Source: Phascolarctobacterium sp. | GTDB taxonomy: Bacteria; Bacillota; Negativicutes; Acidaminococcales; Acidaminococcaceae | DNA length: 64,000 nucleotides | Direction of reading: 5' to 3' | Assembly: GCA_030540395.1 (NCBI GenBank) | Contig: JAUNWI010000001.1 | Span: 1-64,000, forward strand | Shown: piece after piece, positions 1-64,000 of the stretch | Layout of the letters: each line of letters opens with the position of its first letter | How positions within the stretch are numbered: the stretch's first letter is position 1 | Notes under the pieces: model-generated | Told to the model about the DNA's origin: nothing | Databases searched by the model: none | The model's input: the letters and a program-made list of their open reading frames with translations, nothing else | Position numbers and translations under genes: made by a program

Positions 1-340
1 GGTGTTCTCTTTTATTTTTATTTCCCGTTTTTCCTACAAAAACTTTACGCTAGCGCATCGAGCCCTTTTGCTCGGCGTCCTGACGGACGCGCGTCACGTA
101 TTTACACCAGTGCGTAATTTGTATGCCACGTTTCTACATGTTAGCTTTAGGCTATTAGTTTCTAATCAAGGGGCTTCGCCCCGTGAGCCAACTGCCCCAT
201 TTCTATGCCGCAATTGTGTTATATACTATACAAACTGGGCTAAATGGGCACAAAAAAATAGACACCCGCCCTGAGCGAATGTCCTGCTAAATTTTTGTTA
301 AAATAATAAAAAAATATCGTGCATTTTGGAAAATTGGTGT
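1..340. other. Gene-free start of window
   Basis: I find no convincing gene here. An open frame runs through most of it, but it has no ribosome binding site and a composition unlike a protein. Short hairpins are visible: GCGTCC-TGAC-GGACGC near 75-90 and GGGGC-TTC-GCCCC near 170-184. They could belong to a terminator or repeat of a gene that lies before the window. Confidence 0.4.
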
Positions 341-346
341 TATAAT
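338..346 (+). promoter_or_regulatory. Extended -10 promoter of the sigma-like gene
   Basis: TG-T-TATAAT is a perfect extended -10 element; no good -35 lies at the usual distance. Transcription would begin near 353, inside a short inverted repeat (GTTGGT at 351, ACCAAC at 363). The ATG at 345 overlaps this -10, so the true translation start must lie further downstream. Confidence 0.55.
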
Positions 347-1049
347 GTACGTTGGTTGGGGCACCAACCAGTTACGGTATGGAATTCCGGCTTACAGTGA
401 CTTCGAAAACGCAGCTGCTTTGTGTTTTTCAAAAGGAGTCTTAAAAATTACGAAGCATAATCATAAGCATAATTATACCCATTTTTCGGCTACGAAGACC
501 AAAAACATGGTGATGGGTATAAAAAATGGTGATCCCTTCTATTGCCTCATGGCCTACCATGACTATAAGCCCCTCATCCTCAAGGAAGCCTACAGAAGCC
601 ATGTCATTGCCTGCTTGGGCGAGGATGCGGAAAACATCGCCTGGCAAGCCTTCTTTGAATTCATCCACGGCTATCATGGCAACCAATACCGCCTGCTGCC
701 GGGCCTCATCCAAAAGTATCTTTACTTTGAACTGCTCCACAAGGTCTATCCCAGGACCTTTACCTCCGTGCAGGATGAAGCCATTCTGGATGTAACCGAT
801 GATGCTGGCAAAAGACTGGTGGACCCTGCTTACACCGATACCGCTTTGGAAAACATCCATGCCAACGAACATGTCCACTACCTGCTCAGCTGTCTATCTG
901 CCAAGCAAAAGGATATTATTCTCGCTACTGTAATCGGTCACGAAACGCTGAATGCATATAGCAAAAGAAATGGCATCGCCTTTACCGTCGCCTTTTTAAG
1001 ACAAAAAGCCGCCCTTAAAAAGATGCATCATCTACTGCAAACTGAATAA
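345..1049 (+). CDS. Small sigma-70-like regulator (UviA/SigO-type)
   Basis: 234 codons are open from the ATG at 345, but that ATG lies inside a -10 box. A strong AGGAG at 434-438 is followed 8 bases later by an ATT codon (447), and the next ATGs are at 507 and 513, so the start is unsettled. From about residue 62 the protein has the helical pattern of a sigma region 2 (a DPF-to-AYHDY helix, then a DAENIAWQAFFEFI segment). Residues 180-230 look like a region 4 helix-turn-helix. Small sigma-like factors of this kind drive bacteriocin or lysis genes in clostridia (UviA) and act with RsoA in Bacillus (SigO). Here the gene precedes an amidase and a YvrJ peptide, which fits control of that cassette. 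The family call is from pattern only. Confidence 0.5.
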   Translation: MYVGWGTNQLRYGIPAYSDFENAAALCFSKGVLKITKHNHKHNYTHFSATKTKNMVMGIKNGDPFYCLMAYHDYKPLILKEAYRSHVIACLGEDAENIAWQAFFEFIHGYHGNQYRLLPGLIQKYLYFELLHKVYPRTFTSVQDEAILDVTDDAGKRLVDPAYTDTALENIHANEHVHYLLSCLSAKQKDIILATVIGHETLNAYSKRNGIAFTVAFLRQKAALKKMHHLLQTE

Positions 1050-1061
1050 GGCTCAATAAGC

Positions 1062-1104
1062 AAAACACACCATGGGCTCAACCAGCTCGTGGTGTGTTTT
1101 TTAG
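1062..1104 (+). terminator. Intrinsic terminator after the sigma-like gene
   Basis: Arms AAAACACACCA and TGGTGTGTTTT enclose a 17-base loop and are followed by more T. It begins 13 bases after the stop codon. Confidence 0.85.
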
Positions 1105-1440
1105 GTTAGTATTACTATATAACTGTATTACATGCTCTACACACGGAATATATTTACTAAAGTAAATATATAACGATTTTAAGGGCAAGAAGAAAGGCCA
1201 GAGAAAAATTTAATAAAAAGAGATGGAAAGAAGAATCACTTTAATAATGGCACAAAACCGCCTTTTACTTATCATAGGGCGCGAGAAAATTTTTAAAAAT
1301 TTTTTGGGAGAGTATGATAAATAAACCGCCCTTTTTTGCCATTATTATAGTGAGAGGGTTGAAATAATATCACACCTGTTTTGCCGCACCCCCTCTCCCC
1401 CAAAGCGCACACCGGTTACCGCAAATAAGGATCGCGACAG
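1105..1440. other. AT-rich gap before the amidase
   Basis: No gene is seen. An AT-rich dyad (AAAATTTTTAAAAATTTT) lies at about 1287-1305. Inverted copies TAATAATGGCA and TGCCATTATTA lie near 1238 and 1338, each next to a direct AAACCGCC repeat. This arrangement could hold the control region of the amidase cassette, but no consensus promoter is clear. Confidence 0.4.
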
Positions 1441-1453
1441 AAAGGAAACAACC

Positions 1454-2077
1454 ATGCAAGTAACAAATCCCCCCAGCATCACCTCCCAAGAACTGCTCCT
1501 TTTGGCCCAACAAGCCCAAGGACAAATTCACCACCTGTACCTGCACTGGACCGCTGGCAGATATCACCAATACTTTGATGACTATCACCTGAACGTGGAC
1601 GAGGACGGACAGGTCTATCGCACCTGCGACTCCTTGACCCAGCGCAAGGCTCACACCTACAAGCGCAACTCCGGCAGCGTGGGTATCGCCCTATGCTGCG
1701 GCCTGGACGCCAGCTGGAACGCCACCCTGCCTAGCTTCGGCACCACGCCGCCCACCGCCAAGCAGCTCCAATCCATGGCCTGGATTGTGGCCATCATCTG
1801 CTCGGCCCTGGGCCTGCCCATCAACAGCGACACCGTCATGACCCACGGCGAAGCTGCCTACCGTGATGGCTATGGCCCCGGCAGCGGCGACCCCGAAACC
1901 CGCTGGGACCTGTTTTGGGTGCGGGATGAACTGGGGCAGTTCCACCAGGGCGGGGTGTTCCTGCGGGAGCTTGCACGACAATTTAGCACTAGATTAGTGC
2001 CCACCAAGCGCAGCAGCGCACCACAAAATGCTCCTACTCAGGAGGCACCCCTGCAGGTGCCCCTCTTTATGGAGTAA
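1454..2077 (+). CDS. N-acetylmuramoyl-L-alanine amidase (Amidase_2)
   Basis: This 207-residue zinc amidase should cut the bond between N-acetylmuramic acid and L-alanine in peptidoglycan. The HWTAGRY motif gives His31 and the VMTHGEAAY motif gives His131, the usual zinc ligands; Asp146 in the GDPETRWD segment is the likely third. There is no signal peptide, so export would need a holin-like partner, and a YvrJ peptide is encoded three genes later. The start follows GAAAGGAAACA with good spacing. The last 30 residues are a low-complexity Pro/Gln/Ala tail. The size and lack of a signal resemble phage and bacteriocin-release endolysins. It is not a typical cell-separation amidase, because no SH3, LysM or SPOR domain is present. 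Confidence 0.85.
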   Translation: MQVTNPPSITSQELLLLAQQAQGQIHHLYLHWTAGRYHQYFDDYHLNVDEDGQVYRTCDSLTQRKAHTYKRNSGSVGIALCCGLDASWNATLPSFGTTPPTAKQLQSMAWIVAIICSALGLPINSDTVMTHGEAAYRDGYGPGSGDPETRWDLFWVRDELGQFHQGGVFLRELARQFSTRLVPTKRSSAPQNAPTQEAPLQVPLFME

Positions 2078-2101
2078 GGTAACAACGAAAGGAGAATGAA
2101 C

Positions 2102-2329
2102 ATGGCAGTAGAAAAATCTCTGGCAAAACGCTCTATGGCGATTAATGTAAAGGATGGGGTGAATGCTGATGGCACCGACAAACTCAAAGCCTGCAACTAC
2201 GGCAAAATCAAAGAAGCAGCTTCTGTGGAAGACATTTTTGCAGTTGGCACTGCAATGGGTGGCCTCATGGCTAAGGAAGTAGTGGAAATCACCGTCACCG
2301 AAAAATCCACCCTGACTCAAGGGATGTAA
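2102..2329 (+). CDS. DUF1659 family small protein
   Basis: This 75-residue protein has the DUF1659 pattern: a short N-terminal strand, a central NYGKIKEAASVEDIFAVG segment and a C-terminal VVEITVTE strand. The start at 2102 is preferred over the ATG at 2096 because GGAG at 2091 sits 7 bases before it. DUF1659 genes commonly lie beside DUF2922 and YvrJ genes in Firmicutes, and both follow here. The family has no established function. The gene's 3' end and the ~30 bases after it are repeated, diverged, at 5157-5200, where they close a truncated ATPase gene. Confidence 0.75.
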   Translation: MAVEKSLAKRSMAINVKDGVNADGTDKLKACNYGKIKEAASVEDIFAVGTAMGGLMAKEVVEITVTEKSTLTQGM

Positions 2330-2353
2330 TTAGTGATAAGTGAATTTAGGAAA

Positions 2354-2515
2354 GTGCCTCCCCCACCGGGGGAGGTGGCAGTCGCGCAGTTCACTTCGCT
2401 TGGACTGCTTTTGCAATGCGACTGACGGAGAGGGGCAACGCTAAACAATTAAGTTAACGTTGGTCCCCTCTCAGTCAGCAAAGCTGACAGCTCCCCCCGT
2501 GGGGGAGCCTCTCCT
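2354..2515. repeat. Complete palindromic element, non-coding form
   Basis: The left half starts with a CTCCCCC/GGGGGAG hairpin and runs through a GGCAGTCGCGC...GCGACTGACGGAGAGGGG segment. About 30 unique bases separate it from the right half, CCCCTCTCAGTCAG... to GACAGCTCCCCCC/GGGGGAGCC. The halves are inverted copies of each other. The element sits between the DUF1659 and DUF2922 genes. Related copies occur at 5.2, 18.8-19.1, 23-24.4, 34.9, 36.4 and 46.4-46.6 kb. Confidence 0.85.
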
Positions 2516-2561
2516 ACTACCGTCTGATTTTGAGTATTAATAACCAAAGGAGGAATGCCTA

Positions 2562-2768
2562 ATGGAATTACAACTGGTCTTTAAATGCACCAATGGCAAA
2601 AAGCGCATTATCATCATCAACAACCCTCGCGAGGACGTAACCTTGGAGGAAGCTACCACCGTGATGCAGCTCATCATCGAGAAGAACATCTTTGATTCTT
2701 CCTACGGTGATTTGACTGAAATCGTGGAGGCTCGCATGCACACCTGCGAGTACAATGTGTTGCTGTAA
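2562..2768 (+). CDS. DUF2922 family small protein
   Basis: This 68-residue protein has the DUF2922 layout: an N-terminal LQLVFKCTNGKKRIIIINNPRED strand pair, a helix (VTLEEATTVMQLIIEKNIF) and a final AR...CEYNVLL strand. AAAGGAGGAATGCCTA gives a strong ribosome binding site. Its partner DUF1659 gene lies upstream, separated by a palindromic element, and a YvrJ gene follows 11 bases after the stop codon. Both small DUF proteins are widespread in Firmicutes and uncharacterised. The tight link to YvrJ suggests one operon. Confidence 0.8.
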   Translation: MELQLVFKCTNGKKRIIIINNPREDVTLEEATTVMQLIIEKNIFDSSYGDLTEIVEARMHTCEYNVLL

Positions 2769-2779
2769 GGTAAAATTCC

Positions 2780-2929
2780 ATGGACCTAGACCAAATGCTG
2801 ACGGCGGCTGCCAACTATGGCTTTCCCATGCTCGTATCCTGCTATTTGCTGGTGCGCATGGAAAACAAAATCGACAAGCTTTGCGCCAACATTGACGCTC
2901 TAACCCGAGTCATCGCAGCAGCCAAATAA
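2780..2929 (+). CDS. YvrJ family holin-like peptide
   Basis: This 49-residue peptide has one hydrophobic stretch (residues 14-25, GFPMLVSCYLLV), then a charged amphipathic helix, the pattern of the YvrJ family and of BhlA/UviB holin-like peptides. TAAGGTAAAA upstream is an acceptable ribosome binding site. In Bacillus subtilis yvrJ lies beside the sigO-rsoA sigma genes; here a sigma-like gene and an amidase lie in the same stretch. A membrane role, perhaps helping the amidase out of the cell, is inference. A second copy, cut off in its second half, starts at 5293. Confidence 0.75.
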   Translation: MDLDQMLTAAANYGFPMLVSCYLLVRMENKIDKLCANIDALTRVIAAAK

Positions 2930-2934
2930 ACACC

Positions 2935-2970
2935 AAAAGCCCCTGTAGCCAGCGCTGCAGGGGCTTTTGC
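2935..2970 (+). terminator. Terminator of the YvrJ cassette
   Basis: AAAAGCCCCTGTAGC pairs with GCTGCAGGGGCTTTT across a 4-base loop, 6 bases after the yvrJ stop. It can work in both directions. Confidence 0.85.
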
Positions 2971-3009
2971 ACATGCATTATTCTATTGATTTACTCCATA
3001 AAAATCAAA

Positions 3010-3276
3010 TTCCTTCCTTTATATATGCGCATTGAACAGAAGGGGTAAAATTCCAAGTTCCTTCCTTTATATATGTCATACTCACCTTCACCTACATGTA
3101 CAGAAACGAGCAATAACCCAACTTTCTTCCTTTATATATACGCGCTATACTCTCCTTCATCTAAATGTACAGAAACAAGCATATTATTCAACTTCCTTCC
3201 TTTATATATATTACATTCACCGTTCTGTTCATGTACAAAATGAGCAACAATCCAACTTTCTTCCTTTATATATACA
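3010..3276. repeat. Tandem ~65-bp repeats with CTTCCTTTATATATA core
   Basis: The 15-base core recurs five times, near 3013, 3061, 3126, 3196 and 3260, with spacings of 48, 65, 70 and 64 bases. Three units also share an ATGTACAGAAACGAGCA-like segment. On the minus strand the core reads TATATATAAAGGAAG. The same string occurs in the plus direction at about 3859 and 6964. The array fills the gap between the YvrJ terminator and the nuclease gene. Confidence 0.8.
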
Positions 3277-3323
3277 CGTCTCACGCCTCTTCCCCATTCC
3301 CTATTTTCAGAAAGGAGTACACC

Positions 3324-3827
3324 ATGCACCACAAACCATCCATATTAATAACCATCACCCTTCTCCTCCTTGTCCTCATCTGCGCCACCATCTGCCACAG
3401 CTCCGGCCCCACCTACTCCGGCGAAGTGGTCTCCATCATCGATGGTGACACCATCCACGTGAGGGAATATGCCACCAAAGAGCTACACAAGGTTCGTCTT
3501 GCCGGTATCGATGCTCCGGAGCTGGACCAGCCCTACGGCCCCAACGCCAAAGCAGCTCCGGAAGCCATCTTGAAATACCACACAGTGCAGGTCCAAGTGC
3601 AGGCCAACGATAAATACCAAAGAGAAATCGCTACCGTCTCATCCAAGGGCGCGGACATCAGCGCCTTCATGCTGCGCTACGGCTTCGCCTGGCATTATAA
3701 GCATTTTAATAGCTCCACCCTTTATGCCCAACTAGAACACCTCGCCCGCAGTGAACACTTGGGCCTTTGGGAGTATGAGGGTAATGTTCCTCCTTGGGTT
3801 TGGAGGAAGAGGAAGATAACAAGGTAA
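3324..3827 (+). CDS. Secreted thermonuclease (SNase-like)
   Basis: This 167-residue staphylococcal-nuclease-like enzyme cuts DNA or RNA with calcium. Residues 5-25 form a strong hydrophobic signal or anchor. The catalytic pattern is complete: DGDTI at 40-44, RLAGIDAPE with Arg58 and Glu66, Arg100 in DKYQRE, and a closing GLWE. AAAGGAG lies 6 bases before ATG 3324; longer open frames upstream run through tandem repeats and are not credible. The DKYQR in place of the usual DKYGR is a small deviation. The last coding bases and the ~45 bases after the stop match the 3' end of the ATPase gene at 6928-6978, so a recombination joint lies at or near this stop codon. Confidence 0.9.
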   Translation: MHHKPSILITITLLLLVLICATICHSSGPTYSGEVVSIIDGDTIHVREYATKELHKVRLAGIDAPELDQPYGPNAKAAPEAILKYHTVQVQVQANDKYQREIATVSSKGADISAFMLRYGFAWHYKHFNSSTLYAQLEHLARSEHLGLWEYEGNVPPWVWRKRKITR

Positions 3828-3872
3828 TACCAATTGCTTAAATCTAATTCAATAGTGTATATATAAAGGAGA
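3822..3872 (+). repeat. Remnant of an ATPase gene 3' end
   Basis: This ~50-bp block (AAGGTAATACCAATTGCTTA through GTGTATATATAAAGGA) is nearly identical to 6928-6978. There it encodes the last eight residues and downstream region of the DUF4143 ATPase. Here it overlaps the nuclease stop codon and is not in an ATPase frame. Confidence 0.8.
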
Positions 3873-3962
3873 TTTTTTTATTAACCAAAAACTAAAGGCA
3901 GCTATATCAAAATACTGTTATAAATGGTATAATATAGATGAATGAAAGAAAGGAGTTTCATC

Positions 3963-5177
3963 ATGGGCAAGTACCTCAATATTGGTTTGGATGGTTTTGC
4001 AAGCCTAAGGAATGGAAATTACATAGATAAATCCATGTTAATTTCTTATATCAACGACAATCTCAATACCCCGGACAACCTGATATGCGTAAGTCGTCCA
4101 CGTCGCTTCGGTAAGTCTTCCGCTATCAAGATGCTTGCCGCATATTTTGACTGCACAGTCAATTCCCATAGTCTCTTTGATGACCTCCTTATCAGCAAAA
4201 CACAAGCTTATAGTAAATTTATTAATAGCTATAATGTAATCTGTCTTGACATTACCTGGTTCATAACAATCTCAAACGACATTAATAATGTAATTGATGT
4301 TCTCCAAAAAGAAGTAACAGATGAGCTTGCCAAAGCTTTTCCAAGTGTAAAACGAAGCTTTTCTCTTCCTGAAATGATTGCCGATATAGCAGAACAAACC
4401 GGGACAAAATTTATTATCCTAATCGATGAATGGGATGCTCTATTTAGAGAGGCTAAAAACAACATAGAATTACAAAAATCATATATTAAAATGCTGAGAG
4501 GACTCTTTAAAAATACCCATACAGACAAAAGTATCGCAGCCGCTTATATGACAGGAATACTTCCTATCAAAAAATACGGCACTGAATCTGCCTTAAATAA
4601 CTTCGACGAATTCACTATGATCAATCCAGCTCCCCTTAGTCAATACATAGGATTCACAGAGGAAGAAGTCAAAAGCCTTTGCGAAAAGCATTCTATGGAT
4701 TTTTCTTCTATGAAAAACTGGTATGATGGCTATGTTTTTGGGAACCTTCACATCTACAATCCTAAATCTGTTCTGGATGCTATTAAGAGGCAATCTTTTA
4801 GTAGCTATTGGACACAAACAGAAACATACGAAAGTCTCAAGCATTATATCAATATGAACTTTGACGGTCTTAAGCTAGCAGTTCTATTTATGCTTGAAGG
4901 CGGTCGATGCAATATTATAACAAGAAAATTCCAAAACGATATAATAAATATCAACAGCAAAGACGATGTGCTGACCCTCCTCGTTCATTTAGGATATCTG
5001 GCGTTCGATAACAACACCGATGAAGTATATATCCCCAACAAAGAAATAGAAGCTGAATTCCGCAATGTACTGGAAGAAAGTGATTGGCATATTGTAGCTG
5101 GTACTGTCAATAGTTTTGCGCAATTTTTTTCTTGTTCAATAGACATGGCAGTTCAAGCCTTGCCTCAAGGGATGTAA
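3963..5177 (+). CDS. AAA-ATPase-like protein, C-terminally truncated
   Basis: This 404-residue protein has an N-terminal P-loop ATPase: the Walker A-like SRPRRFGKS at 44-52 and the Walker B region LIDEWDAL at 153-160. It fits the AAA-ATPase_like family (PF09820), whose members usually run past 500 residues and end in a PD-(D/E)XK nuclease-like domain. That domain is missing. The protein ends in LPQGM followed by a stretch matching the 3' end of the DUF1659 gene at 2311-2355. The start at 3963 follows AAAGGAG by 8 bases, and an extended -10 (TGGTATAAT) lies at 3925-3933. The joint looks like a deletion or recombination between cassettes. The product may be inactive. Confidence 0.7.
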   Translation: MGKYLNIGLDGFASLRNGNYIDKSMLISYINDNLNTPDNLICVSRPRRFGKSSAIKMLAAYFDCTVNSHSLFDDLLISKTQAYSKFINSYNVICLDITWFITISNDINNVIDVLQKEVTDELAKAFPSVKRSFSLPEMIADIAEQTGTKFIILIDEWDALFREAKNNIELQKSYIKMLRGLFKNTHTDKSIAAAYMTGILPIKKYGTESALNNFDEFTMINPAPLSQYIGFTEEEVKSLCEKHSMDFSSMKNWYDGYVFGNLHIYNPKSVLDAIKRQSFSSYWTQTETYESLKHYINMNFDGLKLAVLFMLEGGRCNIITRKFQNDIININSKDDVLTLLVHLGYLAFDNNTDEVYIPNKEIEAEFRNVLEESDWHIVAGTVNSFAQFFSCSIDMAVQALPQGM

Positions 5178-5388
5178 CCACTGATAAGTAGATTTAGGCT
5201 TAAAGCTAACCTTTGTCCTCCCTCTTTGAGGGAGGTGGATGCGAGCTTGCGAGCAGACGGAGGGAGTTTTCTACCAAGGAAGGATGAACAATATGTACCT
5301 CGCTCAAATACTGACTGCGGCTGCCAAGTATGGTTTCCCCATTATCGTGTCCTGCTACCTGCTGGTGCGCGAGGAAGAAGTAAATAGC
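5157..5388 (+). pseudogene. Remains of a second DUF1659-YvrJ cassette
   Basis: Bases 5157-5200 match the last codons and downstream flank of the DUF1659 gene. Bases 5216-5265 are half of a palindromic element. From ATG 5293 the reading MYLAQILTAAAKYGF and VSCYLLVREEE copies the first half of the YvrJ peptide. The match stops after about 28 residues, and the frame then runs through a terminator hairpin and further non-homologous sequence. No DUF2922 gene remains. The cassette was therefore once present twice, and this copy has collapsed. Confidence 0.75.
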
Positions 5389-5390
5389 AA

Positions 5391-5437
5391 AAATCCGACT
5401 AATCTAACATTCAACAATAGATTAGTCGGATTTTTTT
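5391..5437 (+). terminator. Strong intrinsic terminator
   Basis: AAATCCGACTAATCTA and TAGATTAGTCGGATTT form a perfect 16-bp stem with an 11-base loop and a T run. It lies just after the broken YvrJ copy. Confidence 0.9.
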
Positions 5438-5660
5438 ATGAATACTCCTATATTACAACAGAATCCTGCTCTCAGTTTCTTCATTTTTTGAAAGTCCCCA
5501 CGTTATATCACTCTTTGAATTTCTTGAAAAGGGCCTATTTTACAGGGTTTCCAGCCACACTCATCTTTTCAAGCCATTCTCCACTTTCAAAAATTAAAAT
5601 TTTTTCATTTTTCGAAAGTGGTCAAGCGGTCATCTATCTAGGCCATTTTTAAACAAAAAC
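5438..5660. other. Non-coding gap with one hairpin
   Basis: No supported gene. One long hairpin is visible near 5580-5622 (CCACTTTC ... GAAAGTGG with A/T-rich inner arms). The open frame across this stretch continues from the broken YvrJ copy and shows no protein-like pattern. Confidence 0.5.
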
Positions 5661-5663
5661 ATC

Positions 5664-5692
5664 TTGCAATAACTGTAAAAATCGACTATTAT
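5664..5692 (+). promoter_or_regulatory. Promoter of the DUF4143 ATPase
   Basis: TTGCAA and TATTAT are separated by exactly 17 bases, about 40 bases before the start codon. Arms TCGACT and AGTCGA flank the -10 and could form an operator or hairpin. Confidence 0.6.
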
Positions 5693-5731
5693 ATTATTAG
5701 ATATTAAATCAGTCGAAAAAGAGGAGTGCTT

Positions 5732-6955
5732 ATGTACGTAAATCGTCACTTAGAGACAGTTTTACAAAAGGCTAGTAAGATGTTTGGCGCTGTTTTAGTA
5801 ACCGGACCGCGTCAGGTAGGAAAGACAACGCTGTTGCGCAATTTTTCTAGAGGTGCTGCTTACGTAACCTTGGATGATCCCATGCAGCTTCACGCAGCCA
5901 TCGAAGAACCATCTACCTTTTTCAAGGATAATGATCCCCCTGTATTTGTGGATGAAATCCAATATGCACCTAACTTATTTCCTTACATCAAAATGCAGGT
6001 GGATGAAAAGCAGGGCAAGGGCTTGTTTTATCTGTCAGGCTCCCAGCAATTCAAGCTCATGAAAAATGTGGGAGAATCCTTAGCGGGTCGCTTGGGCGTA
6101 TTGAATCTTTTGGGCTTTTCCATGCGTGAATACCAAAAAAGCAGCTTCAACGAAGCCTTTCTGCCTACGCAAGAATATTTTGCGCGTCGCAAGGCTGAAC
6201 TCAAGCCTTTAAGCTATGACGAGCTTTGGAAGCTTATTCATCGGGGCAGCATGCCGGACTTGTTGCTCAACGAGGATTATGATTGGCAGCTTTTTTATGC
6301 TTCTTATGTCAAAACATATATCGAACGTGATGTGCGCGAGCTGACACAGGTTGGCGATGAAGTGAAATTTATCAAGTTCATGATTGCGACAGCTAGCGTC
6401 ACCGGACAGCTGCTTAATTTAACTTCTCTTGCTAGAGATGTTGGCATCAGTGTTACGACTGCGGAAAGATGGCTCTCGATTTTGGTAACCAGCAATATTG
6501 TCTATTTGCTCAAGCCCTATGCCAATAATGTTTTAAAGCGTGCAGTCAAAACGCCCAAGCTCTACTTCTTGGACACTGGCTTAGCCGCCTATCTGACAAA
6601 ATGGACTACAGCTGCTGTTTTGAAAAATGGTGCTATGGCGGGTGCCTTCTTCGAAACCTTTGTCATAGCAGAAATCATCAAGAGCTATTATAACCAAGGT
6701 ATTGCCGAGCCCCCATTGTATTTTTATCGAGACAAGGAGCAGCAGGAAATCGATTTGCTCATCGAGGATAATGGTGTTTTATATCCCTTGGAGATGAAAA
6801 AGCATGCGGACCCCAAAGTCTCCGATACCAAAGCTTTTGCTGTATTGGATAGCATCCCGGGAATACAGCGCGGTTGCGGTGGCGTGATTTGCACCTATGA
6901 TAAGCTAGTCACGCTGAAGGATAATGACAAGGTAATACCAATTGCTTACATCTAA
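5732..6955 (+). CDS. AAA_14/DUF4143 family ATPase
   Basis: This 407-residue P-loop protein has Walker A GPRQVGKTT at 25-33 and Walker B VFVDEIQ at 71-77, with an LSGSQQ sensor-like segment, as in the AAA_14 family. The second half matches the DUF4143 domain. Near residues 340-360, EIDLLIED...LYPLEMKK has the spacing of a PD-(D/E)XK nuclease site (Asp, then Glu-x-Lys). GAGGAG lies 6 bases before ATG 5732. Members are common in gut anaerobes and are often annotated only as ATPases; a DNA-related role is likely but unproven. Its 3' end is duplicated after the nuclease gene at 3822-3872. Confidence 0.8.
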   Translation: MYVNRHLETVLQKASKMFGAVLVTGPRQVGKTTLLRNFSRGAAYVTLDDPMQLHAAIEEPSTFFKDNDPPVFVDEIQYAPNLFPYIKMQVDEKQGKGLFYLSGSQQFKLMKNVGESLAGRLGVLNLLGFSMREYQKSSFNEAFLPTQEYFARRKAELKPLSYDELWKLIHRGSMPDLLLNEDYDWQLFYASYVKTYIERDVRELTQVGDEVKFIKFMIATASVTGQLLNLTSLARDVGISVTTAERWLSILVTSNIVYLLKPYANNVLKRAVKTPKLYFLDTGLAAYLTKWTTAAVLKNGAMAGAFFETFVIAEIIKSYYNQGIAEPPLYFYRDKEQQEIDLLIEDNGVLYPLEMKKHADPKVSDTKAFAVLDSIPGIQRGCGGVICTYDKLVTLKDNDKVIPIAYI

Positions 6956-6980
6956 TTCAATAGTGTATATATAAAGGAAG

Positions 6981-7030
6981 AAAATCGCTCTAAGGGTCGT
7001 GAAGTTCACTATCCCCTAGAGCGATTTTTT
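6981..7030. terminator. Bidirectional terminator, CCTAGAG family
   Basis: AAAATCGCTCTAAGGG pairs with CCCCTAGAGCGATTTT around an inner GTGAA/TTCAC stem, with T runs on both sides. It can end the ATPase transcript and the minus-strand genes. Related hairpins lie at 10497-10556 and 12853-12921. Confidence 0.85.
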
Positions 7031-7063
7031 ATGAACACAAATCGGTCACTTGTATAGCTTTCT

Positions 7064-7279
7064 CTACTCCATATATTTTACATTATTTCTGTAAAGTTTA
7101 GTAACTTTAAAAGCCTCTATATCATCCATATTCGTTTTCACAAGTTCATCTTTGGAAAAATGTGCATAATTTGTAGGCCTGTGCAAATCAATGATATGAA
7201 TTCCATCACCTTTTCTAAAAAAAGCATACCCCTGTACAATTACTTCTGCTTCATCTGCCAATTTTTCGATATCAACCAT
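7064..7279 (-). CDS. Small hypothetical protein
   Basis: This 71-residue protein is not recognised. It is acidic at the N-terminus (VDIEKLADEAEVIVQG), has a GIHIIDLHRPTNYAHFSKDELV centre and ends with a short basic stretch. A GGAGG (rc of 7286-7290) sits 6 bases before the start, so it is probably translated. It lies 58 bases downstream of the tandem paralogue operon, in the same direction, and may be the last gene of that operon. It has no transmembrane segment. Confidence 0.6.
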   Translation of the reverse strand: MVDIEKLADEAEVIVQGYAFFRKGDGIHIIDLHRPTNYAHFSKDELVKTNMDDIEAFKVTKLYRNNVKYME

Positions 7280-7337
7280 TATTTACCTCCAACATATGAA
7301 TATACACGGAATGTTTAATATTTTATTAATCATACTC

Positions 7338-8837
7338 TCAAATCCCAAAAACTTCTTTTCGAAGAGCCCTATTGGTCATAAGAGCAATATATCTCCGCAC
7401 GTTTTGTCTGCCGGAATTGAATTTTAGTTTATTACTGACGGCCCACCATATGTCGCACACTCTATGCCCAATTTGTGCATTCTCTCCCTCATCCTTATGC
7501 CAACAATTTGGCCCAAAAAGCACCTTGGAAGCGTTGATATTTTCAGGATTATGCAGTATTTTTTCGAAGACCATCCACAAAGCCACAAATTTTGGATTAG
7601 TAATATTCTCAAAGATATCATTCATAAGCTCTTCGAATAAATAAATATTGAAATAATGCTCTTCTGCAAAATCAAGCATCTCTTTGATTCTTTTCAAGGG
7701 TGCTTTCATATCAACGCCCTTAGCAAGCACTGCCTTATAATCCTCTTTTAAATTGGCCAACCATTGCTGCATCTCCTCAGAAAAAGTTAATGGTTTTTCC
7801 TTGGTCCAATATAAAACCAAGTCATCAATAGGGATATTAAAATACTCTTCCGTTGTCGTATAATTCACTGCATTATATGACTCCTCATTCCAAATCCGTC
7901 TTCTGGCCACATCATCCACCATTTCCCAAAGCTTCCAAAAATTAGCCTTATAAATATCTGCTATTATTTTGATTGTAGTTGCAGGACAGTCAAAACAAAC
8001 AATATTCACCCAAAACTTTTTAATTTCTTCATCTTGTTTATTCTTAAAGAAATCAGCTAGATTATCAATACTATAAAACTCACGCAGCATAGATACAAGC
8101 TGTTGAATCTGCTTTTCAGGCTTTAAGTTGCTTTTAGCATGGAAATCTTTGATGTAATCATAGATGTGGGTATAATAGCCGTATAGCAGTTTCCTAAATC
8201 TATAGTCCTCATCACTTTCCTTCGAAGCTTTCTCTTCACTTAAATCCTTACGCAATTCTTTTAATCCATACTTAACAGCTATGATATCCAGGTATCCTCG
8301 GTAGCCAACATCCCTACACTTATACATACGCAAATCCCTTGTGGTTAAATTCTCTTCTCTAAAGGTACCACGTATCTTCAAGTATACTTCCCAAGGGTCC
8401 TTTCCTCTTGCTGTAAATTTCTCATCAAATACATAATTAATCCAGTTTGTTGGATGTTCACTTGGTAACCAGTTTCCATCATGCTCGATAGCTGTCGGCT
8501 CATCAGTATATAAACCTTCCAAAGTGTAAGCGGCTAACATTGCCATAGCATAATCCCCTGTATCTACCTTTCCGCTCCAAACTCTGTTATTGTCCATGTT
8601 GAAGCCTGCTTCTTCATGAAAATCATCTTCAAAATAGTTATAATTAAACGAGATGCGTTGTTCATAGGGCATGGCCCTCTTGAGAACTAAATACTCTTTT
8701 CCAAAAAGAATATAATAATCCCAATCAAACATCCCACCGCGATAAAACAACTCACCAATTCTGTGCAAAAACTCTTCCTGTTTTGTCACCGGAATATTAG
8801 CATTGCTACTTTTGATCAAACTACAAAATGAACCCAT
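7338..8837 (-). CDS. Unrecognised ~500-residue protein, paralogue 2
   Basis: I do not recognise this 499-residue protein. It is roughly half identical to the protein encoded just upstream (8899-10389) over its full length. The best conserved parts are the start (FCxLxK), RIGELFYRGGMxDWD at 26-40, AAYTLEGLYT near 102-111 and the end (RVCDxWW, then FNxGRxNVRRYIALM). No signal, membrane segment or nucleotide-binding loop is visible; helical, Trp/Tyr-rich stretches dominate. AAAGGTGG precedes the ATG. Its position between an ATPase and a PIN/ImmA operon suggests an accessory, perhaps defence or toxin-related, gene. That is context only. Confidence 0.7.
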   Translation of the reverse strand: MGSFCSLIKSSNANIPVTKQEEFLHRIGELFYRGGMFDWDYYILFGKEYLVLKRAMPYEQRISFNYNYFEDDFHEEAGFNMDNNRVWSGKVDTGDYAMAMLAAYTLEGLYTDEPTAIEHDGNWLPSEHPTNWINYVFDEKFTARGKDPWEVYLKIRGTFREENLTTRDLRMYKCRDVGYRGYLDIIAVKYGLKELRKDLSEEKASKESDEDYRFRKLLYGYYTHIYDYIKDFHAKSNLKPEKQIQQLVSMLREFYSIDNLADFFKNKQDEEIKKFWVNIVCFDCPATTIKIIADIYKANFWKLWEMVDDVARRRIWNEESYNAVNYTTTEEYFNIPIDDLVLYWTKEKPLTFSEEMQQWLANLKEDYKAVLAKGVDMKAPLKRIKEMLDFAEEHYFNIYLFEELMNDIFENITNPKFVALWMVFEKILHNPENINASKVLFGPNCWHKDEGENAQIGHRVCDIWWAVSNKLKFNSGRQNVRRYIALMTNRALRKEVFGI

Positions 8838-8898
8838 ATGATGCCCACCTTTCTTTATGCATCTAAAAGGCTACGCATGAAAAGCTTGCCTGCTAAAA

Positions 8899-10389
8899 TC
8901 AAATCCTAAAAATCTCGTTTCGAAGGTCCTTATTAGCCATCAAGGCAATATATCTCCGCACGTTTTTTCTGCCTAGGTTAAACTTTAACTCACGTCCCAC
9001 TGACCACCATGTATCACAAACCCTGCGTCCATTTGCAACATAATCCTTATCATCCTTAGCCCAATAATCCGGCTCGAATAATCCTTTTGATGCATTTATA
9101 TTATCGGCATTGTGCAAGATTTTCTCAAACACCAACCACAACGCAAAAAATTTTGGGTCGCTTATCCTCTCAAATGTCTCATAGATAATCTCTATAAAAT
9201 AATAAATATTGGCATAGTGTTCCTCAGCAAAATCAATGATATTCATTATACGTTTTAAGGGTGAATTCATATCCACACCTTGGGTAAGTAAAGCATCATA
9301 TTCTTTCTTCAAGTTATTTAACCATGCTTGCATTTCATCAGAGAATGCAATTGGCTTATCCTTCTTCCAATACCATAACAAGTCATCAGCCGTAACATCA
9401 AAAAACTCCTCTGTAGAAACAAGGGGAACCTGCTTCAAATCCATATTCCAAAGATACCTTTTAGCAACATCAGCTATTCTTTGCCAAAGCTGCCAAAAAT
9501 CTTGTTCATATACATCTGCAATGATTTTAATGACAGATGCAGGAGAATCGTAGAGTAATATGTCTTTCTCAAGACGAGCAGTTTCATCTTCAGTTAATGA
9601 CTCAAGGATTTCCGGTAGGCCACCATGCGTGTAAAAACTACGTATCATTGTAAATAGCTCATCAATTTGTTCATCCAAAGATAATTTGCTATTTGCTTTG
9701 AACGAAGATATATATTTATGTATATTGACATAGATATCGTTCACTTGTTTTCTTAAAGAATATTCGACATCACTTTCGTATTCATCTTGAGCTTTAGTTA
9801 ATTCTATAGATAGCTCTTTGAGGCCATCCACAACAGCCATTATTTCAAGATACCCTATAAACCCCATTAAAGAGTGTCTACGAAAACGTAAATAATCTTT
9901 CTCTATCCTTTTATTATCCTTGTGAAGCATCAGACAGATTTCCCAAGGGTCGCTTTTGTTAGCAAGATATTTTTCACCAAATAGATAATTAATCCAACCA
10001 GTATAATACCAACTACTTAACCATTCGTTATCACGCTTTATGGTAAACGGTCCAGGAGTGTATAATCCCTCTAAAGTATAAGCAGCAAGCATTGTTTGGG
10101 AAAATTTTCCATAACCCACCTTATCACTATATACTTCAAACCTATCTGTGTTGAAGCCTGCATATGGTTGAGCAGCATCTTCAAAATAATTATAACTATA
10201 ATAGATGCCATTTTTTTCGTGTATTGGCTGCTTCAGGACTTTAAGCTTTTTGTCAAAAAGCGTATAAAGATCCCAATCCATCATCCCACCACGATAAAAC
10301 AGCTCACCAATTCTGGCGAAAAACTCCTCCCTTTTTTCTACTGATATAGAAGAACCTTCAGCTTTAAGTAACCCACAAAAAGTACCCAT
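8899..10389 (-). CDS. Unrecognised ~500-residue protein, paralogue 1
   Basis: This 496-residue protein is the first of two tandem paralogues, 61 bases apart. It shares with its partner the IGELFYRGGM block, an NYFED block near 74, a DFAEEHYxNIY block in the last third and the NVRRYIALM ending. The conserved aromatic and acidic blocks are spread through the whole length, so both are likely full-length, and the duplication is old. AAAGGGGATTTTTTA precedes the ATG. Transcription should come from the promoter at 10437-10465, whose spacer is a 16-bp palindrome. The function is unknown. Confidence 0.7.
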   Translation of the reverse strand: MGTFCGLLKAEGSSISVEKREEFFARIGELFYRGGMMDWDLYTLFDKKLKVLKQPIHEKNGIYYSYNYFEDAAQPYAGFNTDRFEVYSDKVGYGKFSQTMLAAYTLEGLYTPGPFTIKRDNEWLSSWYYTGWINYLFGEKYLANKSDPWEICLMLHKDNKRIEKDYLRFRRHSLMGFIGYLEIMAVVDGLKELSIELTKAQDEYESDVEYSLRKQVNDIYVNIHKYISSFKANSKLSLDEQIDELFTMIRSFYTHGGLPEILESLTEDETARLEKDILLYDSPASVIKIIADVYEQDFWQLWQRIADVAKRYLWNMDLKQVPLVSTEEFFDVTADDLLWYWKKDKPIAFSDEMQAWLNNLKKEYDALLTQGVDMNSPLKRIMNIIDFAEEHYANIYYFIEIIYETFERISDPKFFALWLVFEKILHNADNINASKGLFEPDYWAKDDKDYVANGRRVCDTWWSVGRELKFNLGRKNVRRYIALMANKDLRNEIFRI

Positions 10390-10436
10390 TAAAAAATCCC
10401 CTTTCTTTTTGGATAATAGACCAGTATCTCAAGGAG

Positions 10437-10465
10437 ATTATACTACGTAATATTACGTATGTAAA
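10437..10465 (-). promoter_or_regulatory. Promoter with palindromic operator in its spacer
   Basis: On the minus strand TTTACA and TATAAT are 17 bases apart. Of those 17, 16 form the perfect palindrome TACGTAATATTACGTA (10444-10459). A dimeric repressor bound there would block RNA polymerase directly. The HTH protein encoded at 12401-12763 is a candidate binder, by proximity only. The start codon of the first paralogue is 48 bases downstream of the -10. Confidence 0.75.
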
Positions 10466-10496
10466 GATGTTGCTCTCGTTATTTCCAAATAAAAAA

Positions 10497-10556
10497 ACCG
10501 CCCTAGGAGTGTTCACTTTAATGTGCTTTCACTTCCCTCTAGGGCTATCGTTTTTA
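10497..10556. terminator. Bidirectional terminator, CCTAGAG family
   Basis: GCCCTAG (10500) pairs with CTAGGGC (10539-10545), with inner GTTCAC/TTTCACTT segments and T runs on both sides. It separates the PIN operon from the promoter of the tandem paralogues. Confidence 0.8.
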
Positions 10557-10688
10557 TTGTTTATCTGGTTTAATGTTATAACGCTTGCATAAATGCTCTT
10601 CTACCTCTTCAGGCGTGAGCCAACCTTTCTCTTCTCCTGATTTCTTACCCTTATCTAATTCATGTAAAAGAACTTTTATCGAATTCAT
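10554..10688 (-). CDS. 44-residue antitoxin-like peptide
   Basis: This short gene encodes MNSIKVLLHELDKGKKSGEE, then a KGWLTPEEVEEHL segment and a basic end. The GEEKGWLTPEEVEEHL part resembles the C-terminal, toxin-wrapping tail of several type II antitoxins, where a short acidic helix follows a Gly-Trp pair. It lies 82 bases after the PIN-like gene, in the same direction, and ends at a terminator. The ribosome binding site is weak (AAGGA about 13 bases away). It could be a separate small antitoxin or the remaining tail of one. Confidence 0.5.
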   Translation of the reverse strand: MNSIKVLLHELDKGKKSGEEKGWLTPEEVEEHLCKRYNIKPDKQ

Positions 10689-10770
10689 ATTGTTGACACA
10701 TCCTTGCTATTTAGATGATACAAACTCATTCATCACTACTTTTTGAAGAAGACTAGAGTGATATTGGTTT

Positions 10771-11613
10771 TCAAAATATTATCTGTACAGCAGCATCCTT
10801 CAAGAGTTCCAAGAATTGTTCGTTATCAACCTTCTGTGTGACCAATACTGTGGAGCTATCTTTACGCCTTTTAGTATATGTTACAGTCCTTTCATCAGTA
10901 CGCATTTCATTTACTTTATCTAGTGTAATCTGACCATGCATATATAATTGCTGTAAGAGCCAATCATTGGATTTATAGCCTACTTGTACGTGACTCCTAT
11001 CATGAAAAGCCTTTTTTAGTTGCTTATGAGCATTTCCTTGATAAAAAAATGTATCTCTATCCTGGGTGTATATCGTAATCATTTCTGCGCTTGGATAATA
11101 CCATGAAAATATTTCAGCCAAAATGGTCAAGGATATTTCACCGGCATTTTTCCTTTTGACACGTCCACTTGCAGTACACACATCATTCATAGGCCAATCA
11201 TGATACATTTTCACAATCCATTCTTCATATGCATCCATATCAAGTGGGTCCGGTTTCTCAACGTGCCGACGCAGATAGCTCTTTAATGCACCTAAAGTTG
11301 CTGACGCAGCATAAACTATAGAGTACAGTCGTCCTTCCTCCTCATGCACCAGCTGAGCATAGTTCTCCTCTGCAATAGTATAAATAGGCAAACCATCTTT
11401 GAATAGGTTTTCAATATATGTACTGCGATATGGGGAATCTTTGATTTCCATCCCGACCCAATTAGGGATTAAAATAAGCTCATATTCCCCTAACAGTTCA
11501 GCTGTTGGGACTCCACATCGTTCCATTTTTTCCATAAAAGAAATGGCTGAATTGTCAATTAAGGCTATTCTGCTCTCACTATTATAATGCTTATATTCCG
11601 GTATATTAAGCAT
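10771..11613 (-). CDS. PIN-like domain nuclease, probable toxin
   Basis: This 280-residue protein has the spaced acidic residues of a PIN-fold ribonuclease: Asp20 (IALIDNS), Glu56 (VGMEI), Glu159 (AGEISL) and Asp185/Asp187 (IYTQDRDTF). PIN proteins of toxin-antitoxin systems cut RNA. At 280 residues it is about twice the size of VapC; the last 90 residues form an extra domain. It overlaps the ImmA/IrrE gene by 8 bases, so the two are translationally coupled. A predicted peptidase coupled to a nuclease suggests that the peptidase releases a block on transcription or on the nuclease. Confidence 0.7.
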   Translation of the reverse strand: MLNIPEYKHYNSESRIALIDNSAISFMEKMERCGVPTAELLGEYELILIPNWVGMEIKDSPYRSTYIENLFKDGLPIYTIAEENYAQLVHEEEGRLYSIVYAASATLGALKSYLRRHVEKPDPLDMDAYEEWIVKMYHDWPMNDVCTASGRVKRKNAGEISLTILAEIFSWYYPSAEMITIYTQDRDTFFYQGNAHKQLKKAFHDRSHVQVGYKSNDWLLQQLYMHGQITLDKVNEMRTDERTVTYTKRRKDSSTVLVTQKVDNEQFLELLKDAAVQIIF

Positions 11614-12391
11614 CTTGCACCTTCGTTAACAGATTGAGTTCTTTGATAACATTACGCAAAAATTGTGCATTCTCTTGGTTATAGTGCAGCTCTGGGTCCT
11701 GCTTTATTTTTGCATTTATCTTTGTCTGTAAAGCACTAACGTTGATTACATATGATGGCTTTACTAAACTGTCATCCAAGCCTAAGTCACGAAATATTTT
11801 GGGCAAATCTGTAAATACCATATCAAAATGTTGCTTTATTTGTTCCATTAAGCTTACATTTCCACTTTGTTCAGCACTTTCATATAGGGCAATCATTACT
11901 GCCTTGAAGGGAGCCTCAAAAGCATCCATACAATGGAATATTTTGGCCAAAAAATCCATTTCCGGTAATTCCAAATAATAATGAAGTAAATTGCCAAGCA
12001 GCATTTGTGAAGCAAAATACTCCGCTTTGCGTTCTTCGATAGAGGTTTCTGATTTTATTACATGGTTAAAGGAAACATCATCATAAAACAAATGATAAAT
12101 TTCATGCCACGCGGTGAAGTACTGATTGGCCCTGGGCAGAGCAGTATTCAATACAGGTATTCTTTTCCCATCCTTCACAAAAATCGCTCCGCTCCAATAA
12201 TGATTATCTATAGGCAATTGAACCAACCCATGATGCTTCAAGATTTGCATGGCCAATTGACTAGAAGAATTAATCTGCATCCTATTACAATTGGTGCGAA
12301 TCATGAGCGTTTTTATTCTTGTCTCTTCACGTATTTCCTTGTTCTTTAAGATAATCTCATCCAGATTGGCTACTCCAATTCTTTCACTCAT
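11606..12391 (-). CDS. ImmA/IrrE family metallopeptidase
   Basis: This 261-residue protein carries a gluzincin motif HEIYH with His96, Glu97 and His100. Glu120 or Glu124 in the following EERKAEYFASQMLL helix would be the third zinc ligand, a classic ImmA/IrrE layout. Such proteases cleave a partner HTH repressor on a signal. An HTH protein is encoded 9 bases upstream, and the PIN-like nuclease overlaps downstream, so repressor, protease and effector share one operon. The N-terminal 90 residues hold a segment ending in a GAIFVKDGKRIPVLN strand typical of the family. Confidence 0.8.
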   Translation of the reverse strand: MSERIGVANLDEIILKNKEIREETRIKTLMIRTNCNRMQINSSSQLAMQILKHHGLVQLPIDNHYWSGAIFVKDGKRIPVLNTALPRANQYFTAWHEIYHLFYDDVSFNHVIKSETSIEERKAEYFASQMLLGNLLHYYLELPEMDFLAKIFHCMDAFEAPFKAVMIALYESAEQSGNVSLMEQIKQHFDMVFTDLPKIFRDLGLDDSLVKPSYVINVSALQTKINAKIKQDPELHYNQENAQFLRNVIKELNLLTKVQDA

Positions 12392-12400
12392 TGCAATACC

Positions 12401-12763
12401 TCAATAATATATCTCACATAAATCAATGATGTCCATCAGTAATCCGTATTGTTTTTGTGCCTTCTCGCTCATCTTATAGTCAGTGGGTGAATTCTCTGAG
12501 CATACAGCATCTACGGTTTTAAGATTATGATTATAGAATAATAGCTCATCCGCTGACAGGTTTAAAACAGATAAAATCTTTTGCAAATGTCTGTCAAAAG
12601 TGCTTTTATTGTCGATACTTCCGTTTAAAAGTCTATCCAATGTAGGCCGTGAAATATATGCTTTTTTGGCAAAGGACACTTTCGTGTATCCTCTTTCCCT
12701 AATGCATTCTTTTATTTTCTTGGCTACGAGCTGGCGTTGCTCAAAAAGCTCATCAAATTTCAT
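12401..12763 (-). CDS. HTH transcriptional regulator
   Basis: This 120-residue protein has a Cro/CI-type helix-turn-helix at about residues 20-60 (KVSFAKKAYISRPTLDRLLNGS). A C-terminal part rich in Asp, Tyr and Leu may carry the site cut by the ImmA/IrrE peptidase encoded next. ATG 12763 is chosen because AAAGGGGGAATTGCAT precedes it; a start 18 codons earlier is open but lacks a ribosome binding site. The gene leads a four-gene operon and probably represses it through dyads at 12803-12852. Confidence 0.8.
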   Translation of the reverse strand: MKFDELFEQRQLVAKKIKECIRERGYTKVSFAKKAYISRPTLDRLLNGSIDNKSTFDRHLQKILSVLNLSADELLFYNHNLKTVDAVCSENSPTDYKMSEKAQKQYGLLMDIIDLCEIYY

Positions 12764-12788
12764 ATGCAATTCCCCCTTTCTCAATTCA

Positions 12789-12852
12789 ATTATACGCTTT
12801 CTGAGTAAAAGCTGCAAGTATTTTGTAAAAAAGTTTTTTACACTTTTACTCT
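12789..12852 (-). promoter_or_regulatory. Promoter and operator of the HTH-ImmA-PIN operon
   Basis: On the minus strand TTGCAG (12812-12817) and TATAAT (12789-12794) are 17 bases apart. Just upstream is the perfect palindrome TGTAAAAAAGTTTTTTACA (12824-12842), itself framed by GAGTAAAAG and CTTTTACTC arms (12803-12811 and 12844-12852) that reach into the spacer. This fits an autorepressed regulator operon. Confidence 0.7.
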
Positions 12853-12930
12853 AGGGACAAAAAAGCCCTAGGAGTTGTGAACCAGCGCTAGCAGCACCAG
12901 CTTCACTTCCCTCTAGGGCTATTTCTTTAT
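12853..12930 (-). terminator. Terminator of the rpe-hicB run
   Basis: AGCCCTAGAGGGAAGTGAA and its partner CTCCTAGGGCT close a long hairpin followed on the minus strand by TTTTTT. It is the third member of the CCTAGAG hairpin family and lies 64 bases after the HicB-like stop. Confidence 0.8.
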
Positions 12931-12984
12931 CTTCTTTTTTGCTATGCCACTATAATTTTCATAACAGTAGCAATTCTTTCAAGC

Positions 12985-13377
12985 CTACCGATTCAACCCC
13001 AATTCGTTCATCAAGGCCTTTTGCAGAACATTGGAGAAATTAATATTCTGTTCCATGGCCATATTATTGAGCCAAGCAGGTATGGACAAGGTCTTTTTCA
13101 CAGCCTTGGCATTGTATTTTCTGTCGTAGGCCAGCTTGTCGAAGGGCACCAGCATGACAAACTGCTCATCAGCGAGCTTAACTTTGTTAGGCTTGGAGGG
13201 CTTTGGATAATGCTCAGGGGCAATATCCTCCAACATCAAGCCGATGGCCTCTTGGACATTTTCCAAAGCTTCCTCTATAGAATCACCTTGTGTCATGCAT
13301 CCAGGAATATCAGGAACATATACGGATACACCCACATCCTCAGGCTCAAAAACCACAGGATAAAAATACTTTTTCAT
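12985..13377 (-). CDS. Orphan HicB-like protein
   Basis: This 130-residue protein has an N-terminal HicB fold (VYVPDIPGCMTQGDSIEEALENVQEAI at about 18-45) with a C-terminal ribbon-helix-helix-like segment (LSIPAWLNNMAMEQNINFSNVLQKAL) for DNA binding. HicB neutralises the RNA-cleaving toxin HicA, but no ~60-residue HicA gene lies on either side. It begins 11 bases after rpe and ends before a terminator, so it depends on the housekeeping transcript. Either it has lost its toxin or it serves as a stand-alone regulator. Confidence 0.8.
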   Translation of the reverse strand: MKKYFYPVVFEPEDVGVSVYVPDIPGCMTQGDSIEEALENVQEAIGLMLEDIAPEHYPKPSKPNKVKLADEQFVMLVPFDKLAYDRKYNAKAVKKTLSIPAWLNNMAMEQNINFSNVLQKALMNELGLNR

Positions 13378-13388
13378 CTCTATCTTCC

Positions 13389-14045
13389 TTACGCCTTCAG
13401 CGCCTCGATAGCAGCCTTGATATCCTTAGCACCGTAAACAAAGGAGCCGGCTACGAGGATATTGGCACCGGCGTCGCGGACCAGCTTGGAGGTCTTGTCG
13501 TTGATGCCGCCGTCCACCTGGATATCCACGTCGAGACCTGCATCAGTAATCATCTTGCGCAGGCGGGCAATCTTATCCAAGCTGCTTTCAATAAAGCTTT
13601 GGCCGCCAAAGCCGGGATTCACGCTCATGATCAGCACCATGTCCACATAAGGCAGAATCTCCTCCACTGCAGCAAGAGGCGTTGCAGGACACAAAGCCAC
13701 ACCGGCCTTCATGCCTTCGCTCTTGATCTGCTGGATGCAGCGATGCAAATGCTTGGTGGCCTCCGCATGGACCACGATTTGATCCGCACCGGCCGCCTTG
13801 AAATCAGCAATATACTTTTCGGGGTTTTCCACCATCAAATGGCAGTCAAAAAACATCTTGGTGGTCTTGCGAATGCACTTCACCACCGGCGCACCGAAGG
13901 TCAAATTAGGCACGAACAGTCCATCCATCACATCGATGTGCACCCAATCCGCACCTGCCACCTCAATCTTCTTGATGTCCTCGCCCAGCTGCGCGAAATC
14001 GGCGGACAAAATGGACGGAGCAATTAAAAGCTTTTCTTGCATCAT
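13389..14045 (-). CDS. rpe: Ribulose-phosphate 3-epimerase
   Basis: Rpe interconverts ribulose 5-phosphate and xylulose 5-phosphate in the pentose phosphate pathway. At 218 residues it is full length. Visible motifs are APSILSADF at 9-17, the metal ligands in HIDVMDG (37-43), DCHLMVENP (68-76), [10 protein letters not shown] (139-148) and the phosphate-binding DGGIN (175-179). Its start overlaps the rsgA stop as ATGA. With the downstream ribose genes of this genome, it would feed ribose carbon into the pentose phosphate route. Confidence 0.96.
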
Positions 14046-14929
14046 TTTCTACCCTCTTTCTCCTTTAGTAAGCGTATTTCTTCTAGCATAGCCAAATATG
14101 ATTCATAACGACTGGGAGCAATTTGGCCCGCGGCCACCGCCTCCTTCACCCCGCACACCGGCTCATGGGTGTGGGAGCAGGGGCAAAAGCGACAGCCCTC
14201 CTCATACTTGGCAAACTCCCGAAAGGCCGCCACAGCCTGCTCCGACTCTATGCCCTCCAAAAGCAAATTGCCAAAGCCGGGGGTGTCCGCAATATAGCCC
14301 TCGTCAAAGGGCAAGAGCTGGGCAAAGCGGGTGGTGTGCTTGCCCCGGCCAATCTTTTCGCTGACCTCCCCGGTGCGCAAATCCACCCTGCTATCGATGG
14401 CATTAATGGTGGAGGACTTGCCCACGCCGGAGGGGCCGCCAAAGGCGCAGATTTTCCCACGCAAGCGCTCCCTGAGAGCTTCCACTCCTGTGCCCTCCTT
14501 GGCCGACAGGGTAAATACCTCGTAGCCAATGGGCTCGTACACGGAGCGCACCTTGTCGATGAGCCCCTCGGGCGCTTGGTCCTCCTTGTTCAGCACCAGT
14601 AGCGCTGGAATGTGGGCCAGCTCCGCCAAGGCCAAAAGCTTATCCGCCAAAAGAAAGCTGAAATCCGGTGTGGCACAGGCAAAGGTGGCCACGAACAAAT
14701 CCAGATTGGCCATGGTGGGCCGAGGCAAAAAATTCTTGCGGGGCAGCACCCTCTTGATCATGCCCTCGCCCTTCTCGCCCGGCTCCAACAGCACCATGTC
14801 CCCTGTAGCCAGAGAAAAGCGATTTTGCTTCATCTTGCCCTTCACCTTGCAGGTGTACACATTTTCGTCCACCTGCACATAATAATAGCCATTATAATTT
14901 TTTAAAACAAGTCCCTTAAGCTCGCTCAT
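14042..14929 (-). CDS. rsgA: Ribosome biogenesis GTPase RsgA
   Basis: RsgA is a circularly permuted GTPase that checks late 30S subunit maturation. An N-terminal OB fold is followed by the permuted GTPase motifs in order NKED (G4), [10 protein letters not shown] (G1) and DTPGFG (G3), then a zinc knuckle with Cys and His in the [14 protein letters not shown] segment. The first Met of [14 protein letters not shown] is taken as the start, 1 base after the kinase stop; a longer open frame would overlap the kinase gene. It is 295 residues, normal for the family. The pknB-rsgA-rpe order is typical of Firmicutes. Confidence 0.95.
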
Positions 14930-14930
14930 T

Positions 14931-16946
14931 TTATAAAACCTTTTCGCTGGCAACCTTACCGTCGCAATACAGCAGCACCCTAGCAATACCTTCAAACTCT
15001 ACCCGTTGGCGCAGGCGCACGCCGCCCATTTGGGTACCGCTATAAATATTGGTTTTGCCATTGTCATCGATCAAGACTAGCTGCACTGCCACCGGCTTTT
15101 TGCCCGGAACAATAAAGTCCACATAGGCACTCTTCTTTTGGCCACTGCCCGCCGCCACAGAAATGCTCACGGGGTCACCGGCGCCAATCTTGGTGCCTGC
15201 ATTGGGGTTGGAGGCCAGCACCACATTCTTCACAGCGCTGTGGTCGTTTACCTCCTTCACCTCGCCCAGCTTCAGGCCTGCTTTTTCCAGCAGACGCTTG
15301 GCGTCAGTGATGGATTTGCCGATCAAATTGGGCACTTCCTTGTCGCCCTCGTTGATGACCAAATCAATGCCGCTGCCCTTGGGGGCCTTGTCCATGGCCT
15401 TGGGAGATTGAGCCAGCACGGCACCAATACGCTGTCCCTCCACATGCTTCTTGGTCAGCTTGCCCACCTTAAAACCAGCATTGAGCAGGGTATTTTCCGC
15501 CTTAGACAGGGACATGCCCACTACCTCGGGCACGCCCTTTAGCTCCGCACCCTTGCAAATGGTGAGGATAATCAGGCTGCGCTGCTTACGCTTTTCGCCG
15601 GCCTTGGGGGACTGCTCCATAACCGTACCGGGCTTAAATTGGGCAGGGTCACCGTATTTTTCCTCCAGCTCCACCTTAAATTCCTTTTCCTCCAGCAGCT
15701 TTTGGGCCTCCACCACGGTCATATTCTTCACATCGGGCACAGCGATTTCTGCCAGATTACGATTGAACAGGAAATGGGCCACCACGGAAATGGCCACCAC
15801 ACAGGCCGTTATATAAATTAAAAGCTTAGTATAATTTAATTTCTTTTTCTTCATATCCCCTTGCTCGCCTTCCTTTATCTCATCATCCTGCTTTGGGGGC
15901 TCAAGGAGGGACTGTTGTGCCTCCTCCTGCTCCTGTTCCTTCAGCACGGTCTCCTTCAGCCTATCGGGCAAGGCCATGGTTGCCTCCAGTTCCTCCGCTG
16001 GGGTTTGCGGACGCCGCACAGGCTGCATGATTACCGTTGCTCCCTCCACATCGCTACTGGGGGGCACAGCACCCTGCACATGCCCCAGCTCCTGAGTATA
16101 ATCCTCGTTGCTAAAGGGGAAAAGCTTCATTTTTAAATTCAGCAAATCCCTGCGCAGCTGGCCCGCATTTTCGTAGCGGTCCTCACAGCGCTTGGCCAGC
16201 GCCCGGTCCATAATCTCCTGCAAGCCCTCGGGCACATTTTCCATGTAATCGGCTAAACGGGGTACGGGCTTTTCCACATGCATCATGGCCACCGCCACCG
16301 CCGTGGTGCCCACGTAGGGCACCTGCCCCGTAAGCATTTCAAACAGCACAATGCCCAGGGAATACACATCGCTGCAGGCAGTAATCTTGCCGCCGCTAGC
16401 CTGCTCCGGAGAAATATAATGGACGGAGCCCATTACCGCCTTGGAATAAACCATGGTTTGGTTAGTAACCATCTTGGCAATGCCAAAATCCGCAATCTTG
16501 GGATTCATGTTTTTATCCAGCAAGATATTTTGGGGCTTAATATCGCAGTGAATAATCCTGTGGCTGTGGGCATGCTGCAATGCATCCGCCAGACGCACGC
16601 CGATTTCTAGCACTGCGTTCAGGCTCAGCTTGTGCTCCTGCATGTACTCCTTCAGGGTAACGCCGTCCACATATTCCATGACGATATATTGATTGCTGCC
16701 CTCGCTGACAACATCGTAAATATTGATAATATAAGGATGCACCAGTCGGGCCGCCGACTTGGCTTCCCGCTGGAACTGCTCCAAAAGCTCCTTGTCACTG
16801 AGGAACTGGTCCCGCAGCATTTTAATGGCCACATTACGGTCCAAAAGCTCATCATGGGCCAAAAAGACCTCGGCCATGCCGCCGTAGCCCACGGGACGGA
16901 TGATTTTGTAGCGTCCGTTCAGTATAGTATTGCCCTTTTTATCCAT
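14931..16946 (-). CDS. pknB: Ser/Thr protein kinase with PASTA repeats
   Basis: This 671-residue membrane kinase senses muropeptides or lipid II and phosphorylates cell-wall and division proteins. The kinase domain is at about 10-275, with glycine loop VGYGGMAEVF, ATP lysine in VAIKML, catalytic loop HCDIKPQN and DFG. The catalytic loop has Cys in place of the usual Arg, so it is an HCD kinase. A charged linker leads to one transmembrane helix near 375-395, then three PASTA repeats starting at VPDVKNM, VPEVVGM and VPNLIG. The last ~65 residues form an extra C-terminal domain. The matching phosphatase gene overlaps upstream by 8 bases. Confidence 0.95.
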   Translation of the reverse strand: MDKKGNTILNGRYKIIRPVGYGGMAEVFLAHDELLDRNVAIKMLRDQFLSDKELLEQFQREAKSAARLVHPYIINIYDVVSEGSNQYIVMEYVDGVTLKEYMQEHKLSLNAVLEIGVRLADALQHAHSHRIIHCDIKPQNILLDKNMNPKIADFGIAKMVTNQTMVYSKAVMGSVHYISPEQASGGKITACSDVYSLGIVLFEMLTGQVPYVGTTAVAVAMMHVEKPVPRLADYMENVPEGLQEIMDRALAKRCEDRYENAGQLRRDLLNLKMKLFPFSNEDYTQELGHVQGAVPPSSDVEGATVIMQPVRRPQTPAEELEATMALPDRLKETVLKEQEQEEAQQSLLEPPKQDDEIKEGEQGDMKKKKLNYTKLLIYITACVVAISVVAHFLFNRNLAEIAVPDVKNMTVVEAQKLLEEKEFKVELEEKYGDPAQFKPGTVMEQSPKAGEKRKQRSLIILTICKGAELKGVPEVVGMSLSKAENTLLNAGFKVGKLTKKHVEGQRIGAVLAQSPKAMDKAPKGSGIDLVINEGDKEVPNLIGKSITDAKRLLEKAGLKLGEVKEVNDHSAVKNVVLASNPNAGTKIGAGDPVSISVAAGSGQKKSAYVDFIVPGKKPVAVQLVLIDDNGKTNIYSGTQMGGVRLRQRVEFEGIARVLLYCDGKVASEKVL

Positions 16947-17694
16947 GCAAGCCTGCCTCCCTTGCTACGGCTTTTTCTGCCATGTCGATGATGATAAAGG
17001 ATACATTGTCCCGACCGCCATTGCTTAAACTGCGCTCCAACAGCTCGTCGGCCACCTTTTCTAAATCTGCGCCACCCATGATGTCCAGTATTTCCTGATC
17101 CCGCAGCATGTCGCTGAGGCCATCACTGCAGAGCAGCAAACGGTCGTTGGGCACCAGCTTAAAATGCAGACTGTCGGAGCGCACCCTTTCCTCCACACCC
17201 AAGGCCTTCATGAGGATGTGGCGTTGGGGGTGGATAAAGGCCTCCTCCTCGGTGATTTCACCGTTGGCCTGCAAATCCGCCACATAGGTGTGGTCCCGGG
17301 TAACCTGCACCAGATTACCCTCCCGATAGGTGTACAGCCTGCTGTCACCCACATGGCAGCAATAGGCCGTGCCGTCCCCCGGCAAGTACAGAGCAGTCAT
17401 GGTGGTACCCATGCCGGTGTATTTGTCGTTGCTGACGGCCATTTTGAACACATGGGTGTTGGCCTTGTCGAAGGCCTCCGTCAACACCTTGCGAATATTC
17501 TGTTCTCCCTGCTCGTGGCGCAGACTGTGGGTGGCGGCTTCAAAGGCCTTGATAATGGCGCGACTGGCAATTTCACCGGCCGCATAGCCCCCCATCCCAT
17601 CCGCTACAGCGAAAAGATAGGGCTCCCGCACCAGCAGAGCATCCTCGTTATTCTCTCTGACCAGGCCCACATGGGTCCTACTGACTACCTGCAT
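16939..17694 (-). CDS. stp: PP2C-type protein phosphatase
   Basis: This 251-residue phosphatase reverses the PASTA kinase. All PP2C metal motifs are present: RTHVGLVRENNEDA near the N-terminus, ADGMGGYAAGE at about 31-41, GDSRLY, CSDGLSD and GGRDNVSFI near the end. It overlaps rlmN upstream by one base (TAATG) and the kinase downstream, so translation of the three is coupled. It is a soluble, Mn/Mg-dependent enzyme with no membrane segment. Confidence 0.95.
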   Translation of the reverse strand: MQVVSRTHVGLVRENNEDALLVREPYLFAVADGMGGYAAGEIASRAIIKAFEAATHSLRHEQGEQNIRKVLTEAFDKANTHVFKMAVSNDKYTGMGTTMTALYLPGDGTAYCCHVGDSRLYTYREGNLVQVTRDHTYVADLQANGEITEEEAFIHPQRHILMKALGVEERVRSDSLHFKLVPNDRLLLCSDGLSDMLRDQEILDIMGGADLEKVADELLERSLSNGGRDNVSFIIIDMAEKAVAREAGLHG

Positions 17695-18776
17695 TATTTT
17701 TGCTCCTGTTCCTTGGCAAATTTGGCCCGCAGCTGTCCACAGGCCGCGTCAATATCCTTGCCCATTTCCTTACGCACGGTGGCGTTAATCCTGTTTTTGG
17801 CCAGCACCTTGACAAAGCGCTCGATGGCCGCCTTGCTGGGGCGCTCAAAGCCCTGCTCCGGCACAGGATTGGCCGGAATTAAATTGACGCTGGCGTGCTT
17901 GTAGCGCAGATAATTGCTCAAAAGCTCTGCGTCCTGCACGCTATCATTTTTATCCTTTAATAAAATATATTCATAGGTCACCTGACGGCCACCGGCCTGG
18001 CTGTAGGCCTCGGCGGCGGCGATAACATCCACGAAGGGAAAGCCCTTGTTGACGGGCATAAGGCTGGTGCGCAAATCGCTGCGTACTGCATGGAGGGACA
18101 CGGCCAGGTTAATGGGCTTGCCCTGCTCCTCCAAGCGTTTGATGCCCGGGATGATGCCGCAGGTGGAGATGGTCATATTGCGATAGCTCATGAAGCAGGT
18201 GTCCTCCCGGTGGAGGAAGTCCAGTGCTCCTAAGACCGCGTCGAAGTTCAGCATGGGCTCGCCACTGCCCATTACTACCACGCGGGAGACCATTTCGGGC
18301 TTACTCTGCTGAGCTTCCACAGCCCTTTGGCGCAAACGCTCGTTGAAAAGATATACTTGGGCGATGATTTCCGGGGCGGTGAGATTACGCACCGCTCCCT
18401 TGAGGCCGCTGGCACAGAAGGCGCAGTGCATGTCGCAGCCCACTTGGCTGGAAACGCAGACGCTGTAGCCATAATCGTGGTGCATCAGGACTGTTTCCAC
18501 GCTGTTGCCGTCGGGCAGGCCCAAGAGCAGCTTGCTGGTCATGCCATCACTGGAGTTTTGCTCCCGCAGGATGGTGATTTGCCGAGGCAGCACGGTGAAG
18601 TGCTCCTCCAACAGGGCGATGTCCGCCTTGCTCAAGTTGTGCATGGCAGCAAAGTCAAAGACGGACTTTTGGTAGAGCCATTGGAAAACCTGCTTGGCCC
18701 GAAATTTTTTTAAGCCCTTGCTGGCCAACGCCTCCGTCAATGCTTCTATTGTTAAACCAAAAATGTCGATTTTCAT
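17694..18776 (-). CDS. rlmN: Dual-specificity 23S rRNA/tRNA m2A methyltransferase RlmN
   Basis: RlmN is a radical-SAM enzyme that methylates A2503 of 23S rRNA and A37 of some tRNAs. The CDMHCAFC segment carries the three cluster cysteines. MGSGEPMLN, STCGIIPGI and LAVSLHA blocks follow, and a late conserved Cys lies in the DAACGQL ending. It is 360 residues, as expected. The gene starts a tight rlmN-stp-pknB-rsgA-rpe run, and a repeat-filled gap separates it from rsmB. Confidence 0.96.
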   Translation of the reverse strand: MKIDIFGLTIEALTEALASKGLKKFRAKQVFQWLYQKSVFDFAAMHNLSKADIALLEEHFTVLPRQITILREQNSSDGMTSKLLLGLPDGNSVETVLMHHDYGYSVCVSSQVGCDMHCAFCASGLKGAVRNLTAPEIIAQVYLFNERLRQRAVEAQQSKPEMVSRVVVMGSGEPMLNFDAVLGALDFLHREDTCFMSYRNMTISTCGIIPGIKRLEEQGKPINLAVSLHAVRSDLRTSLMPVNKGFPFVDVIAAAEAYSQAGGRQVTYEYILLKDKNDSVQDAELLSNYLRYKHASVNLIPANPVPEQGFERPSKAAIERFVKVLAKNRINATVRKEMGKDIDAACGQLRAKFAKEQEQK

Positions 18777-18806
18777 AAGTTCCTCAAATACTAAAATATA
18801 TTAGCA

Positions 18807-18902
18807 GGAGAGGCTCCCCAACGCAAAGACCCACGTTATCACAAGCGTAGCGCAGTGAGAACGTGTTGGTCGTGCTAATACCCTTGGGTGCACCGGGGGA
18901 AC
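18807..18902. repeat. Palindromic arm with a ~75-nt loop insert
   Basis: The outer bases GAGGCTCCCC and CCGGGGGAAC are the two sides of the family hairpin. A ~75-base sequence starting ACGCAAAGACCCACGTT and ending near GGGTGCA lies in the loop. The same insert occupies the same loop position three times at 23.1-23.6 kb. It can fold on itself (CACGTT/AACGTG). Confidence 0.8.
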
Positions 18903-18927
18903 ATATCTTCTACAGTAAGTTAGTAGA

Positions 18928-19112
18928 AAGCCTCGCCCACCGGGAGAGGTGGCAGTCGCGCAGTAACTTTAGCTTGAACTACTTTTGATATGCGACTGAC
19001 GGAGAGGGGATTCCTCGAACAATATAAGTTTACTGCTATCCCCTCTCAGCCGCATCTCGGCTAGTAAAATAGCTATTGTTCGATGGCGGCAGCTCCCCCG
19101 GTGGGGGAGCCA
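18928..19112. repeat. Complete palindromic element, non-coding form
   Basis: It has the same build as the copy at 2354-2515: a left half from GCCTCGCCCACCGGGAGAGG, a GCAGTCGCGC/TGCGACTGAC stem, a ~30-base middle and a right half CCCCTCTCAGCCGC ... GGCGGCAGCTCCCCC/GGGGGAGCC. It lies between rsmB and rlmN. The right half nearly matches 36410-36490. Confidence 0.85.
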
Positions 19113-19123
19113 CTATGGCAGCT

Positions 19124-20575
19124 TTATTTTTCTTTTCTCTCCAACACGCAAATATAAAATCCATCTATATTATCCACCTGTGGCAACAGTTGTAGCTCGT
19201 CAACCATCTCTTCTGAAATAGGATGGGCGAAGGGCACACGCTGCCACTGGGGCTGCTTGGCCAAAAATTCTTCAATCAAGTAATGATTCTCCGCCTGCTC
19301 GATGGTGCAGGTGCTATACACCAGCCTACCCCCTGCCTGCACATACTGAGCAGCGTTCTGTAATATTTGCAGCTGCAAGGGTGGGAACAGCTTCAAATCC
19401 TGCCGCTGCTTACGCCAGCGGGCCTCCGCCCTTCTGCGAAGCACGCCCATACCGGAGCAGGGAGCGTCCACCAGCACCCTGTCGAATTTGCCTAGCCACT
19501 CCTGGCGCAGCACCGTACCATCGTTCAGGGTGGGGTTAATGATGCTTATGCCTAAACGCTCGGCATTTTCTGCAATCAGCTGCAGCTTATGCTCGTGCAC
19601 ATCGCAGGCAGTGATGCTGCCCTGGTTCTGCATCAGCTGGGCCAGATGGGTGGTTTTGCCACCGGGGGCGCTGCACATGTCCAGCACCGCCATCCCCGGC
19701 TGGGGCGCCACCAGCCCTGCCACCAGCATGGAGCTTTCGTCCTGCACATAAAAGGCATCCGGAAATTTGGTGAGCAGCTCGCCCAGGCCTAGCTTTTCCA
19801 GCTTGCGCACCACTAGGCCCTCTGCACACCAGAGGGAAGGCTCCACCTCCGCGCCAGCGGCAGTCAGCTCTGCTAGCAGTCGCTCCCGGGTGGTGACCAG
19901 CGTATTGGTCCGCAGGCACACCGGTGCCGAGGTATTGTTAAAGGCTAACAGTGCTTCCGTACCTGCCTTACCCCAAGGCCCCAGCCAGCGCTTTACCAGC
20001 CAGCGAGGGTGCATATACTTGAGGGCTAAATATCCTGCATCGTCCTGCGCCGGGTCCGGCAGGGCCAGTTCCCCGGCCTGCTCCTTGCGTAGCAGTCCCC
20101 GCAGTACGCCGTTGACGAATTTGGCACTGCCCTCATGGCTCACGCAACGGGCCAGCTTCACCGCCTCATTGCAGGCGGCGGCAGCAGGAATGCGCTCCAT
20201 ATACAGCAGCTGGTAGGCGCTAAGCCGCAAAAGGTTCAGCACCGCACCCTCCAGCTGCTCCAGAGGACGGCTTACGCACTGGGCCAAATACCAATCCAGA
20301 GTGCCCAAAGCCTTCACCGTGCCGTAAACCAGCTCGGTCAATAAACGCCGCTCCATGCCTTCCAAATCATGGGCGCGCAGGTATTTATTCAAGGCTAAAT
20401 TGGTGTAGGCGCCCTCCTCCAGCACCTGCCCCAGCACGGTTAGAGCGCCGCCCCGGGCGGTGCTGGGCAGCTTGCTGTCTTTTGAGCTAGCTTGCTTGGG
20501 GCTCTGCCCCTTGCCAGCCTGCTGCTTGTGCTTATCATTTGTAGTTTTAGCTTGCTTGCTGGTCTGTTTTTGCAT
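19124..20575 (-). CDS. rsmB: 16S rRNA (cytosine-967) methyltransferase RsmB
   Basis: RsmB methylates C967 of 16S rRNA. After a Lys/Gln-rich N-terminal tail of about 40 residues come a NusB-like helical domain (to about 170) and a SAM-dependent methyltransferase domain. The latter has the SAM loop DMCSAPGGKTTHLAQLM, the PCSGMG motif with one catalytic Cys and STCTIEQAEN with the other. ATG 20575 is used because AAGGAAA precedes it; it still overlaps the DUF116 gene by 29 bases. It is 483 residues, slightly long because of the tail. Confidence 0.93.
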   Translation of the reverse strand: MQKQTSKQAKTTNDKHKQQAGKGQSPKQASSKDSKLPSTARGGALTVLGQVLEEGAYTNLALNKYLRAHDLEGMERRLLTELVYGTVKALGTLDWYLAQCVSRPLEQLEGAVLNLLRLSAYQLLYMERIPAAAACNEAVKLARCVSHEGSAKFVNGVLRGLLRKEQAGELALPDPAQDDAGYLALKYMHPRWLVKRWLGPWGKAGTEALLAFNNTSAPVCLRTNTLVTTRERLLAELTAAGAEVEPSLWCAEGLVVRKLEKLGLGELLTKFPDAFYVQDESSMLVAGLVAPQPGMAVLDMCSAPGGKTTHLAQLMQNQGSITACDVHEHKLQLIAENAERLGISIINPTLNDGTVLRQEWLGKFDRVLVDAPCSGMGVLRRRAEARWRKQRQDLKLFPPLQLQILQNAAQYVQAGGRLVYSTCTIEQAENHYLIEEFLAKQPQWQRVPFAHPISEEMVDELQLLPQVDNIDGFYICVLERKEK

Positions 20576-21356
20576 GCTTTTCCTTAGCTTCCTCATCATC
20601 CATAAAGGTTAAAATTGCTGCTTCCAGCTTATTGATATCCACTCTGGTGTTAAAGCAGGGACCGAAGGGGCGCTCATTGAGCACGCCCAAAACCGGCAGT
20701 GGGAATACATCCTGAATGCCACTGGTCAAATCCCGCTCGCAGGCCACAGCCACGATGGCCTTGGGCCTTGCCTGCTTCACCATTTGCCGAGCCAGAGTAC
20801 CACCGGTGGCCACTGCAAAGGAGCAGCCGTATTTATGGGCCAAGGCCAGCATGGAGCCCACGCAGCAGCCACCGCATTGGCGGCAGTTTTCCACATTGCG
20901 GGTGATTTTATGGACACAGGTATCCCGCTGGATGCAGTGGGGTGTCAAAATCAAAATGCGCTTGGCCGGCACCTTCACCTTATGCTGCAGCACTAAATTA
21001 TTGCTGACCTCGATAAAGGACTGCTCAATTCTTTCTCTGGGAATGTTAAAAATACGTCCCAAAACCACGGCAAAGGGAAAGAGAATGTTGATGGCCTTCC
21101 AAGCCCAAACAAAAAGCAGCTTCATTACAGGGATGCCCAAAAGGGCCATCACAATGCCCGCTACGCCGGTGAGCAGGGCAATTACGATAATCACCGAAAA
21201 AACACCAAAGGCAATGGGCAGTGTCCAGTTAATTTGGGCTAGGCCGGGCACCGTCACCTTCCAGACCATGTACACCATGATGGCGCCGATGAGGGCGCTC
21301 ACGGAGGTCAGGGCCATGAATATGCGTTTTTTCGGTTTCAATGCATCTTCCATCAT
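20547..21356 (-). CDS. DUF116 membrane protein
   Basis: This 269-residue protein has two or three N-terminal membrane segments (about 12-32, 43-75 and 80-100) and a cytosolic DUF116 domain. That domain has a cysteine-rich core, CIQRDTCVHK...CRQCGGCCVG, which could hold a metal or iron-sulfur centre. DUF116 genes are often found with def, fmt and rsmB in Firmicutes, as here, but their role is not established. The C-terminus overlaps the start of rsmB. Confidence 0.85.
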   Translation of the reverse strand: MMEDALKPKKRIFMALTSVSALIGAIMVYMVWKVTVPGLAQINWTLPIAFGVFSVIIVIALLTGVAGIVMALLGIPVMKLLFVWAWKAINILFPFAVVLGRIFNIPRERIEQSFIEVSNNLVLQHKVKVPAKRILILTPHCIQRDTCVHKITRNVENCRQCGGCCVGSMLALAHKYGCSFAVATGGTLARQMVKQARPKAIVAVACERDLTSGIQDVFPLPVLGVLNERPFGPCFNTRVDINKLEAAILTFMDDEEAKEKHAKTDQQAS

Positions 21357-21445
21357 TCGAAAGACTCCTTATTTCTAATGCATAAACTTGTTGTCTTCCC
21401 TCTAGAAAGGGTAGGACTGCTTGCAGTGAAGGAATGGTCACTCCT

Positions 21446-22393
21446 CTACTCAGCTTGAAGGCCTAACACATCGCCCACCTGTACGCCGCGACCGTTGATG
21501 AAGACCTGGGCCGGCATACGCTTTTTGGACTCGGGCTGTACCTCGGTGATTTCCACTACACCACTGCCGCAGGCTACGCAAAAGCTACGCTTGCCCACTT
21601 CCACTACGGTTCCAGGAGCTGCTTCACTCTCTTTGTCGGTAAGACGGCTGCACCAAATTTTCAAATTTTTGCCATTGGGCAGGCTGGTGAAGGTGCTGGG
21701 CGCAGGGTTAAAGCCACGAATCAGGTTATGCACCTCTTGGGCAGATTTACTCCAGTCGATGCGCTCCATGCTGCGGTCCAGCAGGGTGGCATAGGTGGCT
21801 TCCTCATTATTTTGGGGCTGGGCCACCACGGTACCCGCCTCGATTTTTTCAATGACCTGAAGGAGCAGCTCCGCACCCTTGGTTTTCAAGGCGTCGTGGA
21901 GCTCGCCCATGGTGGTGTTTTCCTCAATGGGTACCACCACCTTGTCCAGCATGGCACCAGTGTCCATGCCGATGTCCATTTGCATAATAGTGACGCCGGA
22001 CTCGCGCTCGCCCTTGATGATGGCGTATTGGATGGGGGCGGCACCCCGGTATTTGGGCAGCAGGGAAGCATGCACGTTAATGCAGCCATATTTGGGCAGG
22101 GAAAGAATTTCCTGGCTCAGGAATTGGCCAAAGGCAGCCACTACGATTAGGTCAGGCTGCATGTCGCGCAGAATTTGCACGAATTCCGGTGTTTTTACTT
22201 TTTGGGGCTGATGGACCTCATAGCCCTGACTAAGGGCGTATTCCTTAACAGGGGTCATCAGCATTTTGTTGCCCCGTCCCTTGGGACGGTCGGGCTGGGT
22301 GATTACGCCCACGATTTGGTGTTTGCCGCTCTGGGCCAGGGCCTGCAGGCTGCCTACGGCAAAGTCGGGGGTGCCCATAAATACTATTCGCAT
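21446..22393 (-). CDS. fmt: Methionyl-tRNA formyltransferase
   Basis: Fmt formylates initiator Met-tRNA using 10-formyltetrahydrofolate. The 315-residue protein has the N-terminal FMGTPDFA (4-11), the active-site region GCINVHASLLPKYRGAAPI near 103-121 and a C-terminal OB-like domain (RIDWS..., NPAPSTFT). It follows def by 13 bases, so the two enzymes that add and remove the formyl group share a transcript. The 5-formyl-THF cyclo-ligase gene at 31.8 kb supports its folate supply. Confidence 0.97.
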   Translation of the reverse strand: MRIVFMGTPDFAVGSLQALAQSGKHQIVGVITQPDRPKGRGNKMLMTPVKEYALSQGYEVHQPQKVKTPEFVQILRDMQPDLIVVAAFGQFLSQEILSLPKYGCINVHASLLPKYRGAAPIQYAIIKGERESGVTIMQMDIGMDTGAMLDKVVVPIEENTTMGELHDALKTKGAELLLQVIEKIEAGTVVAQPQNNEEATYATLLDRSMERIDWSKSAQEVHNLIRGFNPAPSTFTSLPNGKNLKIWCSRLTDKESEAAPGTVVEVGKRSFCVACGSGVVEITEVQPESKKRMPAQVFINGRGVQVGDVLGLQAE

Positions 22394-22406
22394 GTTATTT
22401 ACCTCG

Positions 22407-22895
22407 TTATTTTACTACATCGGCAGGCGTTTCTTTAGCTTTGGGACTTAAAGTTTGTGCTTTATCAATAAAGAGCACGCCATCCAGATGGTCTAATTCG
22501 TGTTGGATGCAGATTGCTAAAAGGTCATGAGCTTGCAGGAGCATACGCTTGCCAGTGCGGTCAGTGAATTCGCACTCCACGTAGCTGGCACGCTGCACCT
22601 CGCCCTCGTACTCGGGCACGGAAAGGCAGCCTTCGGCACTCACAACCTCACCCTCTTTTTTCACGATGACAGGGTTGATGAGCTCAAATAGGCCCTCGCC
22701 TACATCGATGACTACAATGCGCTTGGAGACGCCGATTTGGGGAGCGGCCAGGCCCACGCCGTCGGAGGCATACATGGTGTCGGCCATGTCCTTCAAGAGA
22801 CGGTGGAGCTTTTTATCTATACGGGTTACGGGCTCGGCTACCTTGCGCAATACCGGGTCGCCGGCCACTAAAATATTCAATAACTTCTTAGCCAT
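22407..22895 (-). CDS. def: Peptide deformylase
   Basis: Def removes the formyl group from new proteins. The three family motifs are present: GVGLAAPQIG at about 47-56, EGCLSVPE with the metal Cys near 95-102 and HELDH with the two metal His near 138-142. It is 162 residues and full length, with a short polar tail. priA would normally lie just upstream; here a 2.1-kb repeat island separates them, so def probably has its own promoter. Confidence 0.97.
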   Translation of the reverse strand: MAKKLLNILVAGDPVLRKVAEPVTRIDKKLHRLLKDMADTMYASDGVGLAAPQIGVSKRIVVIDVGEGLFELINPVIVKKEGEVVSAEGCLSVPEYEGEVQRASYVECEFTDRTGKRMLLQAHDLLAICIQHELDHLDGVLFIDKAQTLSPKAKETPADVVK

Positions 22896-22977
22896 GGAAA
22901 AAACTTCCTCCTTAAAACTTACACATTAACACTTTATTATAACACATTTTAAGCATCTATAGCAAATTATAGTATGA

Positions 22978-23640
22978 ATAGTCAAGGGGCAACTACTAAC
23001 AAAAGTGACTGCATCCCCCTTCAGTCATCCGCATATACTATATATTTGCAACCTTAGTTACTGCGCGGTCTGACAGCTCCCCGACGCAAAGACCCACGTT
23101 GTCACAAGCGCAGCGCAGTGAGAACGTGCTGGTCGTGCTAATACCCGGAGGGTGCCGAGGGGGAGCCTTCCTAAAGCCTCACTATTTCGTTGCTTTGCTC
23201 AAGAATGCTGTTTCTTCTTCCTACAGTTACTGCATACCCCTCCCAGTCATCCGCATTTACTATAATAATACAACCTTAGTTACTGCGCGGTCTGACAGCT
23301 CCCCGACGCAAAGACCCACGTTGTCACAAGCGCAGCGCAGTGAGAACGTGCTGGTCGTGCTAATACCCGGAGGGTGCCGAGGGGGAGCCTTCCTAAAGCC
23401 TCACTATTTCGTTGCTTTGCTCAAGAATGCTGTTTCTTCTTCCTACAGTTACTGCATACCCCTCCCAGTCATCCGCATTTACTATAATAATACAACCTTA
23501 GTTACTGCGCGGTCTGACAGCTCCCCGACGCAAAGACCCACGTTGTCACAAGCGCAGCGCAGTGAGAACGTGCTGGTCGTGCTAATACCCGGAGGGTGCC
23601 GAGGGGGGAGCCTTCCTAAAGCCTCACTATTTCGTTGCTA
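22978..23640. repeat. Three tandem 222-bp copies of a palindromic arm
   Basis: Three nearly identical 222-base units follow each other. Each reads TTACTGCAT(A/C)CCC..., a CCAGTCATCCGC or TTCAGTCATCCGC segment, GCGCGGTCTGACAGCTCCCC, then the ~75-base loop insert and CGAGGGGGAGCC. The near-identity of the units points to recent amplification. The array starts with a joined inner left and right end (AGGGGCAACTACTAA ... TGACTGCATCCCCC). A plus-strand open frame across it is only the repeat read in triplet phase, since 222 is divisible by 3. Confidence 0.9.
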
Positions 23641-23715
23641 ATTTATTATTTTCATATACAATTATGTACAACCTTTTACTTTGATACTGCATAGAGAAAC
23701 GTACAGGAAAGCTAC

Positions 23716-23798
23716 AAGAGAGGCTCCCCCTCCGGGGGAGCTGCCGCCCCCGAACTATAGCTATTCCTCTAGCCAATATGCGGCTGAAGGGGGCAACT
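23716..23798. repeat. Left inverted arm of the DUF559 element
   Basis: AGGCTCCCCCTCCGGGGGAGC, then CTGCCGCC ... ATAGCTATT ... TAGCCAATATGCGGCTGA and AGGGGGCAACTACTAG. It nearly matches, in inverted orientation, the arms at 36410-36490 and 19040-19112. It abuts the DUF559 stop codon; the opposite arm starts just beyond the gene's start. Confidence 0.85.
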
Positions 23799-23799
23799 A

Positions 23800-24168
23800 C
23801 TAGCCTTTGGCTGAGAAATCTCCTATTCTCCATTTTAAAGTTTGCACTATACTTTCGCATACGCTGTCAAAACGACTATCAATATCAGTATTGGTGAACC
23901 TGATTACCTTGTTGCCCATACTCTCTAAGAATGTACTTCTGTTCTTATCGTATTCTCTAGCATTCTCTTCATAATGCTGACTACCATCGAGTTCAATAAC
24001 AAGCTTAAATGCTTCACAATAAAAATCAACTATATAGTTCCCTATTATCTTTTGTCTATACCACTTTTCAGGTCTTTTACTTAAAAAGTCATACCATAAA
24101 TGTCGTTCTTGTTTTGTCATGTTCTTTCGCAGCTTTTTGGCTCTATCAGTTAAAGTATGTTCTTCCAA
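23800..24168 (-). CDS. DUF559 (Vsr-like) endonuclease
   Basis: This 122-residue protein is a complete DUF559 domain: an N-terminal ARKLRKNMT-like stretch (here RAKKLRKNMTKQERHLWYDFL), then KWYRQKIIGNYIVDFYC, KLVIELDGSQH and VIRFTNTDI. Asp and Glu-Leu-Asp-Gly in the two middle blocks are the PD-(D/E)XK/Vsr-like catalytic positions. The best start is a TTG at 24168; the repeat's GAAGGGGG about 13 bases upstream is the only ribosome binding candidate. The gene exactly fills the space between two inverted palindromic arms, so it looks like the cargo or enzyme of that element. Confidence 0.85.
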   Translation of the reverse strand: MEEHTLTDRAKKLRKNMTKQERHLWYDFLSKRPEKWYRQKIIGNYIVDFYCEAFKLVIELDGSQHYEENAREYDKNRSTFLESMGNKVIRFTNTDIDSRFDSVCESIVQTLKWRIGDFSAKG

Positions 24169-24440
24169 CAGTTACTGCATCCCCCTTCAGTCATCCGCAC
24201 ATACTTTATATTTGCAACCTTAGTTACTGCGCGGTCTGACAGCTCCCCCCGAGGGGGAGCCTCTCCTAAAGCCTCACTATTCCGTTTCTTTGCTTAGGAA
24301 TATTGTTCCTTCTTCCATTGGTTACTGCATCCCCCTTCAGTCATCCGCACATACTTTATATTTGCAACCTTAGTTACTGCGCGGTCTGACAGCTCCCCCC
24401 GAGGGGGAGCCTCTCCTAAAGCCTCACTATTCCGTTTCTA
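24169..24440. repeat. Two right arms of the palindromic element
   Basis: Two 150-base tandem copies (starting 24171 and 24321) read GTTACTGCATCCCCCTTCAG, TCATCCGC, TTGCAACC, GCGCGGTCTGACAGC and TCCCCCCGAGGGGGAGCC. The first is the inverted partner of 23716-23798 across the DUF559 gene. Neither holds the 75-base loop insert. Confidence 0.85.
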
Positions 24441-24489
24441 TGCTTTACAGTTTATGAACAATCAATTACTAACGCAAGCAGTAGTCACT

Positions 24490-24712
24490 CCATCAAAATA
24501 ATACAGAAAAAATGTATGCAAACAACCATATTCTAACATAAGCACGCCTTGCTCCATCAAAGCAATACGGCAAACATCATATCCAAACAAACATATCCTA
24601 ACGCAAGCATGCCTTTCTTCTTCAAAGCAATACAGCAAACATCATATCCAAACAAACATATCCTAACGCAAGCATGCCTTTCTCCATCAAAGCAATACGG
24701 CAGGAAAGTTCT
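24490..24712. repeat. 65-bp tandem repeats
   Basis: AAAGCAATACGGCAAACATC-type units recur at a period of exactly 65 bases (AGCAATAC at 24561, 24626 and 24691), with an older copy before them. The last unit runs directly into the three-hairpin element. No gene is seen. Confidence 0.75.
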
Positions 24713-24921
24713 TATTTACATCGACAGTAACATTTTCTGCGAAGTAACTCATGCACGTCTATCCAAAAGCTTAGTACTACCAAAGCTGGATATAAATATC
24801 CCTTTTTGATAAATCTTTTTGGGAGAGCAAAAAGATTTTGTTTCCCGCGCTTCCAAAAGCGCGCGACCTTTTTGCTACTTTTTCGGTCGCGCGAAAAAGT
24901 AGACGAACAAAAGACTATCCA
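24713..24921 (-). repeat. Three-hairpin element, copy 1
   Basis: Read on the minus strand after priA, it forms three stems in a row: CTACTTTTTCG/CGAAAAAGTAG, GCGCTT/AAGCGC and CAAAAATCTTT-type arms (AAATCTTTTTG/CAAAAAGATTT on the plus strand). It aligns with 36600-36845 over about 245 bases and with 40568-40682 over the hairpin core. It lies about 90 bases after the priA stop codon. Confidence 0.8.
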
Positions 24922-25010
24922 CAAACATAAAAAAGCAAACTACCAAAACTACACATAACCACCAAAAAAAATACTACTCACAAACTCAAACAGCAAACTA
25001 CATACTAAAT

Positions 25011-27377
25011 CTATATTACACTCACAGGATCCACATCAAAGTATATGTTTTTCTGCTCCTTGAATTCACTACCCAAAATAGCTTGCTTAACCTCAGTCAA
25101 ATCCTTAGCCTTGATAACTATATTAAATCTATATAAATCGCGAACTTTAGAAACCAATGCCGGGAACGGTCCGGAAATTTGCAGCTCCGCGCTAAGCTTC
25201 CCTTCCAGCTGCAGCCTCTGCAAATAAAACACCAGCCTCTGGGCCAACGCCAGCCCTTCCCCATCACTCTTATCCCAAATGGTGAGCTTTAACATCTGGG
25301 CAAAGGGAGGATAAAAGAACTCCTTGCGAGCCTCCAGCTCCATTTTCGCAAAGCTGTCATAATCCTGCTTGGCGGCCAATTGAATAATCTCATTTTCCAC
25401 GTCATAGGTCTGGAAGATGACCTGCCCCGGCCTAGCCCCGCGCCCTGCGCGTCCTGCAGCCTGGGTGAGCAGGGAAAAGGCCCGCTCCGAGGCTCGATAA
25501 TCCGGTAAATTCAAGGCGCTATCCGCCGAAAGCACTCCCACCAGCGTCACATTGGGAATATCGTGGCCCTTGGCCACCATCTGGGTCCCGATGAGCACAT
25601 TGCTAGCCCCACTGGCAAATTGGCGCAAAATATCCTCATGGGCAAACTTGGCCATAGTGGAATCCTGGTCCATGCGCAGCACATGCACATCGGGCAGCTG
25701 GGCTAGCTCCGCCTCCGCCTTCTGCGTCCCTGTGCCGAAGAACTTGATGCGCCTGCTGTGGCAGTTGGGGCATTCCGTAGGCACGGGCGCCGTATTGCCG
25801 CAATAATGGCAGCGCATATCCTCGTTGGCACTGTGGTAGACTAGTGCCACCGCGCAATGAGGACAGGTAATGGTATAACCACAATCACGACACATGACAA
25901 AGGTGGAAAAACCACGCCGATTCAAGAGCACAATGGCCTGCTCCCCCTCCGCCACGGTGGTCACCAGAGCCTGCTGCAGCCTGCGGGACAGGACGCTATA
26001 ATTTTTCTCCTGCAGCTCCCGGCGCATATCCACCAAATGCACTGTTGGCAGCTGGCTGCCATTGGGACGCTGGGTCAGGCGCAAATGGGTATACTCCCCT
26101 GTCTGCGCCTTGTAATACGTTACAATATCCGGAGTGGCACTGCCCAAAACCAAGGGTGCACCAGTGTGACGACAACGGGCCAAGGCCACCTCGCGAGCAT
26201 GGTAGTTGGGGCGCTCCTCCTGCTTATAGCTGGTCTCATGCTCCTCGTCGATAATCACGAGACCTAAGTCCGCAAAGGGCGCGAACACGGCGCTGCGCAC
26301 GCCAATGAGCACCTGCGCTTGGCGGGTGCGCATACGGTGCCACACATCGCCGCGCTCATTTTGGGACAGCTTGGAGTGGGCCACGGCGATTTGGTCCCCA
26401 AACCAAGCCTGAAAACGCTTCACCAATTGCGCTGTTAGCGCAATTTCCGGCACTAACATCAGCACCTGCTTACCCGCGTCCACTGCGTGGGCCGCGGCCC
26501 GCAGGTACACCTCCGTCTTGCCGCTGCCGGTGATGCCCTGCAGCAGGAAGGTTTCCTGCTGCTTGCCAACCGTCTTAGCGGCAACGCCACCTGCGCTTTC
26601 CTGCGCACCAGCGCAAGCAACGCCCTGCGCAGCAGCATCCGCTGCCACATTATTTCTATCTATAGCCTTAATAATGCTTGCCACCGCTCGCTGCTGCTCG
26701 CTGGTCAGCTGAAAGCTTTCAGCCAGCCCTGCGGGTCTGGCATAGCTGTTGCGCAGCACGCGCTTTTCCCTTTGCGCCACATAATTACGCTCACAGAGTG
26801 CCTTCAGCACCGCCCGGCTGACGCCCTTGGCGTCCAGCTCGGCAGCACTCAGCCACTCTGTGGCGTCGGCCAAAACAGCCAGAGCCCCATGCTGGGCCCT
26901 GGCCCTTTTGGTCAAAAGTCCAGCCTCCAGTGCCTCTCGTCCCGCCTCTGTCAGCGCAAAGGCCTGCACTGTTTTTTCCTTCAGGCGTTCGGCGTAGGCA
27001 TAATAGAGCAAGCGCCCGGCGGCGTCACGCACCGCCTGACGGCGGATGCTGGTCTTCCCCGGCACAAAAAGCCGCATGGCTTCCGCCAAGCTGCACATAT
27101 AATACTGCGCTAGCCACGTAGCCGTATCTAGCATTTCACTGTCAAACCAAGGGCTGTCCCCCAGTGCAGCCTCCACATATTTAATTTTCGCCAGCATTCC
27201 CGGCGCCGTGGGCAGGGCGCAGCGCTCCACCACAAAGCCCTCCACCTTTTGGCCGCTAAAGGGCACCACTACCCGCCAGCCCCTGTCCAAAAAGGACATG
27301 TTTTCCGGCACGGCGTAGGTAAATTGGCGAAACAGGCTCTTCACCGGTAAATTAATAGCAACATTAACTGCAAACAT
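25011..27377 (-). CDS. priA: Primosomal helicase PriA
   Basis: PriA restarts stalled replication forks by loading the replicative helicase. The 788-residue protein has an N-terminal fork-binding domain, Walker A GITGSGKTEVYL near 278-289, DEEH at about 375 and LNRRGFSTFVMC. Four Cys pairs for zinc lie in the CRDCGYTITCPHC and CHYCGN...CPNCHS blocks, and helicase motifs V and VI (GTQMVAKGHD, QAAGRAGRG) follow. An alanine-rich linker near 245-270 is longer than usual. It is clearly complete. The downstream order priA-def-fmt is kept but interrupted by 2.1 kb of repeats. Confidence 0.96.
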   Translation of the reverse strand: MFAVNVAINLPVKSLFRQFTYAVPENMSFLDRGWRVVVPFSGQKVEGFVVERCALPTAPGMLAKIKYVEAALGDSPWFDSEMLDTATWLAQYYMCSLAEAMRLFVPGKTSIRRQAVRDAAGRLLYYAYAERLKEKTVQAFALTEAGREALEAGLLTKRARAQHGALAVLADATEWLSAAELDAKGVSRAVLKALCERNYVAQREKRVLRNSYARPAGLAESFQLTSEQQRAVASIIKAIDRNNVAADAAAQGVACAGAQESAGGVAAKTVGKQQETFLLQGITGSGKTEVYLRAAAHAVDAGKQVLMLVPEIALTAQLVKRFQAWFGDQIAVAHSKLSQNERGDVWHRMRTRQAQVLIGVRSAVFAPFADLGLVIIDEEHETSYKQEERPNYHAREVALARCRHTGAPLVLGSATPDIVTYYKAQTGEYTHLRLTQRPNGSQLPTVHLVDMRRELQEKNYSVLSRRLQQALVTTVAEGEQAIVLLNRRGFSTFVMCRDCGYTITCPHCAVALVYHSANEDMRCHYCGNTAPVPTECPNCHSRRIKFFGTGTQKAEAELAQLPDVHVLRMDQDSTMAKFAHEDILRQFASGASNVLIGTQMVAKGHDIPNVTLVGVLSADSALNLPDYRASERAFSLLTQAAGRAGRGARPGQVIFQTYDVENEIIQLAAKQDYDSFAKMELEARKEFFYPPFAQMLKLTIWDKSDGEGLALAQRLVFYLQRLQLEGKLSAELQISGPFPALVSKVRDLYRFNIVIKAKDLTEVKQAILGSEFKEQKNIYFDVDPVSVI

Positions 27378-27465
27378 GGGAACTCCCTTCCAAGCTTAGA
27401 TATCTATAAACCTGCTTCTATTATACCAAATTCTGGCACATTCAGCAGGAAAACTTTTCCAAAAG

Positions 27466-27496
27466 CAAACGCCCCGGCAGCAAGCCGAGGCGTAAA
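27466..27496 (-). terminator. Terminator of the NhaC-type gene
   Basis: ACGCCTCGGC and GCCGGGGCGT (minus strand) form the stem, followed by TTTGCTTTT. It lies about 20 bases after the antiporter stop. Confidence 0.8.
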
Positions 27497-27512
27497 GAAT
27501 TTCTTTATACTT

Positions 27513-28892
27513 TTATACTACCACAAAACCAGCAATCAGATAAGCAATGGAAGCAAAAACCATGGCAATACCTGCATAGGGCAGCTGGGTATAAACATGA
27601 GCCGTGTTTTCAATATCGCAGGCCTTGGAGGTGAACACAGTGGCATCCGCATAGAAGCAGGCATGACTGCACAGTGTTGCGCCGCTAACGATGGAAGCCA
27701 TTATCAGGAAGGGATTGGCCTCCACGGCAAAGCCCAGAGGAATAATGATGGGTGCGCACACTGCGGGAATACCCCAGTTGGAGCCGGTGATGAAGCCCAG
27801 GCAGCCCACAGTCCAAAAGGCCAGCATGGGATACATTTGCGCATTTACATAGGGCTCGATAAGATGAATAACATAGGCTGGCATACCAATGGCAGTCATG
27901 GCACCCTCGATATAGAAGGCGGCCACGATGATGGACAGTACGGGCACAAGGTCCGCAAAGCCTTCAATCCAGCAATCGCAGAACTTGCCCATGGTAATTT
28001 TGCCCCGGGGCACGTAGAGCACGATGCAGCAGAGCAGCGCAGCAATGAGGCCCACGAACAAATCGCCCACATACATTTGCACCCCAATCATGGTCAGGAT
28101 GGGAATCACAAAGTCCCAGGCACTGGCCTTGCGGTCGTAATCATCTGGCTTATCATGCTTGTGGTATTTGGCGTTTTCGATGATGCCGTAGCCCTCCTCG
28201 TCGTTCTTAAGACGGGCATAGGCACGCTTCATGGCGCCCACCTTGGGCACAATGCCCACGATGAAGAGGGGCACGATGGCCAAAGCAAAAATGCCATAGA
28301 AAATATAAGGGATAATCTGCATATAGGTGGAAATGGCGTCGCCGTAGCCCAGAGCCTTGATGGCATCCTGCTCGTAGAAGACGCCGCCAAAGAAGATGGC
28401 CCAGGTGGAAAAGGGAATCAGTACGCTGGTGGGCGCACCGGTGGAATCCACCACGTAAGCCAAGGCCTCACGGGGAATATTTCTTTGGTCCGCCAGCTTT
28501 TTAGTGCAGCTGGTGACGGTCAAAATATTCATGTAATCGTCAATATAGATAATCATGCCTAAAACCCAGGCAGACAGCAGCGTAGTGGTTTTGGACTTGC
28601 ACAGCTTGCCCAAAACATTGGCAATGGCGTTGGTAGCATTGGACTCGTTGATAACCGCAATCAAGCTGCCAAAAAGGCCGCACACAAGTAGCATCCATAC
28701 GGATTCCGGGTCCGTAAAGACTTCGAAAAATTTAGAGGTGGCCAATTCCACAAAATTAGCACCCGTTTTATAGCTCAATAAACCGTAGCCGGTCAAAGCA
28801 CCTAAGAGCAAGGGCTCCGTTGTCCTTTTTGACCAAACTGCCACTACAACAGTCAAAATTGCAGGGAATAAGCAGATTATTCCATATTCCAT
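27513..28892 (-). CDS. NhaC-type Na+/H+ antiporter family protein
   Basis: This 459-residue inner-membrane protein has 11-12 hydrophobic segments. The pattern fits the NhaC/IT superfamily: a central YIDDYMNILTV motif near 120 with paired Asp, then STGAPTSVLIPFSTWA near 170 and TGSNWGIPAVCAPIIIPL near 350-370. Members exchange Na+ for H+ or an organic acid. ATG 28892 is used because GAGGGGG precedes it; 22 further open codons upstream are unlikely. No neighbour hints at the substrate, and an amino- or carboxylic-acid/Na+ antiport is also possible. Confidence 0.8.
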   Translation of the reverse strand: MEYGIICLFPAILTVVVAVWSKRTTEPLLLGALTGYGLLSYKTGANFVELATSKFFEVFTDPESVWMLLVCGLFGSLIAVINESNATNAIANVLGKLCKSKTTTLLSAWVLGMIIYIDDYMNILTVTSCTKKLADQRNIPREALAYVVDSTGAPTSVLIPFSTWAIFFGGVFYEQDAIKALGYGDAISTYMQIIPYIFYGIFALAIVPLFIVGIVPKVGAMKRAYARLKNDEEGYGIIENAKYHKHDKPDDYDRKASAWDFVIPILTMIGVQMYVGDLFVGLIAALLCCIVLYVPRGKITMGKFCDCWIEGFADLVPVLSIIVAAFYIEGAMTAIGMPAYVIHLIEPYVNAQMYPMLAFWTVGCLGFITGSNWGIPAVCAPIIIPLGFAVEANPFLIMASIVSGATLCSHACFYADATVFTSKACDIENTAHVYTQLPYAGIAMVFASIAYLIAGFVVV

Positions 28893-29024
28893 CAACAAAG
28901 CCCCCTCAAGCTCCATTTTACAGCTTTTTCCTTCTAAATAAAGCTGTATGCTTTCCATTTTGTGTCTCTACATAAGAGGCAAACTTATTATACTTCTCCC
29001 CGTGTCATTTGTCTATAGTATTTT

Positions 29025-29068
29025 AAAAAAATAAAGTGCCCGCAGTAAATTTTTTTCACTGCGGACAC
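29025..29068 (-). terminator. Terminator of the porin remnant
   Basis: GTGTCCGCAGTGAAA and TTTACTGCGGGCAC pair, followed by TTTATTTTTTT on the minus strand. A functional terminator after a broken gene suggests recent decay. Confidence 0.8.
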
Positions 29069-29087
29069 ATGTAAGGCAAATATTAAA

Positions 29088-29385
29088 TTAGAACAGGAAG
29101 TACAGCTCGGAAACCATAACCTTATCTCTCTTATCGCCAAGCTTGGACTCAGTATCAAAATAGTCAACCAAAGCATAAACGTTCTTGCTAATGGTATAGC
29201 GAGCGCCCACATTCCAGCCCTCAAAGCCGCCATCACAGAGGAAGCGGTTGGCGGAAATGGTGGGAAGCAGGAATTGGTGATGATTTGCTCATTTTGCAGC
29301 ATCAAATTATAGGTCCAAGTGTCATTAATCTTGCCCTCACCCCAAATACGGGTACGGGCACTGGCAGCATCCCTAAAGCATATGC
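29088..29385 (-). pseudogene. Outer-membrane porin remnant (OmpM-like C-terminus)
   Basis: One minus-strand frame ends in GARYTISKNVYALVDYFDTE...VMVSELYFLF with a terminal Phe, the alternating pattern and last strand of a beta-barrel porin. An adjacent piece (RIWGEGKINDTWTYNLMLQNEQ) is also barrel-like but lies in another frame; the switch falls near 29280. No start codon, signal or SLH domain is left. It is the tail of a porin gene with an internal frameshift or deletion, and it supports a diderm host. Confidence 0.7.
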
Positions 29386-29410
29386 AAAATATTTTCCTTT
29401 TTCTGCACAA

Positions 29411-29514
29411 AGGCGAAAATAACTATAATTCCATAATAAATTTTATATATTTATTTTATTGTAACATATATAAATTGCAGAAGCAAGAAAAATAAAGGGC
29501 AATATTGGGGCAAA
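29411..29514. other. AT-rich intergenic DNA
   Basis: Nothing recognised; AT-rich sequence between the porin remnant and the secF terminator. Confidence 0.4.
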
Positions 29515-29562
29515 GAAAAAGCTCCTGCTGCCACAGCTCTTTTCAAGCTGCACAGCAGGAGC
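29515..29562 (-). terminator. Terminator of the secDF run
   Basis: GCTCCTGCTG and CAGCAGGAGC form a 10-bp stem with an inner CAGCT/AGCTG stem and a minus-strand T run. It is about 60 bases after secF. Confidence 0.88.
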
Positions 29563-29624
29563 AATATTTTGATTTTGGCTTTTATTGACCAGCCTTCTTG
29601 AGTTCATGTAACTCAAACGTAGGC

Positions 29625-30506
29625 TTATTGACCGGCCTTCTTGCCTCTCAAGAAGAGCCACAGGGGACCTGCCAGGAAGGTGGAGGTATAAGCACCACTG
29701 GAGAAGCCCACCAGCATAGCGAAGGAGAAGTTGCGAATGGTTTCGCCGCCGAAGAGGAAGATGGAAACAACAGCAAACAAGGAGGTGCCCACAGTGTAAA
29801 TGCTGCGGCCCATGGTTTGCCAAATGCTGTTATCAATCATTTCACTCAAGGATTCGCTGCGACGATGAATCTTCAGGTTTTCGCGAATGCGGTCAAAAAT
29901 AACGATGGTACCATTGATGGAATAGCCTACTACGGTCAGCAGAGCTGCCACGAAGGAGGAGTCCATTTCCATATGGAAGAGGGAGAAATAGCTCAAGGTT
30001 ACGCTAACGTCGATAATCAGGGCGATGATCGCGGCAATGGCGAATTTGAACTCAAAGCGCAGAGTGATGTAGGCAATCATCAAAAACCAAGACAGCACAA
30101 TGGCCAGCACTGCCTGCTGAATGAGCTCGCCGCCCACGGTAGCACCAACGTTTTCTACACGCTGGATGGCAAAATTTCCCAGCTTGCCCTTCAGGTCGTC
30201 CATCACCGCACGGCGCTTGTCATCGTTGATGACGCCGGTGCGGATGAGCACGCCCTTGGCCTCCTTGGCATTGCTATCATTGCTTTCCAATTGGATGATG
30301 CTGTTGCCCAAATCATGGTTCTTCAGCACATCGCGCACCTCGGCTACCTGCACGGGGCGGTCAAAGGACAAATCCATGATGCTGCCGCCGGTGAAGTCAA
30401 TGCCCAGATTAAAGCCCTTCATAATCATGGAGCCAAAGCCAATGATCAAAAAGGTAATGGTAATGGCAAAGAAAATCTTGTAGTTTTTTACAATAGAGAA
30501 TTTCAT
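29625..30506 (-). CDS. secF: Protein translocase subunit SecF
   Basis: SecF works with SecD at the membrane to pull exported proteins through using the proton gradient. The 293-residue protein has the first transmembrane helix (11-29), the GIDFTGG motif, a periplasmic domain and five further helices with VGYSINGTIVIFDRIREN near 190-207. The stop and secD start context is tight: secD ends at 30506 with a one-base overlap. The last 18 coding bases are repeated about 42 bases downstream, a small tandem duplication. Confidence 0.96.
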   Translation of the reverse strand: MKFSIVKNYKIFFAITITFLIIGFGSMIMKGFNLGIDFTGGSIMDLSFDRPVQVAEVRDVLKNHDLGNSIIQLESNDSNAKEAKGVLIRTGVINDDKRRAVMDDLKGKLGNFAIQRVENVGATVGGELIQQAVLAIVLSWFLMIAYITLRFEFKFAIAAIIALIIDVSVTLSYFSLFHMEMDSSFVAALLTVVGYSINGTIVIFDRIRENLKIHRRSESLSEMIDNSIWQTMGRSIYTVGTSLFAVVSIFLFGGETIRNFSFAMLVGFSSGAYTSTFLAGPLWLFLRGKKAGQ

Positions 30507-31750
30507 TATTTGGCCACCTCCTTCGCCTCAGCCGGCTTCGGTGCGCGAGCACCGAAGAGGAAGTAGCTCTTGGTGATATTGCTGTAAACCAAGAAACGCA
30601 TCAAGAACTTGGATACGGTTACAGCGGTGAACATACTGAGCAGGGTGCCCAATGCCAGAGTAACGGCAAAGCCCTTAATGGGGCCGGTGCCCAGATAGAA
30701 CAGCACTGCTGCTGCCATCAAGGTGGTGATATTGGAGTCCAAAATGGTAATGATGGCACGGCTAAAGCCGGAGTCCATAGCACTGCGCAGTGTTTTGCCC
30801 TTCTTGACCTCTTCCTTGAAGCGCTCGAAAATCAGCACGTTGGCGTCAACTGCCATACCAATGGACAGGATGATACCGGCGATACCGGGCAGAGTCAGGG
30901 TTGCGCCTAAATAACGCATAATGAGCAGCAAAAGCATTACGTACAGCAGCAGGGCGATGTCGGCTACTACACCGGCCAAACGGTAGAAGAGCAGCATGAA
31001 CACGAAAACGCCGGCAATACCGATCAGGAAGGCCTTCACGCTCTTATCCTTGGAGTCCTGGCCCAAGGTGGGGCCCACGGTGCGGTTTTCCAGCACCTCA
31101 ATTTTTACAGGCAAGCTGCCGCTGCGCAGCAGAATGGCCAAATGCTCAGCCTCCTCCACATTGCGGGAGCCGGAAATTTGAGCTCTGCCGCCGGTGATGG
31201 CTTCTTGAACAACAGGTGCTGTGAGCACCTCGCCATCCAGCACAATGGCAATTTGTTTACCAACATTACGAGCGGTCAGGTCAGCAAATTTTTTGCCACC
31301 CTCGTCGCTAAATTCCAGGCCAACCACAGCCTGATTACCTTGGGATACCTGAGCTCTGGCATCCTTCAGATCCTTACCGGTCATAACTACCTTGCCGTTC
31401 ATATCCTTGAACTGCAGCATAGCAGTACGGCCCAGCATGGCGATGGCCTTTTCCGGATCCTTGACACCGGGAAGCTCTACAATAATACGGTCCTTGCCCT
31501 GACGTTGAATAACAGGCTCGGTGAGACCCAGCTCGTTGACGCGGCGTTCGATGATTTTTACACTGCGGTTAACAGCATCATCATCCACCTTCAGGTCCGG
31601 TGTATCCACGGCCTGCAGAACAACGTGGGTACCGCCCTGCAAATCCAAGCCCTGTTTAATAGAGTTTGCCAGGGGGGAGATGTAGACGCAGAAACCGCCG
31701 ATTATTGCCAGTGCAATAACCAGAAATTTCCCCAACTCATTCCAACGCAA
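30506..31750 (-). CDS. secD: Protein translocase subunit SecD
   Basis: SecD is the partner of SecF in the SecDF-YajC complex. The 414-residue protein has one N-terminal helix, the GLDLQGGTHVVLQ motif near 34-46, the periplasmic P1 head (residues about 50-235) and five C-terminal helices with GMAVDANVLIFERFKEE. It lacks the long insertion seen in some proteobacteria. ATG is preceded by AAGGAGGAAAT. The yajC gene lies two genes upstream, in the usual Negativicutes arrangement. Confidence 0.96.
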   Translation of the reverse strand: MRWNELGKFLVIALAIIGGFCVYISPLANSIKQGLDLQGGTHVVLQAVDTPDLKVDDDAVNRSVKIIERRVNELGLTEPVIQRQGKDRIIVELPGVKDPEKAIAMLGRTAMLQFKDMNGKVVMTGKDLKDARAQVSQGNQAVVGLEFSDEGGKKFADLTARNVGKQIAIVLDGEVLTAPVVQEAITGGRAQISGSRNVEEAEHLAILLRSGSLPVKIEVLENRTVGPTLGQDSKDKSVKAFLIGIAGVFVFMLLFYRLAGVVADIALLLYVMLLLLIMRYLGATLTLPGIAGIILSIGMAVDANVLIFERFKEEVKKGKTLRSAMDSGFSRAIITILDSNITTLMAAAVLFYLGTGPIKGFAVTLALGTLLSMFTAVTVSKFLMRFLVYSNITKSYFLFGARAPKPAEAKEVAK

Positions 31751-31789
31751 AATAATTTCCTCCTTAAAAATGGATTTAAAATTTATCAG

Positions 31790-32365
31790 TTAAAGCGGTG
31801 CGAGAGTGATGATTCCGCTTTCACTAACAATATACTGCATTTTGACATCGTACTCATCTGTAGGAAGGCTTGCCTGCAGCAGGCAATCGTAGGCTACACC
31901 CATGGTCACCGCCTGCTTGGCCCGGGGCAAAAACCTGTCATAATAGCCTGCTCCCATGCCCATGCGACTGCCATCCCTGCCAAAGGCCACCCCCGGCACC
32001 AAAACCAGGTCCAGCTCCCCAGGCTCAATGAGCTCCAAGGGCGGGCGCACAGTGCGGATGCCGTAGCGGTCCAGGTCAAAGTCCTGCAGATTTTTTAGGC
32101 GCACGGCTACAAAGCTAGTGTCCGACACAATGTAGGGCACGGCCACAGTCTTGCCCATGGCCAGGGCTGCCGCCAAAACTGCATCCACCCCAAGCTCCTT
32201 GCCAAACGCCAAAAAGCCCATGACGCTTTTAGCTTTGCAAAAAGCATCACAGGCCAGGATCTGCCGGGCCACCGCTGCAGCTGCAGCAGTAACCTGCTCC
32301 CTAGTCAATTGAGCACGCTGCTGGCGCAGGGCCTTACGCAGCGTTATTTTTTCATGCTCAAGCAT
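31790..32365 (-). CDS. 5-formyltetrahydrofolate cyclo-ligase
   Basis: This 191-residue enzyme converts 5-formyl-THF to methenyl-THF using ATP. It has the N-terminal KxxLRQQRA start, a central GxxFG-like stretch and the ATP/folate loop LVLVPGVAFGRDGSRMGMGAGYYDRFL at about 131-157, diagnostic for the YgfA/MTHFS family. It overlaps yajC by 8 bases. The insertion between yajC and secD is typical for some Negativicutes. Confidence 0.93.
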   Translation of the reverse strand: MLEHEKITLRKALRQQRAQLTREQVTAAAAAVARQILACDAFCKAKSVMGFLAFGKELGVDAVLAAALAMGKTVAVPYIVSDTSFVAVRLKNLQDFDLDRYGIRTVRPPLELIEPGELDLVLVPGVAFGRDGSRMGMGAGYYDRFLPRAKQAVTMGVAYDCLLQASLPTDEYDVKMQYIVSESGIITLAPL

Positions 32366-32648
32366 TTTTTGCCGGGTCTTGATGTCCGCTCACAGCGTTG
32401 CGTGCCATTTCGATTTCCACGCCTTCAGCAACCTGCACCTTGACGCGCTTTTCGCTGATGGCAGTGATTTTGCCATAGATGCCGCCGATGGTAATAATAT
32501 CATCGCCCACCTTCAAGCTGTTAAGTAAATCACGACGCTTTTGTTGCTCCTTCTTTTGGGGACGCCACAGCATGAAATAGAAAATGCCGCCCATTAAGAA
32601 AAAAGGCAACACAGAATTAAGCATGGCCATTGAATCTCCACCTTGCAT
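32358..32648 (-). CDS. yajC: Preprotein translocase subunit YajC
   Basis: This 96-residue protein has a single N-terminal membrane helix (LPFFLMGGIFYFMLWRPQKKEQQKR) and a small cytosolic domain with GDDIITIGGIYGKI, the YajC signature. YajC binds SecDF and AcrB-like pumps. GGAGGTGGAAGT lies before ATG 32648. A second ATG six codons on also has a GGTGGAG site, so the exact start may vary. Confidence 0.94.
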   Translation of the reverse strand: MQGGDSMAMLNSVLPFFLMGGIFYFMLWRPQKKEQQKRRDLLNSLKVGDDIITIGGIYGKITAISEKRVKVQVAEGVEIEMARNAVSGHQDPAKNA

Positions 32649-32717
32649 ACTTCCACCTCCAGGAATTTAAATAGCTAGTAAACAATTATACATTCTCTAT
32701 TATACCTTAAAAATCCT

Positions 32718-34870
<2,153 letters not shown>

Positions 34871-34901
34871 CTTATTTCTTCTTTCTTCCAATTTGCCTCC
34901 C

Positions 34902-34957
34902 CTATTGTCCTCTCTCTGGGAGGGAGGTGGCACGGCTTTAGCCGTGACGGAGGGAGT
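34902..34957. repeat. Half palindromic element before queA
   Basis: TCCTCTCTCTGGGAGGGAGGTGG, then CACGGCTTTAGCCGTGACGG and AGGGAG. It fills the 87-base gap between spoIID and queA and may separate their transcripts. Confidence 0.7.
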
Positions 34958-36424
34958 TTATTTGACTGTCACTAATCTCGTACCAGGATAGTAGTGCTCC
35001 AAAATTTGGCGATAGGTGGTTTTTTCGTCCGCCACCACCATTCCCCGGGCACCCCAGGCACTAAGGCCCAAGCCCGTGCCCCTGCCCTTACCGTGGAAAA
35101 TGATTTTTTCTTCCTTGCCACCGCTGAGCATGTGGTAGCTGCGCAGCAGCTTATTCCACACAGGACGCTCGTCCTCCTTGACCTTGATGTCAATATCCTT
35201 GCTACCCACCTCGAAGCCATAGCGGTCTTCGATGGGCACCTTCAACGTCTCCGGAGGCGGTGTGCCTGTTTCCACGTCGAACAAGGTGCTCTTCAAGCCG
35301 ATGATATCGGCCAGCTCCGCGCCAGAGATTTTGGCTGTTCCGGCGCTGCCGGACAGGATCACATAGCGGACGCGACCAGTGGCCGTGCGGTCCTCATCGG
35401 GAGCGTCCAAGGGAGACAGGCGCACGCTGTTGAGCTTGCCCACAGCGTAGCCGCGTTGGGCAAGCTGGCCTTCTAAGAGGGCCGGAGTGGCGCGATGCTC
35501 CCATTTGTAGTCGGGGCTGTCGCTGTCGTAGTCTTCTACAGACTGGAGGTAGGAATAGTCCCTGTCCAGCGCGCCAGCGGCCCCTTCCGTGCGACCTCCT
35601 GACGAGGAGGTCGTGAGGGCCAAAATCGGCAGGCCAGTGGCGTCAGCCAAGTATTGGCCTGCGGTGGCGCTGATGAGCTTGGTAACGCCCGCCTTTTCGA
35701 TGCGCGGGCCTGTGCCCTCATAGGGCAGCTCTTTGTCGTTGGCAGTAAGGTCGTACTGCTTAGCACGACTGAGACGCTTGTGATGAAGGGCGTAGCTGCG
35801 AGCAGCCACAGCCTGGGCTTTGATAGCCTCGTCCGGCCAAACTACCATGGTTTTGGCAGGTAGCACGCTGGCCAAGTATTGCTCCAGGTCAACGTAGTTG
35901 ACCACCAGCAATTTGCCGTTGTCCGCCAGCACGCGCAGGTAGCCCTTGTAAGCGCGTTGGTTGACCTTCGGCAGTGCTTTGCCAGCAAAGGCGTGCACGG
36001 AAATCGTGCTGCCGAAGCTAAACTGTTTTTGCTTATTAGCTACATTTTCAGCATGTGCCACCGGTTCAGCCGATTGCTTATCTTTCGGCACTGGCTTATT
36101 TGAAACAATAGGTTGCGGCAGAGGATTTATCTTTGGAACAGGCTTAGCATTGGGCTCAACCTTATCCATGACTAATTTTCCCTCAGCCACGCAAAGGAAA
36201 TATTTACCCTTGGGCAAGACAGTCTTGTTCGAACCGCTTTGCACCTCAAAGTCGCTTTCGCAGCTAATCTCAGCTGTAGCTTGGTCATGCACCAGCGCAA
36301 CTCTAATTAACTCGGCAGCTTCAGTGCGACTGCAGCCAGAAGCTCCATACAAATAGCCTAAGGCTATCAATATCGTTATAATAATCTTCTTCAGCAAGTT
36401 CGTGGTCACCCCTCTCAGCCGCAT
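34958..36424 (-). CDS. SpoIID/LytB-domain protein
   Basis: This 488-residue exported protein has an N-terminal hydrophobic signal (about 11-30) and a Pro/Lys-rich linker. The SpoIID domain has the LEQYLASVLPAKTM, DEAIKAQAVAARSYA and SSSGGRTEG blocks (from about residue 175), followed by DSDSPDYKWE and the GRGTGLGLSAWGARGM ending. SpoIID proteins trim glycan strands; in spore formers they act in engulfment. In non-sporulating Negativicutes this ruv/queA-linked gene is a housekeeping wall enzyme. The first codons lie inside a palindromic half element; a GTG or TTG six or ten codons later could be the true start. Confidence 0.88.
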   Translation of the reverse strand: MRLRGVTTNLLKKIIITILIALGYLYGASGCSRTEAAELIRVALVHDQATAEISCESDFEVQSGSNKTVLPKGKYFLCVAEGKLVMDKVEPNAKPVPKINPLPQPIVSNKPVPKDKQSAEPVAHAENVANKQKQFSFGSTISVHAFAGKALPKVNQRAYKGYLRVLADNGKLLVVNYVDLEQYLASVLPAKTMVVWPDEAIKAQAVAARSYALHHKRLSRAKQYDLTANDKELPYEGTGPRIEKAGVTKLISATAGQYLADATGLPILALTTSSSGGRTEGAAGALDRDYSYLQSVEDYDSDSPDYKWEHRATPALLEGQLAQRGYAVGKLNSVRLSPLDAPDEDRTATGRVRYVILSGSAGTAKISGAELADIIGLKSTLFDVETGTPPPETLKVPIEDRYGFEVGSKDIDIKVKEDERPVWNKLLRSYHMLSGGKEEKIIFHGKGRGTGLGLSAWGARGMVVADEKTTYRQILEHYYPGTRLVTVK

Positions 36425-36490
36425 CTTGGCTAGTAAAATAGCTATTCGTTCGAAGGCGGCAGCTCCCCCCTAGGGGAGCCTCTCCTAAAG
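36410..36490. repeat. Half palindromic element at the spoIID start
   Basis: CCCCTCTCAGCCGCATC, TTGGCTAGTAAAATAGCTATT and GGCGGCAGCTCCCCCC/GGGGAGCC. It matches 19041-19112 nearly base for base. It covers the predicted first codons of the SpoIID gene, so its arrival may have replaced the native start. Confidence 0.85.
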
Positions 36491-36599
36491 CCTTACTATA
36501 CATTTCTTCAATAACTCTAATGCATACGCTTTAGTCTTGAATACTCAATAGCAAAACCTACAGACCATACTACATCAATACACTTGATAAGTACAGCAA

Positions 36600-36845
36600 G
36601 CATGGCTCTCTACATCAAAGCACTACGGCAGGAAAGTTCTTATTTACACCGACAAAAAAATCTTCCTCGAAGTGACTCATGCATGCAAAAAGTAAAGCTA
36701 AGCACTACCAAAATGTGATATAGACAACCCTTTTTGATAAATCTTTTTGGGTGAGCAAAAAGATTTTGTTTCCCGCGCTTTCTAAAAGCGCACGACCTTT
36801 TTGTTACTTTTTCGGTCGCTCGAAAAAGTAAACGAACAAAAGCCT
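36600..36845 (-). repeat. Three-hairpin element, copy 2
   Basis: It lies 12 bases after the queH stop. Stem 1 differs from copy 1 by a paired change (TTACTTTTTCG/CGAAAAAGTAA); stems 2 and 3 are kept. It aligns with 24680-24921 over about 245 bases. Confidence 0.8.
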
Positions 36846-36854
36846 TTTGCAAAA

Positions 36855-37469
36855 TTAATTATTATTCACCATCTTAATATGCTTACTAACCACCACAAAC
36901 TCACCCTTCGGAGGCTCGCCTTTCGGTCGCTTAACTATCTGATACCTATCCCTCTCGCTAAACACGCACCCACAATATTGTTGCCGATATAATCCCATCT
37001 CAAGACTAATATCCACCCCGCGCTGGTAGCCTGTGCGCCAATCCTCATAAAAAAACGGCACCCCAAACTCCTCCGCCGCGGCCTGTGCCTCACGCTTAAT
37101 CAGCTCATGCTTTTGATAGGGACTCACAAGCAAAGTAGTACTAAAGGCATCATATCCATGCTCCTTGGCAAACTGCGCCGCATAGCGCAACCTCACCCTG
37201 TAGCAATAGGCACAGCGCACGGACCCCACCTCATACTCATGGAGCATGCCACGCACGGTTTCCTCTAAGGGATAGCTTTTATTGATGATTAAATCATATT
37301 CTTTTTTCTCACAAAACTCCCGCAAAGTGCTCAAGCGCTGCTTGAACTCCTTGTAGGGATGAATATTGGGATTAAAATACAAAATGGAAAAATCCACACC
37401 GTCCCCTGTAAGCTTCTCCGTGGGATAGCAGGCGCAGGGCCCACAGCAGGCATGTAATAACAATTTCAT
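36855..37469 (-). CDS. queH: Epoxyqueuosine reductase QueH
   Basis: QueH reduces epoxyqueuosine to queuosine in tRNA, the last step, and is the cobalamin-independent replacement for QueG. The 204-residue protein carries the ACCGPCACYP start (8-17), CAYCYRVRL near 85-93 and QQYCGCVFS near 163-171, which supply the cysteines for the iron-sulfur and metal centres. It sits with queA and tgt in one run. The C-terminal SKHIKMVNNN tail is a little longer than needed. Confidence 0.94.
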   Translation of the reverse strand: MKLLLHACCGPCACYPTEKLTGDGVDFSILYFNPNIHPYKEFKQRLSTLREFCEKKEYDLIINKSYPLEETVRGMLHEYEVGSVRCAYCYRVRLRYAAQFAKEHGYDAFSTTLLVSPYQKHELIKREAQAAAEEFGVPFFYEDWRTGYQRGVDISLEMGLYRQQYCGCVFSERDRYQIVKRPKGEPPKGEFVVVSKHIKMVNNN

Positions 37470-37484
37470 AGCTTTGCAGGCCTC

Positions 37485-38489
37485 CTATTTTTCCGGCATG
37501 GGCACTCCCAAATAACGATAGGCCTCGCGGGTGGCACGCCGTCCACGGGGAGTACGCTGCAAGAGGCCCAGCTGAATCAGATAGGGCTCAATAACATCCT
37601 CAATGGTGCCTGACTCCTCGCTGACAGCAGCGGCAATGGTCTCAATACCCACCGGGCCACCGCCGAAGGTTTTCACGATGGTATTCAAAATACGCCTATC
37701 GTTGCGGTCCAGGCCATATCTATCAACCTCAAGCTTAGCCAAGGCTTCATCGGCCAGCTGACGGGTAATGGTCTCTACACCCAGCACTTGGGCAAAATCA
37801 CGCACACGCTTCAGCAGGCGGTTGGCAATACGGGGTGTACCACGACTGCGACGGGCAATCTCGTTGGCACCCTCGCCATCAATCTTCACGCCCAAAATAT
37901 CCGCTGCTCTGGTAATAATAAACTGCAGCTCCTCGGGCTTATAAAACTCCAGACGGCACTGCACTCCAAAGCGGTCGCGCAAGGGCGCAGCAATGGCACC
38001 CAAACGGGTGGTAGCACCAATAAGGGTAAAATGTGGCAAATCCAGCCGCACACTGCGGGCAGCAGGACCCTTGCCAATAATAATATCTAAAGCAAAATCC
38101 TCCATGGCGGAATATAAGATTTCCTCCACGGTTTTGGATAAGCGATGGATTTCGTCAATAAAAAGCACGTCATTATCACCCAAATTGGTGAGAATGGCTG
38201 CCAAATCTCCCTGACGCTCGATGGCCGGACCACTGGTTACGCGAATATTCACGTTCAGCTCGTTGGCAATAATATTGGCCAGAGTAGTTTTGCCAAGGCC
38301 CGGAGGTCCAAAGAGCAGCACATGGTCCAAGGCCTCATGACGGGCCGCCGCAGCCTTGATAAAGATGGACAGGTTGTCCTTCACTTGGCTTTGGCCGATA
38401 TATTCACTTAAAAGCCGGGGACGCAGGCTGTATTGCCAGCCATCGGCCTCTTGCTCTGCTCCGGCAATAATTCTGTCATCGAATTCCAT
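37485..38489 (-). CDS. ruvB: Holliday junction helicase RuvB
   Basis: RuvB is the AAA+ motor that moves Holliday junctions. The 334-residue protein has Walker [10 protein letters not shown] near 56-64, Walker [10 protein letters not shown] near 104-112, sensor TTRLG and the C-terminal winged helix ending [15 protein letters not shown] precedes ATG 38489. The gap to ruvA is 10 bases. Confidence 0.98.
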
Positions 38490-38499
38490 AAAACTCTCC

Positions 38500-39105
38500 T
38501 TACCTCTTCGCAAAGAGCTTCAGTGCCTGTCTGAGCACTTCCTCGCCGCTGAGCTTATCAGCGTCGGGAATTTGCTTCAGCACCGGCATAATTTCGCTAT
38601 TGCTGTAGCCCAAGGACGCCAACGCCTCCATGGCCTCCGCCACGGCGCCGCTACCTCCGGCAGCAACGCTTTCGCCAAAGTCGCTGCCCACCTCGCCGGT
38701 GGCAGCGCCCACCTTGTCCTTAAGCTCCAAGAGCATGCGCTCTGCCGTCTTTTTGCCAATGCCCGGCATCTTGGTCAAAGTCTTCACATCGCGACTTTGC
38801 ACTGCCAAATAAAAAGCATCAGGCTTAATGGCGGACAAAATACCAAGAGCCATCTTGGGGCCTACGCCGCTGACACCTAAGAGCAGCTCAAACAAATTAT
38901 AATATTCCTGGCTCAAAAAGCCATAGAGTAAAATTGCATCCTCACGCACCGCAGTGTGGGTATGCACCATGACCTGAGCACCCAAGGCCAGCTGCGCCAG
39001 ATGCGCCGCCGGCATAAAAACGCGGTAGCCCACGCCACCAGCGGTTTCGATAAGGCAAAAGTCCGAGCCCAAATAGCCCACATTGCCCTTAATGGAGCCA
39101 ATCAT
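38500..39105 (-). CDS. ruvA: Holliday junction protein RuvA
   Basis: RuvA forms the tetramer that holds the four-way junction for RuvB. The 201-residue protein has the N-terminal OB fold ([28 protein letters not shown]), two HhH motifs ([16 protein letters not shown] and [22 protein letters not shown]) and a C-terminal UBA-like domain. It follows ruvC directly (stop at 39106). Confidence 0.97.
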
Positions 39106-39600
39106 TTATCTTCCCTCCTGCCATCTACGCGTCGACGCAGTGTTCACGCCGCATATCGCCGCCGCCAAGGCATCCGCCGTATCATCGGGCTTAATCTTCT
39201 CCCGGATGTTGAGCAGATGCATCACCATGTAAATCACCTGCTCCTTGGTGGCACTGCCCGTGCCCACCACGCTGAGCTTGATTTGCATGGGTGTAAATTC
39301 CATCACAGGCAGTCCCTGATTGGCAGCAGCCAAAAGGGCCACGCCCCTGGCCTGGCCTACGGGAATAGCCGTGGTCACATTGCGGTTGAAAAAAAGCTTT
39401 TCAATGCTCATATAATCAGGATGAAAATGCTCGATAATATCGGTCAAATCATCATAGATTTTTTTCAAGCGTAGCTCCGGCAGCATGTCCTTATCCGTCA
39501 AAATGGAACCATAGAACACGGGACGCAAGCGATTGCCCGTCATGTCCACCAGACCATAGCCACAGATGGCTGTACCCGGGTCTATTCCTAAAACCAGCAT
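39106..39600 (-). CDS. ruvC: Holliday junction resolvase RuvC
   Basis: RuvC cuts Holliday junctions. The 164-residue protein has the four acidic active-site residues in LGIDPGT (Asp7), IEKLF (Glu), and the late DDTADALAAA block (Asp138 and Asp141 area). It is the first gene of ruvCAB. A terminator after the upstream yebC gene indicates a separate transcript. Confidence 0.97.
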   Translation of the reverse strand: MLVLGIDPGTAICGYGLVDMTGNRLRPVFYGSILTDKDMLPELRLKKIYDDLTDIIEHFHPDYMSIEKLFFNRNVTTAIPVGQARGVALLAAANQGLPVMEFTPMQIKLSVVGTGSATKEQVIYMVMHLLNIREKIKPDDTADALAAAICGVNTASTRRWQEGR

Positions 39601-39611
39601 AAAAAGTCCTC

Positions 39612-39650
39612 ACAAAAACAGAAAGCAGACAAAACCTTGCCTGCTTTCCC
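39612..39650 (-). terminator. Terminator of yebC
   Basis: GAAAGCAG and CTGCTTTC pair and the minus strand continues TGTTTTTG. It lies between yebC and ruvC. Confidence 0.75.
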
Positions 39651-39660
39651 GTAAATAATC

Positions 39661-40401
39661 TTATTCCTCGTCGTCTTCCGGCAAGTCAGCGTTGTGATAA
39701 ACGTCCTGAACGTCGTCCAGATCCTCCAGCACGTCCAGCATCTTTTGCACTCTTTCGGCGTCCTCTGCGCTCAGCTCAGCCATGGTATCAGGAATCATGG
39801 TGATTTCAGCCATTTCTACTTCAATACCAGCGTCTGCCAAAGCCTTTTCCACGTCATCAAAGGTATCCGGAGTGGTTACGATTTCGAAGCCCTCTTCTTC
39901 GTTTTTGATATCCTCAGCGCCAGCCTCCAGAGCAACCATCATCAGGTCGTCCTCTTCTACGCCAGTTTCCTTGCTAACAGCAAACACGCCCTTTTGTTGG
40001 AACATGTAGCCTACGCAGCCGGTAGCACCCAGGTTGCCGCCGTATTTGCTGAATACGTGACGTACGTCAGCAGCGGTACGGTTACGGTTATCAGTCAGGC
40101 AGCTAACCATCATAGCTACGCCGGCAGGACCATAACCTTCATAGGTGATTTCTTCAAAGCTTTGGCCTTCCAGTGCGCCTGCACCCTTTTGGATAGCGCG
40201 TTGGATGTTATCCTTAGGAATATTGTTAGCCTTAGCCTTGGACAGAGCCAGCTTCAGCTTCATGTTACCGGTGGGGTCGGAGCCGCCCATGCGTACAGCA
40301 ATGGTAATCTCGCGGGAGATTTTAGTGGTAATCTTGCCGCGCAGTGCGTCTGCTTTACCCTTTTTATGTTTAATGTTTGCCCATTTAGAATGTCCTGACA
40401 T
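39661..40401 (-). CDS. YebC/PmpR family translation/transcription factor
   Basis: This 246-residue protein begins MSGHSKWANIKHKKGKAD, the invariant start of the YebC family, and contains SKANNIPKDNIQRAI, YEGYGPGGVA-like and CVGYMFQQKGVF blocks. Members were long called transcription regulators (PmpR); some help ribosomes through proline stretches. GGAGGAATTAAAGT precedes the ATG. Neighbouring ruvC is a common partner. Confidence 0.95.
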   Translation of the reverse strand: MSGHSKWANIKHKKGKADALRGKITTKISREITIAVRMGGSDPTGNMKLKLALSKAKANNIPKDNIQRAIQKGAGALEGQSFEEITYEGYGPAGVAMMVSCLTDNRNRTAADVRHVFSKYGGNLGATGCVGYMFQQKGVFAVSKETGVEEDDLMMVALEAGAEDIKNEEEGFEIVTTPDTFDDVEKALADAGIEVEMAEITMIPDTMAELSAEDAERVQKMLDVLEDLDDVQDVYHNADLPEDDEE

Positions 40402-40567
40402 ACTTTAATTCCTCCAAACCTTCAATCAAAATTGATTTATCTAGCATTCTGTAAAAAATTAACATTCACCTTACTATTTTACCACGTTGTTTGACTTTTT
40501 ACAAGATGAAACAACTAACAACTGAATAAATTACCCCAAACAATCGCACCACACCGCGAAGCGGCAA

Positions 40568-40681
40568 TATGGTAAAGCATTTTCGATAAATCCTTTTGTG
40601 CGAGCAAAAGGATTTTGCTTTCCCACACTTTCTAGAAAGTGTGCACTTTCTTGCTACTTCTTTGGTGCCAAAGAAGTAGAC
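40568..40681 (-). repeat. Three-hairpin element, copy 3
   Basis: It abuts the NUDIX stop codon. All three stems differ from copies 1 and 2 by paired changes: CTACTTCTTTGG/CCAAAGAAGTAG, CACACTTTC/GAAAGTGTG and AAATCCTTTTG/CAAAAGGATTT. The spacing of stems is conserved. Confidence 0.8.
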
Positions 40682-41182
40682 TCACCCAAACACAGCTTTA
40701 ATAGAATCGTAATGCAGAAAAATCCCCTGCGCCGCTAAATCTTTAATCTCAGCTAAAGTGGCCAGCTTCCACTCCAAAACCTCCGCCTCCTGCACCTGAA
40801 CAGCACTAGGCTCGAAGTCCAACGTAAAGCGATAGCAGTCCACAAAGTAATTATCACCCTCGCCAGGATTCTCTCTGTGATAGGTCACCAAGGGTTCGCC
40901 GGGCACTGCGGCCACATCAAGGCCCGTTTCCTCCAGCACCTCCCGATTCACCGCCTGGCGGGAGCTTTCGCCGGCCATGCAGGCGCCTCCCGGCACCTCC
41001 CACCAGCCCGCTGCCCACGCCTTGGTCAGCACCCTGCGGGTAATCAAAAAGCGTCCGTCCGTGTGCTGCACCACGCCCAGCACGGTCAGGTGGTATTCAC
41101 CATCCTTCAGGCACCAATCATTGCGCTTCATGGTGCGCCCTGTCAGCTGTTTGTTGCTATCATATATATCCCAAAGCTCCAT
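40682..41182 (-). CDS. NUDIX hydrolase
   Basis: This 166-residue enzyme hydrolyses a nucleoside-diphosphate-linked compound. The Nudix box is complete: GGACMAGESSRQAVNREVLEETGL, with the REVLEE metal-binding glutamates. The N-terminal LWDIYDSNKQLTGR resembles the IDI/YfcD-like group that acts on nucleotide or isoprenoid diphosphates; the substrate cannot be told. ATG 41182 follows GGAGG. Confidence 0.9.
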   Translation of the reverse strand: MELWDIYDSNKQLTGRTMKRNDWCLKDGEYHLTVLGVVQHTDGRFLITRRVLTKAWAAGWWEVPGGACMAGESSRQAVNREVLEETGLDVAAVPGEPLVTYHRENPGEGDNYFVDCYRFTLDFEPSAVQVQEAEVLEWKLATLAEIKDLAAQGIFLHYDSIKAVFG

Positions 41183-41242
41183 CTTAACCTCCAAAAATTA
41201 CTGGAACATCTCGCATTTACCATAAGCAGCAAGCCTCATAAG

Positions 41243-41503
41243 CTATTTTGAGTCGTCAGTCCCATCCGCCTCATCAGGCTCCTTCGTTTCGTAAAACCTG
41301 TCCATATACCAAAATATCAGCTTCAAGCCCAGCGTCAACGCTACAAAAATACTGCCGCTATCATAATCAATATAGCCCAAGCGCAGGCTGTTAAGGCCCA
41401 CAATAAAAATCATATTCAGCCATAAAAAGCCGTAGAAGGCCAATATCACCTGCACATACCAGGGCGGCTTAATCCGTCTGTTGTAGCCATCATCAGGTAG
41501 CAT
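41243..41503 (-). CDS. Small membrane protein of unknown function
   Basis: This 86-residue protein has two hydrophobic helices (about 17-37 and 48-66), a Pro/Trp-rich start (RRIKPPWYVQVI) and an acidic tail ending in DDSK. It is not recognised. GGAGG lies 6-10 bases before the start. It is transcribed with the NUDIX gene 60 bases downstream and lies after the ribose terminator. Confidence 0.7.
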   Translation of the reverse strand: MLPDDGYNRRIKPPWYVQVILAFYGFLWLNMIFIVGLNSLRLGYIDYDSGSIFVALTLGLKLIFWYMDRFYETKEPDEADGTDDSK

Positions 41504-41559
41504 TTCCTTCCACCTCCTCTTATCAGCCCTTATATTATAACAAAAACAGGCGACCTACG

Positions 41560-41593
41560 CAAATGAAAACCCCTGCAGCGCCAGCTGCAGGGG
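41560..41593 (-). terminator. Terminator of the ribose operon
   Basis: CCCCTGCAGC and GCTGCAGGGG form a 10-bp stem followed by GTTTTC on the minus strand, about 50 bases after rbsB. Confidence 0.8.
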
Positions 41594-41642
41594 AGCTTTC
41601 TCACAAGTTGTCAGGAAGTGAGTAATATGTCGTTCTTAAAAA

Positions 41643-42557
41643 TTATTTCTTTTCAACGAGCTTCAGGGGAGCAGAAACCTTAGCTTCAACCTTTTCGCCT
41701 TTAGCAGCCTTTACAGCTACTTCCAGACCTTGCTTGCCCATTACATCAGGTTGTTGAGCGATGGTTGCGCTCATGGTGCCGTTTTCAACAGCCTTTACGC
41801 CGTCAGCAGTGCCGTCAAAGCCAACGATGAAAATCTTTTTGCCAGCGGATTTAGCAGCTTCGATTGCGCCCAAAGCCATTTCGTCGTTATGAGCGAAAAT
41901 AGCCTTTACGTCCGGATTAGCTTGCAGCATGTTTTCTGCAACGGTCAGGCCCTTGGAGCGGTCGAAATCAGCGGATTGCTTAGCAACAACGGTCAGCTTA
42001 GCGTCAGCCAGCTTGTGGAAGCCTTGGCCACGTTCACGGGTAGCGGATGCGCCGGGAATACCTTCCAGCTCAGCTACTTTAACCTTTTCGCCCAGCTTTT
42101 TGATAATGTATTCAGCAGCCATTTCGCCGCCCTTTACGTTATCGGAAGCAACCAAAGAAGCAACCTTGCCTGCATCAGCGCTGCGGTCCAGGCAAACAAC
42201 GGGGATATTAGCCTTGTTAGCAGCCTTTACGGAAGTGGAAATAGCAGCGGAGTCAACGGGGTTAACCAGCAGTACGTTGATGTTAGATTGCAACAGGTCA
42301 GCGATGTCGTTGGCTTGCTTAGCAGGGTCGTTTTGAGCGTCAACGATTTTTACGGTTACGCCCATTTCCTTAGCCTTAGCTTGTACGCCTTTAGCCAGGT
42401 CTACGAAGAAGGGGTTGTTTTGGGTGGATACTGCAAAGCCAACGGTGATTTTTTTGCCGCCGTCCTTAGCAGCTTCCTTCTTGTCGCCGCCACCGCAGCC
42501 AACAATCATCATAGCCATAGCTACCATCAAGGATAATACCAATAAGATTTTTTTCAT
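41643..42557 (-). CDS. rbsB: Ribose ABC transporter, substrate-binding lipoprotein
   Basis: RbsB binds D-ribose and delivers it to RbsAC. The 304-residue protein has a lipoprotein signal with lipobox IVGC, then the periplasmic-binding fold with AVSTQNNPFFVDLAKG, NPVDSAAI, CLDRSADAG and AIFAHNDEMALGAI blocks typical for RbsB. It is the last gene of rbsKDACB, ahead of a terminator. A few paralogous sugars such as allose or xylose cannot be excluded, but the rbsD and rbsK genes support ribose. Confidence 0.95.
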   Translation of the reverse strand: MKKILLVLSLMVAMAMMIVGCGGGDKKEAAKDGGKKITVGFAVSTQNNPFFVDLAKGVQAKAKEMGVTVKIVDAQNDPAKQANDIADLLQSNINVLLVNPVDSAAISTSVKAANKANIPVVCLDRSADAGKVASLVASDNVKGGEMAAEYIIKKLGEKVKVAELEGIPGASATRERGQGFHKLADAKLTVVAKQSADFDRSKGLTVAENMLQANPDVKAIFAHNDEMALGAIEAAKSAGKKIFIVGFDGTADGVKAVENGTMSATIAQQPDVMGKQGLEVAVKAAKGEKVEAKVSAPLKLVEKK

Positions 42558-42581
42558 GTTGAAGATTCCTCCTAAAATGTC

Positions 42582-43511
42582 TTAAGACTTTTTGCGGTCC
42601 ATGAGGACTGCCAGCAAAATTACAATACCTTTGACAACTTGTTGGTAGAAGCTGGATACATTCAAAATGTTCAAGCCATTATTCAAAGTGCCGATGATCA
42701 AAGCACCGATGATGGTGCCCACAATGCGACCCTTACCACCGCTTAAGCTGGTGCCGCCCAATACTACTGCAGCGATAGCATCCAGCTCATAGCCGGTGCC
42801 TGCAGTGGGCTGAGCGCTGTTCAAGCGGCTGGTGAGGATGGCGCCTGCCATACCGCACAAAAAGCCCGTAATAGTATAAGCGAAAATTTTGATTCTGTCA
42901 ATTTTAATGCCGGCAATAAAGGAAACCTTTTCGTTGCCGCCTACAGCGTAGGTTTTGCGACCCAGCGTAGTCTTGTGCAGAATGAAATAGGAAACGGCGA
43001 ACATCAACAGCATCATGATGGCTGGCACGGGCAGGCCCATAAAGTAGCCTTGGCCAAAGCCATGGAAAAGCTCGCTTTCAGTTAAGCTGCTGATGGGGTT
43101 ACCATTGGTGTAAACCAGTGTCAGACCGCGGAAAATGGTCATGGTGGCCAAGGTAGCAATAAAGGGAGCAACCTTGCCCTTGGTAATTACGAGGCCGTTG
43201 ACAGCGCCCAAAACAGCGCCCATAAGGCAGGCCAGTACAATGCCTACAATGGGGTTATTGCCGCTCTTGATAAAGCTGCCCATGAGCACGGAGCTCAGTG
43301 CCAAAATACTACCAACGGACAGGTCAATGCCGCCGGTCAAAATAACAAAGGTCATACCGAAGGAAATGAGGGCGTTGATGGAAACCTGACGGAGCAAATT
43401 TTTCAAGTTGCTGGGGTCGATAAAGCTGCTGTTGAGGCAGGAAATGACTGCGAACAGTACTACCAGACCAATCACTGAGCCGGATTTTTTTAACATTGCT
43501 TTCATATTCAT
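42582..43511 (-). CDS. rbsC: Ribose ABC transporter permease
   Basis: RbsC is the membrane channel. The 309-residue protein has 9-10 hydrophobic segments, GMTFVILTGGIDLSVGSILALSSV near 52-75 and VVLGGTSLSGGKGRIVGTIIGA near 247-268, the RbsC EAA-like region that contacts RbsA. Spacing to rbsA is 5 bases and to rbsB 24 bases. Confidence 0.96.
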   Translation of the reverse strand: MNMKAMLKKSGSVIGLVVLFAVISCLNSSFIDPSNLKNLLRQVSINALISFGMTFVILTGGIDLSVGSILALSSVLMGSFIKSGNNPIVGIVLACLMGAVLGAVNGLVITKGKVAPFIATLATMTIFRGLTLVYTNGNPISSLTESELFHGFGQGYFMGLPVPAIMMLLMFAVSYFILHKTTLGRKTYAVGGNEKVSFIAGIKIDRIKIFAYTITGFLCGMAGAILTSRLNSAQPTAGTGYELDAIAAVVLGGTSLSGGKGRIVGTIIGALIIGTLNNGLNILNVSSFYQQVVKGIVILLAVLMDRKKS

Positions 43512-43516
43512 AATCT

Positions 43517-44998
43517 TTATTGTCCTCCCGTGGCCAAGGCCATGATTTTTTCTTGGTTTGCTTCCTCATGGAGCAGCTCGCCGGCAATGCGACCCTCATG
43601 AATGACCATAATGCGGTCGCTCATGCCTAAAACCTCCGGCAGCTCCGAAGAAACCATGATGATGGAAACGCCACTCGCGGTGAGCTCGTTCATCAGCTCG
43701 TAAATATCACGCTTGGCGCCTACGTCAATACCACGGGTCGGTTCGTCCATAATGATGATTTCCGGCTTTTTGCCCACCCATTTGGCGATAACAACCTTTT
43801 GCTGGTTACCACCGGAAAGGGCGCCAGCCTCCAAATCAAGATCCTGGGCCTTAACACCCAGCTTGCTGGCCATCTTGTGGGCAAACTCGTGAAGGCTCTT
43901 AAAGTTGATGACGCTCTTGTTAGCAAAGCTGTCCACACTGGGCAGCGCAATATTGCGCAAAATGGAAAAGTCCAAAATTAAGCCCTCGCTCTTGCGGTTT
44001 TCGGTAACGAAGCCGATGCCTGCCTTGATGGCGTCCTCAGGCTTGTTGATGGTAACAGCTTGTCCCTTTAGAGTGACCTCGCCGCTTTGACAGCCATCCA
44101 CGCCAAAAATAGCACGCATGATTTCCGTGCGACCAGCACCCATGAGACCGGCCACGCCCAAAATCTCGCCCTTGCGCAGGTTAAAGCTGATATCCTTGAA
44201 CAGGCCGGGCTGGTGGAAGTTTTTCACCTCCAGCACCACTTCACCTGGCTTATTGCCACGGGGCGGATAAAACTCCGTAATGGAGCGACCAACCATGTCC
44301 CGCACGATTTGCTCACGACCATAGTCGGCTACGGATTTGGTGTCCACGGACACACCATCCCGCATTACGGTTACAGTGTCGCATTGGCTGAATACCTCTT
44401 CCATGCGGTGGGAAATATACACCATGGCTACACCACGCTTTTTCAGGGAGCGCATTACCTCAAAAAGCTTGTCGGTTTCGCGCTCGGTAAGAGCCGCCGT
44501 AGGCTCGTCCATGATGACTACCTTGGCATCCACCAAAAGGTTACGCACAATTTCCGTCATCTGCTGCTGGCCCACGCTACACTCCCCTGCTTCCGCATCC
44601 AGGGGCAGGTCGATGGCGATTTCCTTGCATTTTGCTTCGGCAATTTGGCGCATTTTTTTGAAGTCCAGCACGCCAAAGGAATTAGCCACGCTGTGCATCA
44701 TGAACAGGTTTTCCAAGATGGTCAGATTGGGCCAAATATTCAACTCCTGATGGATAAAGGCAATGCCTGCCGCTTCCGCCTCCAGAGGATTTTTGAAGCT
44801 GACCTCCTTGCCATCCACGAAAATCTGGCCCTGGTCCTGCTTATGAATACCGGTGAGGATATTCATCAGGGTGGACTTGCCGGCACCGTTTTCGCCCATC
44901 AGGGCGTGGACCTCACCACTTTTTAATTTTAAATTGACACCCTTCAAAACCTGGTTAGAGCCAAAAGCTTTGTGGATGTTACGTAATTCAATTTCCAT
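43517..44998 (-). CDS. rbsA: Ribose ABC transporter ATP-binding protein
   Basis: RbsA has two ATPase halves in one 493-residue chain. The first has MGENGAGKSTLMNIL and LVDAKVVIMDEPTAAL, with the signature SVGQQQMTEIVRN. The second has GAGRTEIMRAIFG in place of a full Walker A, as usual in this family, then LSGGNQQKVVIAKW and IIMDEPTRGIDVG. The start at 44998 follows GGATGGTATATT. A 109-base inverted repeat separates it from rbsD. Confidence 0.96.
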   Translation of the reverse strand: MEIELRNIHKAFGSNQVLKGVNLKLKSGEVHALMGENGAGKSTLMNILTGIHKQDQGQIFVDGKEVSFKNPLEAEAAGIAFIHQELNIWPNLTILENLFMMHSVANSFGVLDFKKMRQIAEAKCKEIAIDLPLDAEAGECSVGQQQMTEIVRNLLVDAKVVIMDEPTAALTERETDKLFEVMRSLKKRGVAMVYISHRMEEVFSQCDTVTVMRDGVSVDTKSVADYGREQIVRDMVGRSITEFYPPRGNKPGEVVLEVKNFHQPGLFKDISFNLRKGEILGVAGLMGAGRTEIMRAIFGVDGCQSGEVTLKGQAVTINKPEDAIKAGIGFVTENRKSEGLILDFSILRNIALPSVDSFANKSVINFKSLHEFAHKMASKLGVKAQDLDLEAGALSGGNQQKVVIAKWVGKKPEIIIMDEPTRGIDVGAKRDIYELMNELTASGVSIIMVSSELPEVLGMSDRIMVIHEGRIAGELLHEEANQEKIMALATGGQ

Positions 44999-45012
44999 AT
45001 AATATACCATCC

Positions 45013-45117
45013 TTAAAACACGTCAGAAGGCATTAGATGCGAGGCGCGGCGACGACGGCGTATCGGAAATACTCCTAGGAGCCGCAACGAAGCAGATGAT
45101 GCCTTATGACGCGTTTT
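45013..45117. repeat. Inverted repeat between rbsD and rbsA
   Basis: The ends AAAACACGTCAGAAGGCAT and ATGCCTTATGACGCGTTTT are near-perfect inverted copies. The centre adds a GCGGCG.../...GCCGC pairing and a TACTCCTAGGAG dyad. In RNA it would be one long hairpin that could tune or protect the rbs message. No T run follows, so it is not an intrinsic terminator. Confidence 0.75.
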
Positions 45118-45119
45118 CA

Positions 45120-45518
45120 TTAGAAGAACACGTTGCTGTGCAATATAATGTTAGCGTAGGGAGTAATTTCGCCAGTTCTAATCACGCATTTAGCCTTTTT
45201 CGTTGCTTCCTTAAAGGCTTCGTGGTTCTCGTCAATAATCCACTCCTGCTCTGCAAACAGTGCTTGCATGGCAGCGTAAACCTCAGGATTGCGACCCTCC
45301 ATTTCGCCGGCAATTTCTACCTTTTCGATAACCATATTCTTGGCCACCTCGGTTACCACATCCACGAAGGAGGGCATTCCCGGCTTCAAGGCCAAGTCAA
45401 TCTTGGGCACCCCTGCCGGAATGGGCAAGCCGCAGTCCCCAATAACAATGGTATCGGTATGCCCCAAATCAGCCAAGACCTTGGCAATGGAGCTGTTTAA
45501 CATTCCGCCCTTTTGCAT
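45120..45518 (-). CDS. rbsD: D-ribose pyranase
   Basis: RbsD converts the pyranose to the furanose form of ribose for the kinase. The 132-residue protein has [30 protein letters not shown] at the N-terminus, with the catalytic His20, and a [12 protein letters not shown] ending. It overlaps rbsK by one base (TAATG). Confidence 0.95.
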
Positions 45519-46399
45519 TATTTCAACATCTCCTCTACTTCATTTAAGTAAGGCATACCGCCTTGAGCACCCAGCTTTTGCACGGACAAAGCTGCCGCCG
45601 CATTGGCAAAGCTGATGCTATCATACATGTTTTTGCCGTTGGCGCGAGCCACGGCGAAGGCACCGTTGAAGGTGTCACCGGCACCGGTGGTGTCCACAGG
45701 CTTAACCTTAAAGCCCGGCACATTGTACACCTGTCCCTTTTCGGCATAGGCCACACCCTTGCTGCCCAAGGTCATGATTACCTTGCCTTGGTTACGACCT
45801 AAAATATCGGCCTTGCCCTGACCAGCAAAGAGAATAGCGGCCTCGTGCTCATTGGGAGTAAGGTAAGTTACCTTTTCCAACAGCTCGGGCGGCACGGGAG
45901 CCACGGGAGCGGGGTTGAGCATTACGGGTACACCGGCCTCATAGCATTTTTCAATCACATAGGCATTGGTGGCAGCGGGAATTTCGTGCTGCAAAAGCAC
46001 AATGTCCGCTTCCTTGATAGCATCCCAGGCCTCGTCAATAAGAGCCGGGGATACTAAATCATTGGCGGCCTTAATAACGATAATGCTATTATCGTTTTCG
46101 GCCACCGTGATGTGGGCCGTGCCGCTGTTTTCACCCGGCAGCACCTTCACATAGGTGGCGTCCACATTATTATCCTTGAGGGCCTTTTGCACCAGCTGAC
46201 CATAAACGTCATCGCCAATGCAGCCCACCATCTTCACCTCCGCTCCCAAGCGGGCGGCGGCTACAGCCTGGTTGGCACCCTTGCCACCAGGGTTTACAGT
46301 GAGGCGATTGCCAAAAATGGTCTCGCCGGGCTTCGCCCAGCGGTCGCACTCCACTGTAATATCGATATTACAGCTACCAATTACAACAATTTTAGCCAT
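45518..46399 (-). CDS. rbsK: Ribokinase
   Basis: RbsK phosphorylates ribose to ribose 5-phosphate. The 293-residue PfkB-family protein has the N-terminal GSCNIDITV, the substrate loop [20 protein letters not shown] and the catalytic [15 protein letters not shown] block near 241-255 with the base Asp. It is the first gene of the ribose operon. No rbsR regulator lies in the window. GAGGTAAAAAATC precedes the ATG. Confidence 0.96.
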
Positions 46400-46424
46400 G
46401 ATTTTTTACCTCATTATAGTATAA

Positions 46425-46608
46425 ATAAACTCCCTCCGCCTCGCAAGCTCGGCACCTCCCTCAAAGAGGGAGGATAAAACTTCAGCCGCAACATGCCCTT
46501 TGCGCTCCCTCTCTGAGGGAGGATAAAATTTCAGCCACAACATGCCCTTTGCGCTCCCTCTCTGAGGGAGCTGTCAGCGAGTTTACGAGCTGACTGAGGG
46601 AGTATCAT
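46425..46608. repeat. Palindromic arms before the ribose operon
   Basis: Two AGAGGGAG/CTCCCT hairpins and a tandem ~60-base copy (GATAAAA-TTCAGCC-ACATGCCCTTTGCGCTCCC) are followed by a GAGGGAGCTGTCAGCGAG...GCTGACTGAGGGAG stem. They occupy the gap between rbsK and the unknown gene and include the likely rbs promoter region. TATAAT at about 46408-46413 lies too close to the start codon to be a clear -10. Confidence 0.8.
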
Positions 46609-47543
46609 GTAATTACTCTTAGCAGCGCCTTGTATTCTTCGCTGAGCAAGTTCGGCTGCAGCAAATCCTGCAAAAAGCGCAGCTGCTTTTTGCTGCTCTT
46701 GGGCAGCGTGCTATGCCAATAGGCAATGCTTAGCTGCAGCAGCACCAGCAGGTGCTGCTTGCGCTTGGCATCCTCCCCCGCCAGCTGCCACAAATACTGG
46801 TACCATTGGCGGAAGATATCCATATCCTCCTGCATGGTAGAGCGGGCAATATTTGTCACTAGGTCGCGCACCGTGCGCAGCGCCAGCTGCAAACAAGCTG
46901 CGCGACGTGACTCGTCCAGCGCCGCGCGGCCCGCGCGGCGCACCAGTACCAAGAGCAAAAGCACCAGCTCATAATAAACCTCGCAGGCCTTGGGAAAGCT
47001 TTCCCAGCGAGCGTACACCGTAAAATGCAGGGATAAATTGGCCAAGAGCCGTTGCCATTGGCTTTGGCTCTTGTAGCGCAGGGCGTGCCAGCTTACCAGA
47101 CGCAGGAGCCAGCGGGCTTCGCTGCGCCAACCCCGGCGGACCATGCGGGCCGCCATGTTGAGCAGCTCCAGCTCCAAGGCTTGGGCTTCACTTACGGCAA
47201 CAGCCTTAAACCACTGGCGCACTAAATCAGTGAGCACCACGCGCACATTTTCTAAACGCCTATCGCAGCAGGCAAAGCACCAGGACTCTAAAAGGCTAGC
47301 CACATCAGCTGCCAGCTCTGCTTGCACAAACACTGCTTTGAGCCGTCCTTGGCAAGCATCCAACCAATGTAAAGCCATTAACTCCTGCTGCTTACGTAAG
47401 GCTGCAAGTATAGCTATCTTTACGAGAGAGATATACTCTCTATCATCCTGTACTGCCAAAATATTTTCTAAGCCAGCTTGAGCTGCCTCCAAATTATTTT
47501 GGCGCACGCCAAGACAAACCTCTAAAGCTAAGGACTCATCCAT
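46605..47543 (-). CDS. Unrecognised helical protein behind pyk
   Basis: This 312-residue protein is not recognised. It is almost all helix, with many Leu, Ala, Arg and Trp residues in repeats of about 35 residues, which suggests an HEAT/TPR-like solenoid. It has no signal or transmembrane segment. It starts 4 bases after the pyk stop, so it is translated from the pyk message. Its GC content is higher than that of the neighbouring genes in the Arg-rich middle. Function unknown. Confidence 0.65.
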   Translation of the reverse strand: MDESLALEVCLGVRQNNLEAAQAGLENILAVQDDREYISLVKIAILAALRKQQELMALHWLDACQGRLKAVFVQAELAADVASLLESWCFACCDRRLENVRVVLTDLVRQWFKAVAVSEAQALELELLNMAARMVRRGWRSEARWLLRLVSWHALRYKSQSQWQRLLANLSLHFTVYARWESFPKACEVYYELVLLLLVLVRRAGRAALDESRRAACLQLALRTVRDLVTNIARSTMQEDMDIFRQWYQYLWQLAGEDAKRKQHLLVLLQLSIAYWHSTLPKSSKKQLRFLQDLLQPNLLSEEYKALLRVIT

Positions 47544-47547
47544 AGGC

Positions 47548-49299
47548 TTACAGATTTATATCGCCTTCATAAACATCACCGCTAACCGGGTCCACCGTTA
47601 CCAGGGCCCCATCGGTCAGGGTACTGGTGGCGCGGGCAGCGCCCACGATAACGGGCAGACCACAGGTGATGCCCACAATGGCGGTAGAAGAGGTCAGTCC
47701 GCCCTCTTCCGCAATAATGGCTGCTGCCTTGGCAGAAGCCGCCGGAACAAATTCATCATTGAGCACGTCCACAACCAGGACGTCACCCTTTTGCAGTTTG
47801 TTAGCAAAATCAGCACCGGTGCTGCAAATGCACAGCTTGCCGGTAACACTGCGGCGACCAATACCGGTACCGCTTAAAAGCTTATTTCCCACAGTAACCA
47901 CCTTAATCAAATTCGTACTACCGGGAGTACCAATGGGCACACCGGCTGTAATGACAACGGAGGAGCCATCGCTAATGGCACCATTATGCAGGGCGCATTG
48001 CAGGCTCAGCTCGATCATTTCGTCCGTATTGGCGCTATAGGGCCCCAAAATCGGCTCCACGCCCCAATACAGCTGCATCATGCGCACGCTCTTTTCCAAG
48101 CGGGACATGGCCACAACCTGGGACCAGGGCTTATATTTAGCAATCATCCGGGCTGTAAAGCCGGATTCAGTAATTGTCAAAATGGCGTTGGCGCGAATTT
48201 CCGTGGCAATCTGCACCGTAGCATGGCTAATGGCATCCGTGGAATGAATGCGCTCGGACAGGCCCTTCTTTTGGAACAGCTTAATATAGTCCAGGGATTC
48301 CTCCGTGCGCTGGGCAATTTTAGCCATGGTCTGTACGGCCTCCAAGGGATATTTACCGGAGGCAGTTTCGCCACTAAGCATAATCACATCGGTGCCATCG
48401 AAAATGGAGTTGGCCACGTCACTAGCCTCAGCACGGGTAGCGCGATAGCTGTTTATCATGCTTTCCAGCATCTGGGTAGCGGTGATAACGGGCTTGCCTG
48501 CCTTGTTGCAGCGGGAAATAATCTCCTTTTGCACAATGGGCACATCCTCGGTGGGAATTTCCACACCCAGGTCACCACGGGCTACCATGACGCCATCGGA
48601 CACATTAATAATCTCATCTATATTCTTCACACCGGCCTCATTCTCAATTTTGGAGATGATGCCCATGTGGTAGCCGTTTTCCTCAAGCACCTTGCGAATG
48701 GCGATAACGTCATCGGCCTTCTGCACAAAGGAGGCGGCTACATAATCCATATCATTTTCAGCGGCAAAAAGAATATCCGCCTTGTCCTGCTCAGACAAAA
48801 AGGGTAGCTTCAGCTCGATGCCGGGGCAGGCCACACGCTTGCGGGAGCTAAGCTCACCACCATTAACCACAACAGTGTGAATTTCAGGACCTCTAATAGC
48901 AGTAACCTTAAGAGACAGAAGACCATCAGCTAGCAAAATGCTGCTGCCTACGGATAACTCCTCCGGCAGACCTGCATAATTAACATGAGCCTTATGCTCG
49001 TCTCCCAAGTATTCCTCCGTGGTCAGGGTGAACTCATCGCCCTCACTAAGCTGAACCTTATTATCCTTGAACATGCCCAAGCGCATCTCAGGGCCCTTGG
49101 TATCGGCAATGGTGGCAATCACCTTGCCCGCCCTTGCTGCTGCCTGGCGCACCAAGCTTAAGCGCTTGCCATGGTCCTCATGGTTACCATGGGAAAAGTT
49201 AAAACGAGCCAAATCCATACCTGCGCGCATCATCTGGGAAAGCAGGGACACATCATCGGTAGCAGGACCCATCGTACAAATAATTTTAGTTTTTTTCAT
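47548..49299 (-). CDS. pyk: Pyruvate kinase with C-terminal PEP-type domain
   Basis: Pyk makes pyruvate and ATP from phosphoenolpyruvate. The 583-residue protein has the TMGPAT start, MDLARFNFSHG, the KIENEAGVKNIDEI active-site region (Lys/Glu near 215) and MVARGDLGVEIP. A regulatory C domain and an extra C-terminal PEP-utiliser-like domain (GGLTSSTAIVG) follow. That motif has Ser-Ser where the swivelling domain of PEP synthases has Ser-His, so it cannot carry phosphate. An extra C domain is known in Bacillus-type Pyk. Confidence 0.95.
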   Translation of the reverse strand: MKKTKIICTMGPATDDVSLLSQMMRAGMDLARFNFSHGNHEDHGKRLSLVRQAAARAGKVIATIADTKGPEMRLGMFKDNKVQLSEGDEFTLTTEEYLGDEHKAHVNYAGLPEELSVGSSILLADGLLSLKVTAIRGPEIHTVVVNGGELSSRKRVACPGIELKLPFLSEQDKADILFAAENDMDYVAASFVQKADDVIAIRKVLEENGYHMGIISKIENEAGVKNIDEIINVSDGVMVARGDLGVEIPTEDVPIVQKEIISRCNKAGKPVITATQMLESMINSYRATRAEASDVANSIFDGTDVIMLSGETASGKYPLEAVQTMAKIAQRTEESLDYIKLFQKKGLSERIHSTDAISHATVQIATEIRANAILTITESGFTARMIAKYKPWSQVVAMSRLEKSVRMMQLYWGVEPILGPYSANTDEMIELSLQCALHNGAISDGSSVVITAGVPIGTPGSTNLIKVVTVGNKLLSGTGIGRRSVTGKLCICSTGADFANKLQKGDVLVVDVLNDEFVPAASAKAAAIIAEEGGLTSSTAIVGITCGLPVIVGAARATSTLTDGALVTVDPVSGDVYEGDINL

Positions 49300-49314
49300 C
49301 AGAACCGAACCCCC

Positions 49315-49509
49315 TCAGCACTGAAACTTATTCTCGCACAAAACCTCATAGGCATCCTCGGCCTCGGAAACAGGTACGCAAATTTCAAAAGCCTTGTTAT
49401 GCTTGCCACCGGAGCTTTTTACCTTCACTAGAAAACCATTTTCCGTCAGCAGCTGCTGGATTCTTTGAGCCTGTGCTTCAGTTGGAGCGATATATAATAC
49501 CTTCCACAT
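49315..49509 (-). CDS. Small DUF2007-like protein before pyk
   Basis: This 64-residue protein has one ferredoxin-like beta-alpha-beta pattern: WKVLYIAPTEAQAQRIQQLLTENGFLVKVK and FEICVPVSEAEDAYEVL. Such small proteins are often found ahead of pfkA or pyk in Clostridia and Negativicutes and are sometimes annotated as glutamate decarboxylase without support. It lies 15 bases before pyk. Confidence 0.7.
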   Translation of the reverse strand: MWKVLYIAPTEAQAQRIQQLLTENGFLVKVKSSGGKHNKAFEICVPVSEAEDAYEVLCENKFQC

Positions 49510-49573
49510 TGTTAAACTCCTATTGGGAATATTTTTCCTATTTTTTATTTACTAAATAATTACTCGAGGAACA

Positions 49574-49612
49574 ACTCTAGAGGCATCCTAAAAATAGAAC
49601 GCCTCTAGTGAT
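49574..49612 (-). terminator. Possible terminator after etfA
   Basis: ACTCTAGAGGC and GCCTCTAGTG pair, but no T run follows on the minus strand. It may stall polymerase or be a processing hairpin. Confidence 0.4.
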
Positions 49613-49633
49613 TTGAGCAATATAAGTTTTATT

Positions 49634-50827
49634 TTATTCTTTATAAGCTTTAATTTTTTCAATAAGCTTGGGCAGAATAACGTTTACATCGCCCACAATG
49701 CCATAATGAGCTACGCTGAAAATCGGAGCGCTTGCATCCTTGTTGATGGCGATGATGATGTCGGATTCCTTCATGCCGGAAATGTGCTGTACGGCACCGC
49801 TGATGCCGCAGGCAAAATAGATGTGCGGAGTAACGGTTTTGCCGGATTGACCAACCTGTTGGGAATGAGCCATCCAACCAGCGTCAATAACAGCACGGGA
49901 GCCTGCCACAGCGCCCTTTTCAAAGAGGCCTGCCAGCTCAGCCAGCTTGTCGAAGTTCTCCTGGGTGCCCATGCCACGACCGCCAGCGGCGATAACCTCT
50001 GCATCCTCCAGCTTAATGGAGTTGCTGCCAGCATTGGGAACCTTTTTCAGGATTTCTACTTTATTTTCTACTCTGTCCACCGGGGTGAAGGCAATTACCT
50101 CACCGGTGCGGCTTGCATCGGGCTCCAAGGCCTTGAAAACCTTGGGACGAACAGTGCCCATTTGGGGACGATGCTCGTCGCAAACAATGGTTGCATAAAT
50201 GTTGCCACCCAAAGCAGGACGGGTCCAGGCAACCAGCTTGTCATCAGTAATATCCACTGCGGTGCAGTCAGCGCACAGGCCGGTGTGCAGACGTGCAGCA
50301 ATACGAGGAGCCAAATCGCGACCATCAATGGTAGCGGGCAGCATCAAAGCGGAGGGCTTATATGCTTCAACCAATTGGCATACCGCGTCAGTATATAATT
50401 CGGTGTGGTAATCGGTGTATTTAGGGCCATCGATTACATAAACCTTGTCAGCACCTGCAGCAATCATTTTTGCAGGCAGCTCAGCTACACCACTGCCGAT
50501 AATAACAGCGCAGCAGTTGTCGCCAGCTTTTTTAGCCAGGCCGCTTGCAGCACCGATGAGCTCATAGCAAACCGGCAGTGCTTCATTTTTATCCAGCTCG
50601 CAAATAACCCACATATCCTTGCCTTCGTTGTTAGCAACCTCAGCCTTGGCAGTTGCCTCGGGAGCAATTGCTTCTACGGGGCATTCGCCTACGCAGGCGC
50701 CACAGGAAATGCATTGCTCAGGGTCAATCATAGCCTTGCCGTCCACCATGCTGATGGCGCCCACGGGGCAAACCATGGTGCAGGATTCACAGCCGATACA
50801 TTTATCTCTATCTACTTTCATTGCCAT
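49634..50827 (-). CDS. etfA: Electron transfer flavoprotein alpha subunit with ferredoxin domain
   Basis: EtfA carries FAD and passes electrons between dehydrogenases and the quinone or bifurcation partners. The 397-residue protein has an added N-terminal ferredoxin domain with CIGCESCTMVCP and CISCGACVGECP, then the ETF alpha fold and the FAD site GSRAVIDAGWM ... QVGQSGKTVTPHIYFACGISGA. A ferredoxin-fused EtfA is common in anaerobes with bifurcating acyl-CoA or lactate dehydrogenases. It follows etfB by 11 bases. Confidence 0.95.
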   Translation of the reverse strand: MAMKVDRDKCIGCESCTMVCPVGAISMVDGKAMIDPEQCISCGACVGECPVEAIAPEATAKAEVANNEGKDMWVICELDKNEALPVCYELIGAASGLAKKAGDNCCAVIIGSGVAELPAKMIAAGADKVYVIDGPKYTDYHTELYTDAVCQLVEAYKPSALMLPATIDGRDLAPRIAARLHTGLCADCTAVDITDDKLVAWTRPALGGNIYATIVCDEHRPQMGTVRPKVFKALEPDASRTGEVIAFTPVDRVENKVEILKKVPNAGSNSIKLEDAEVIAAGGRGMGTQENFDKLAELAGLFEKGAVAGSRAVIDAGWMAHSQQVGQSGKTVTPHIYFACGISGAVQHISGMKESDIIIAINKDASAPIFSVAHYGIVGDVNVILPKLIEKIKAYKE

Positions 50828-50838
50828 TTATATTCACC

Positions 50839-51633
50839 TCAACGAGTAATAATTTCAGCTTTTACAAGCTTGTCAAAAAGCATATCTACAGCTACATCCA
50901 AATCCTCTTCAGCAATGATTTCGCTGTGGATTTCCGGCGGAGTCGGGGTGAAGGATTTTCTAACCTTAGTGGGAGAGCCGGTCAGACCAACCTGCTCCGG
51001 AGCCAGGCCCAAATCCTCAATGGTCCAGGTAGGAATCTTAGCCTTGCGTGCTTTCATTTTACCCTTGATGCTGGCAAAGCGGGGCTCTTTTTCTGCGGTG
51101 TTTACAGTAACCAGCAGGGGTGCTGCACAAGCCAGGGTTTCAGAATAGTTGTCGTTCTCGCGATAAGCAACAAAGCGCTCATCCACATAATCCAGCTTCA
51201 AGGTGCCGGTGATTTGGGGCAGGCCCAAATGCTCAGCGATTTCCGGACCAACCTGAGCGGTGTCGCCGTCAACAGCTTGCTTGCCGCACAAAATCAAATC
51301 ATAATCGCCAATCTTTTTAATAGCAGCAGCCAAGGTCAGGCTGGTAGCCAAAGTGTCGGAGCCAGCCAAAGCGCGGTCGCTAATGAGGGCAGCGTCGTCG
51401 GCGCCCATAGCCAAGGCTTCCTTGAGCACATCAGTTGCTTGGGGCAGACCCATGGAAATGCAGGTAACCTTGCCACCAAATTTGTCCTTCATAATCAGGG
51501 CAGTTTCCAAAGCCTGCATATCGAAGGGGTTCATGATATTCTCCACACCTTCACGAAGCAGGGTGCGAGTTTCCGGATTGAATTTTACTTTCTCCGTATC
51601 CGGAGTTTGTTTAATACATACTATAATATTCAT
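50839..51633 (-). CDS. etfB: Electron transfer flavoprotein beta subunit
   Basis: EtfB pairs with EtfA. The 264-residue protein begins MNIIVCIKQTPDTEKVKF and has NPFDMQALETAL, the AMP/FAD-binding GADDAALISDRALAGSDTLATS and DLILCGKQAVDGDTAQVGPEIAEHLGLPQ. ATG 51633 follows AAGGAGG. A further open extension upstream is not needed. The dehydrogenase partner is not in the window. Confidence 0.95.
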   Translation of the reverse strand: MNIIVCIKQTPDTEKVKFNPETRTLLREGVENIMNPFDMQALETALIMKDKFGGKVTCISMGLPQATDVLKEALAMGADDAALISDRALAGSDTLATSLTLAAAIKKIGDYDLILCGKQAVDGDTAQVGPEIAEHLGLPQITGTLKLDYVDERFVAYRENDNYSETLACAAPLLVTVNTAEKEPRFASIKGKMKARKAKIPTWTIEDLGLAPEQVGLTGSPTKVRKSFTPTPPEIHSEIIAEEDLDVAVDMLFDKLVKAEIITR

Positions 51634-51675
51634 TTGCAGCCTCCTTGCAATTGTTATATACATATGACTCTCTAT

Positions 51676-51710
51676 ATTGTATCATTTTTCAGTATAGACT
51701 TGCAAGTCTA
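51676..51710 (-). promoter_or_regulatory. Promoter of etfBA with palindrome over -35
   Basis: TTGCAA (51700-51705) and TACAAT (51676-51681) are 18 bases apart on the minus strand. The -35 sits in the middle of the perfect 16-base palindrome TAGACTTGCAAGTCTA (51695-51710), a likely operator. Confidence 0.6.
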
Positions 51711-51759
51711 TTTCCACTATTCTCTGCATAAGCGTTGCATATTTAACAATTTATTCGTT

Positions 51760-51790
51760 GCCTAGCAAAGCTTCGCAAGCTTGCTCTAGT
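51760..51790. other. Small hairpin after dnaE
   Basis: AGCAAAGCTTCGCAAGCTTGCT can fold with GCTT/AAGC arms. It lies just after the dnaE stop. There is no T run, so it is not called a terminator. Confidence 0.35.
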
Positions 51791-51820
51791 CAAGCAAGTG
51801 CCCCTGGCAAAGACAACTCC

Positions 51821-54800
51821 TTAAACAAAGCAGTCCTTGCCTAGTATTTTTTCCATGGCCTCCTTAAAGCCCTCGGCCTGGCTATTCACCCAGTAGTTGG
51901 ATGTAGTTTTGATGATTTTACGAGAGCCCATCAGCTTTAAATACACCACGTCGTTGCCATGAAATTTTTGAAAGGCATTTAAAAGCTCCCTTTGCACCAA
52001 GGGATTTTCCAAATAGGCTTCTATTTTCAGCTTGATTTCCGTAGGCGCCCTATTGCTCAATTTGGTCACGCTTTGGGCCACGATTTTGCTTTCCCGCTCA
52101 TCCACGCTGAAGCGGCCTTCGATGGCCACGATATTATCCTCAAAGATTTCTCTTATGACTTCGTGATACAGGCGACTAAATACAATGACATTGAAGCGAC
52201 CTGTGAAATCCTCTAGCGTCAAAAGCGCCATGGTATCGCCTCTTTTGGTAGTTTTAATGGTGCAGTTGGAAATAATGCCTGCCACCTTGACGGTTTGACC
52301 ATCCTTGATGGATGTCTCACCGACAAATTGGTATAAGGGCATATAGCGCTGCAGGACCTTGGTATATTCACTCAAGGGATGGTCCGTCACATAAAAGCCC
52401 AGCAGCTCCTTTTCGTTCTGCAAAATAACGCTTTTGGGCATTTCCTCCATGGGCGGCAGCTTGATTTCCGTAGCAGCCAAAGTGTCCTCCTCATCAAAGA
52501 GACCGATTTGGCCGCAGGCTCTGTCCTTTTGCGCGGCTGCGCCCTGCTCCGCCGCTTGCTCCATAATGGCCAGCAGCTGGGCGCGCTTGGCGCCAAAGGA
52601 ATCCATAGCGCCGCTGCGAATCAAATGCTCCAAGGCACGCTTGTTCACCAAACGCATGCTGACACGATTGCAAAAATCGGTCAGGCTAGTAAAAGGGCCA
52701 TCCTTGGTGCGGGAATTGATGATTTCGTGTACGGCAGCATCACCCATACTCTTGATGCCTGCTAGACCAAAGCGAATGGCACTCTTGCCATGAACGGTAA
52801 ATTGGTAACCGCTCTCGTTCACATCCGGTGGCAAAATATCGATTTTGTCGTTGCGGCAGACGGAAATGTACCAGCTCAGCTTGTCGCTGTCGCCGATGAC
52901 ACTGTTCAAAAAGGCCGCCATAAACTGGGGCCGCCAGTGGGCCTTTAAATAGGCCGTCTGGTAGGCCACCAAAGCGTAGGCCACGGAGTGGGATTTGTTA
53001 AAGCCATAGCCTGCAAAATGCTGCAGCAACGAGAAGATTTGCTGGCTCAGCTGCTCGGGGATATTGTGCTCCCGCTTTGCGCCTTCCACGAAGTCCTGGC
53101 GCATGCTTTCCAGCACCGAGGCCTTCTTCTTGCCCATGGCCCGGCGCATAATATCCGCCTGGCCCAGGGTGAAGCCAGCCAGGGCAGAGGTGATTTGCAT
53201 AACCTGCTCCTGGTAAAGGATAACGCCGTAGGTATCCTCCAAAATGGGCTCCATCAGGGGATGGAGCACCTGGGCGGTGCGCTGGCCGTGCCGGCCAGCG
53301 ATAAAGTCCTCGGCCATGCCCGTGCCCAGCGGGCCCGGGCGGTAGAGGGCCACCAGCGGAATTAAATCCTCAAAGCTGGTGGGCGCTAAATCTACCAAGA
53401 GCTTGGTAATGCCCGCGGATTCCAGCTGGAAGACGCAGGTGGTGTCACCCTTGCGCAGCATAGCGCAGGTGGCTTCGTCCTCTAAGGGAATATTGTCTAT
53501 ATCCACCACCTCGCCGGTGGTTTGTTTTATAAATTCGATGCAGTCGCCAATAACGGTCAGGGTGCGCAGGCCCAAAAAGTCCATTTTCAAGAGGCCCAGC
53601 TCCTCCACCTTGTCCTTGTCGTATTGGGTAATCATGCCGTCAGTATCGGCACCCAGCTGCAGGGGCACGTACTCCCGCAGGTCGTGAGGCGCAATGATAA
53701 CCCCCGCCGCGTGGGTCCCCGCGTTGCGGGGCAAGCCCTCCACGCTCTTGGACAAATCGATGAGCTGCTTTACCTCCGGCCTTGTGTCGTAGGCTTCACG
53801 CAAATCCTTGTTGTTCAGCGCCTTGTCCAGGGTTATGCCCAGCTCCCGGGGAATCATCTTGGCGATTTCGTCCACCGCGCCGTAGCTCATGCCGAGAGCC
53901 TTGCCCACGTCACGCACGGCTGCCCTGGCCTGCAGCGTACCAAAGGTAATGATTTGCGCTACCCGTTCCTTGCCGTAGCGCTGGACCACATAGTCCAGCA
54001 CCTCCTGGCGACGCACATAACAAAAGTCCGTATCAATATCCGGCATGCTGACGCGCTCCGGATTCAAAAAGCGTTCAAAGAGCAAATGGTAGCGTAGGGG
54101 CTCCACATTGGTAATGTGGAGCAAATACGCAACCACACTGCCCGCGGCGCTGCCGCGCCCCGGGCCTACGGGGATGCCCTTTTCCCGGCAGAAGTTGATG
54201 AAATCCCACACGATGAGGAAATAGGCATCGTAGCCCATATCGTTGATGATTTTCAGTTCAAACTCTAAGCGCTTGCGAATGGTTTCGTCCACCACAGGGT
54301 AGCGCTTAGGCAGTGCCTTTTCGCACAAATGCCGCAAATATCCCGCCGTATCAAAGCCCTCAGGGACGGGAAATTCCGGCAACAGCAAGTGACCAAATTC
54401 CAGCTCCACATGGCAGCGGTCCGCAATTTTGTTGGGGTTTTCCAGAGCTTCAGGACAATCCCCAAAGCGCTCCGCCATTTCCTCGTAGCTTTTAAGATAA
54501 AAGCTATCGTTGGGAAAACGCATGCGATCCGGCTCATCCACGGTGCTGGTGGTTTGGATGCACAGCAAAATATCCTGCGCTGCCGCATCCTCCCGCCGCA
54601 CATAGTGCAAATCGTTGGTGGCCACCAGGCCCAAATCGAATTCTCTGGCCAGCTGCTTCAAGGCCGCCGTTACCTTGTGCTCCTCCGGCAAATCGTGGTC
54701 CTGAATCTCTAAAAAATAGTTTTCTTTACCAAAGATATCTATATATTCCTGAATGCAGCGACGAGCTCCCTCCAGATTATTTTGGAGAATCAGCACCGGC

Positions 54801-55225
54801 AGCTCTCCGGCCACACAGGCGCTCAAGCAGATAAGGCCCTCACTGTGAGCTCGCAAAGCATCCTTGTCGATGCGAGGCTTGTAATAAAAGCCCTCCACCT
54901 GACCGATGCTGACCAGCTTCATTAAATTGTGGTATCCAGTATCATTTTCGGCTAAAAGAATCAAATGGAACATGCCGCGGTTGTTCTTTTCAAAGTGGGA
55001 GCCCGTGGTCAAATAGACCTCACAGCCTAATATAGGCTTAATGCCCTGCTTTTTGCACTCCTGATAGAACTCCACAGCTCCATACATAGCGCCATGGTCC
55101 GTAATGGCGAGACTATCCATGCCCAGCTCCTTGGCATAGGCCACCAATTCATCAATCTTGGAGGCACCATCCAGCAGGCTATATTCCGTATGTACATGTA
55201 AATGGGTAAAACGTTTAGCGCTCAT
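51821..55225 (-). CDS. dnaE: DNA polymerase III alpha subunit
   Basis: DnaE is the replicative polymerase of the DnaE1 group. The 1134-residue protein has the PHP domain (HLHVHTEYSLLDGASKIDEL), GPGRGSAAGSVVAYLL near 365, the catalytic MPDIDTDF near 400-407, FNKSHSVAYALVAYQTAYLKAH, HhH motifs, the OB fold and a C-terminal domain. Length and motifs are complete. It stands alone in this region, with its own unclear promoter. Confidence 0.97.
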   Translation of the reverse strand: MSAKRFTHLHVHTEYSLLDGASKIDELVAYAKELGMDSLAITDHGAMYGAVEFYQECKKQGIKPILGCEVYLTTGSHFEKNNRGMFHLILLAENDTGYHNLMKLVSIGQVEGFYYKPRIDKDALRAHSEGLICLSACVAGELPVLILQNNLEGARRCIQEYIDIFGKENYFLEIQDHDLPEEHKVTAALKQLAREFDLGLVATNDLHYVRREDAAAQDILLCIQTTSTVDEPDRMRFPNDSFYLKSYEEMAERFGDCPEALENPNKIADRCHVELEFGHLLLPEFPVPEGFDTAGYLRHLCEKALPKRYPVVDETIRKRLEFELKIINDMGYDAYFLIVWDFINFCREKGIPVGPGRGSAAGSVVAYLLHITNVEPLRYHLLFERFLNPERVSMPDIDTDFCYVRRQEVLDYVVQRYGKERVAQIITFGTLQARAAVRDVGKALGMSYGAVDEIAKMIPRELGITLDKALNNKDLREAYDTRPEVKQLIDLSKSVEGLPRNAGTHAAGVIIAPHDLREYVPLQLGADTDGMITQYDKDKVEELGLLKMDFLGLRTLTVIGDCIEFIKQTTGEVVDIDNIPLEDEATCAMLRKGDTTCVFQLESAGITKLLVDLAPTSFEDLIPLVALYRPGPLGTGMAEDFIAGRHGQRTAQVLHPLMEPILEDTYGVILYQEQVMQITSALAGFTLGQADIMRRAMGKKKASVLESMRQDFVEGAKREHNIPEQLSQQIFSLLQHFAGYGFNKSHSVAYALVAYQTAYLKAHWRPQFMAAFLNSVIGDSDKLSWYISVCRNDKIDILPPDVNESGYQFTVHGKSAIRFGLAGIKSMGDAAVHEIINSRTKDGPFTSLTDFCNRVSMRLVNKRALEHLIRSGAMDSFGAKRAQLLAIMEQAAEQGAAAQKDRACGQIGLFDEEDTLAATEIKLPPMEEMPKSVILQNEKELLGFYVTDHPLSEYTKVLQRYMPLYQFVGETSIKDGQTVKVAGIISNCTIKTTKRGDTMALLTLEDFTGRFNVIVFSRLYHEVIREIFEDNIVAIEGRFSVDERESKIVAQSVTKLSNRAPTEIKLKIEAYLENPLVQRELLNAFQKFHGNDVVYLKLMGSRKIIKTTSNYWVNSQAEGFKEAMEKILGKDCFV

Positions 55226-55275
55226 AAGCTTATCCTTTATAAATAAACCAAACTTTCACGACTGTTTAGAAGGTA

Positions 55276-56658
55276 TTAGTCTTCCTCTTTTTTGCCCCAA
55301 TATAGACCTATAACCAGGAAAATCAAATTATAGACCAAAGCGGGAAATAAGCTATTAATCTGCCAGGGGCTGATGTGCTTCCAAAACAGGGCTGCAAAAA
55401 TACCTGCGCCCATGGCAGCCACGCCCATGGATGCACGCACCCTGTTGGAAAAGAAAACGCAGAAGGTTAGCGGTAAAAAGATACCGCTGCCCCGCAAGGC
55501 CATGGATAGATAATTCCATTCCAGCACGGAGGATTCCAAATGAAAGAAAACGAAAACGATGGCTGCAGCCGCTGCCAAAAGCACGCTAAAGCGGCTGGCC
55601 CACAGCAGGTTCACAGAAGTAGCGCTGCGCCACAGCTTGCTGATAATATCACGACTGATCATGGTGCCAATGCCCAAGGCCAAGCCTGCAATGGAGCCCA
55701 AGGCGGAAAGCAGCAGGGCCGCCAAGCCAATGCCACCGAGCCAGTCCGGCAGATAGGTGGACAAATACAGGGGCAAGGCATCAATAGAATTAATCTCCGG
55801 ATGGTTTACATGCATGAACATACCAATCATCACAGAGGGTAAACCTACAGGGATAACAATGCAGGCCGCAGCGACGCAGCCCACAGCCGCTGTTTTGCTA
55901 TCCTTGGCACTGAACAGGGCCTGCACGTAGGTTTGGGTGGAAATGACGCCCACAATCATGGAGCACAGGCTAAAAAGGCCATCCTCCACACCGCGACCAA
56001 AAAGGCTGAACCAAGGCTGAGCCGGCAAAGCCGCCGCCAGACCAGCGCTACCGCCCATGTTGCAAAAGGCCAAAATGCCGCCCACAAAAATGCTGGCAAA
56101 AATCAGGACTATCTTGATAATGCCTGCCATGCCGCTGCCGCTGATGCCTCCGAAAAAGACAAAACCTGCTGTGATCATAAGAATGAGCATTGCAGAAACA
56201 TAAAGATTGACACCAAAGATGCCCGCTACAAGGTGCAAGGCCGTAAGCGTGCTGGCGACAATACTAAAAAAGATGCCGGCACAGGAGCTCACTGTGGCGA
56301 GCCAGCCAGCGGGCTTGCCGTAATTGGTTACGAGAAATTCTGCCACAGTGGTAAGGCCGCTAGCACGCAGGGGCTTGGCGTAAAAGGCCGCCATAATCAG
56401 CAGCGCGATGCCACTGCCCAAGGTGAACCACCAGGCCGTCAGCCCCAGCTTGTAGCCCAGCTGAGCCGTTCCTACCGTTGCCGCACCACCCACAATGGTG
56501 CCAATAATACTGCCTGCCACCAGCCCCACACCGGCACTGCGTCCGCCCACATTGTAATCATCGGCGGACTTGATGCGGCGGGAGGCAATAATGCCCGGCA
56601 GCATAGTTAAAGCCAAGGTCAACACCAGGCTGACCATGTGCATCATGGATAATTTCAT
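55276..56658 (-). CDS. Sodium:solute symporter family protein
   Basis: This 460-residue membrane protein of the SSS (PutP/PanF) family has 12-13 hydrophobic segments. Segment 1 includes RIKSADDYNVGGRSAG, a family start, and the sodium site is likely in the GTIVGGAATVGTAQLGYKLG stretch; ALGSIAGLALGIGTMISRDI matches segment 8. Substrate unknown; pantothenate, proline or a carboxylate are possible. GAGGTGTTTTGT precedes ATG 56658. It ends 50 bases from dnaE and may be transcribed with it. Confidence 0.85.
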   Translation of the reverse strand: MKLSMMHMVSLVLTLALTMLPGIIASRRIKSADDYNVGGRSAGVGLVAGSIIGTIVGGAATVGTAQLGYKLGLTAWWFTLGSGIALLIMAAFYAKPLRASGLTTVAEFLVTNYGKPAGWLATVSSCAGIFFSIVASTLTALHLVAGIFGVNLYVSAMLILMITAGFVFFGGISGSGMAGIIKIVLIFASIFVGGILAFCNMGGSAGLAAALPAQPWFSLFGRGVEDGLFSLCSMIVGVISTQTYVQALFSAKDSKTAAVGCVAAACIVIPVGLPSVMIGMFMHVNHPEINSIDALPLYLSTYLPDWLGGIGLAALLLSALGSIAGLALGIGTMISRDIISKLWRSATSVNLLWASRFSVLLAAAAAIVFVFFHLESSVLEWNYLSMALRGSGIFLPLTFCVFFSNRVRASMGVAAMGAGIFAALFWKHISPWQINSLFPALVYNLIFLVIGLYWGKKEED

Positions 56659-56843
56659 ACAAAACACCTCTATCTAAATATACTTCATTGCCGTATATCA
56701 CATACCTTAGCATGCTTTCGCCCAGAGTTTAGTATAACACAAACGGGGTCAATTAAAAAGAAAGCACTGCAAAAAAGCTATTTTGTTTTGCAATTTTAGT
56801 CCATTTTTTCACCAATCTGTTACGATGTATACACATATTCCTG

Positions 56844-56882
56844 CTCTAAAAACTTGCAGTTTAGAGAAATTTTGGTTATAAT
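56844..56882 (+). promoter_or_regulatory. Promoter of the hydrogenase operon
   Basis: TTGCAG (56854-56859) and TATAAT (56877-56882) are 17 bases apart. CTCTAAA and TTTAGAG (56844-56850, 56860-56866) form perfect inverted arms around the -35, a likely repressor site. The start codon is 51 bases downstream of the -10. Confidence 0.7.
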
Positions 56883-56932
56883 ATAAAGTATACCAATTTA
56901 TCAATTAGTGTATGCTTATTGGGAGGATGAAT

Positions 56933-58783
56933 ATGAGTCGTTTAAAAATTGCTACACCTGACCAGGCTCAACTGACGGTCGAACGCTTATATAAAGACCT
57001 AGAGCGACACATCATCGCCAGCCCTCCGGGACTGTGCCCCGTTGATCTGCAGCTCTCTTTCCTCAAGGTTTGCCATGCGCAAACCTGTGGCAAATGTGTT
57101 CCCTGTCGCGTTGGTCTGGCCCAATTACAAAAGCTGATGGAGGACGTGCTCGATGGCAAAGCCACCATGGAGACACTGGACCTCATCCAAAGCACTGCGG
57201 AAAATGTAGCCAACAGCGCTGACTGCGCTATCGGCTTTGAAGCAGCCAAAATGGTTTTGGCCGGCTTGGAAGGCTTCCGCGAGGACTATATCAACCATAT
57301 CAAGAAGGGCAAATGCTCCGTGCATCTGCACCAATCCATTCCCTGCGTGGCTTTGTGCCCCGCCCAGGTGGATATCCCCGGCTACATCGCTTTAGTTGGC
57401 GCCGGTCGCTATGCTGATGCTGTGAAGCTCATCCGCAAGGATAATCCCTTCCCCACTGCCTGCGGCCTGATTTGCGAGCATCCCTGTGAATCCCGCTGCC
57501 GTCGTAACATGATTGATGCTGCCATCAATATTCGCGGCTTAAAGCGCATGGCTGTGGATAACGCACCCAGCAACACCGTGCCCGTGCCTGAAAAAGAAAA
57601 ATCCACCGGCAAACGTGTGGCTATTATCGGCGGTGGCCCCAGTGGCTTATCCGCTGCCTACTATTTAGAGCTCATGGGTCACCATGCAGTTGTTTTTGAA
57701 GAAAAGAGCAAGCTGGGCGGCATGCTGCGCTACGGCATCCCCGCTTATCGCTTCCCCCGCGAGCGCCTGCAGGAGGATTTAGATGCCATCCTGTCCACCG
57801 GCGTGGAGGTACATCTTAACAGCCGCATTGGTAATGGCGAGGGCGAAATTTCCTTTGATAAGCTGCGCAAAGAATTCGACGCTGTTTACATTGCCATCGG
57901 CGCTCACACCGATAAAAAAATCGGTATTCCCGGCGAGGATTCCCAAGGCGTTATCAGTGCTGTGGAAATGCTGCGGGAAATCGGCGAAGAAAGAATGCCG
58001 GACTTTAAGGATAAAACCGTCGTTGTAATCGGCGGCGGCAACGTAGCTATGGACTGCACCCGCAGCTCCATCCGCTTAGGCGCTAAAAAGGTTATCATTG
58101 CTTATCGTCGTCGTCAGGACGATATGACCGCGCTGCCCGAAGAAATCGAGGGTGCTATTGCCGAAGGCGCTGAGCTGTACGGCTTAAAGGCTCCTCATCA
58201 TATTGAGGCCGATGAAAACGGCAAGGTTGCTGCCCTGTGGGTAGAGCCCCAAATCATCGGTCCCATCGACGCCTGGGGTCGCGCCCGTCCCATCCATGCA
58301 GATGTAGATTTGCAGCGCATCCCCTGCGACATCATCGTTGTCGCTATCGGCCAAGGCATCATGCTGCGCCCCTTTGAGGAAGCAGGCATCAAGATTAAAC
58401 GTGGCACTATCTCCGCTCTCTCCAGCAGTGAATTGGCTAATAATGAGGGCGTTTTCGCCGGCGGTGACTGCGTAACCGGCCCCGCTACCGTTATTCGTGC
58501 CATTGCCGCCGGCAAGGTAGCCGCAGCTAATATTGATGAATATTTAGGCTACGAGCATATCATCACCTGTGATGTGGAAATCCCCGACCCCTCCATTGAC
58601 GACAAGCGTCCCTGCGGCCGCATCCAGCTTACCGAAAAAGAGGCTGGCGAGCGCAAAAAGACCTTTGCTCCCATGGAGTGTGGCATGACCGTGCAGGAAG
58701 CCTGCCAGGAGGCTGGTCGCTGCCTGCGCTGTGACAAATTTGGCTTTAGTACCTTGAAAGGAGGCAGAACCTTAAAATGGTAA
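56933..58783 (+). CDS. NuoF/GltD-like flavoprotein of the hydrogenase
   Basis: This 616-residue protein fuses two parts. The N-terminus carries the NuoF-type 4Fe-4S domain, CGKCVPCRVG near 46-55. The rest resembles the GltD/NfnB small subunit of glutamate synthase: cysteines in CALCPAQVDIPGYI and CEHPCESRCRR, FAD loop AIIGGGPSGLSAAYY near 230-245, NAD(P) loop VVIGGGNVAMDCTR near 363-376 and a closing GGDCVTGPATVIRAI. The FMN/NADH domain of NuoF is absent. It should pass NAD(P)H electrons to the hydrogenase encoded next, overlapping by 7 bases. GGGAGG precedes ATG 56933. Confidence 0.9.
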   Translation: MSRLKIATPDQAQLTVERLYKDLERHIIASPPGLCPVDLQLSFLKVCHAQTCGKCVPCRVGLAQLQKLMEDVLDGKATMETLDLIQSTAENVANSADCAIGFEAAKMVLAGLEGFREDYINHIKKGKCSVHLHQSIPCVALCPAQVDIPGYIALVGAGRYADAVKLIRKDNPFPTACGLICEHPCESRCRRNMIDAAINIRGLKRMAVDNAPSNTVPVPEKEKSTGKRVAIIGGGPSGLSAAYYLELMGHHAVVFEEKSKLGGMLRYGIPAYRFPRERLQEDLDAILSTGVEVHLNSRIGNGEGEISFDKLRKEFDAVYIAIGAHTDKKIGIPGEDSQGVISAVEMLREIGEERMPDFKDKTVVVIGGGNVAMDCTRSSIRLGAKKVIIAYRRRQDDMTALPEEIEGAIAEGAELYGLKAPHHIEADENGKVAALWVEPQIIGPIDAWGRARPIHADVDLQRIPCDIIVVAIGQGIMLRPFEEAGIKIKRGTISALSSSELANNEGVFAGGDCVTGPATVIRAIAAGKVAAANIDEYLGYEHIITCDVEIPDPSIDDKRPCGRIQLTEKEAGERKKTFAPMECGMTVQEACQEAGRCLRCDKFGFSTLKGGRTLKW

Positions 58784-60504
58784 ACCTGACTATTGACGGC
58801 TTAAAAGTTTCCGTTCCCGAGGGCACTACAATTATGCAGGCCGCTGCCACCGTTGGTATTGATATTCCCCGTCTGTGCTTTTTAAAGGACATCAATGAAA
58901 TCAGTGCCTGCAAGGTTTGCGTTGTAGAAATCCAAGGACAAAATCGTGTAGTCACCTCCTGTACCACCCCTGTGCAGGAAGGACTCGTTGTCTATACTAA
59001 TTCCCCTAAGGCTCGCAGTGTCCGCCGTACCAACGTGGAGCTGATTCTCTCCCAGCATGATTGCCTGTGTGCAACCTGCGTTCGCAGCGGCAACTGCAGC
59101 CTGCAAAAGCTGTCCAATGATTTGGGCATTTTCGATATACCCTTTGAGCGCGAGGTGGTGGACACCCCTTGGAACAAGGATTTCCCCCTGATTCGCGACT
59201 CCAAAAAATGCATTAAGTGCATGCGCTGCGTGCAAATTTGCGACAAGGTGCAGGATTTGCATATTTGGGACGTGCAAAACACCGGCTCCCGTACCACTGT
59301 GGACGTGGCCGGCAACATGAGCATTGAAGACTCCAAATGCAGCCTCTGCGGTCAGTGCATCACCCACTGCCCCGTTGGTGCTTTAAAGGAGCGCAATGAT
59401 GTGCCCAAGATTTACGAGGCTTTGGCAGATTCCACCAAGGTAACTGCCGTCCAGGTTGCTCCCGCAGTGCGTACTGCTTGGGCTGAAGCCTTCAATATGC
59501 CTGAGGAAATGGCCACCGAGGGACGCATGGCTGCCGCCCTGCGCCGCATCGGCTTCGATTATGTTTTCGACACCAGCTTCGCTGCGGACGTAACCATTAT
59601 GGAAGAGGCTAATGAGCTGTTGGAGCGCCTGCAAAACCCCGAAGGCTATCGTTGGCCCATGTTCACCTCCTGCTGCCCCGGTTGGGTCAGCTACTTGACC
59701 AAAAAATATCCTTCTTACGTAGAAAACCTTTCCACCACTAAATCTCCCCAACAGATTTTTGGTGCTCTCTTAAAGTCCTACTTTGCTGAAAAGAAGGGCC
59801 TGAAGCCCAAGGAAATCTGCTCCATTTCCATCATGCCCTGCGTTTCCAAGAAGCGCGAGGCCAGCCTGCTTTCCATGCGTAGCAGTGGCACTCACGATAT
59901 TGACATCGTTTTGACTACTCGCGAATTTGTACGCTTACTTAAGGCAGAGCACATTAACCCCGCTACCCTGCCTGAGGAAGAATTCGATAATCCCTTGGGT
60001 AAGAGCACCGGCGCTGGTGTAATCTTTGGTGCAACCGGCGGTGTTATGGAAGCAGCGCTGCGTACTGCTTATTTCTCCATGACTGGTGAAGAAGCACCGG
60101 CGGACGCTTTCGTAGACGTGCGCGGTGAAAAGGGCCGCAAGGTGCGCGAATTCACCATTGCTGGCAAGCCCTTACGTACCTGCACCGTCAGCGGCCTTGG
60201 TAATGCTGGCCGCCTCATCGAGGATTTGCAGGCCGGCAAGGTGCATTATGACTTCGTAGAAGTCATGGCCTGCCCCGGCGGCTGCGTGGGCGGCGGCGGC
60301 CAGCCTATTCATGACGGCCAGGAACGGGCCGGCATGTTAGGCAAAAAGCTGTACAAGCTGGACGACGAGCGCAAGCTCCGTCAATCCCACAACAACCCCG
60401 ACGTGGTAACGCTCTATAGCGAGTATTTGGAGAAGCCCTTGAGCGAGCGCGCCGAGCGTCTCCTCCACTCCAACCACGTGAAAGAAAAGAACTATCTCGT
60501 ATAA
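58777..60504 (+). CDS. [FeFe] hydrogenase catalytic subunit
   Basis: This 575-residue enzyme makes or splits H2. A 2Fe-2S domain (Cys in RLCFLKDI and ACKVC) is followed by a His-Cys3 cluster motif (HDCLCATCVRSGNC), two 4Fe-4S motifs (CIKCMRCVQIC, CSLCGQCITHC) and the H-cluster motifs TSCCPGW at about 297, MPCVSKKREA at about 352 and MACPGGCVGGGGQP at about 496. All cluster cysteines are present, so it should be active. Maturases HydEFG are not in the window. Together with the GltD-like gene it fits the glutamate-synthase-linked group A2 arrangement. Confidence 0.95.
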   Translation: MVNLTIDGLKVSVPEGTTIMQAAATVGIDIPRLCFLKDINEISACKVCVVEIQGQNRVVTSCTTPVQEGLVVYTNSPKARSVRRTNVELILSQHDCLCATCVRSGNCSLQKLSNDLGIFDIPFEREVVDTPWNKDFPLIRDSKKCIKCMRCVQICDKVQDLHIWDVQNTGSRTTVDVAGNMSIEDSKCSLCGQCITHCPVGALKERNDVPKIYEALADSTKVTAVQVAPAVRTAWAEAFNMPEEMATEGRMAAALRRIGFDYVFDTSFAADVTIMEEANELLERLQNPEGYRWPMFTSCCPGWVSYLTKKYPSYVENLSTTKSPQQIFGALLKSYFAEKKGLKPKEICSISIMPCVSKKREASLLSMRSSGTHDIDIVLTTREFVRLLKAEHINPATLPEEEFDNPLGKSTGAGVIFGATGGVMEAALRTAYFSMTGEEAPADAFVDVRGEKGRKVREFTIAGKPLRTCTVSGLGNAGRLIEDLQAGKVHYDFVEVMACPGGCVGGGGQPIHDGQERAGMLGKKLYKLDDERKLRQSHNNPDVVTLYSEYLEKPLSERAERLLHSNHVKEKNYLV

Positions 60505-60520
60505 TTTAACATAATAGACA

Positions 60521-60570
60521 ACAAACCCCTAAAGTTAGGCTTAACACCTTACTTTAGGGGTTGTTTTTTG
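60521..60570 (+). terminator. Terminator of the hydrogenase operon
   Basis: ACAAACCCCTAAAGT and ACTTTAGGGGTTGT form a 14-bp stem followed by a T run. Confidence 0.9.
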
Positions 60571-60598
60571 TTAGAGGGTTAAATTGAATAGTTCGCAT

Positions 60599-60847
60599 GG
60601 CACATTAGCAATCAGCAGTTCGCGACGAATTTTTAGTGCAAAGCTTTTGGTAGAAATGCCTCGAACTTAGCATGTTTGTGCAGGAAGCATTCCTATTGTA
60701 GGTACGCGAATTTCGTGGGGTTCAATTGGCCTCTGCGGGGTACTATTTGTCTCGCAAAACTATTTACGTTTTCGAACCCTTGAGGCCATTGTACCAGCCA
60801 CTCATTCGCTAAAATTCGTAGCTCACTTGCTGATTTGCTAATGTGCC
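60599..60847. repeat. 249-bp element with ~39-bp terminal inverted repeats
   Basis: The left end GGCACATTAGCAATCAGCAG and the right end CTGATTTGCTAATGTGCC are inverted copies over about 39 bases with a few mismatches. The inside adds further pairing (TTGGCCTC / GAGGCCA) and no gene. A fragment of the end recurs at 60905-60919. It lies between the converging hydrogenase and fec transcripts. This looks like a MITE or a folded repeat RNA. Confidence 0.75.
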
Positions 60848-60849
60848 AT

Positions 60850-60934
60850 TTTACTTATCTACATAAATCCACAGGCACCAACGCTTGAGCATGTTTACGC
60901 AGTTGATTGCTAATGTGCCTTATACTTATTTACA
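60850..60934. repeat. Duplicated 3' end of the fec ATPase gene
   Basis: Bases 60853-60890 (ACTTATCTACATAAATCC, then AGGCACCAACGCTTGAGC) are a diverged copy of 60922-60968, which encodes the last residues (ALVPVDLC) of the ATP-binding protein. The duplication includes the nearby element end. Confidence 0.65.
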
Positions 60935-61723
60935 TTATTTACACAAATCCACCGGCACTAGCGCTCTTAATCCATTACTACATGCAAACTCATCTGCTTG
61001 CACTCTAAACACATCTGCCAAAAGCTTGGACGTCACAATCTCCTTCGGCGCACCACAGGTCACAAGGCGCCCGGCCTTGATTACCGCCACATAATCCGCG
61101 TACTGAATGGCGTGATTAAGCTCATGAATGACCATCACCACAGTCAGTCCCAACTCACGGTTCAGCTTCACCAAAAGCTGCATAACCTCTAGCTGGTGGC
61201 AAATATCAAGATAAGTCGTGGGCTCGTCGAGCAAAAGCACCTGAGGCCGCTGGGCCAACGCCATGGCAATCCAGGCCCTCTGCCGCTCGCCACCGCTCAG
61301 GGTGTGCAGCAAGCGGTGCCGCATGCTGGTCATATTCGTCTGCTCCAGTGCCCACTCCACATGCTTGGCATCATCCTTGTCCCCGCGGCCTAAAAAGCCC
61401 CTGTGAGGAAAGCGCCCCATCTCCACCAAATCCTGTACTGTCAAATCCGTCGGTGCCGTGGGCGCTTGGGTCAAAATTGCCAGGCATTGGGCAAACTCCC
61501 GATGACTAAACTTCTTAATATCCTTCCCTTTAAAGGTAATACTGCCCTTTTCCACAGGCCAAATACGACTAATCGCCTTCAGCGTGGTACTCTTGCCGCA
61601 GCCGTTGGGGCCGATGATAGCCGTGATTTTGCCCTCGGGAATCTCTAAGGATAAGTCGTGCACAATGGTCTTTTTATTAATGCCCACATCAATATTGTGA
61701 GCTGCCAAAATCGCTGTCATCAA
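60935..61723 (-). CDS. FecE-type ABC transporter ATP-binding protein
   Basis: This 262-residue ATPase has Walker A GPNGCGKST near 38-46, signature LSGGERQRAW near 142-151 and Walker B LLLDEPTTYLD, typical of FecE/BtuD/FhuC. It energises import of an iron-siderophore, haem or cobalamin. Its start overlaps the permease stop by 4 bases. The last ~10 residues have a duplicated remnant downstream. Confidence 0.93.
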   Translation of the reverse strand: MMTAILAAHNIDVGINKKTIVHDLSLEIPEGKITAIIGPNGCGKSTTLKAISRIWPVEKGSITFKGKDIKKFSHREFAQCLAILTQAPTAPTDLTVQDLVEMGRFPHRGFLGRGDKDDAKHVEWALEQTNMTSMRHRLLHTLSGGERQRAWIAMALAQRPQVLLLDEPTTYLDICHQLEVMQLLVKLNRELGLTVVMVIHELNHAIQYADYVAVIKAGRLVTCGAPKEIVTSKLLADVFRVQADEFACSNGLRALVPVDLCK

Positions 61724-62742
61724 ATCTCCCTCCTTAACAAGAATAGAAAGAAGGGTGCGCCCAAAAAGGCCATAATAATGCCCACGGGCAATTCAATGGG
61801 CGCAAAAATCACTCTGGCAAAGGTGTCACTCAGTGTTACAATGGCCACGCCCAAAAGAGCTGCTGCCGGCAACAAAAAGCGATAGTCACTGCCTATTAAA
61901 AGCCGCGCCGCATGGGGCACAACCAGGCCCACAAAGCCCAAGAGGCCCACTACGCTGACCGCACTGGCGGCGAGCAAAGCCGCAATGGCCGTCATCACAA
62001 TGCGGGTAACCTCCACATTCACGCCCAAGCCGCGGGCCATCTCGTCGCCCAGCTGCAGAATGTTCAAGTAGGACGCACTGGCCAAGGCCAGTACCAGGCC
62101 GATAATGGCATAAGGCAGAATAATGCTGACGTGGGGCCAGCTGCGAGCCGCCAGTCCGCCCACCATCCACATCAAAGCGCCATGGACTCTGTCGCTATAA
62201 AAAATCATAAGGCCACTGATGCCCGCGCTCAAAAAGGCGGACACAGCCACGCCGGCCAAAATAATGCGCACGGGCTTAATGCCGTTTTTCCAAGCCAAAA
62301 TATAAATGCAGATGGCAGCCAACATCGCTCCCACAAAGGCCACGGGAGTAATCAAATATTCCAGCGTGGGAAATAGTATCATTATCACCACGCCGGCCAA
62401 GCCTGCGCCGCTGGAAATGCCGATGATATGGGGGTCCGCTAGGGGATTACGCATAATGGCCTGCAAAATGGCACCGGATAGAGACAGGTTTATGCCTACT
62501 AGCGCCCCCACAATGGTGCGGGGCATGCGAATGTTCCATATAATCTGGCTTTGTGGGTCCGTACCGGGATGCAGCAAAAGCTCCACAATTTGGGACATAG
62601 TGATGACGCTGGAGCCCTTGGTCAAGCTCAAAAATGCTCCCAACACCGCCAAAAAGGCAAACAATATTAAAATAGTCACACGCCAAGCAGCGCGGCTAAT
62701 GCCAAAGCGCTCCACTGCTCCGTCCAAGCTTTTATTTGCCAT
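61720..62742 (-). CDS. FecCD-family ABC transporter permease
   Basis: This 340-residue permease has 9-10 hydrophobic segments and the family motifs RMPRTIVGALVGINLSLSGAILQ (near 74-96), NPLADPHIIGISSGAG and the cytoplasmic GLVVPHAARLLIGSDYRFLLP loop that meets the ATPase. It overlaps the binding-protein gene by 11 bases. Confidence 0.95.
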   Translation of the reverse strand: MANKSLDGAVERFGISRAAWRVTILILFAFLAVLGAFLSLTKGSSVITMSQIVELLLHPGTDPQSQIIWNIRMPRTIVGALVGINLSLSGAILQAIMRNPLADPHIIGISSGAGLAGVVIMILFPTLEYLITPVAFVGAMLAAICIYILAWKNGIKPVRIILAGVAVSAFLSAGISGLMIFYSDRVHGALMWMVGGLAARSWPHVSIILPYAIIGLVLALASASYLNILQLGDEMARGLGVNVEVTRIVMTAIAALLAASAVSVVGLLGFVGLVVPHAARLLIGSDYRFLLPAAALLGVAIVTLSDTFARVIFAPIELPVGIIMAFLGAPFFLFLLRREI

Positions 62743-63688
62743 CTTTAAAAACCTCTGGGTAAACCTGCTTTGCCATGTACTTTACAGCCTCCGGATAGCG
62801 CAAACCGGGGTTGATAAGGAACAAGCGCTCCGGCAGCACGTACACCTTGCCCTGCTGCACGGCAGCGAGGCTATTCCAAGCAGGGTTCTTTTTGAAATCC
62901 TTGCGCAAGCGGTTTTCGATTTCCTCCGCCTTGCCCATGGAAGTAATAAAAATCAAATCAGGATTTTGGCCCACCAAGCTTTCCATGCTGTAGGGAGTTT
63001 TGTCGGACTTGCCCTTCAGCGCCGCAGCGGCTACGTTTTCAAAGCCCAAAATATCGCTCACACAGCCAGCGATGCTGCGGGAGCCTTCCACGGTGACGCT
63101 GCTGGCAGTGGCGTGCATGATGACAATACGCTTCTTTTCCTTGGGCAGCTGGGATTTTATCTCATTAATCTGCTTATCTAGCAAAGCATTTTCCGCTTTG
63201 GCCTTGTCAGGATTGCCATAAATATCACCTAAAACCTTCACCGTAGCCTTGACCTCGTCATAGGTTTTGGCATCGAACTCGATGACATTAATCTTATTGG
63301 ATTCTAAAAGAGGCACAAATTTTTCGTGCTGATTGCGACCGGCCAACACTAAATCAGGGCGCAGCGCTACCAAACTTTCCATGTTGATATTAAAAACGAA
63401 GCCTATTTCCGGCACATTCTTCATAGAATCGGGAATAGTGCCCACCTTAGAGGTAGCCCGACCAACAATCTTGCCTCCCACAGCTTCGATCATCCCCAAA
63501 TAAGAAGGACTCAGGCTCACTACCCGCTCCGGCTTCTGCGCCAGCACTACCTGTCGACCGGCAGCGTCCTTTAAGGATAAATAGGCCTTGCCAGCATCCA
63601 CAGCCTGCTTTTTTTCGCCGCCACCACAGCCAGCCAACGCCAGCGCAGCTACGCACAGGCAAGCCCCTGCAATCCTTTTCCACTGCAT
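62732..63688 (-). CDS. FecB/BtuF-type substrate-binding lipoprotein
   Basis: This 318-residue protein has a lipoprotein signal with lipobox LALAGC, then the type III periplasmic-binding fold (VVSLSPSYLGMIEAVGGKIVGRAT and LRPDLVLAGRNQ). It lies first in the operon, with permease and ATPase behind. The ligand is an iron or cobalt complex; the sequence does not say which. GAGGTGATGATAG precedes the ATG. A folded leader with a terminator precedes it. Confidence 0.93.
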   Translation of the reverse strand: MQWKRIAGACLCVAALALAGCGGGEKKQAVDAGKAYLSLKDAAGRQVVLAQKPERVVSLSPSYLGMIEAVGGKIVGRATSKVGTIPDSMKNVPEIGFVFNINMESLVALRPDLVLAGRNQHEKFVPLLESNKINVIEFDAKTYDEVKATVKVLGDIYGNPDKAKAENALLDKQINEIKSQLPKEKKRIVIMHATASSVTVEGSRSIAGCVSDILGFENVAAAALKGKSDKTPYSMESLVGQNPDLIFITSMGKAEEIENRLRKDFKKNPAWNSLAAVQQGKVYVLPERLFLINPGLRYPEAVKYMAKQVYPEVFKDGK

Positions 63689-63720
63689 CTATCATCACCT
63701 CATACTCAAATTATACTCTC

Positions 63721-63797
63721 AAAAAACATCTCCCTGCAAGCTGACGAAATGCTTGCGCAAGCCAGCTACAGCCACTTTTCTAGTGCAGGAGATATTC
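63721..63797 (-). promoter_or_regulatory. Structured leader with terminator before the fec operon
   Basis: On the minus strand ATCTCCTGCA pairs with TGCAGGGAGAT. It encloses a GCTTGC/GCAAGC hairpin inside an AGCTG/CAGCT stem, and a CACT/AGTG hairpin. The closing stem is followed at once by TTTTTT (63721-63726). The transcript would stop before the first gene unless the fold changes, as in a riboswitch or attenuator. No B12-box or other known riboswitch core was recognised. Confidence 0.6.
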
Positions 63798-63814
63798 TTA
63801 TTAACACCTCTATC

Positions 63815-63843
63815 ATGATAGCACAATTACCCATACCAGTCAA
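63815..63843 (-). promoter_or_regulatory. Promoter of the fec operon
   Basis: TTGACT and TATCAT are 17 bases apart on the minus strand; the -10 lies in a TATCATGATA dyad that could be a Fur-like or other operator half. Transcription would start near 63808, ahead of the structured leader. Confidence 0.7.
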
Positions 63844-63859
63844 CAAAACAAGCTTCTTC

Positions 63860-63933
63860 TTGCCCCTTGCAGCCTACTTTGCTATAATATAGTGAACACA
63901 TAAATAGCTAGAACAAGGGCATTTTGCTATAAT
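63860..63933 (+). promoter_or_regulatory. Promoters of the last, partial gene
   Basis: TTGCCC (63860-63865) and TATAAT (63883-63888) are 17 bases apart. A second, extended -10 (TGCTATAAT) lies at 63925-63933. Both point at the plus-strand gene that starts at 63973. Confidence 0.55.
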
Positions 63934-63972
63934 TTTGCCCAAGCATAGAAGCACTAGAAGGAGGTTTTTCCC

Positions 63973-64000
63973 ATGGAAATGAATGAAATGATTGAGCGCA
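63973..64000 (+). CDS. Start of a plus-strand gene, cut by the window end
   Basis: ATG 63973 follows AGAAGGAGG, a near-perfect ribosome binding site, and the first nine residues are MEMNEMIER. Too little is present to identify it. The start would fit a small DUF896 (YnzC) protein, but that is only a guess. Confidence 0.7.

Follow-up and report, generated by a model that had tools for sequence, protein, structure and literature searches.

The window analysed here is a 64,000-nt stretch of Phascolarctobacterium sp. DNA (contig JAUNWI010000001.1), and the very start of the contig is occupied by a cassette of five genes, all on the forward strand. These encode a sigma-70-like factor in which regions 2 and 4 are combined (345–1049; hereafter S), an Amidase_2-type N-acetylmuramoyl-L-alanine amidase without a signal peptide (1454–2077; Pfam, 2.8e-13), a DUF1659 protein (2102–2329; 3.1e-18), a DUF2922 protein (2562–2768; 2.9e-20) and a 49-residue YvrJ peptide (2780–2929; 1.7e-14). 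All five genes named in an earlier sequence-only reading are thus real, with Pfam matches for four and sigma homologues for the fifth. That reading had also remarked on the absence of phage genes nearby, and indeed no capsid, tail or integrase was found among the proteins scanned at positions 1–12,391. The window shows no evident cargo gene. Locus comparison revealed a repeat element of ~217 bp net (2331–2561, forward strand) between the DUF1659 and DUF2922 genes, which is missing from a near-identical locus (L072). Remnants of a second copy lie further downstream on the same strand: a DUF1659 end (5158–5198, 83% identity to 2310–2350) and a YvrJ start (5293–5370, 82% identity to 2780–2857).

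The product of 345–1049 gave nothing above cut-off against Pfam and, taken alone, weak sigma-70 matches at best (NCBIfam, E 0.023). Its homologues are clear sigma factors by both Pfam and NCBIfam, as the sigma-like label had anticipated. Sigma70_r4_2 was detected in 32 and Sigma70_r2 in 17 of the 39 rows of their alignment (A3; one row, L317, is a ComK protein included in error), and two distant family members pass the NCBIfam model sigma70-ECF TIGR02937. The start codon of S is uncertain since, by eye, the ATG at 345 overlaps a TATAAT (340–345) and an AAAGGAG at 432–438 precedes an in-frame ATT at 447; judging from these signals, the true start probably lies downstream of 345.

The amidase is of the phage-endolysin type (PHROG endolysin match, 5e-32). 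Of 65 rows in the alignment, at least 63 retain each of its putative catalytic residues H31, H131, E133, D138 and D152, and a crude scan of the family found no hydrophobic N-terminal stretch, in agreement with the claimed lack of a signal peptide. At some loci Amidase_2 is swapped for the unrelated Amidase_3: one locus (L080) reads S-Amidase_3-DUF1659-DUF2922-YvrJ, and Amidase_3 adjoins the DUF1659-DUF2922-YvrJ trio at locus L064 and also on a plasmid of Peribacillus. Both amidase types match endolysin PHROGs. A search of phage records with the window amidase returned 97 matches, mostly from cyanophages, with a best identity of 45%; a search of viral contigs returned nothing, and a PDB sequence search no meaningful match. 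YvrJ consists of a single short hydrophobic helix followed by R-x-E and an amphipathic tail. One YvrJ matches a holin PHROG (7e-4). Membership of YvrJ in the BhlA/UviB family was considered and is not established (hhalign against the BhlA profile, 5.8%).

Conservation of the gene set was assessed at 48 DUF2922 loci of Phascolarctobacterium-like Acidaminococcales with at least 3.5 kb of flank on each side. DUF1659 is present at all 48 and YvrJ at 42; an amidase lies within 3 kb at 38 (10 are without) and an S gene within 6 kb at 36, with all five genes together at 28. The cassette reading depended on the amidase and sigma genes being conserved with the trio elsewhere, and at 38/48 and 36/48 loci, respectively, they are. 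All six loci with no YvrJ within 6 kb belong to one genus (g9) and keep most other genes, YvrJ being the sole missing gene in five and the amidase also missing in one; YvrJ is therefore replaceable or dispensable there. Further afield, DUF2922 was detected in 278 of the 380 class genomes and, in a phylum-wide sample of 398, in 194. The DUF1659-DUF2922 pair spans the Bacillota, where its neighbours are often sigma genes, ComK-like regulators, RecD2 or ComF. Among 60 class and phylum loci (20 + 40), a non-random set hand-picked from the top DUF2922 matches, an amidase lies within 3 kb at 12 and most are without one. In the same set a ComK-like gene is near the trio at 12 loci within 3 kb and 20 within 6 kb, and ComF, RecD2 and SSB genes occur within 6 kb at 16, 10 and 3. 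The trio is phylum-wide and would be regulated by sigma-like or ComK-like proteins, a wider frame than the sequence-only reading saw. A phage or plasmid origin was considered and rejected, DUF2922 having no phage match and 7 plasmid records.

A comparison of promoter motifs before the sets, suggested alongside that reading, revealed a common promoter, TTTTT ... TTATATAAGTGAAAGGG, upstream of the first cassette gene. In the window it is found upstream of the amidase gene on the forward strand as CCTTTTTTGCC...ATTATTATAGTGAGAGGG (1322–1358), where it ranks first among 23,918 positions when genus g1 is excluded from training and has an E value of 0.0057 in its own genome in the promoter model search. 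The matrix was trained on 58 amidase upstream regions. At a threshold of >18 bits it returned 58 sites in 3,954,640 positions, 43 preceding the amidase (the training set) and 10 preceding DUF1659, outside the training. For the held-out test 17 of the 58 regions were removed beforehand (best site weak, cut or inside a called gene); once the genus of each locus had been excluded from training, the site came first in its locus at 24 of 41 loci, and at 4 of 4 in the genus of the window. Genus g6 has the trio (L117–L120) separated from the amidase (L180, L371); each has the promoter, and the S genes are elsewhere. One genus carries the same promoter before a P4-type primase, in arrays, and before Nif11-like peptides (behind S-type promoters in genomes G048 and G055), a possible cargo of which the window has none. 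The earlier description of the cassette as self-contained is well supported by the conserved neighbourhood and common promoter; it is too narrow in this genus, because the promoter there also serves the primase and leader peptides. The regulon counts are lower bounds, since the promoter model search of 20 genomes was limited to the top 150 candidates of each genome; in G004, G005 and G006 it overlooked the cassette sites, which are detected with the matrix.

In the literature searched, DUF2922 is unmentioned and DUF1659 appears in a single paper; phylogenetic profiling groups DUF1659 with sporulation domains (PMC2955703). Neither the DUF2922 protein nor the DUF profiles found a meaningful match among PDB sequences. 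Both proteins are predicted to adopt similar small beta-beta-alpha-beta folds, and in VIA-align the DNA-wrapping protein p6 of phi29 was the weak top match for the DUF1659 and DUF2922 models (Z 4.7 and 4.5, below 8 and at a level common among unrelated folds). A shared promoter, a candidate regulator and constant gene partners now place the two families in a regulon that can be tested.

We favour, at a probability of roughly 55%, a sigma regulon dedicated to release of the holin/endolysin type and organised as in the UviA-UviB-amidase system. S would act as a dedicated alternative sigma factor, recognising the TTTTT...TTATATAAGTGAAAGGG promoter and turning on the amidase-DUF1659-DUF2922-YvrJ operon. 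YvrJ, as a single-helix holin-like peptide, would open or thin the membrane, whereby the signal-less amidase could reach and cut peptidoglycan. A fraction of cells would be lysed, or folded cargo, perhaps DNA or peptides, let out; DUF1659 and DUF2922, related-looking small proteins, may help with the cargo or work on DNA. The conserved linkage, the common promoter (also in g6, where trio and amidase are separate), the Amidase_3 swaps and the endolysin and holin PHROG matches speak for this reading. Against it stand the low YvrJ-BhlA score, the six g9 loci lacking YvrJ, the ten full-flank loci and most of the 60 wider loci with no amidase within 3 kb, and the want of an evident cargo gene. The lysis or release device proposed from the sequence is in this respect plausible, given the endolysin-type amidase, its missing export signal, the holin-like peptide and the UviA precedent. 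Should release be confirmed, many Bacillota from the gut and the environment would have their own switch for release or lysis under sigma control.

A tentative alternative, to which we give appreciably less credence, is that the module is part of a state of natural transformation or DNA exchange, in which sigma or ComK-like regulators induce DNA-processing proteins together with a controlled lysis for supplying or handling DNA. The ComK-like, ComF, RecD2 and SSB genes near some of the 60 class and phylum loci are consistent with it, although RecD2 and ComF may be neighbours simply through ordinary gene order. Aligned along its length with true ComK, the ComK-like family scores 70% in hhalign (E 4e-5), yet only 3 of its 21 members reach Pfam ComK at E 0.5. 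A Peribacillus plasmid has the order ComK (1.4e-5)-DUF1659-DUF2922-YvrJ-Amidase_3. No ComK box pair is evident upstream of DUF1659 in three Bacilli loci, which counts against this alternative. In competent B. subtilis cells rsoA is 8.7-fold and sigO 3.9-fold higher (PMC7317962), and yvrJ is transcribed by SigO-RsoA (PMC8103513). The p6 ranking and the primase promoter arrays also fit; against this, the window genome has neither a ComK match nor a P4-type primase. Were the ComK, RecD2 and ComF link functional, it would bear on DNA exchange among anaerobic Firmicutes.

More doubtful still is an ancient Bacillota-wide programme of DNA handling and release, in which sigma or ComK-like regulators would induce DNA-wrapping, p6-like DUF proteins and a holin-endolysin pair. 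Some lineages would add primase, SSB, RecD2 or ComF, and a subset of cells would copy, wrap and release DNA or peptides to kin, amounting to gene transfer without a capsid or to fratricide.

We regard it as unlikely that the cassette is a relic of prophage late genes (a sigma- or antiterminator-like regulator, an endolysin and a holin) that the host has retained or that phages still carry. DUF1659, DUF2922 and the amidase do have PHROG families, and one S homologue matches Phage_antitermQ (7.8e-6). However, two DUF2922 queries and one DUF1659 query found no match in 50,697 phage records, the window DUF1659 has no relatives in the viral contigs, and the presence of DUF2922 in 278 of 380 class genomes is too broad for strays. 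Equally improbable is cell-wall remodelling or a sporulation-related function without release, for which the profile clustering of DUF1659 speaks, but the amidase lacks an export signal and sporulation is not known in Acidaminococcaceae. Very improbable is a stability module of the toxin-antitoxin kind in which YvrJ would be the small membrane toxin. A plasmid yvrJ-yoqJ pair has been given the type II label as an annotation (PMC13269093), but no conserved antitoxin partner was seen, the fixed partners being the amidase and two DUF proteins.

Among known systems, phi29 p6 is the nearest solved structure for both DUF models, with a beta-beta-alpha-beta core, but no sequence similarity was found and Z stays below 5. 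A likeness to the ComK competence regulon lies in ComK-like proteins adjoining the trio in many Clostridia and on one Bacilli plasmid; in contrast, none was found in the window genome and the clostridial proteins are only remotely homologous to ComK. The precedent for holin-dependent release, UviA-UviB-amidase-Bcn5 of Clostridium perfringens (PMC9527704), likewise brings together a sigma factor, a single-helix small membrane peptide and an N-acetylmuramoyl-L-alanine amidase, the sigma gene often adjoining the operon (in the cassette, at 36 of 48 full-flank loci). It differs in that the cassette adds DUF1659 and DUF2922, no bacteriocin lies in the window, and the promoter may differ from the UviA/TcdR consensus, that of the cassette being TTATATAAGTG. 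In B. subtilis, whose control genome gave no DUF2922 match, SigO-RsoA activates yvrJ transcription (PMC8103513). There, too, an alternative sigma factor controls a YvrJ protein, as S may control the cassette, but regions 4 and 2 are split over two proteins, whereas S homologues hold both in one.

Position 1 of the window is also the first position of its contig, from a 1.89-Mb genome, and all five genes that the sequence-only reading had placed near this end are present in the order it gave: a sigma-70-like gene, S (345–1049), an amidase gene (1454–2077), DUF1659 (2102–2329), DUF2922 (2562–2768) and YvrJ (2780–2929). The last four lie above their Pfam cut-offs. The window's S gene falls below its own; by sequence comparison it belongs to a family whose remaining members are plain sigma-70 factors. 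Two relatives of the amidase, 100% and 79% identical to it, come from uncultured Phascolarctobacterium. The gap between DUF1659 and DUF2922 holds an inserted repeat, rich in palindromes (2331–2561), which is missing in the near-identical locus L072 and has 20 matches in its own genome, seven of them at least 86 bases long with the query itself counted; it may lower DUF2922-YvrJ expression in the window. The gene immediately downstream of the cassette (3324–3827), not seen as a conserved cassette neighbour, encodes an SNase-type nuclease whose N-terminus contains a hydrophobic stretch. The region 3942–5400 holds a decayed second copy, made up of the end of DUF1659 and the start of YvrJ with DUF2922 lost between them; it lies where an AAA-ATPase-like gene (PF09820) ends and just past that point. 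Two adjoining proteins of 499 and 496 aa, apparent paralogues with no Pfam match at 0.01, are encoded at 7338–10389.

Searching 63 genomes of Acidaminococcales revealed DUF2922 in 51, Amidase_2 in 50 and a relative of the fast-evolving S in 32 (single-sequence query, E 0.01). Our own profiles, applied to fetched regions, gave 90 DUF2922 loci in the 51 genomes, 48 of them with at least 3.5 kb on either side. In these 48, DUF1659 always lies within 1.5 kb of DUF2922, and YvrJ does so in 42; the six loci lacking YvrJ are all from one genus, g9. The cassette had been said to stand or fall with conservation of the amidase and sigma-like genes beside the DUF1659-DUF2922-YvrJ trio elsewhere, and this linkage holds: 38 of the 48 loci have the amidase within 3 kb of DUF2922, 36 have S within 6 kb, and in 28 the complete set of five lies within 6 kb. 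With contig ends included, the counts among 90 loci are 83 (DUF1659), 71 (YvrJ), 60 (amidase), 57 (S) and 44 (all five). Gene order and strand differ among loci: in the window genus S runs in the same direction as the other cassette genes, in genera g17 and g2 it is divergent, and the amidase gene in some loci lies past YvrJ or in the DUF2922-YvrJ interval. Several genomes carry 2–5 cassette copies, whose common stretches are ~74–99% identical.

The cassettes also have a promoter motif in common, as a comparison proposed by the sequence-only reading established. A matrix search upstream of the amidase yielded GTTG..TTTTTG followed, ~15–20 bases further, by TTATATAAGTGAAAGGG (1322–1358 in the window). 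Across 180 loci, scanned on both strands (3,954,640 positions), 58 sites scored above the threshold of 18 bits: 43 upstream of the amidase, on whose sites the matrix was trained, 10 upstream of DUF1659, outside the training set, and 5 elsewhere. When each genus was held out, the cassette site ranked first of all locus positions in 24 of 41 loci (4/4 in the window genus) and no lower than tenth in 40. The trio (L117–L120) and amidase (L180, L371) of genus g6 occupy separate contigs, each with a promoter site, and several S genes are located elsewhere. We infer that S recognises this promoter.

Run on 20 genomes, with the best 150 candidates scored in each, the promoter sequence model showed arrays of sites in g17 in addition to cassette sites. 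A P4-family primase (TIGR01613, 8e-59) lies downstream of such sites in G043, G048, G050, G052 and G055, in arrays of 2–6 except for the single site of G043; tandem arrays are located at L356 7817–8133, L357 4173–4505, L358 8210–9521 and L359 6139–6414, perhaps with one site for each sigma paralogue. Close relatives of the primase (at least 58% identity) occur in nine g17 genomes, and the window genome has none. Fragments of a D5_N/primase N-terminus directly follow YvrJ in two cassettes (L149 743–1075; L153 530–868). Further sites lie upstream of genes for Nif11-like leader peptides in G048 and G055, of which the L155 peptide (G048) alone is above the Pfam cut-off. Orphan amidases (L364, L371), an MmeI-type enzyme (L373) and a gene for DNA alkylation repair (L375) also follow such sites. 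Some sites have no obvious gene downstream. In L348 (G026) and L350 (G024), S-type promoters lie ~330–415 bp from divergent autotransporter-like genes.

Outside the order, DUF2922 was found in 278 of 380 Negativicutes and 194 of 398 Bacillota genomes. Among 60 loci chosen by hand from these searches, DUF1659 adjoins DUF2922 in every one; within 3 kb lie YvrJ (42), S (18), ComK-like (12), amidase (12: five Amidase_2, seven Amidase_3), RecD2 (10), ComF (5) and SSB (3) genes. Thus the slots are retained while their occupants are swapped, a sigma for a ComK-like regulator and one amidase family for an unrelated one; we regard this as the strongest argument that regulator and amidase functions both belong to the module.

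These neighbours bear on another reading, that the module belongs to a DNA-uptake or DNA-exchange state. ComK-like genes occur within 6 kb of DUF2922 in 20 of the hand-picked loci and ComF in 16; on a rough estimate, a given single-copy gene would by chance lie this close to a fixed point in ~0.5% of 2.5-Mb genomes. The ComK-like family (21 members) aligns almost full length with six true ComK proteins at 70% probability in profile comparison, and only 3/21 members reach Pfam ComK at E 0.5. A phylum search with Pfam ComK placed matches ~1.1 kb from DUF2922 in G456, G575, G668 and G525 and near it in G384 and G697, those of G525 and G697 being below cut-off. A Peribacillus asahii plasmid has the order ComK, DUF1659, DUF2922, YvrJ, Amidase_3, integrase. 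In L079 (G061, Acidaminococcales; 342–1654) a ComK-like gene adjoins an S gene, ~6 kb from the trio. According to two B. subtilis studies, SigO-RsoA transcribes yvrJ (PMC8103513) and competent cells have 8.7-fold higher rsoA and 3.9-fold higher sigO (PMC7317962). Taken with the genes found near the trio (ComK-like, ComF, RecD2), these results suggest the uptake or exchange state. Against it, ComK was not found in the window genome nor ComK boxes in three Bacilli loci, and gene order could persist for other reasons.

AlphaFold2 predicts a beta-beta-alpha-beta arrangement for both DUF1659 (pLDDT 93.5) and DUF2922 (pLDDT 79), whose profiles weakly match each other (22%). For both models the closest VIA structure is phi29 p6 (8pw2), with Z 4.7, rmsd 3.2 over 59 residues in one case and Z 4.5, rmsd 2.7 over 51 residues in the other, values so common between unrelated folds that we treat the likeness as a lead; Foldseek places p6 second by E-value for DUF1659 (probability 0.87). 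The p6 protein wraps DNA and activates replication (PMC10899789). In the literature searched, some papers name yvrJ, none was found to mention DUF2922, and DUF1659 was found in one phylogenetic-profile study, which groups it with sporulation domains (PMC2955703). No description of such a regulon was found in that literature, outside which most subscription papers lie.

By analogy, the parts of the cassette match holin-endolysin release, lytic or non-lytic, that would be driven by a private sigma factor. Amidase residue H31 is kept in all 65 aligned rows and H131, D138 and D152 in 63, the pattern expected of a zinc amidase. In YvrJ, F15, L23, L24 and R26 are invariant, and an amphipathic tail comes after its hydrophobic stretch; profile comparison did not place it securely in the BhlA family. 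The UviA-UviB-amidase-Bcn5 system likewise combines holin-endolysin release with a sigma factor of its own (PMC9527704).
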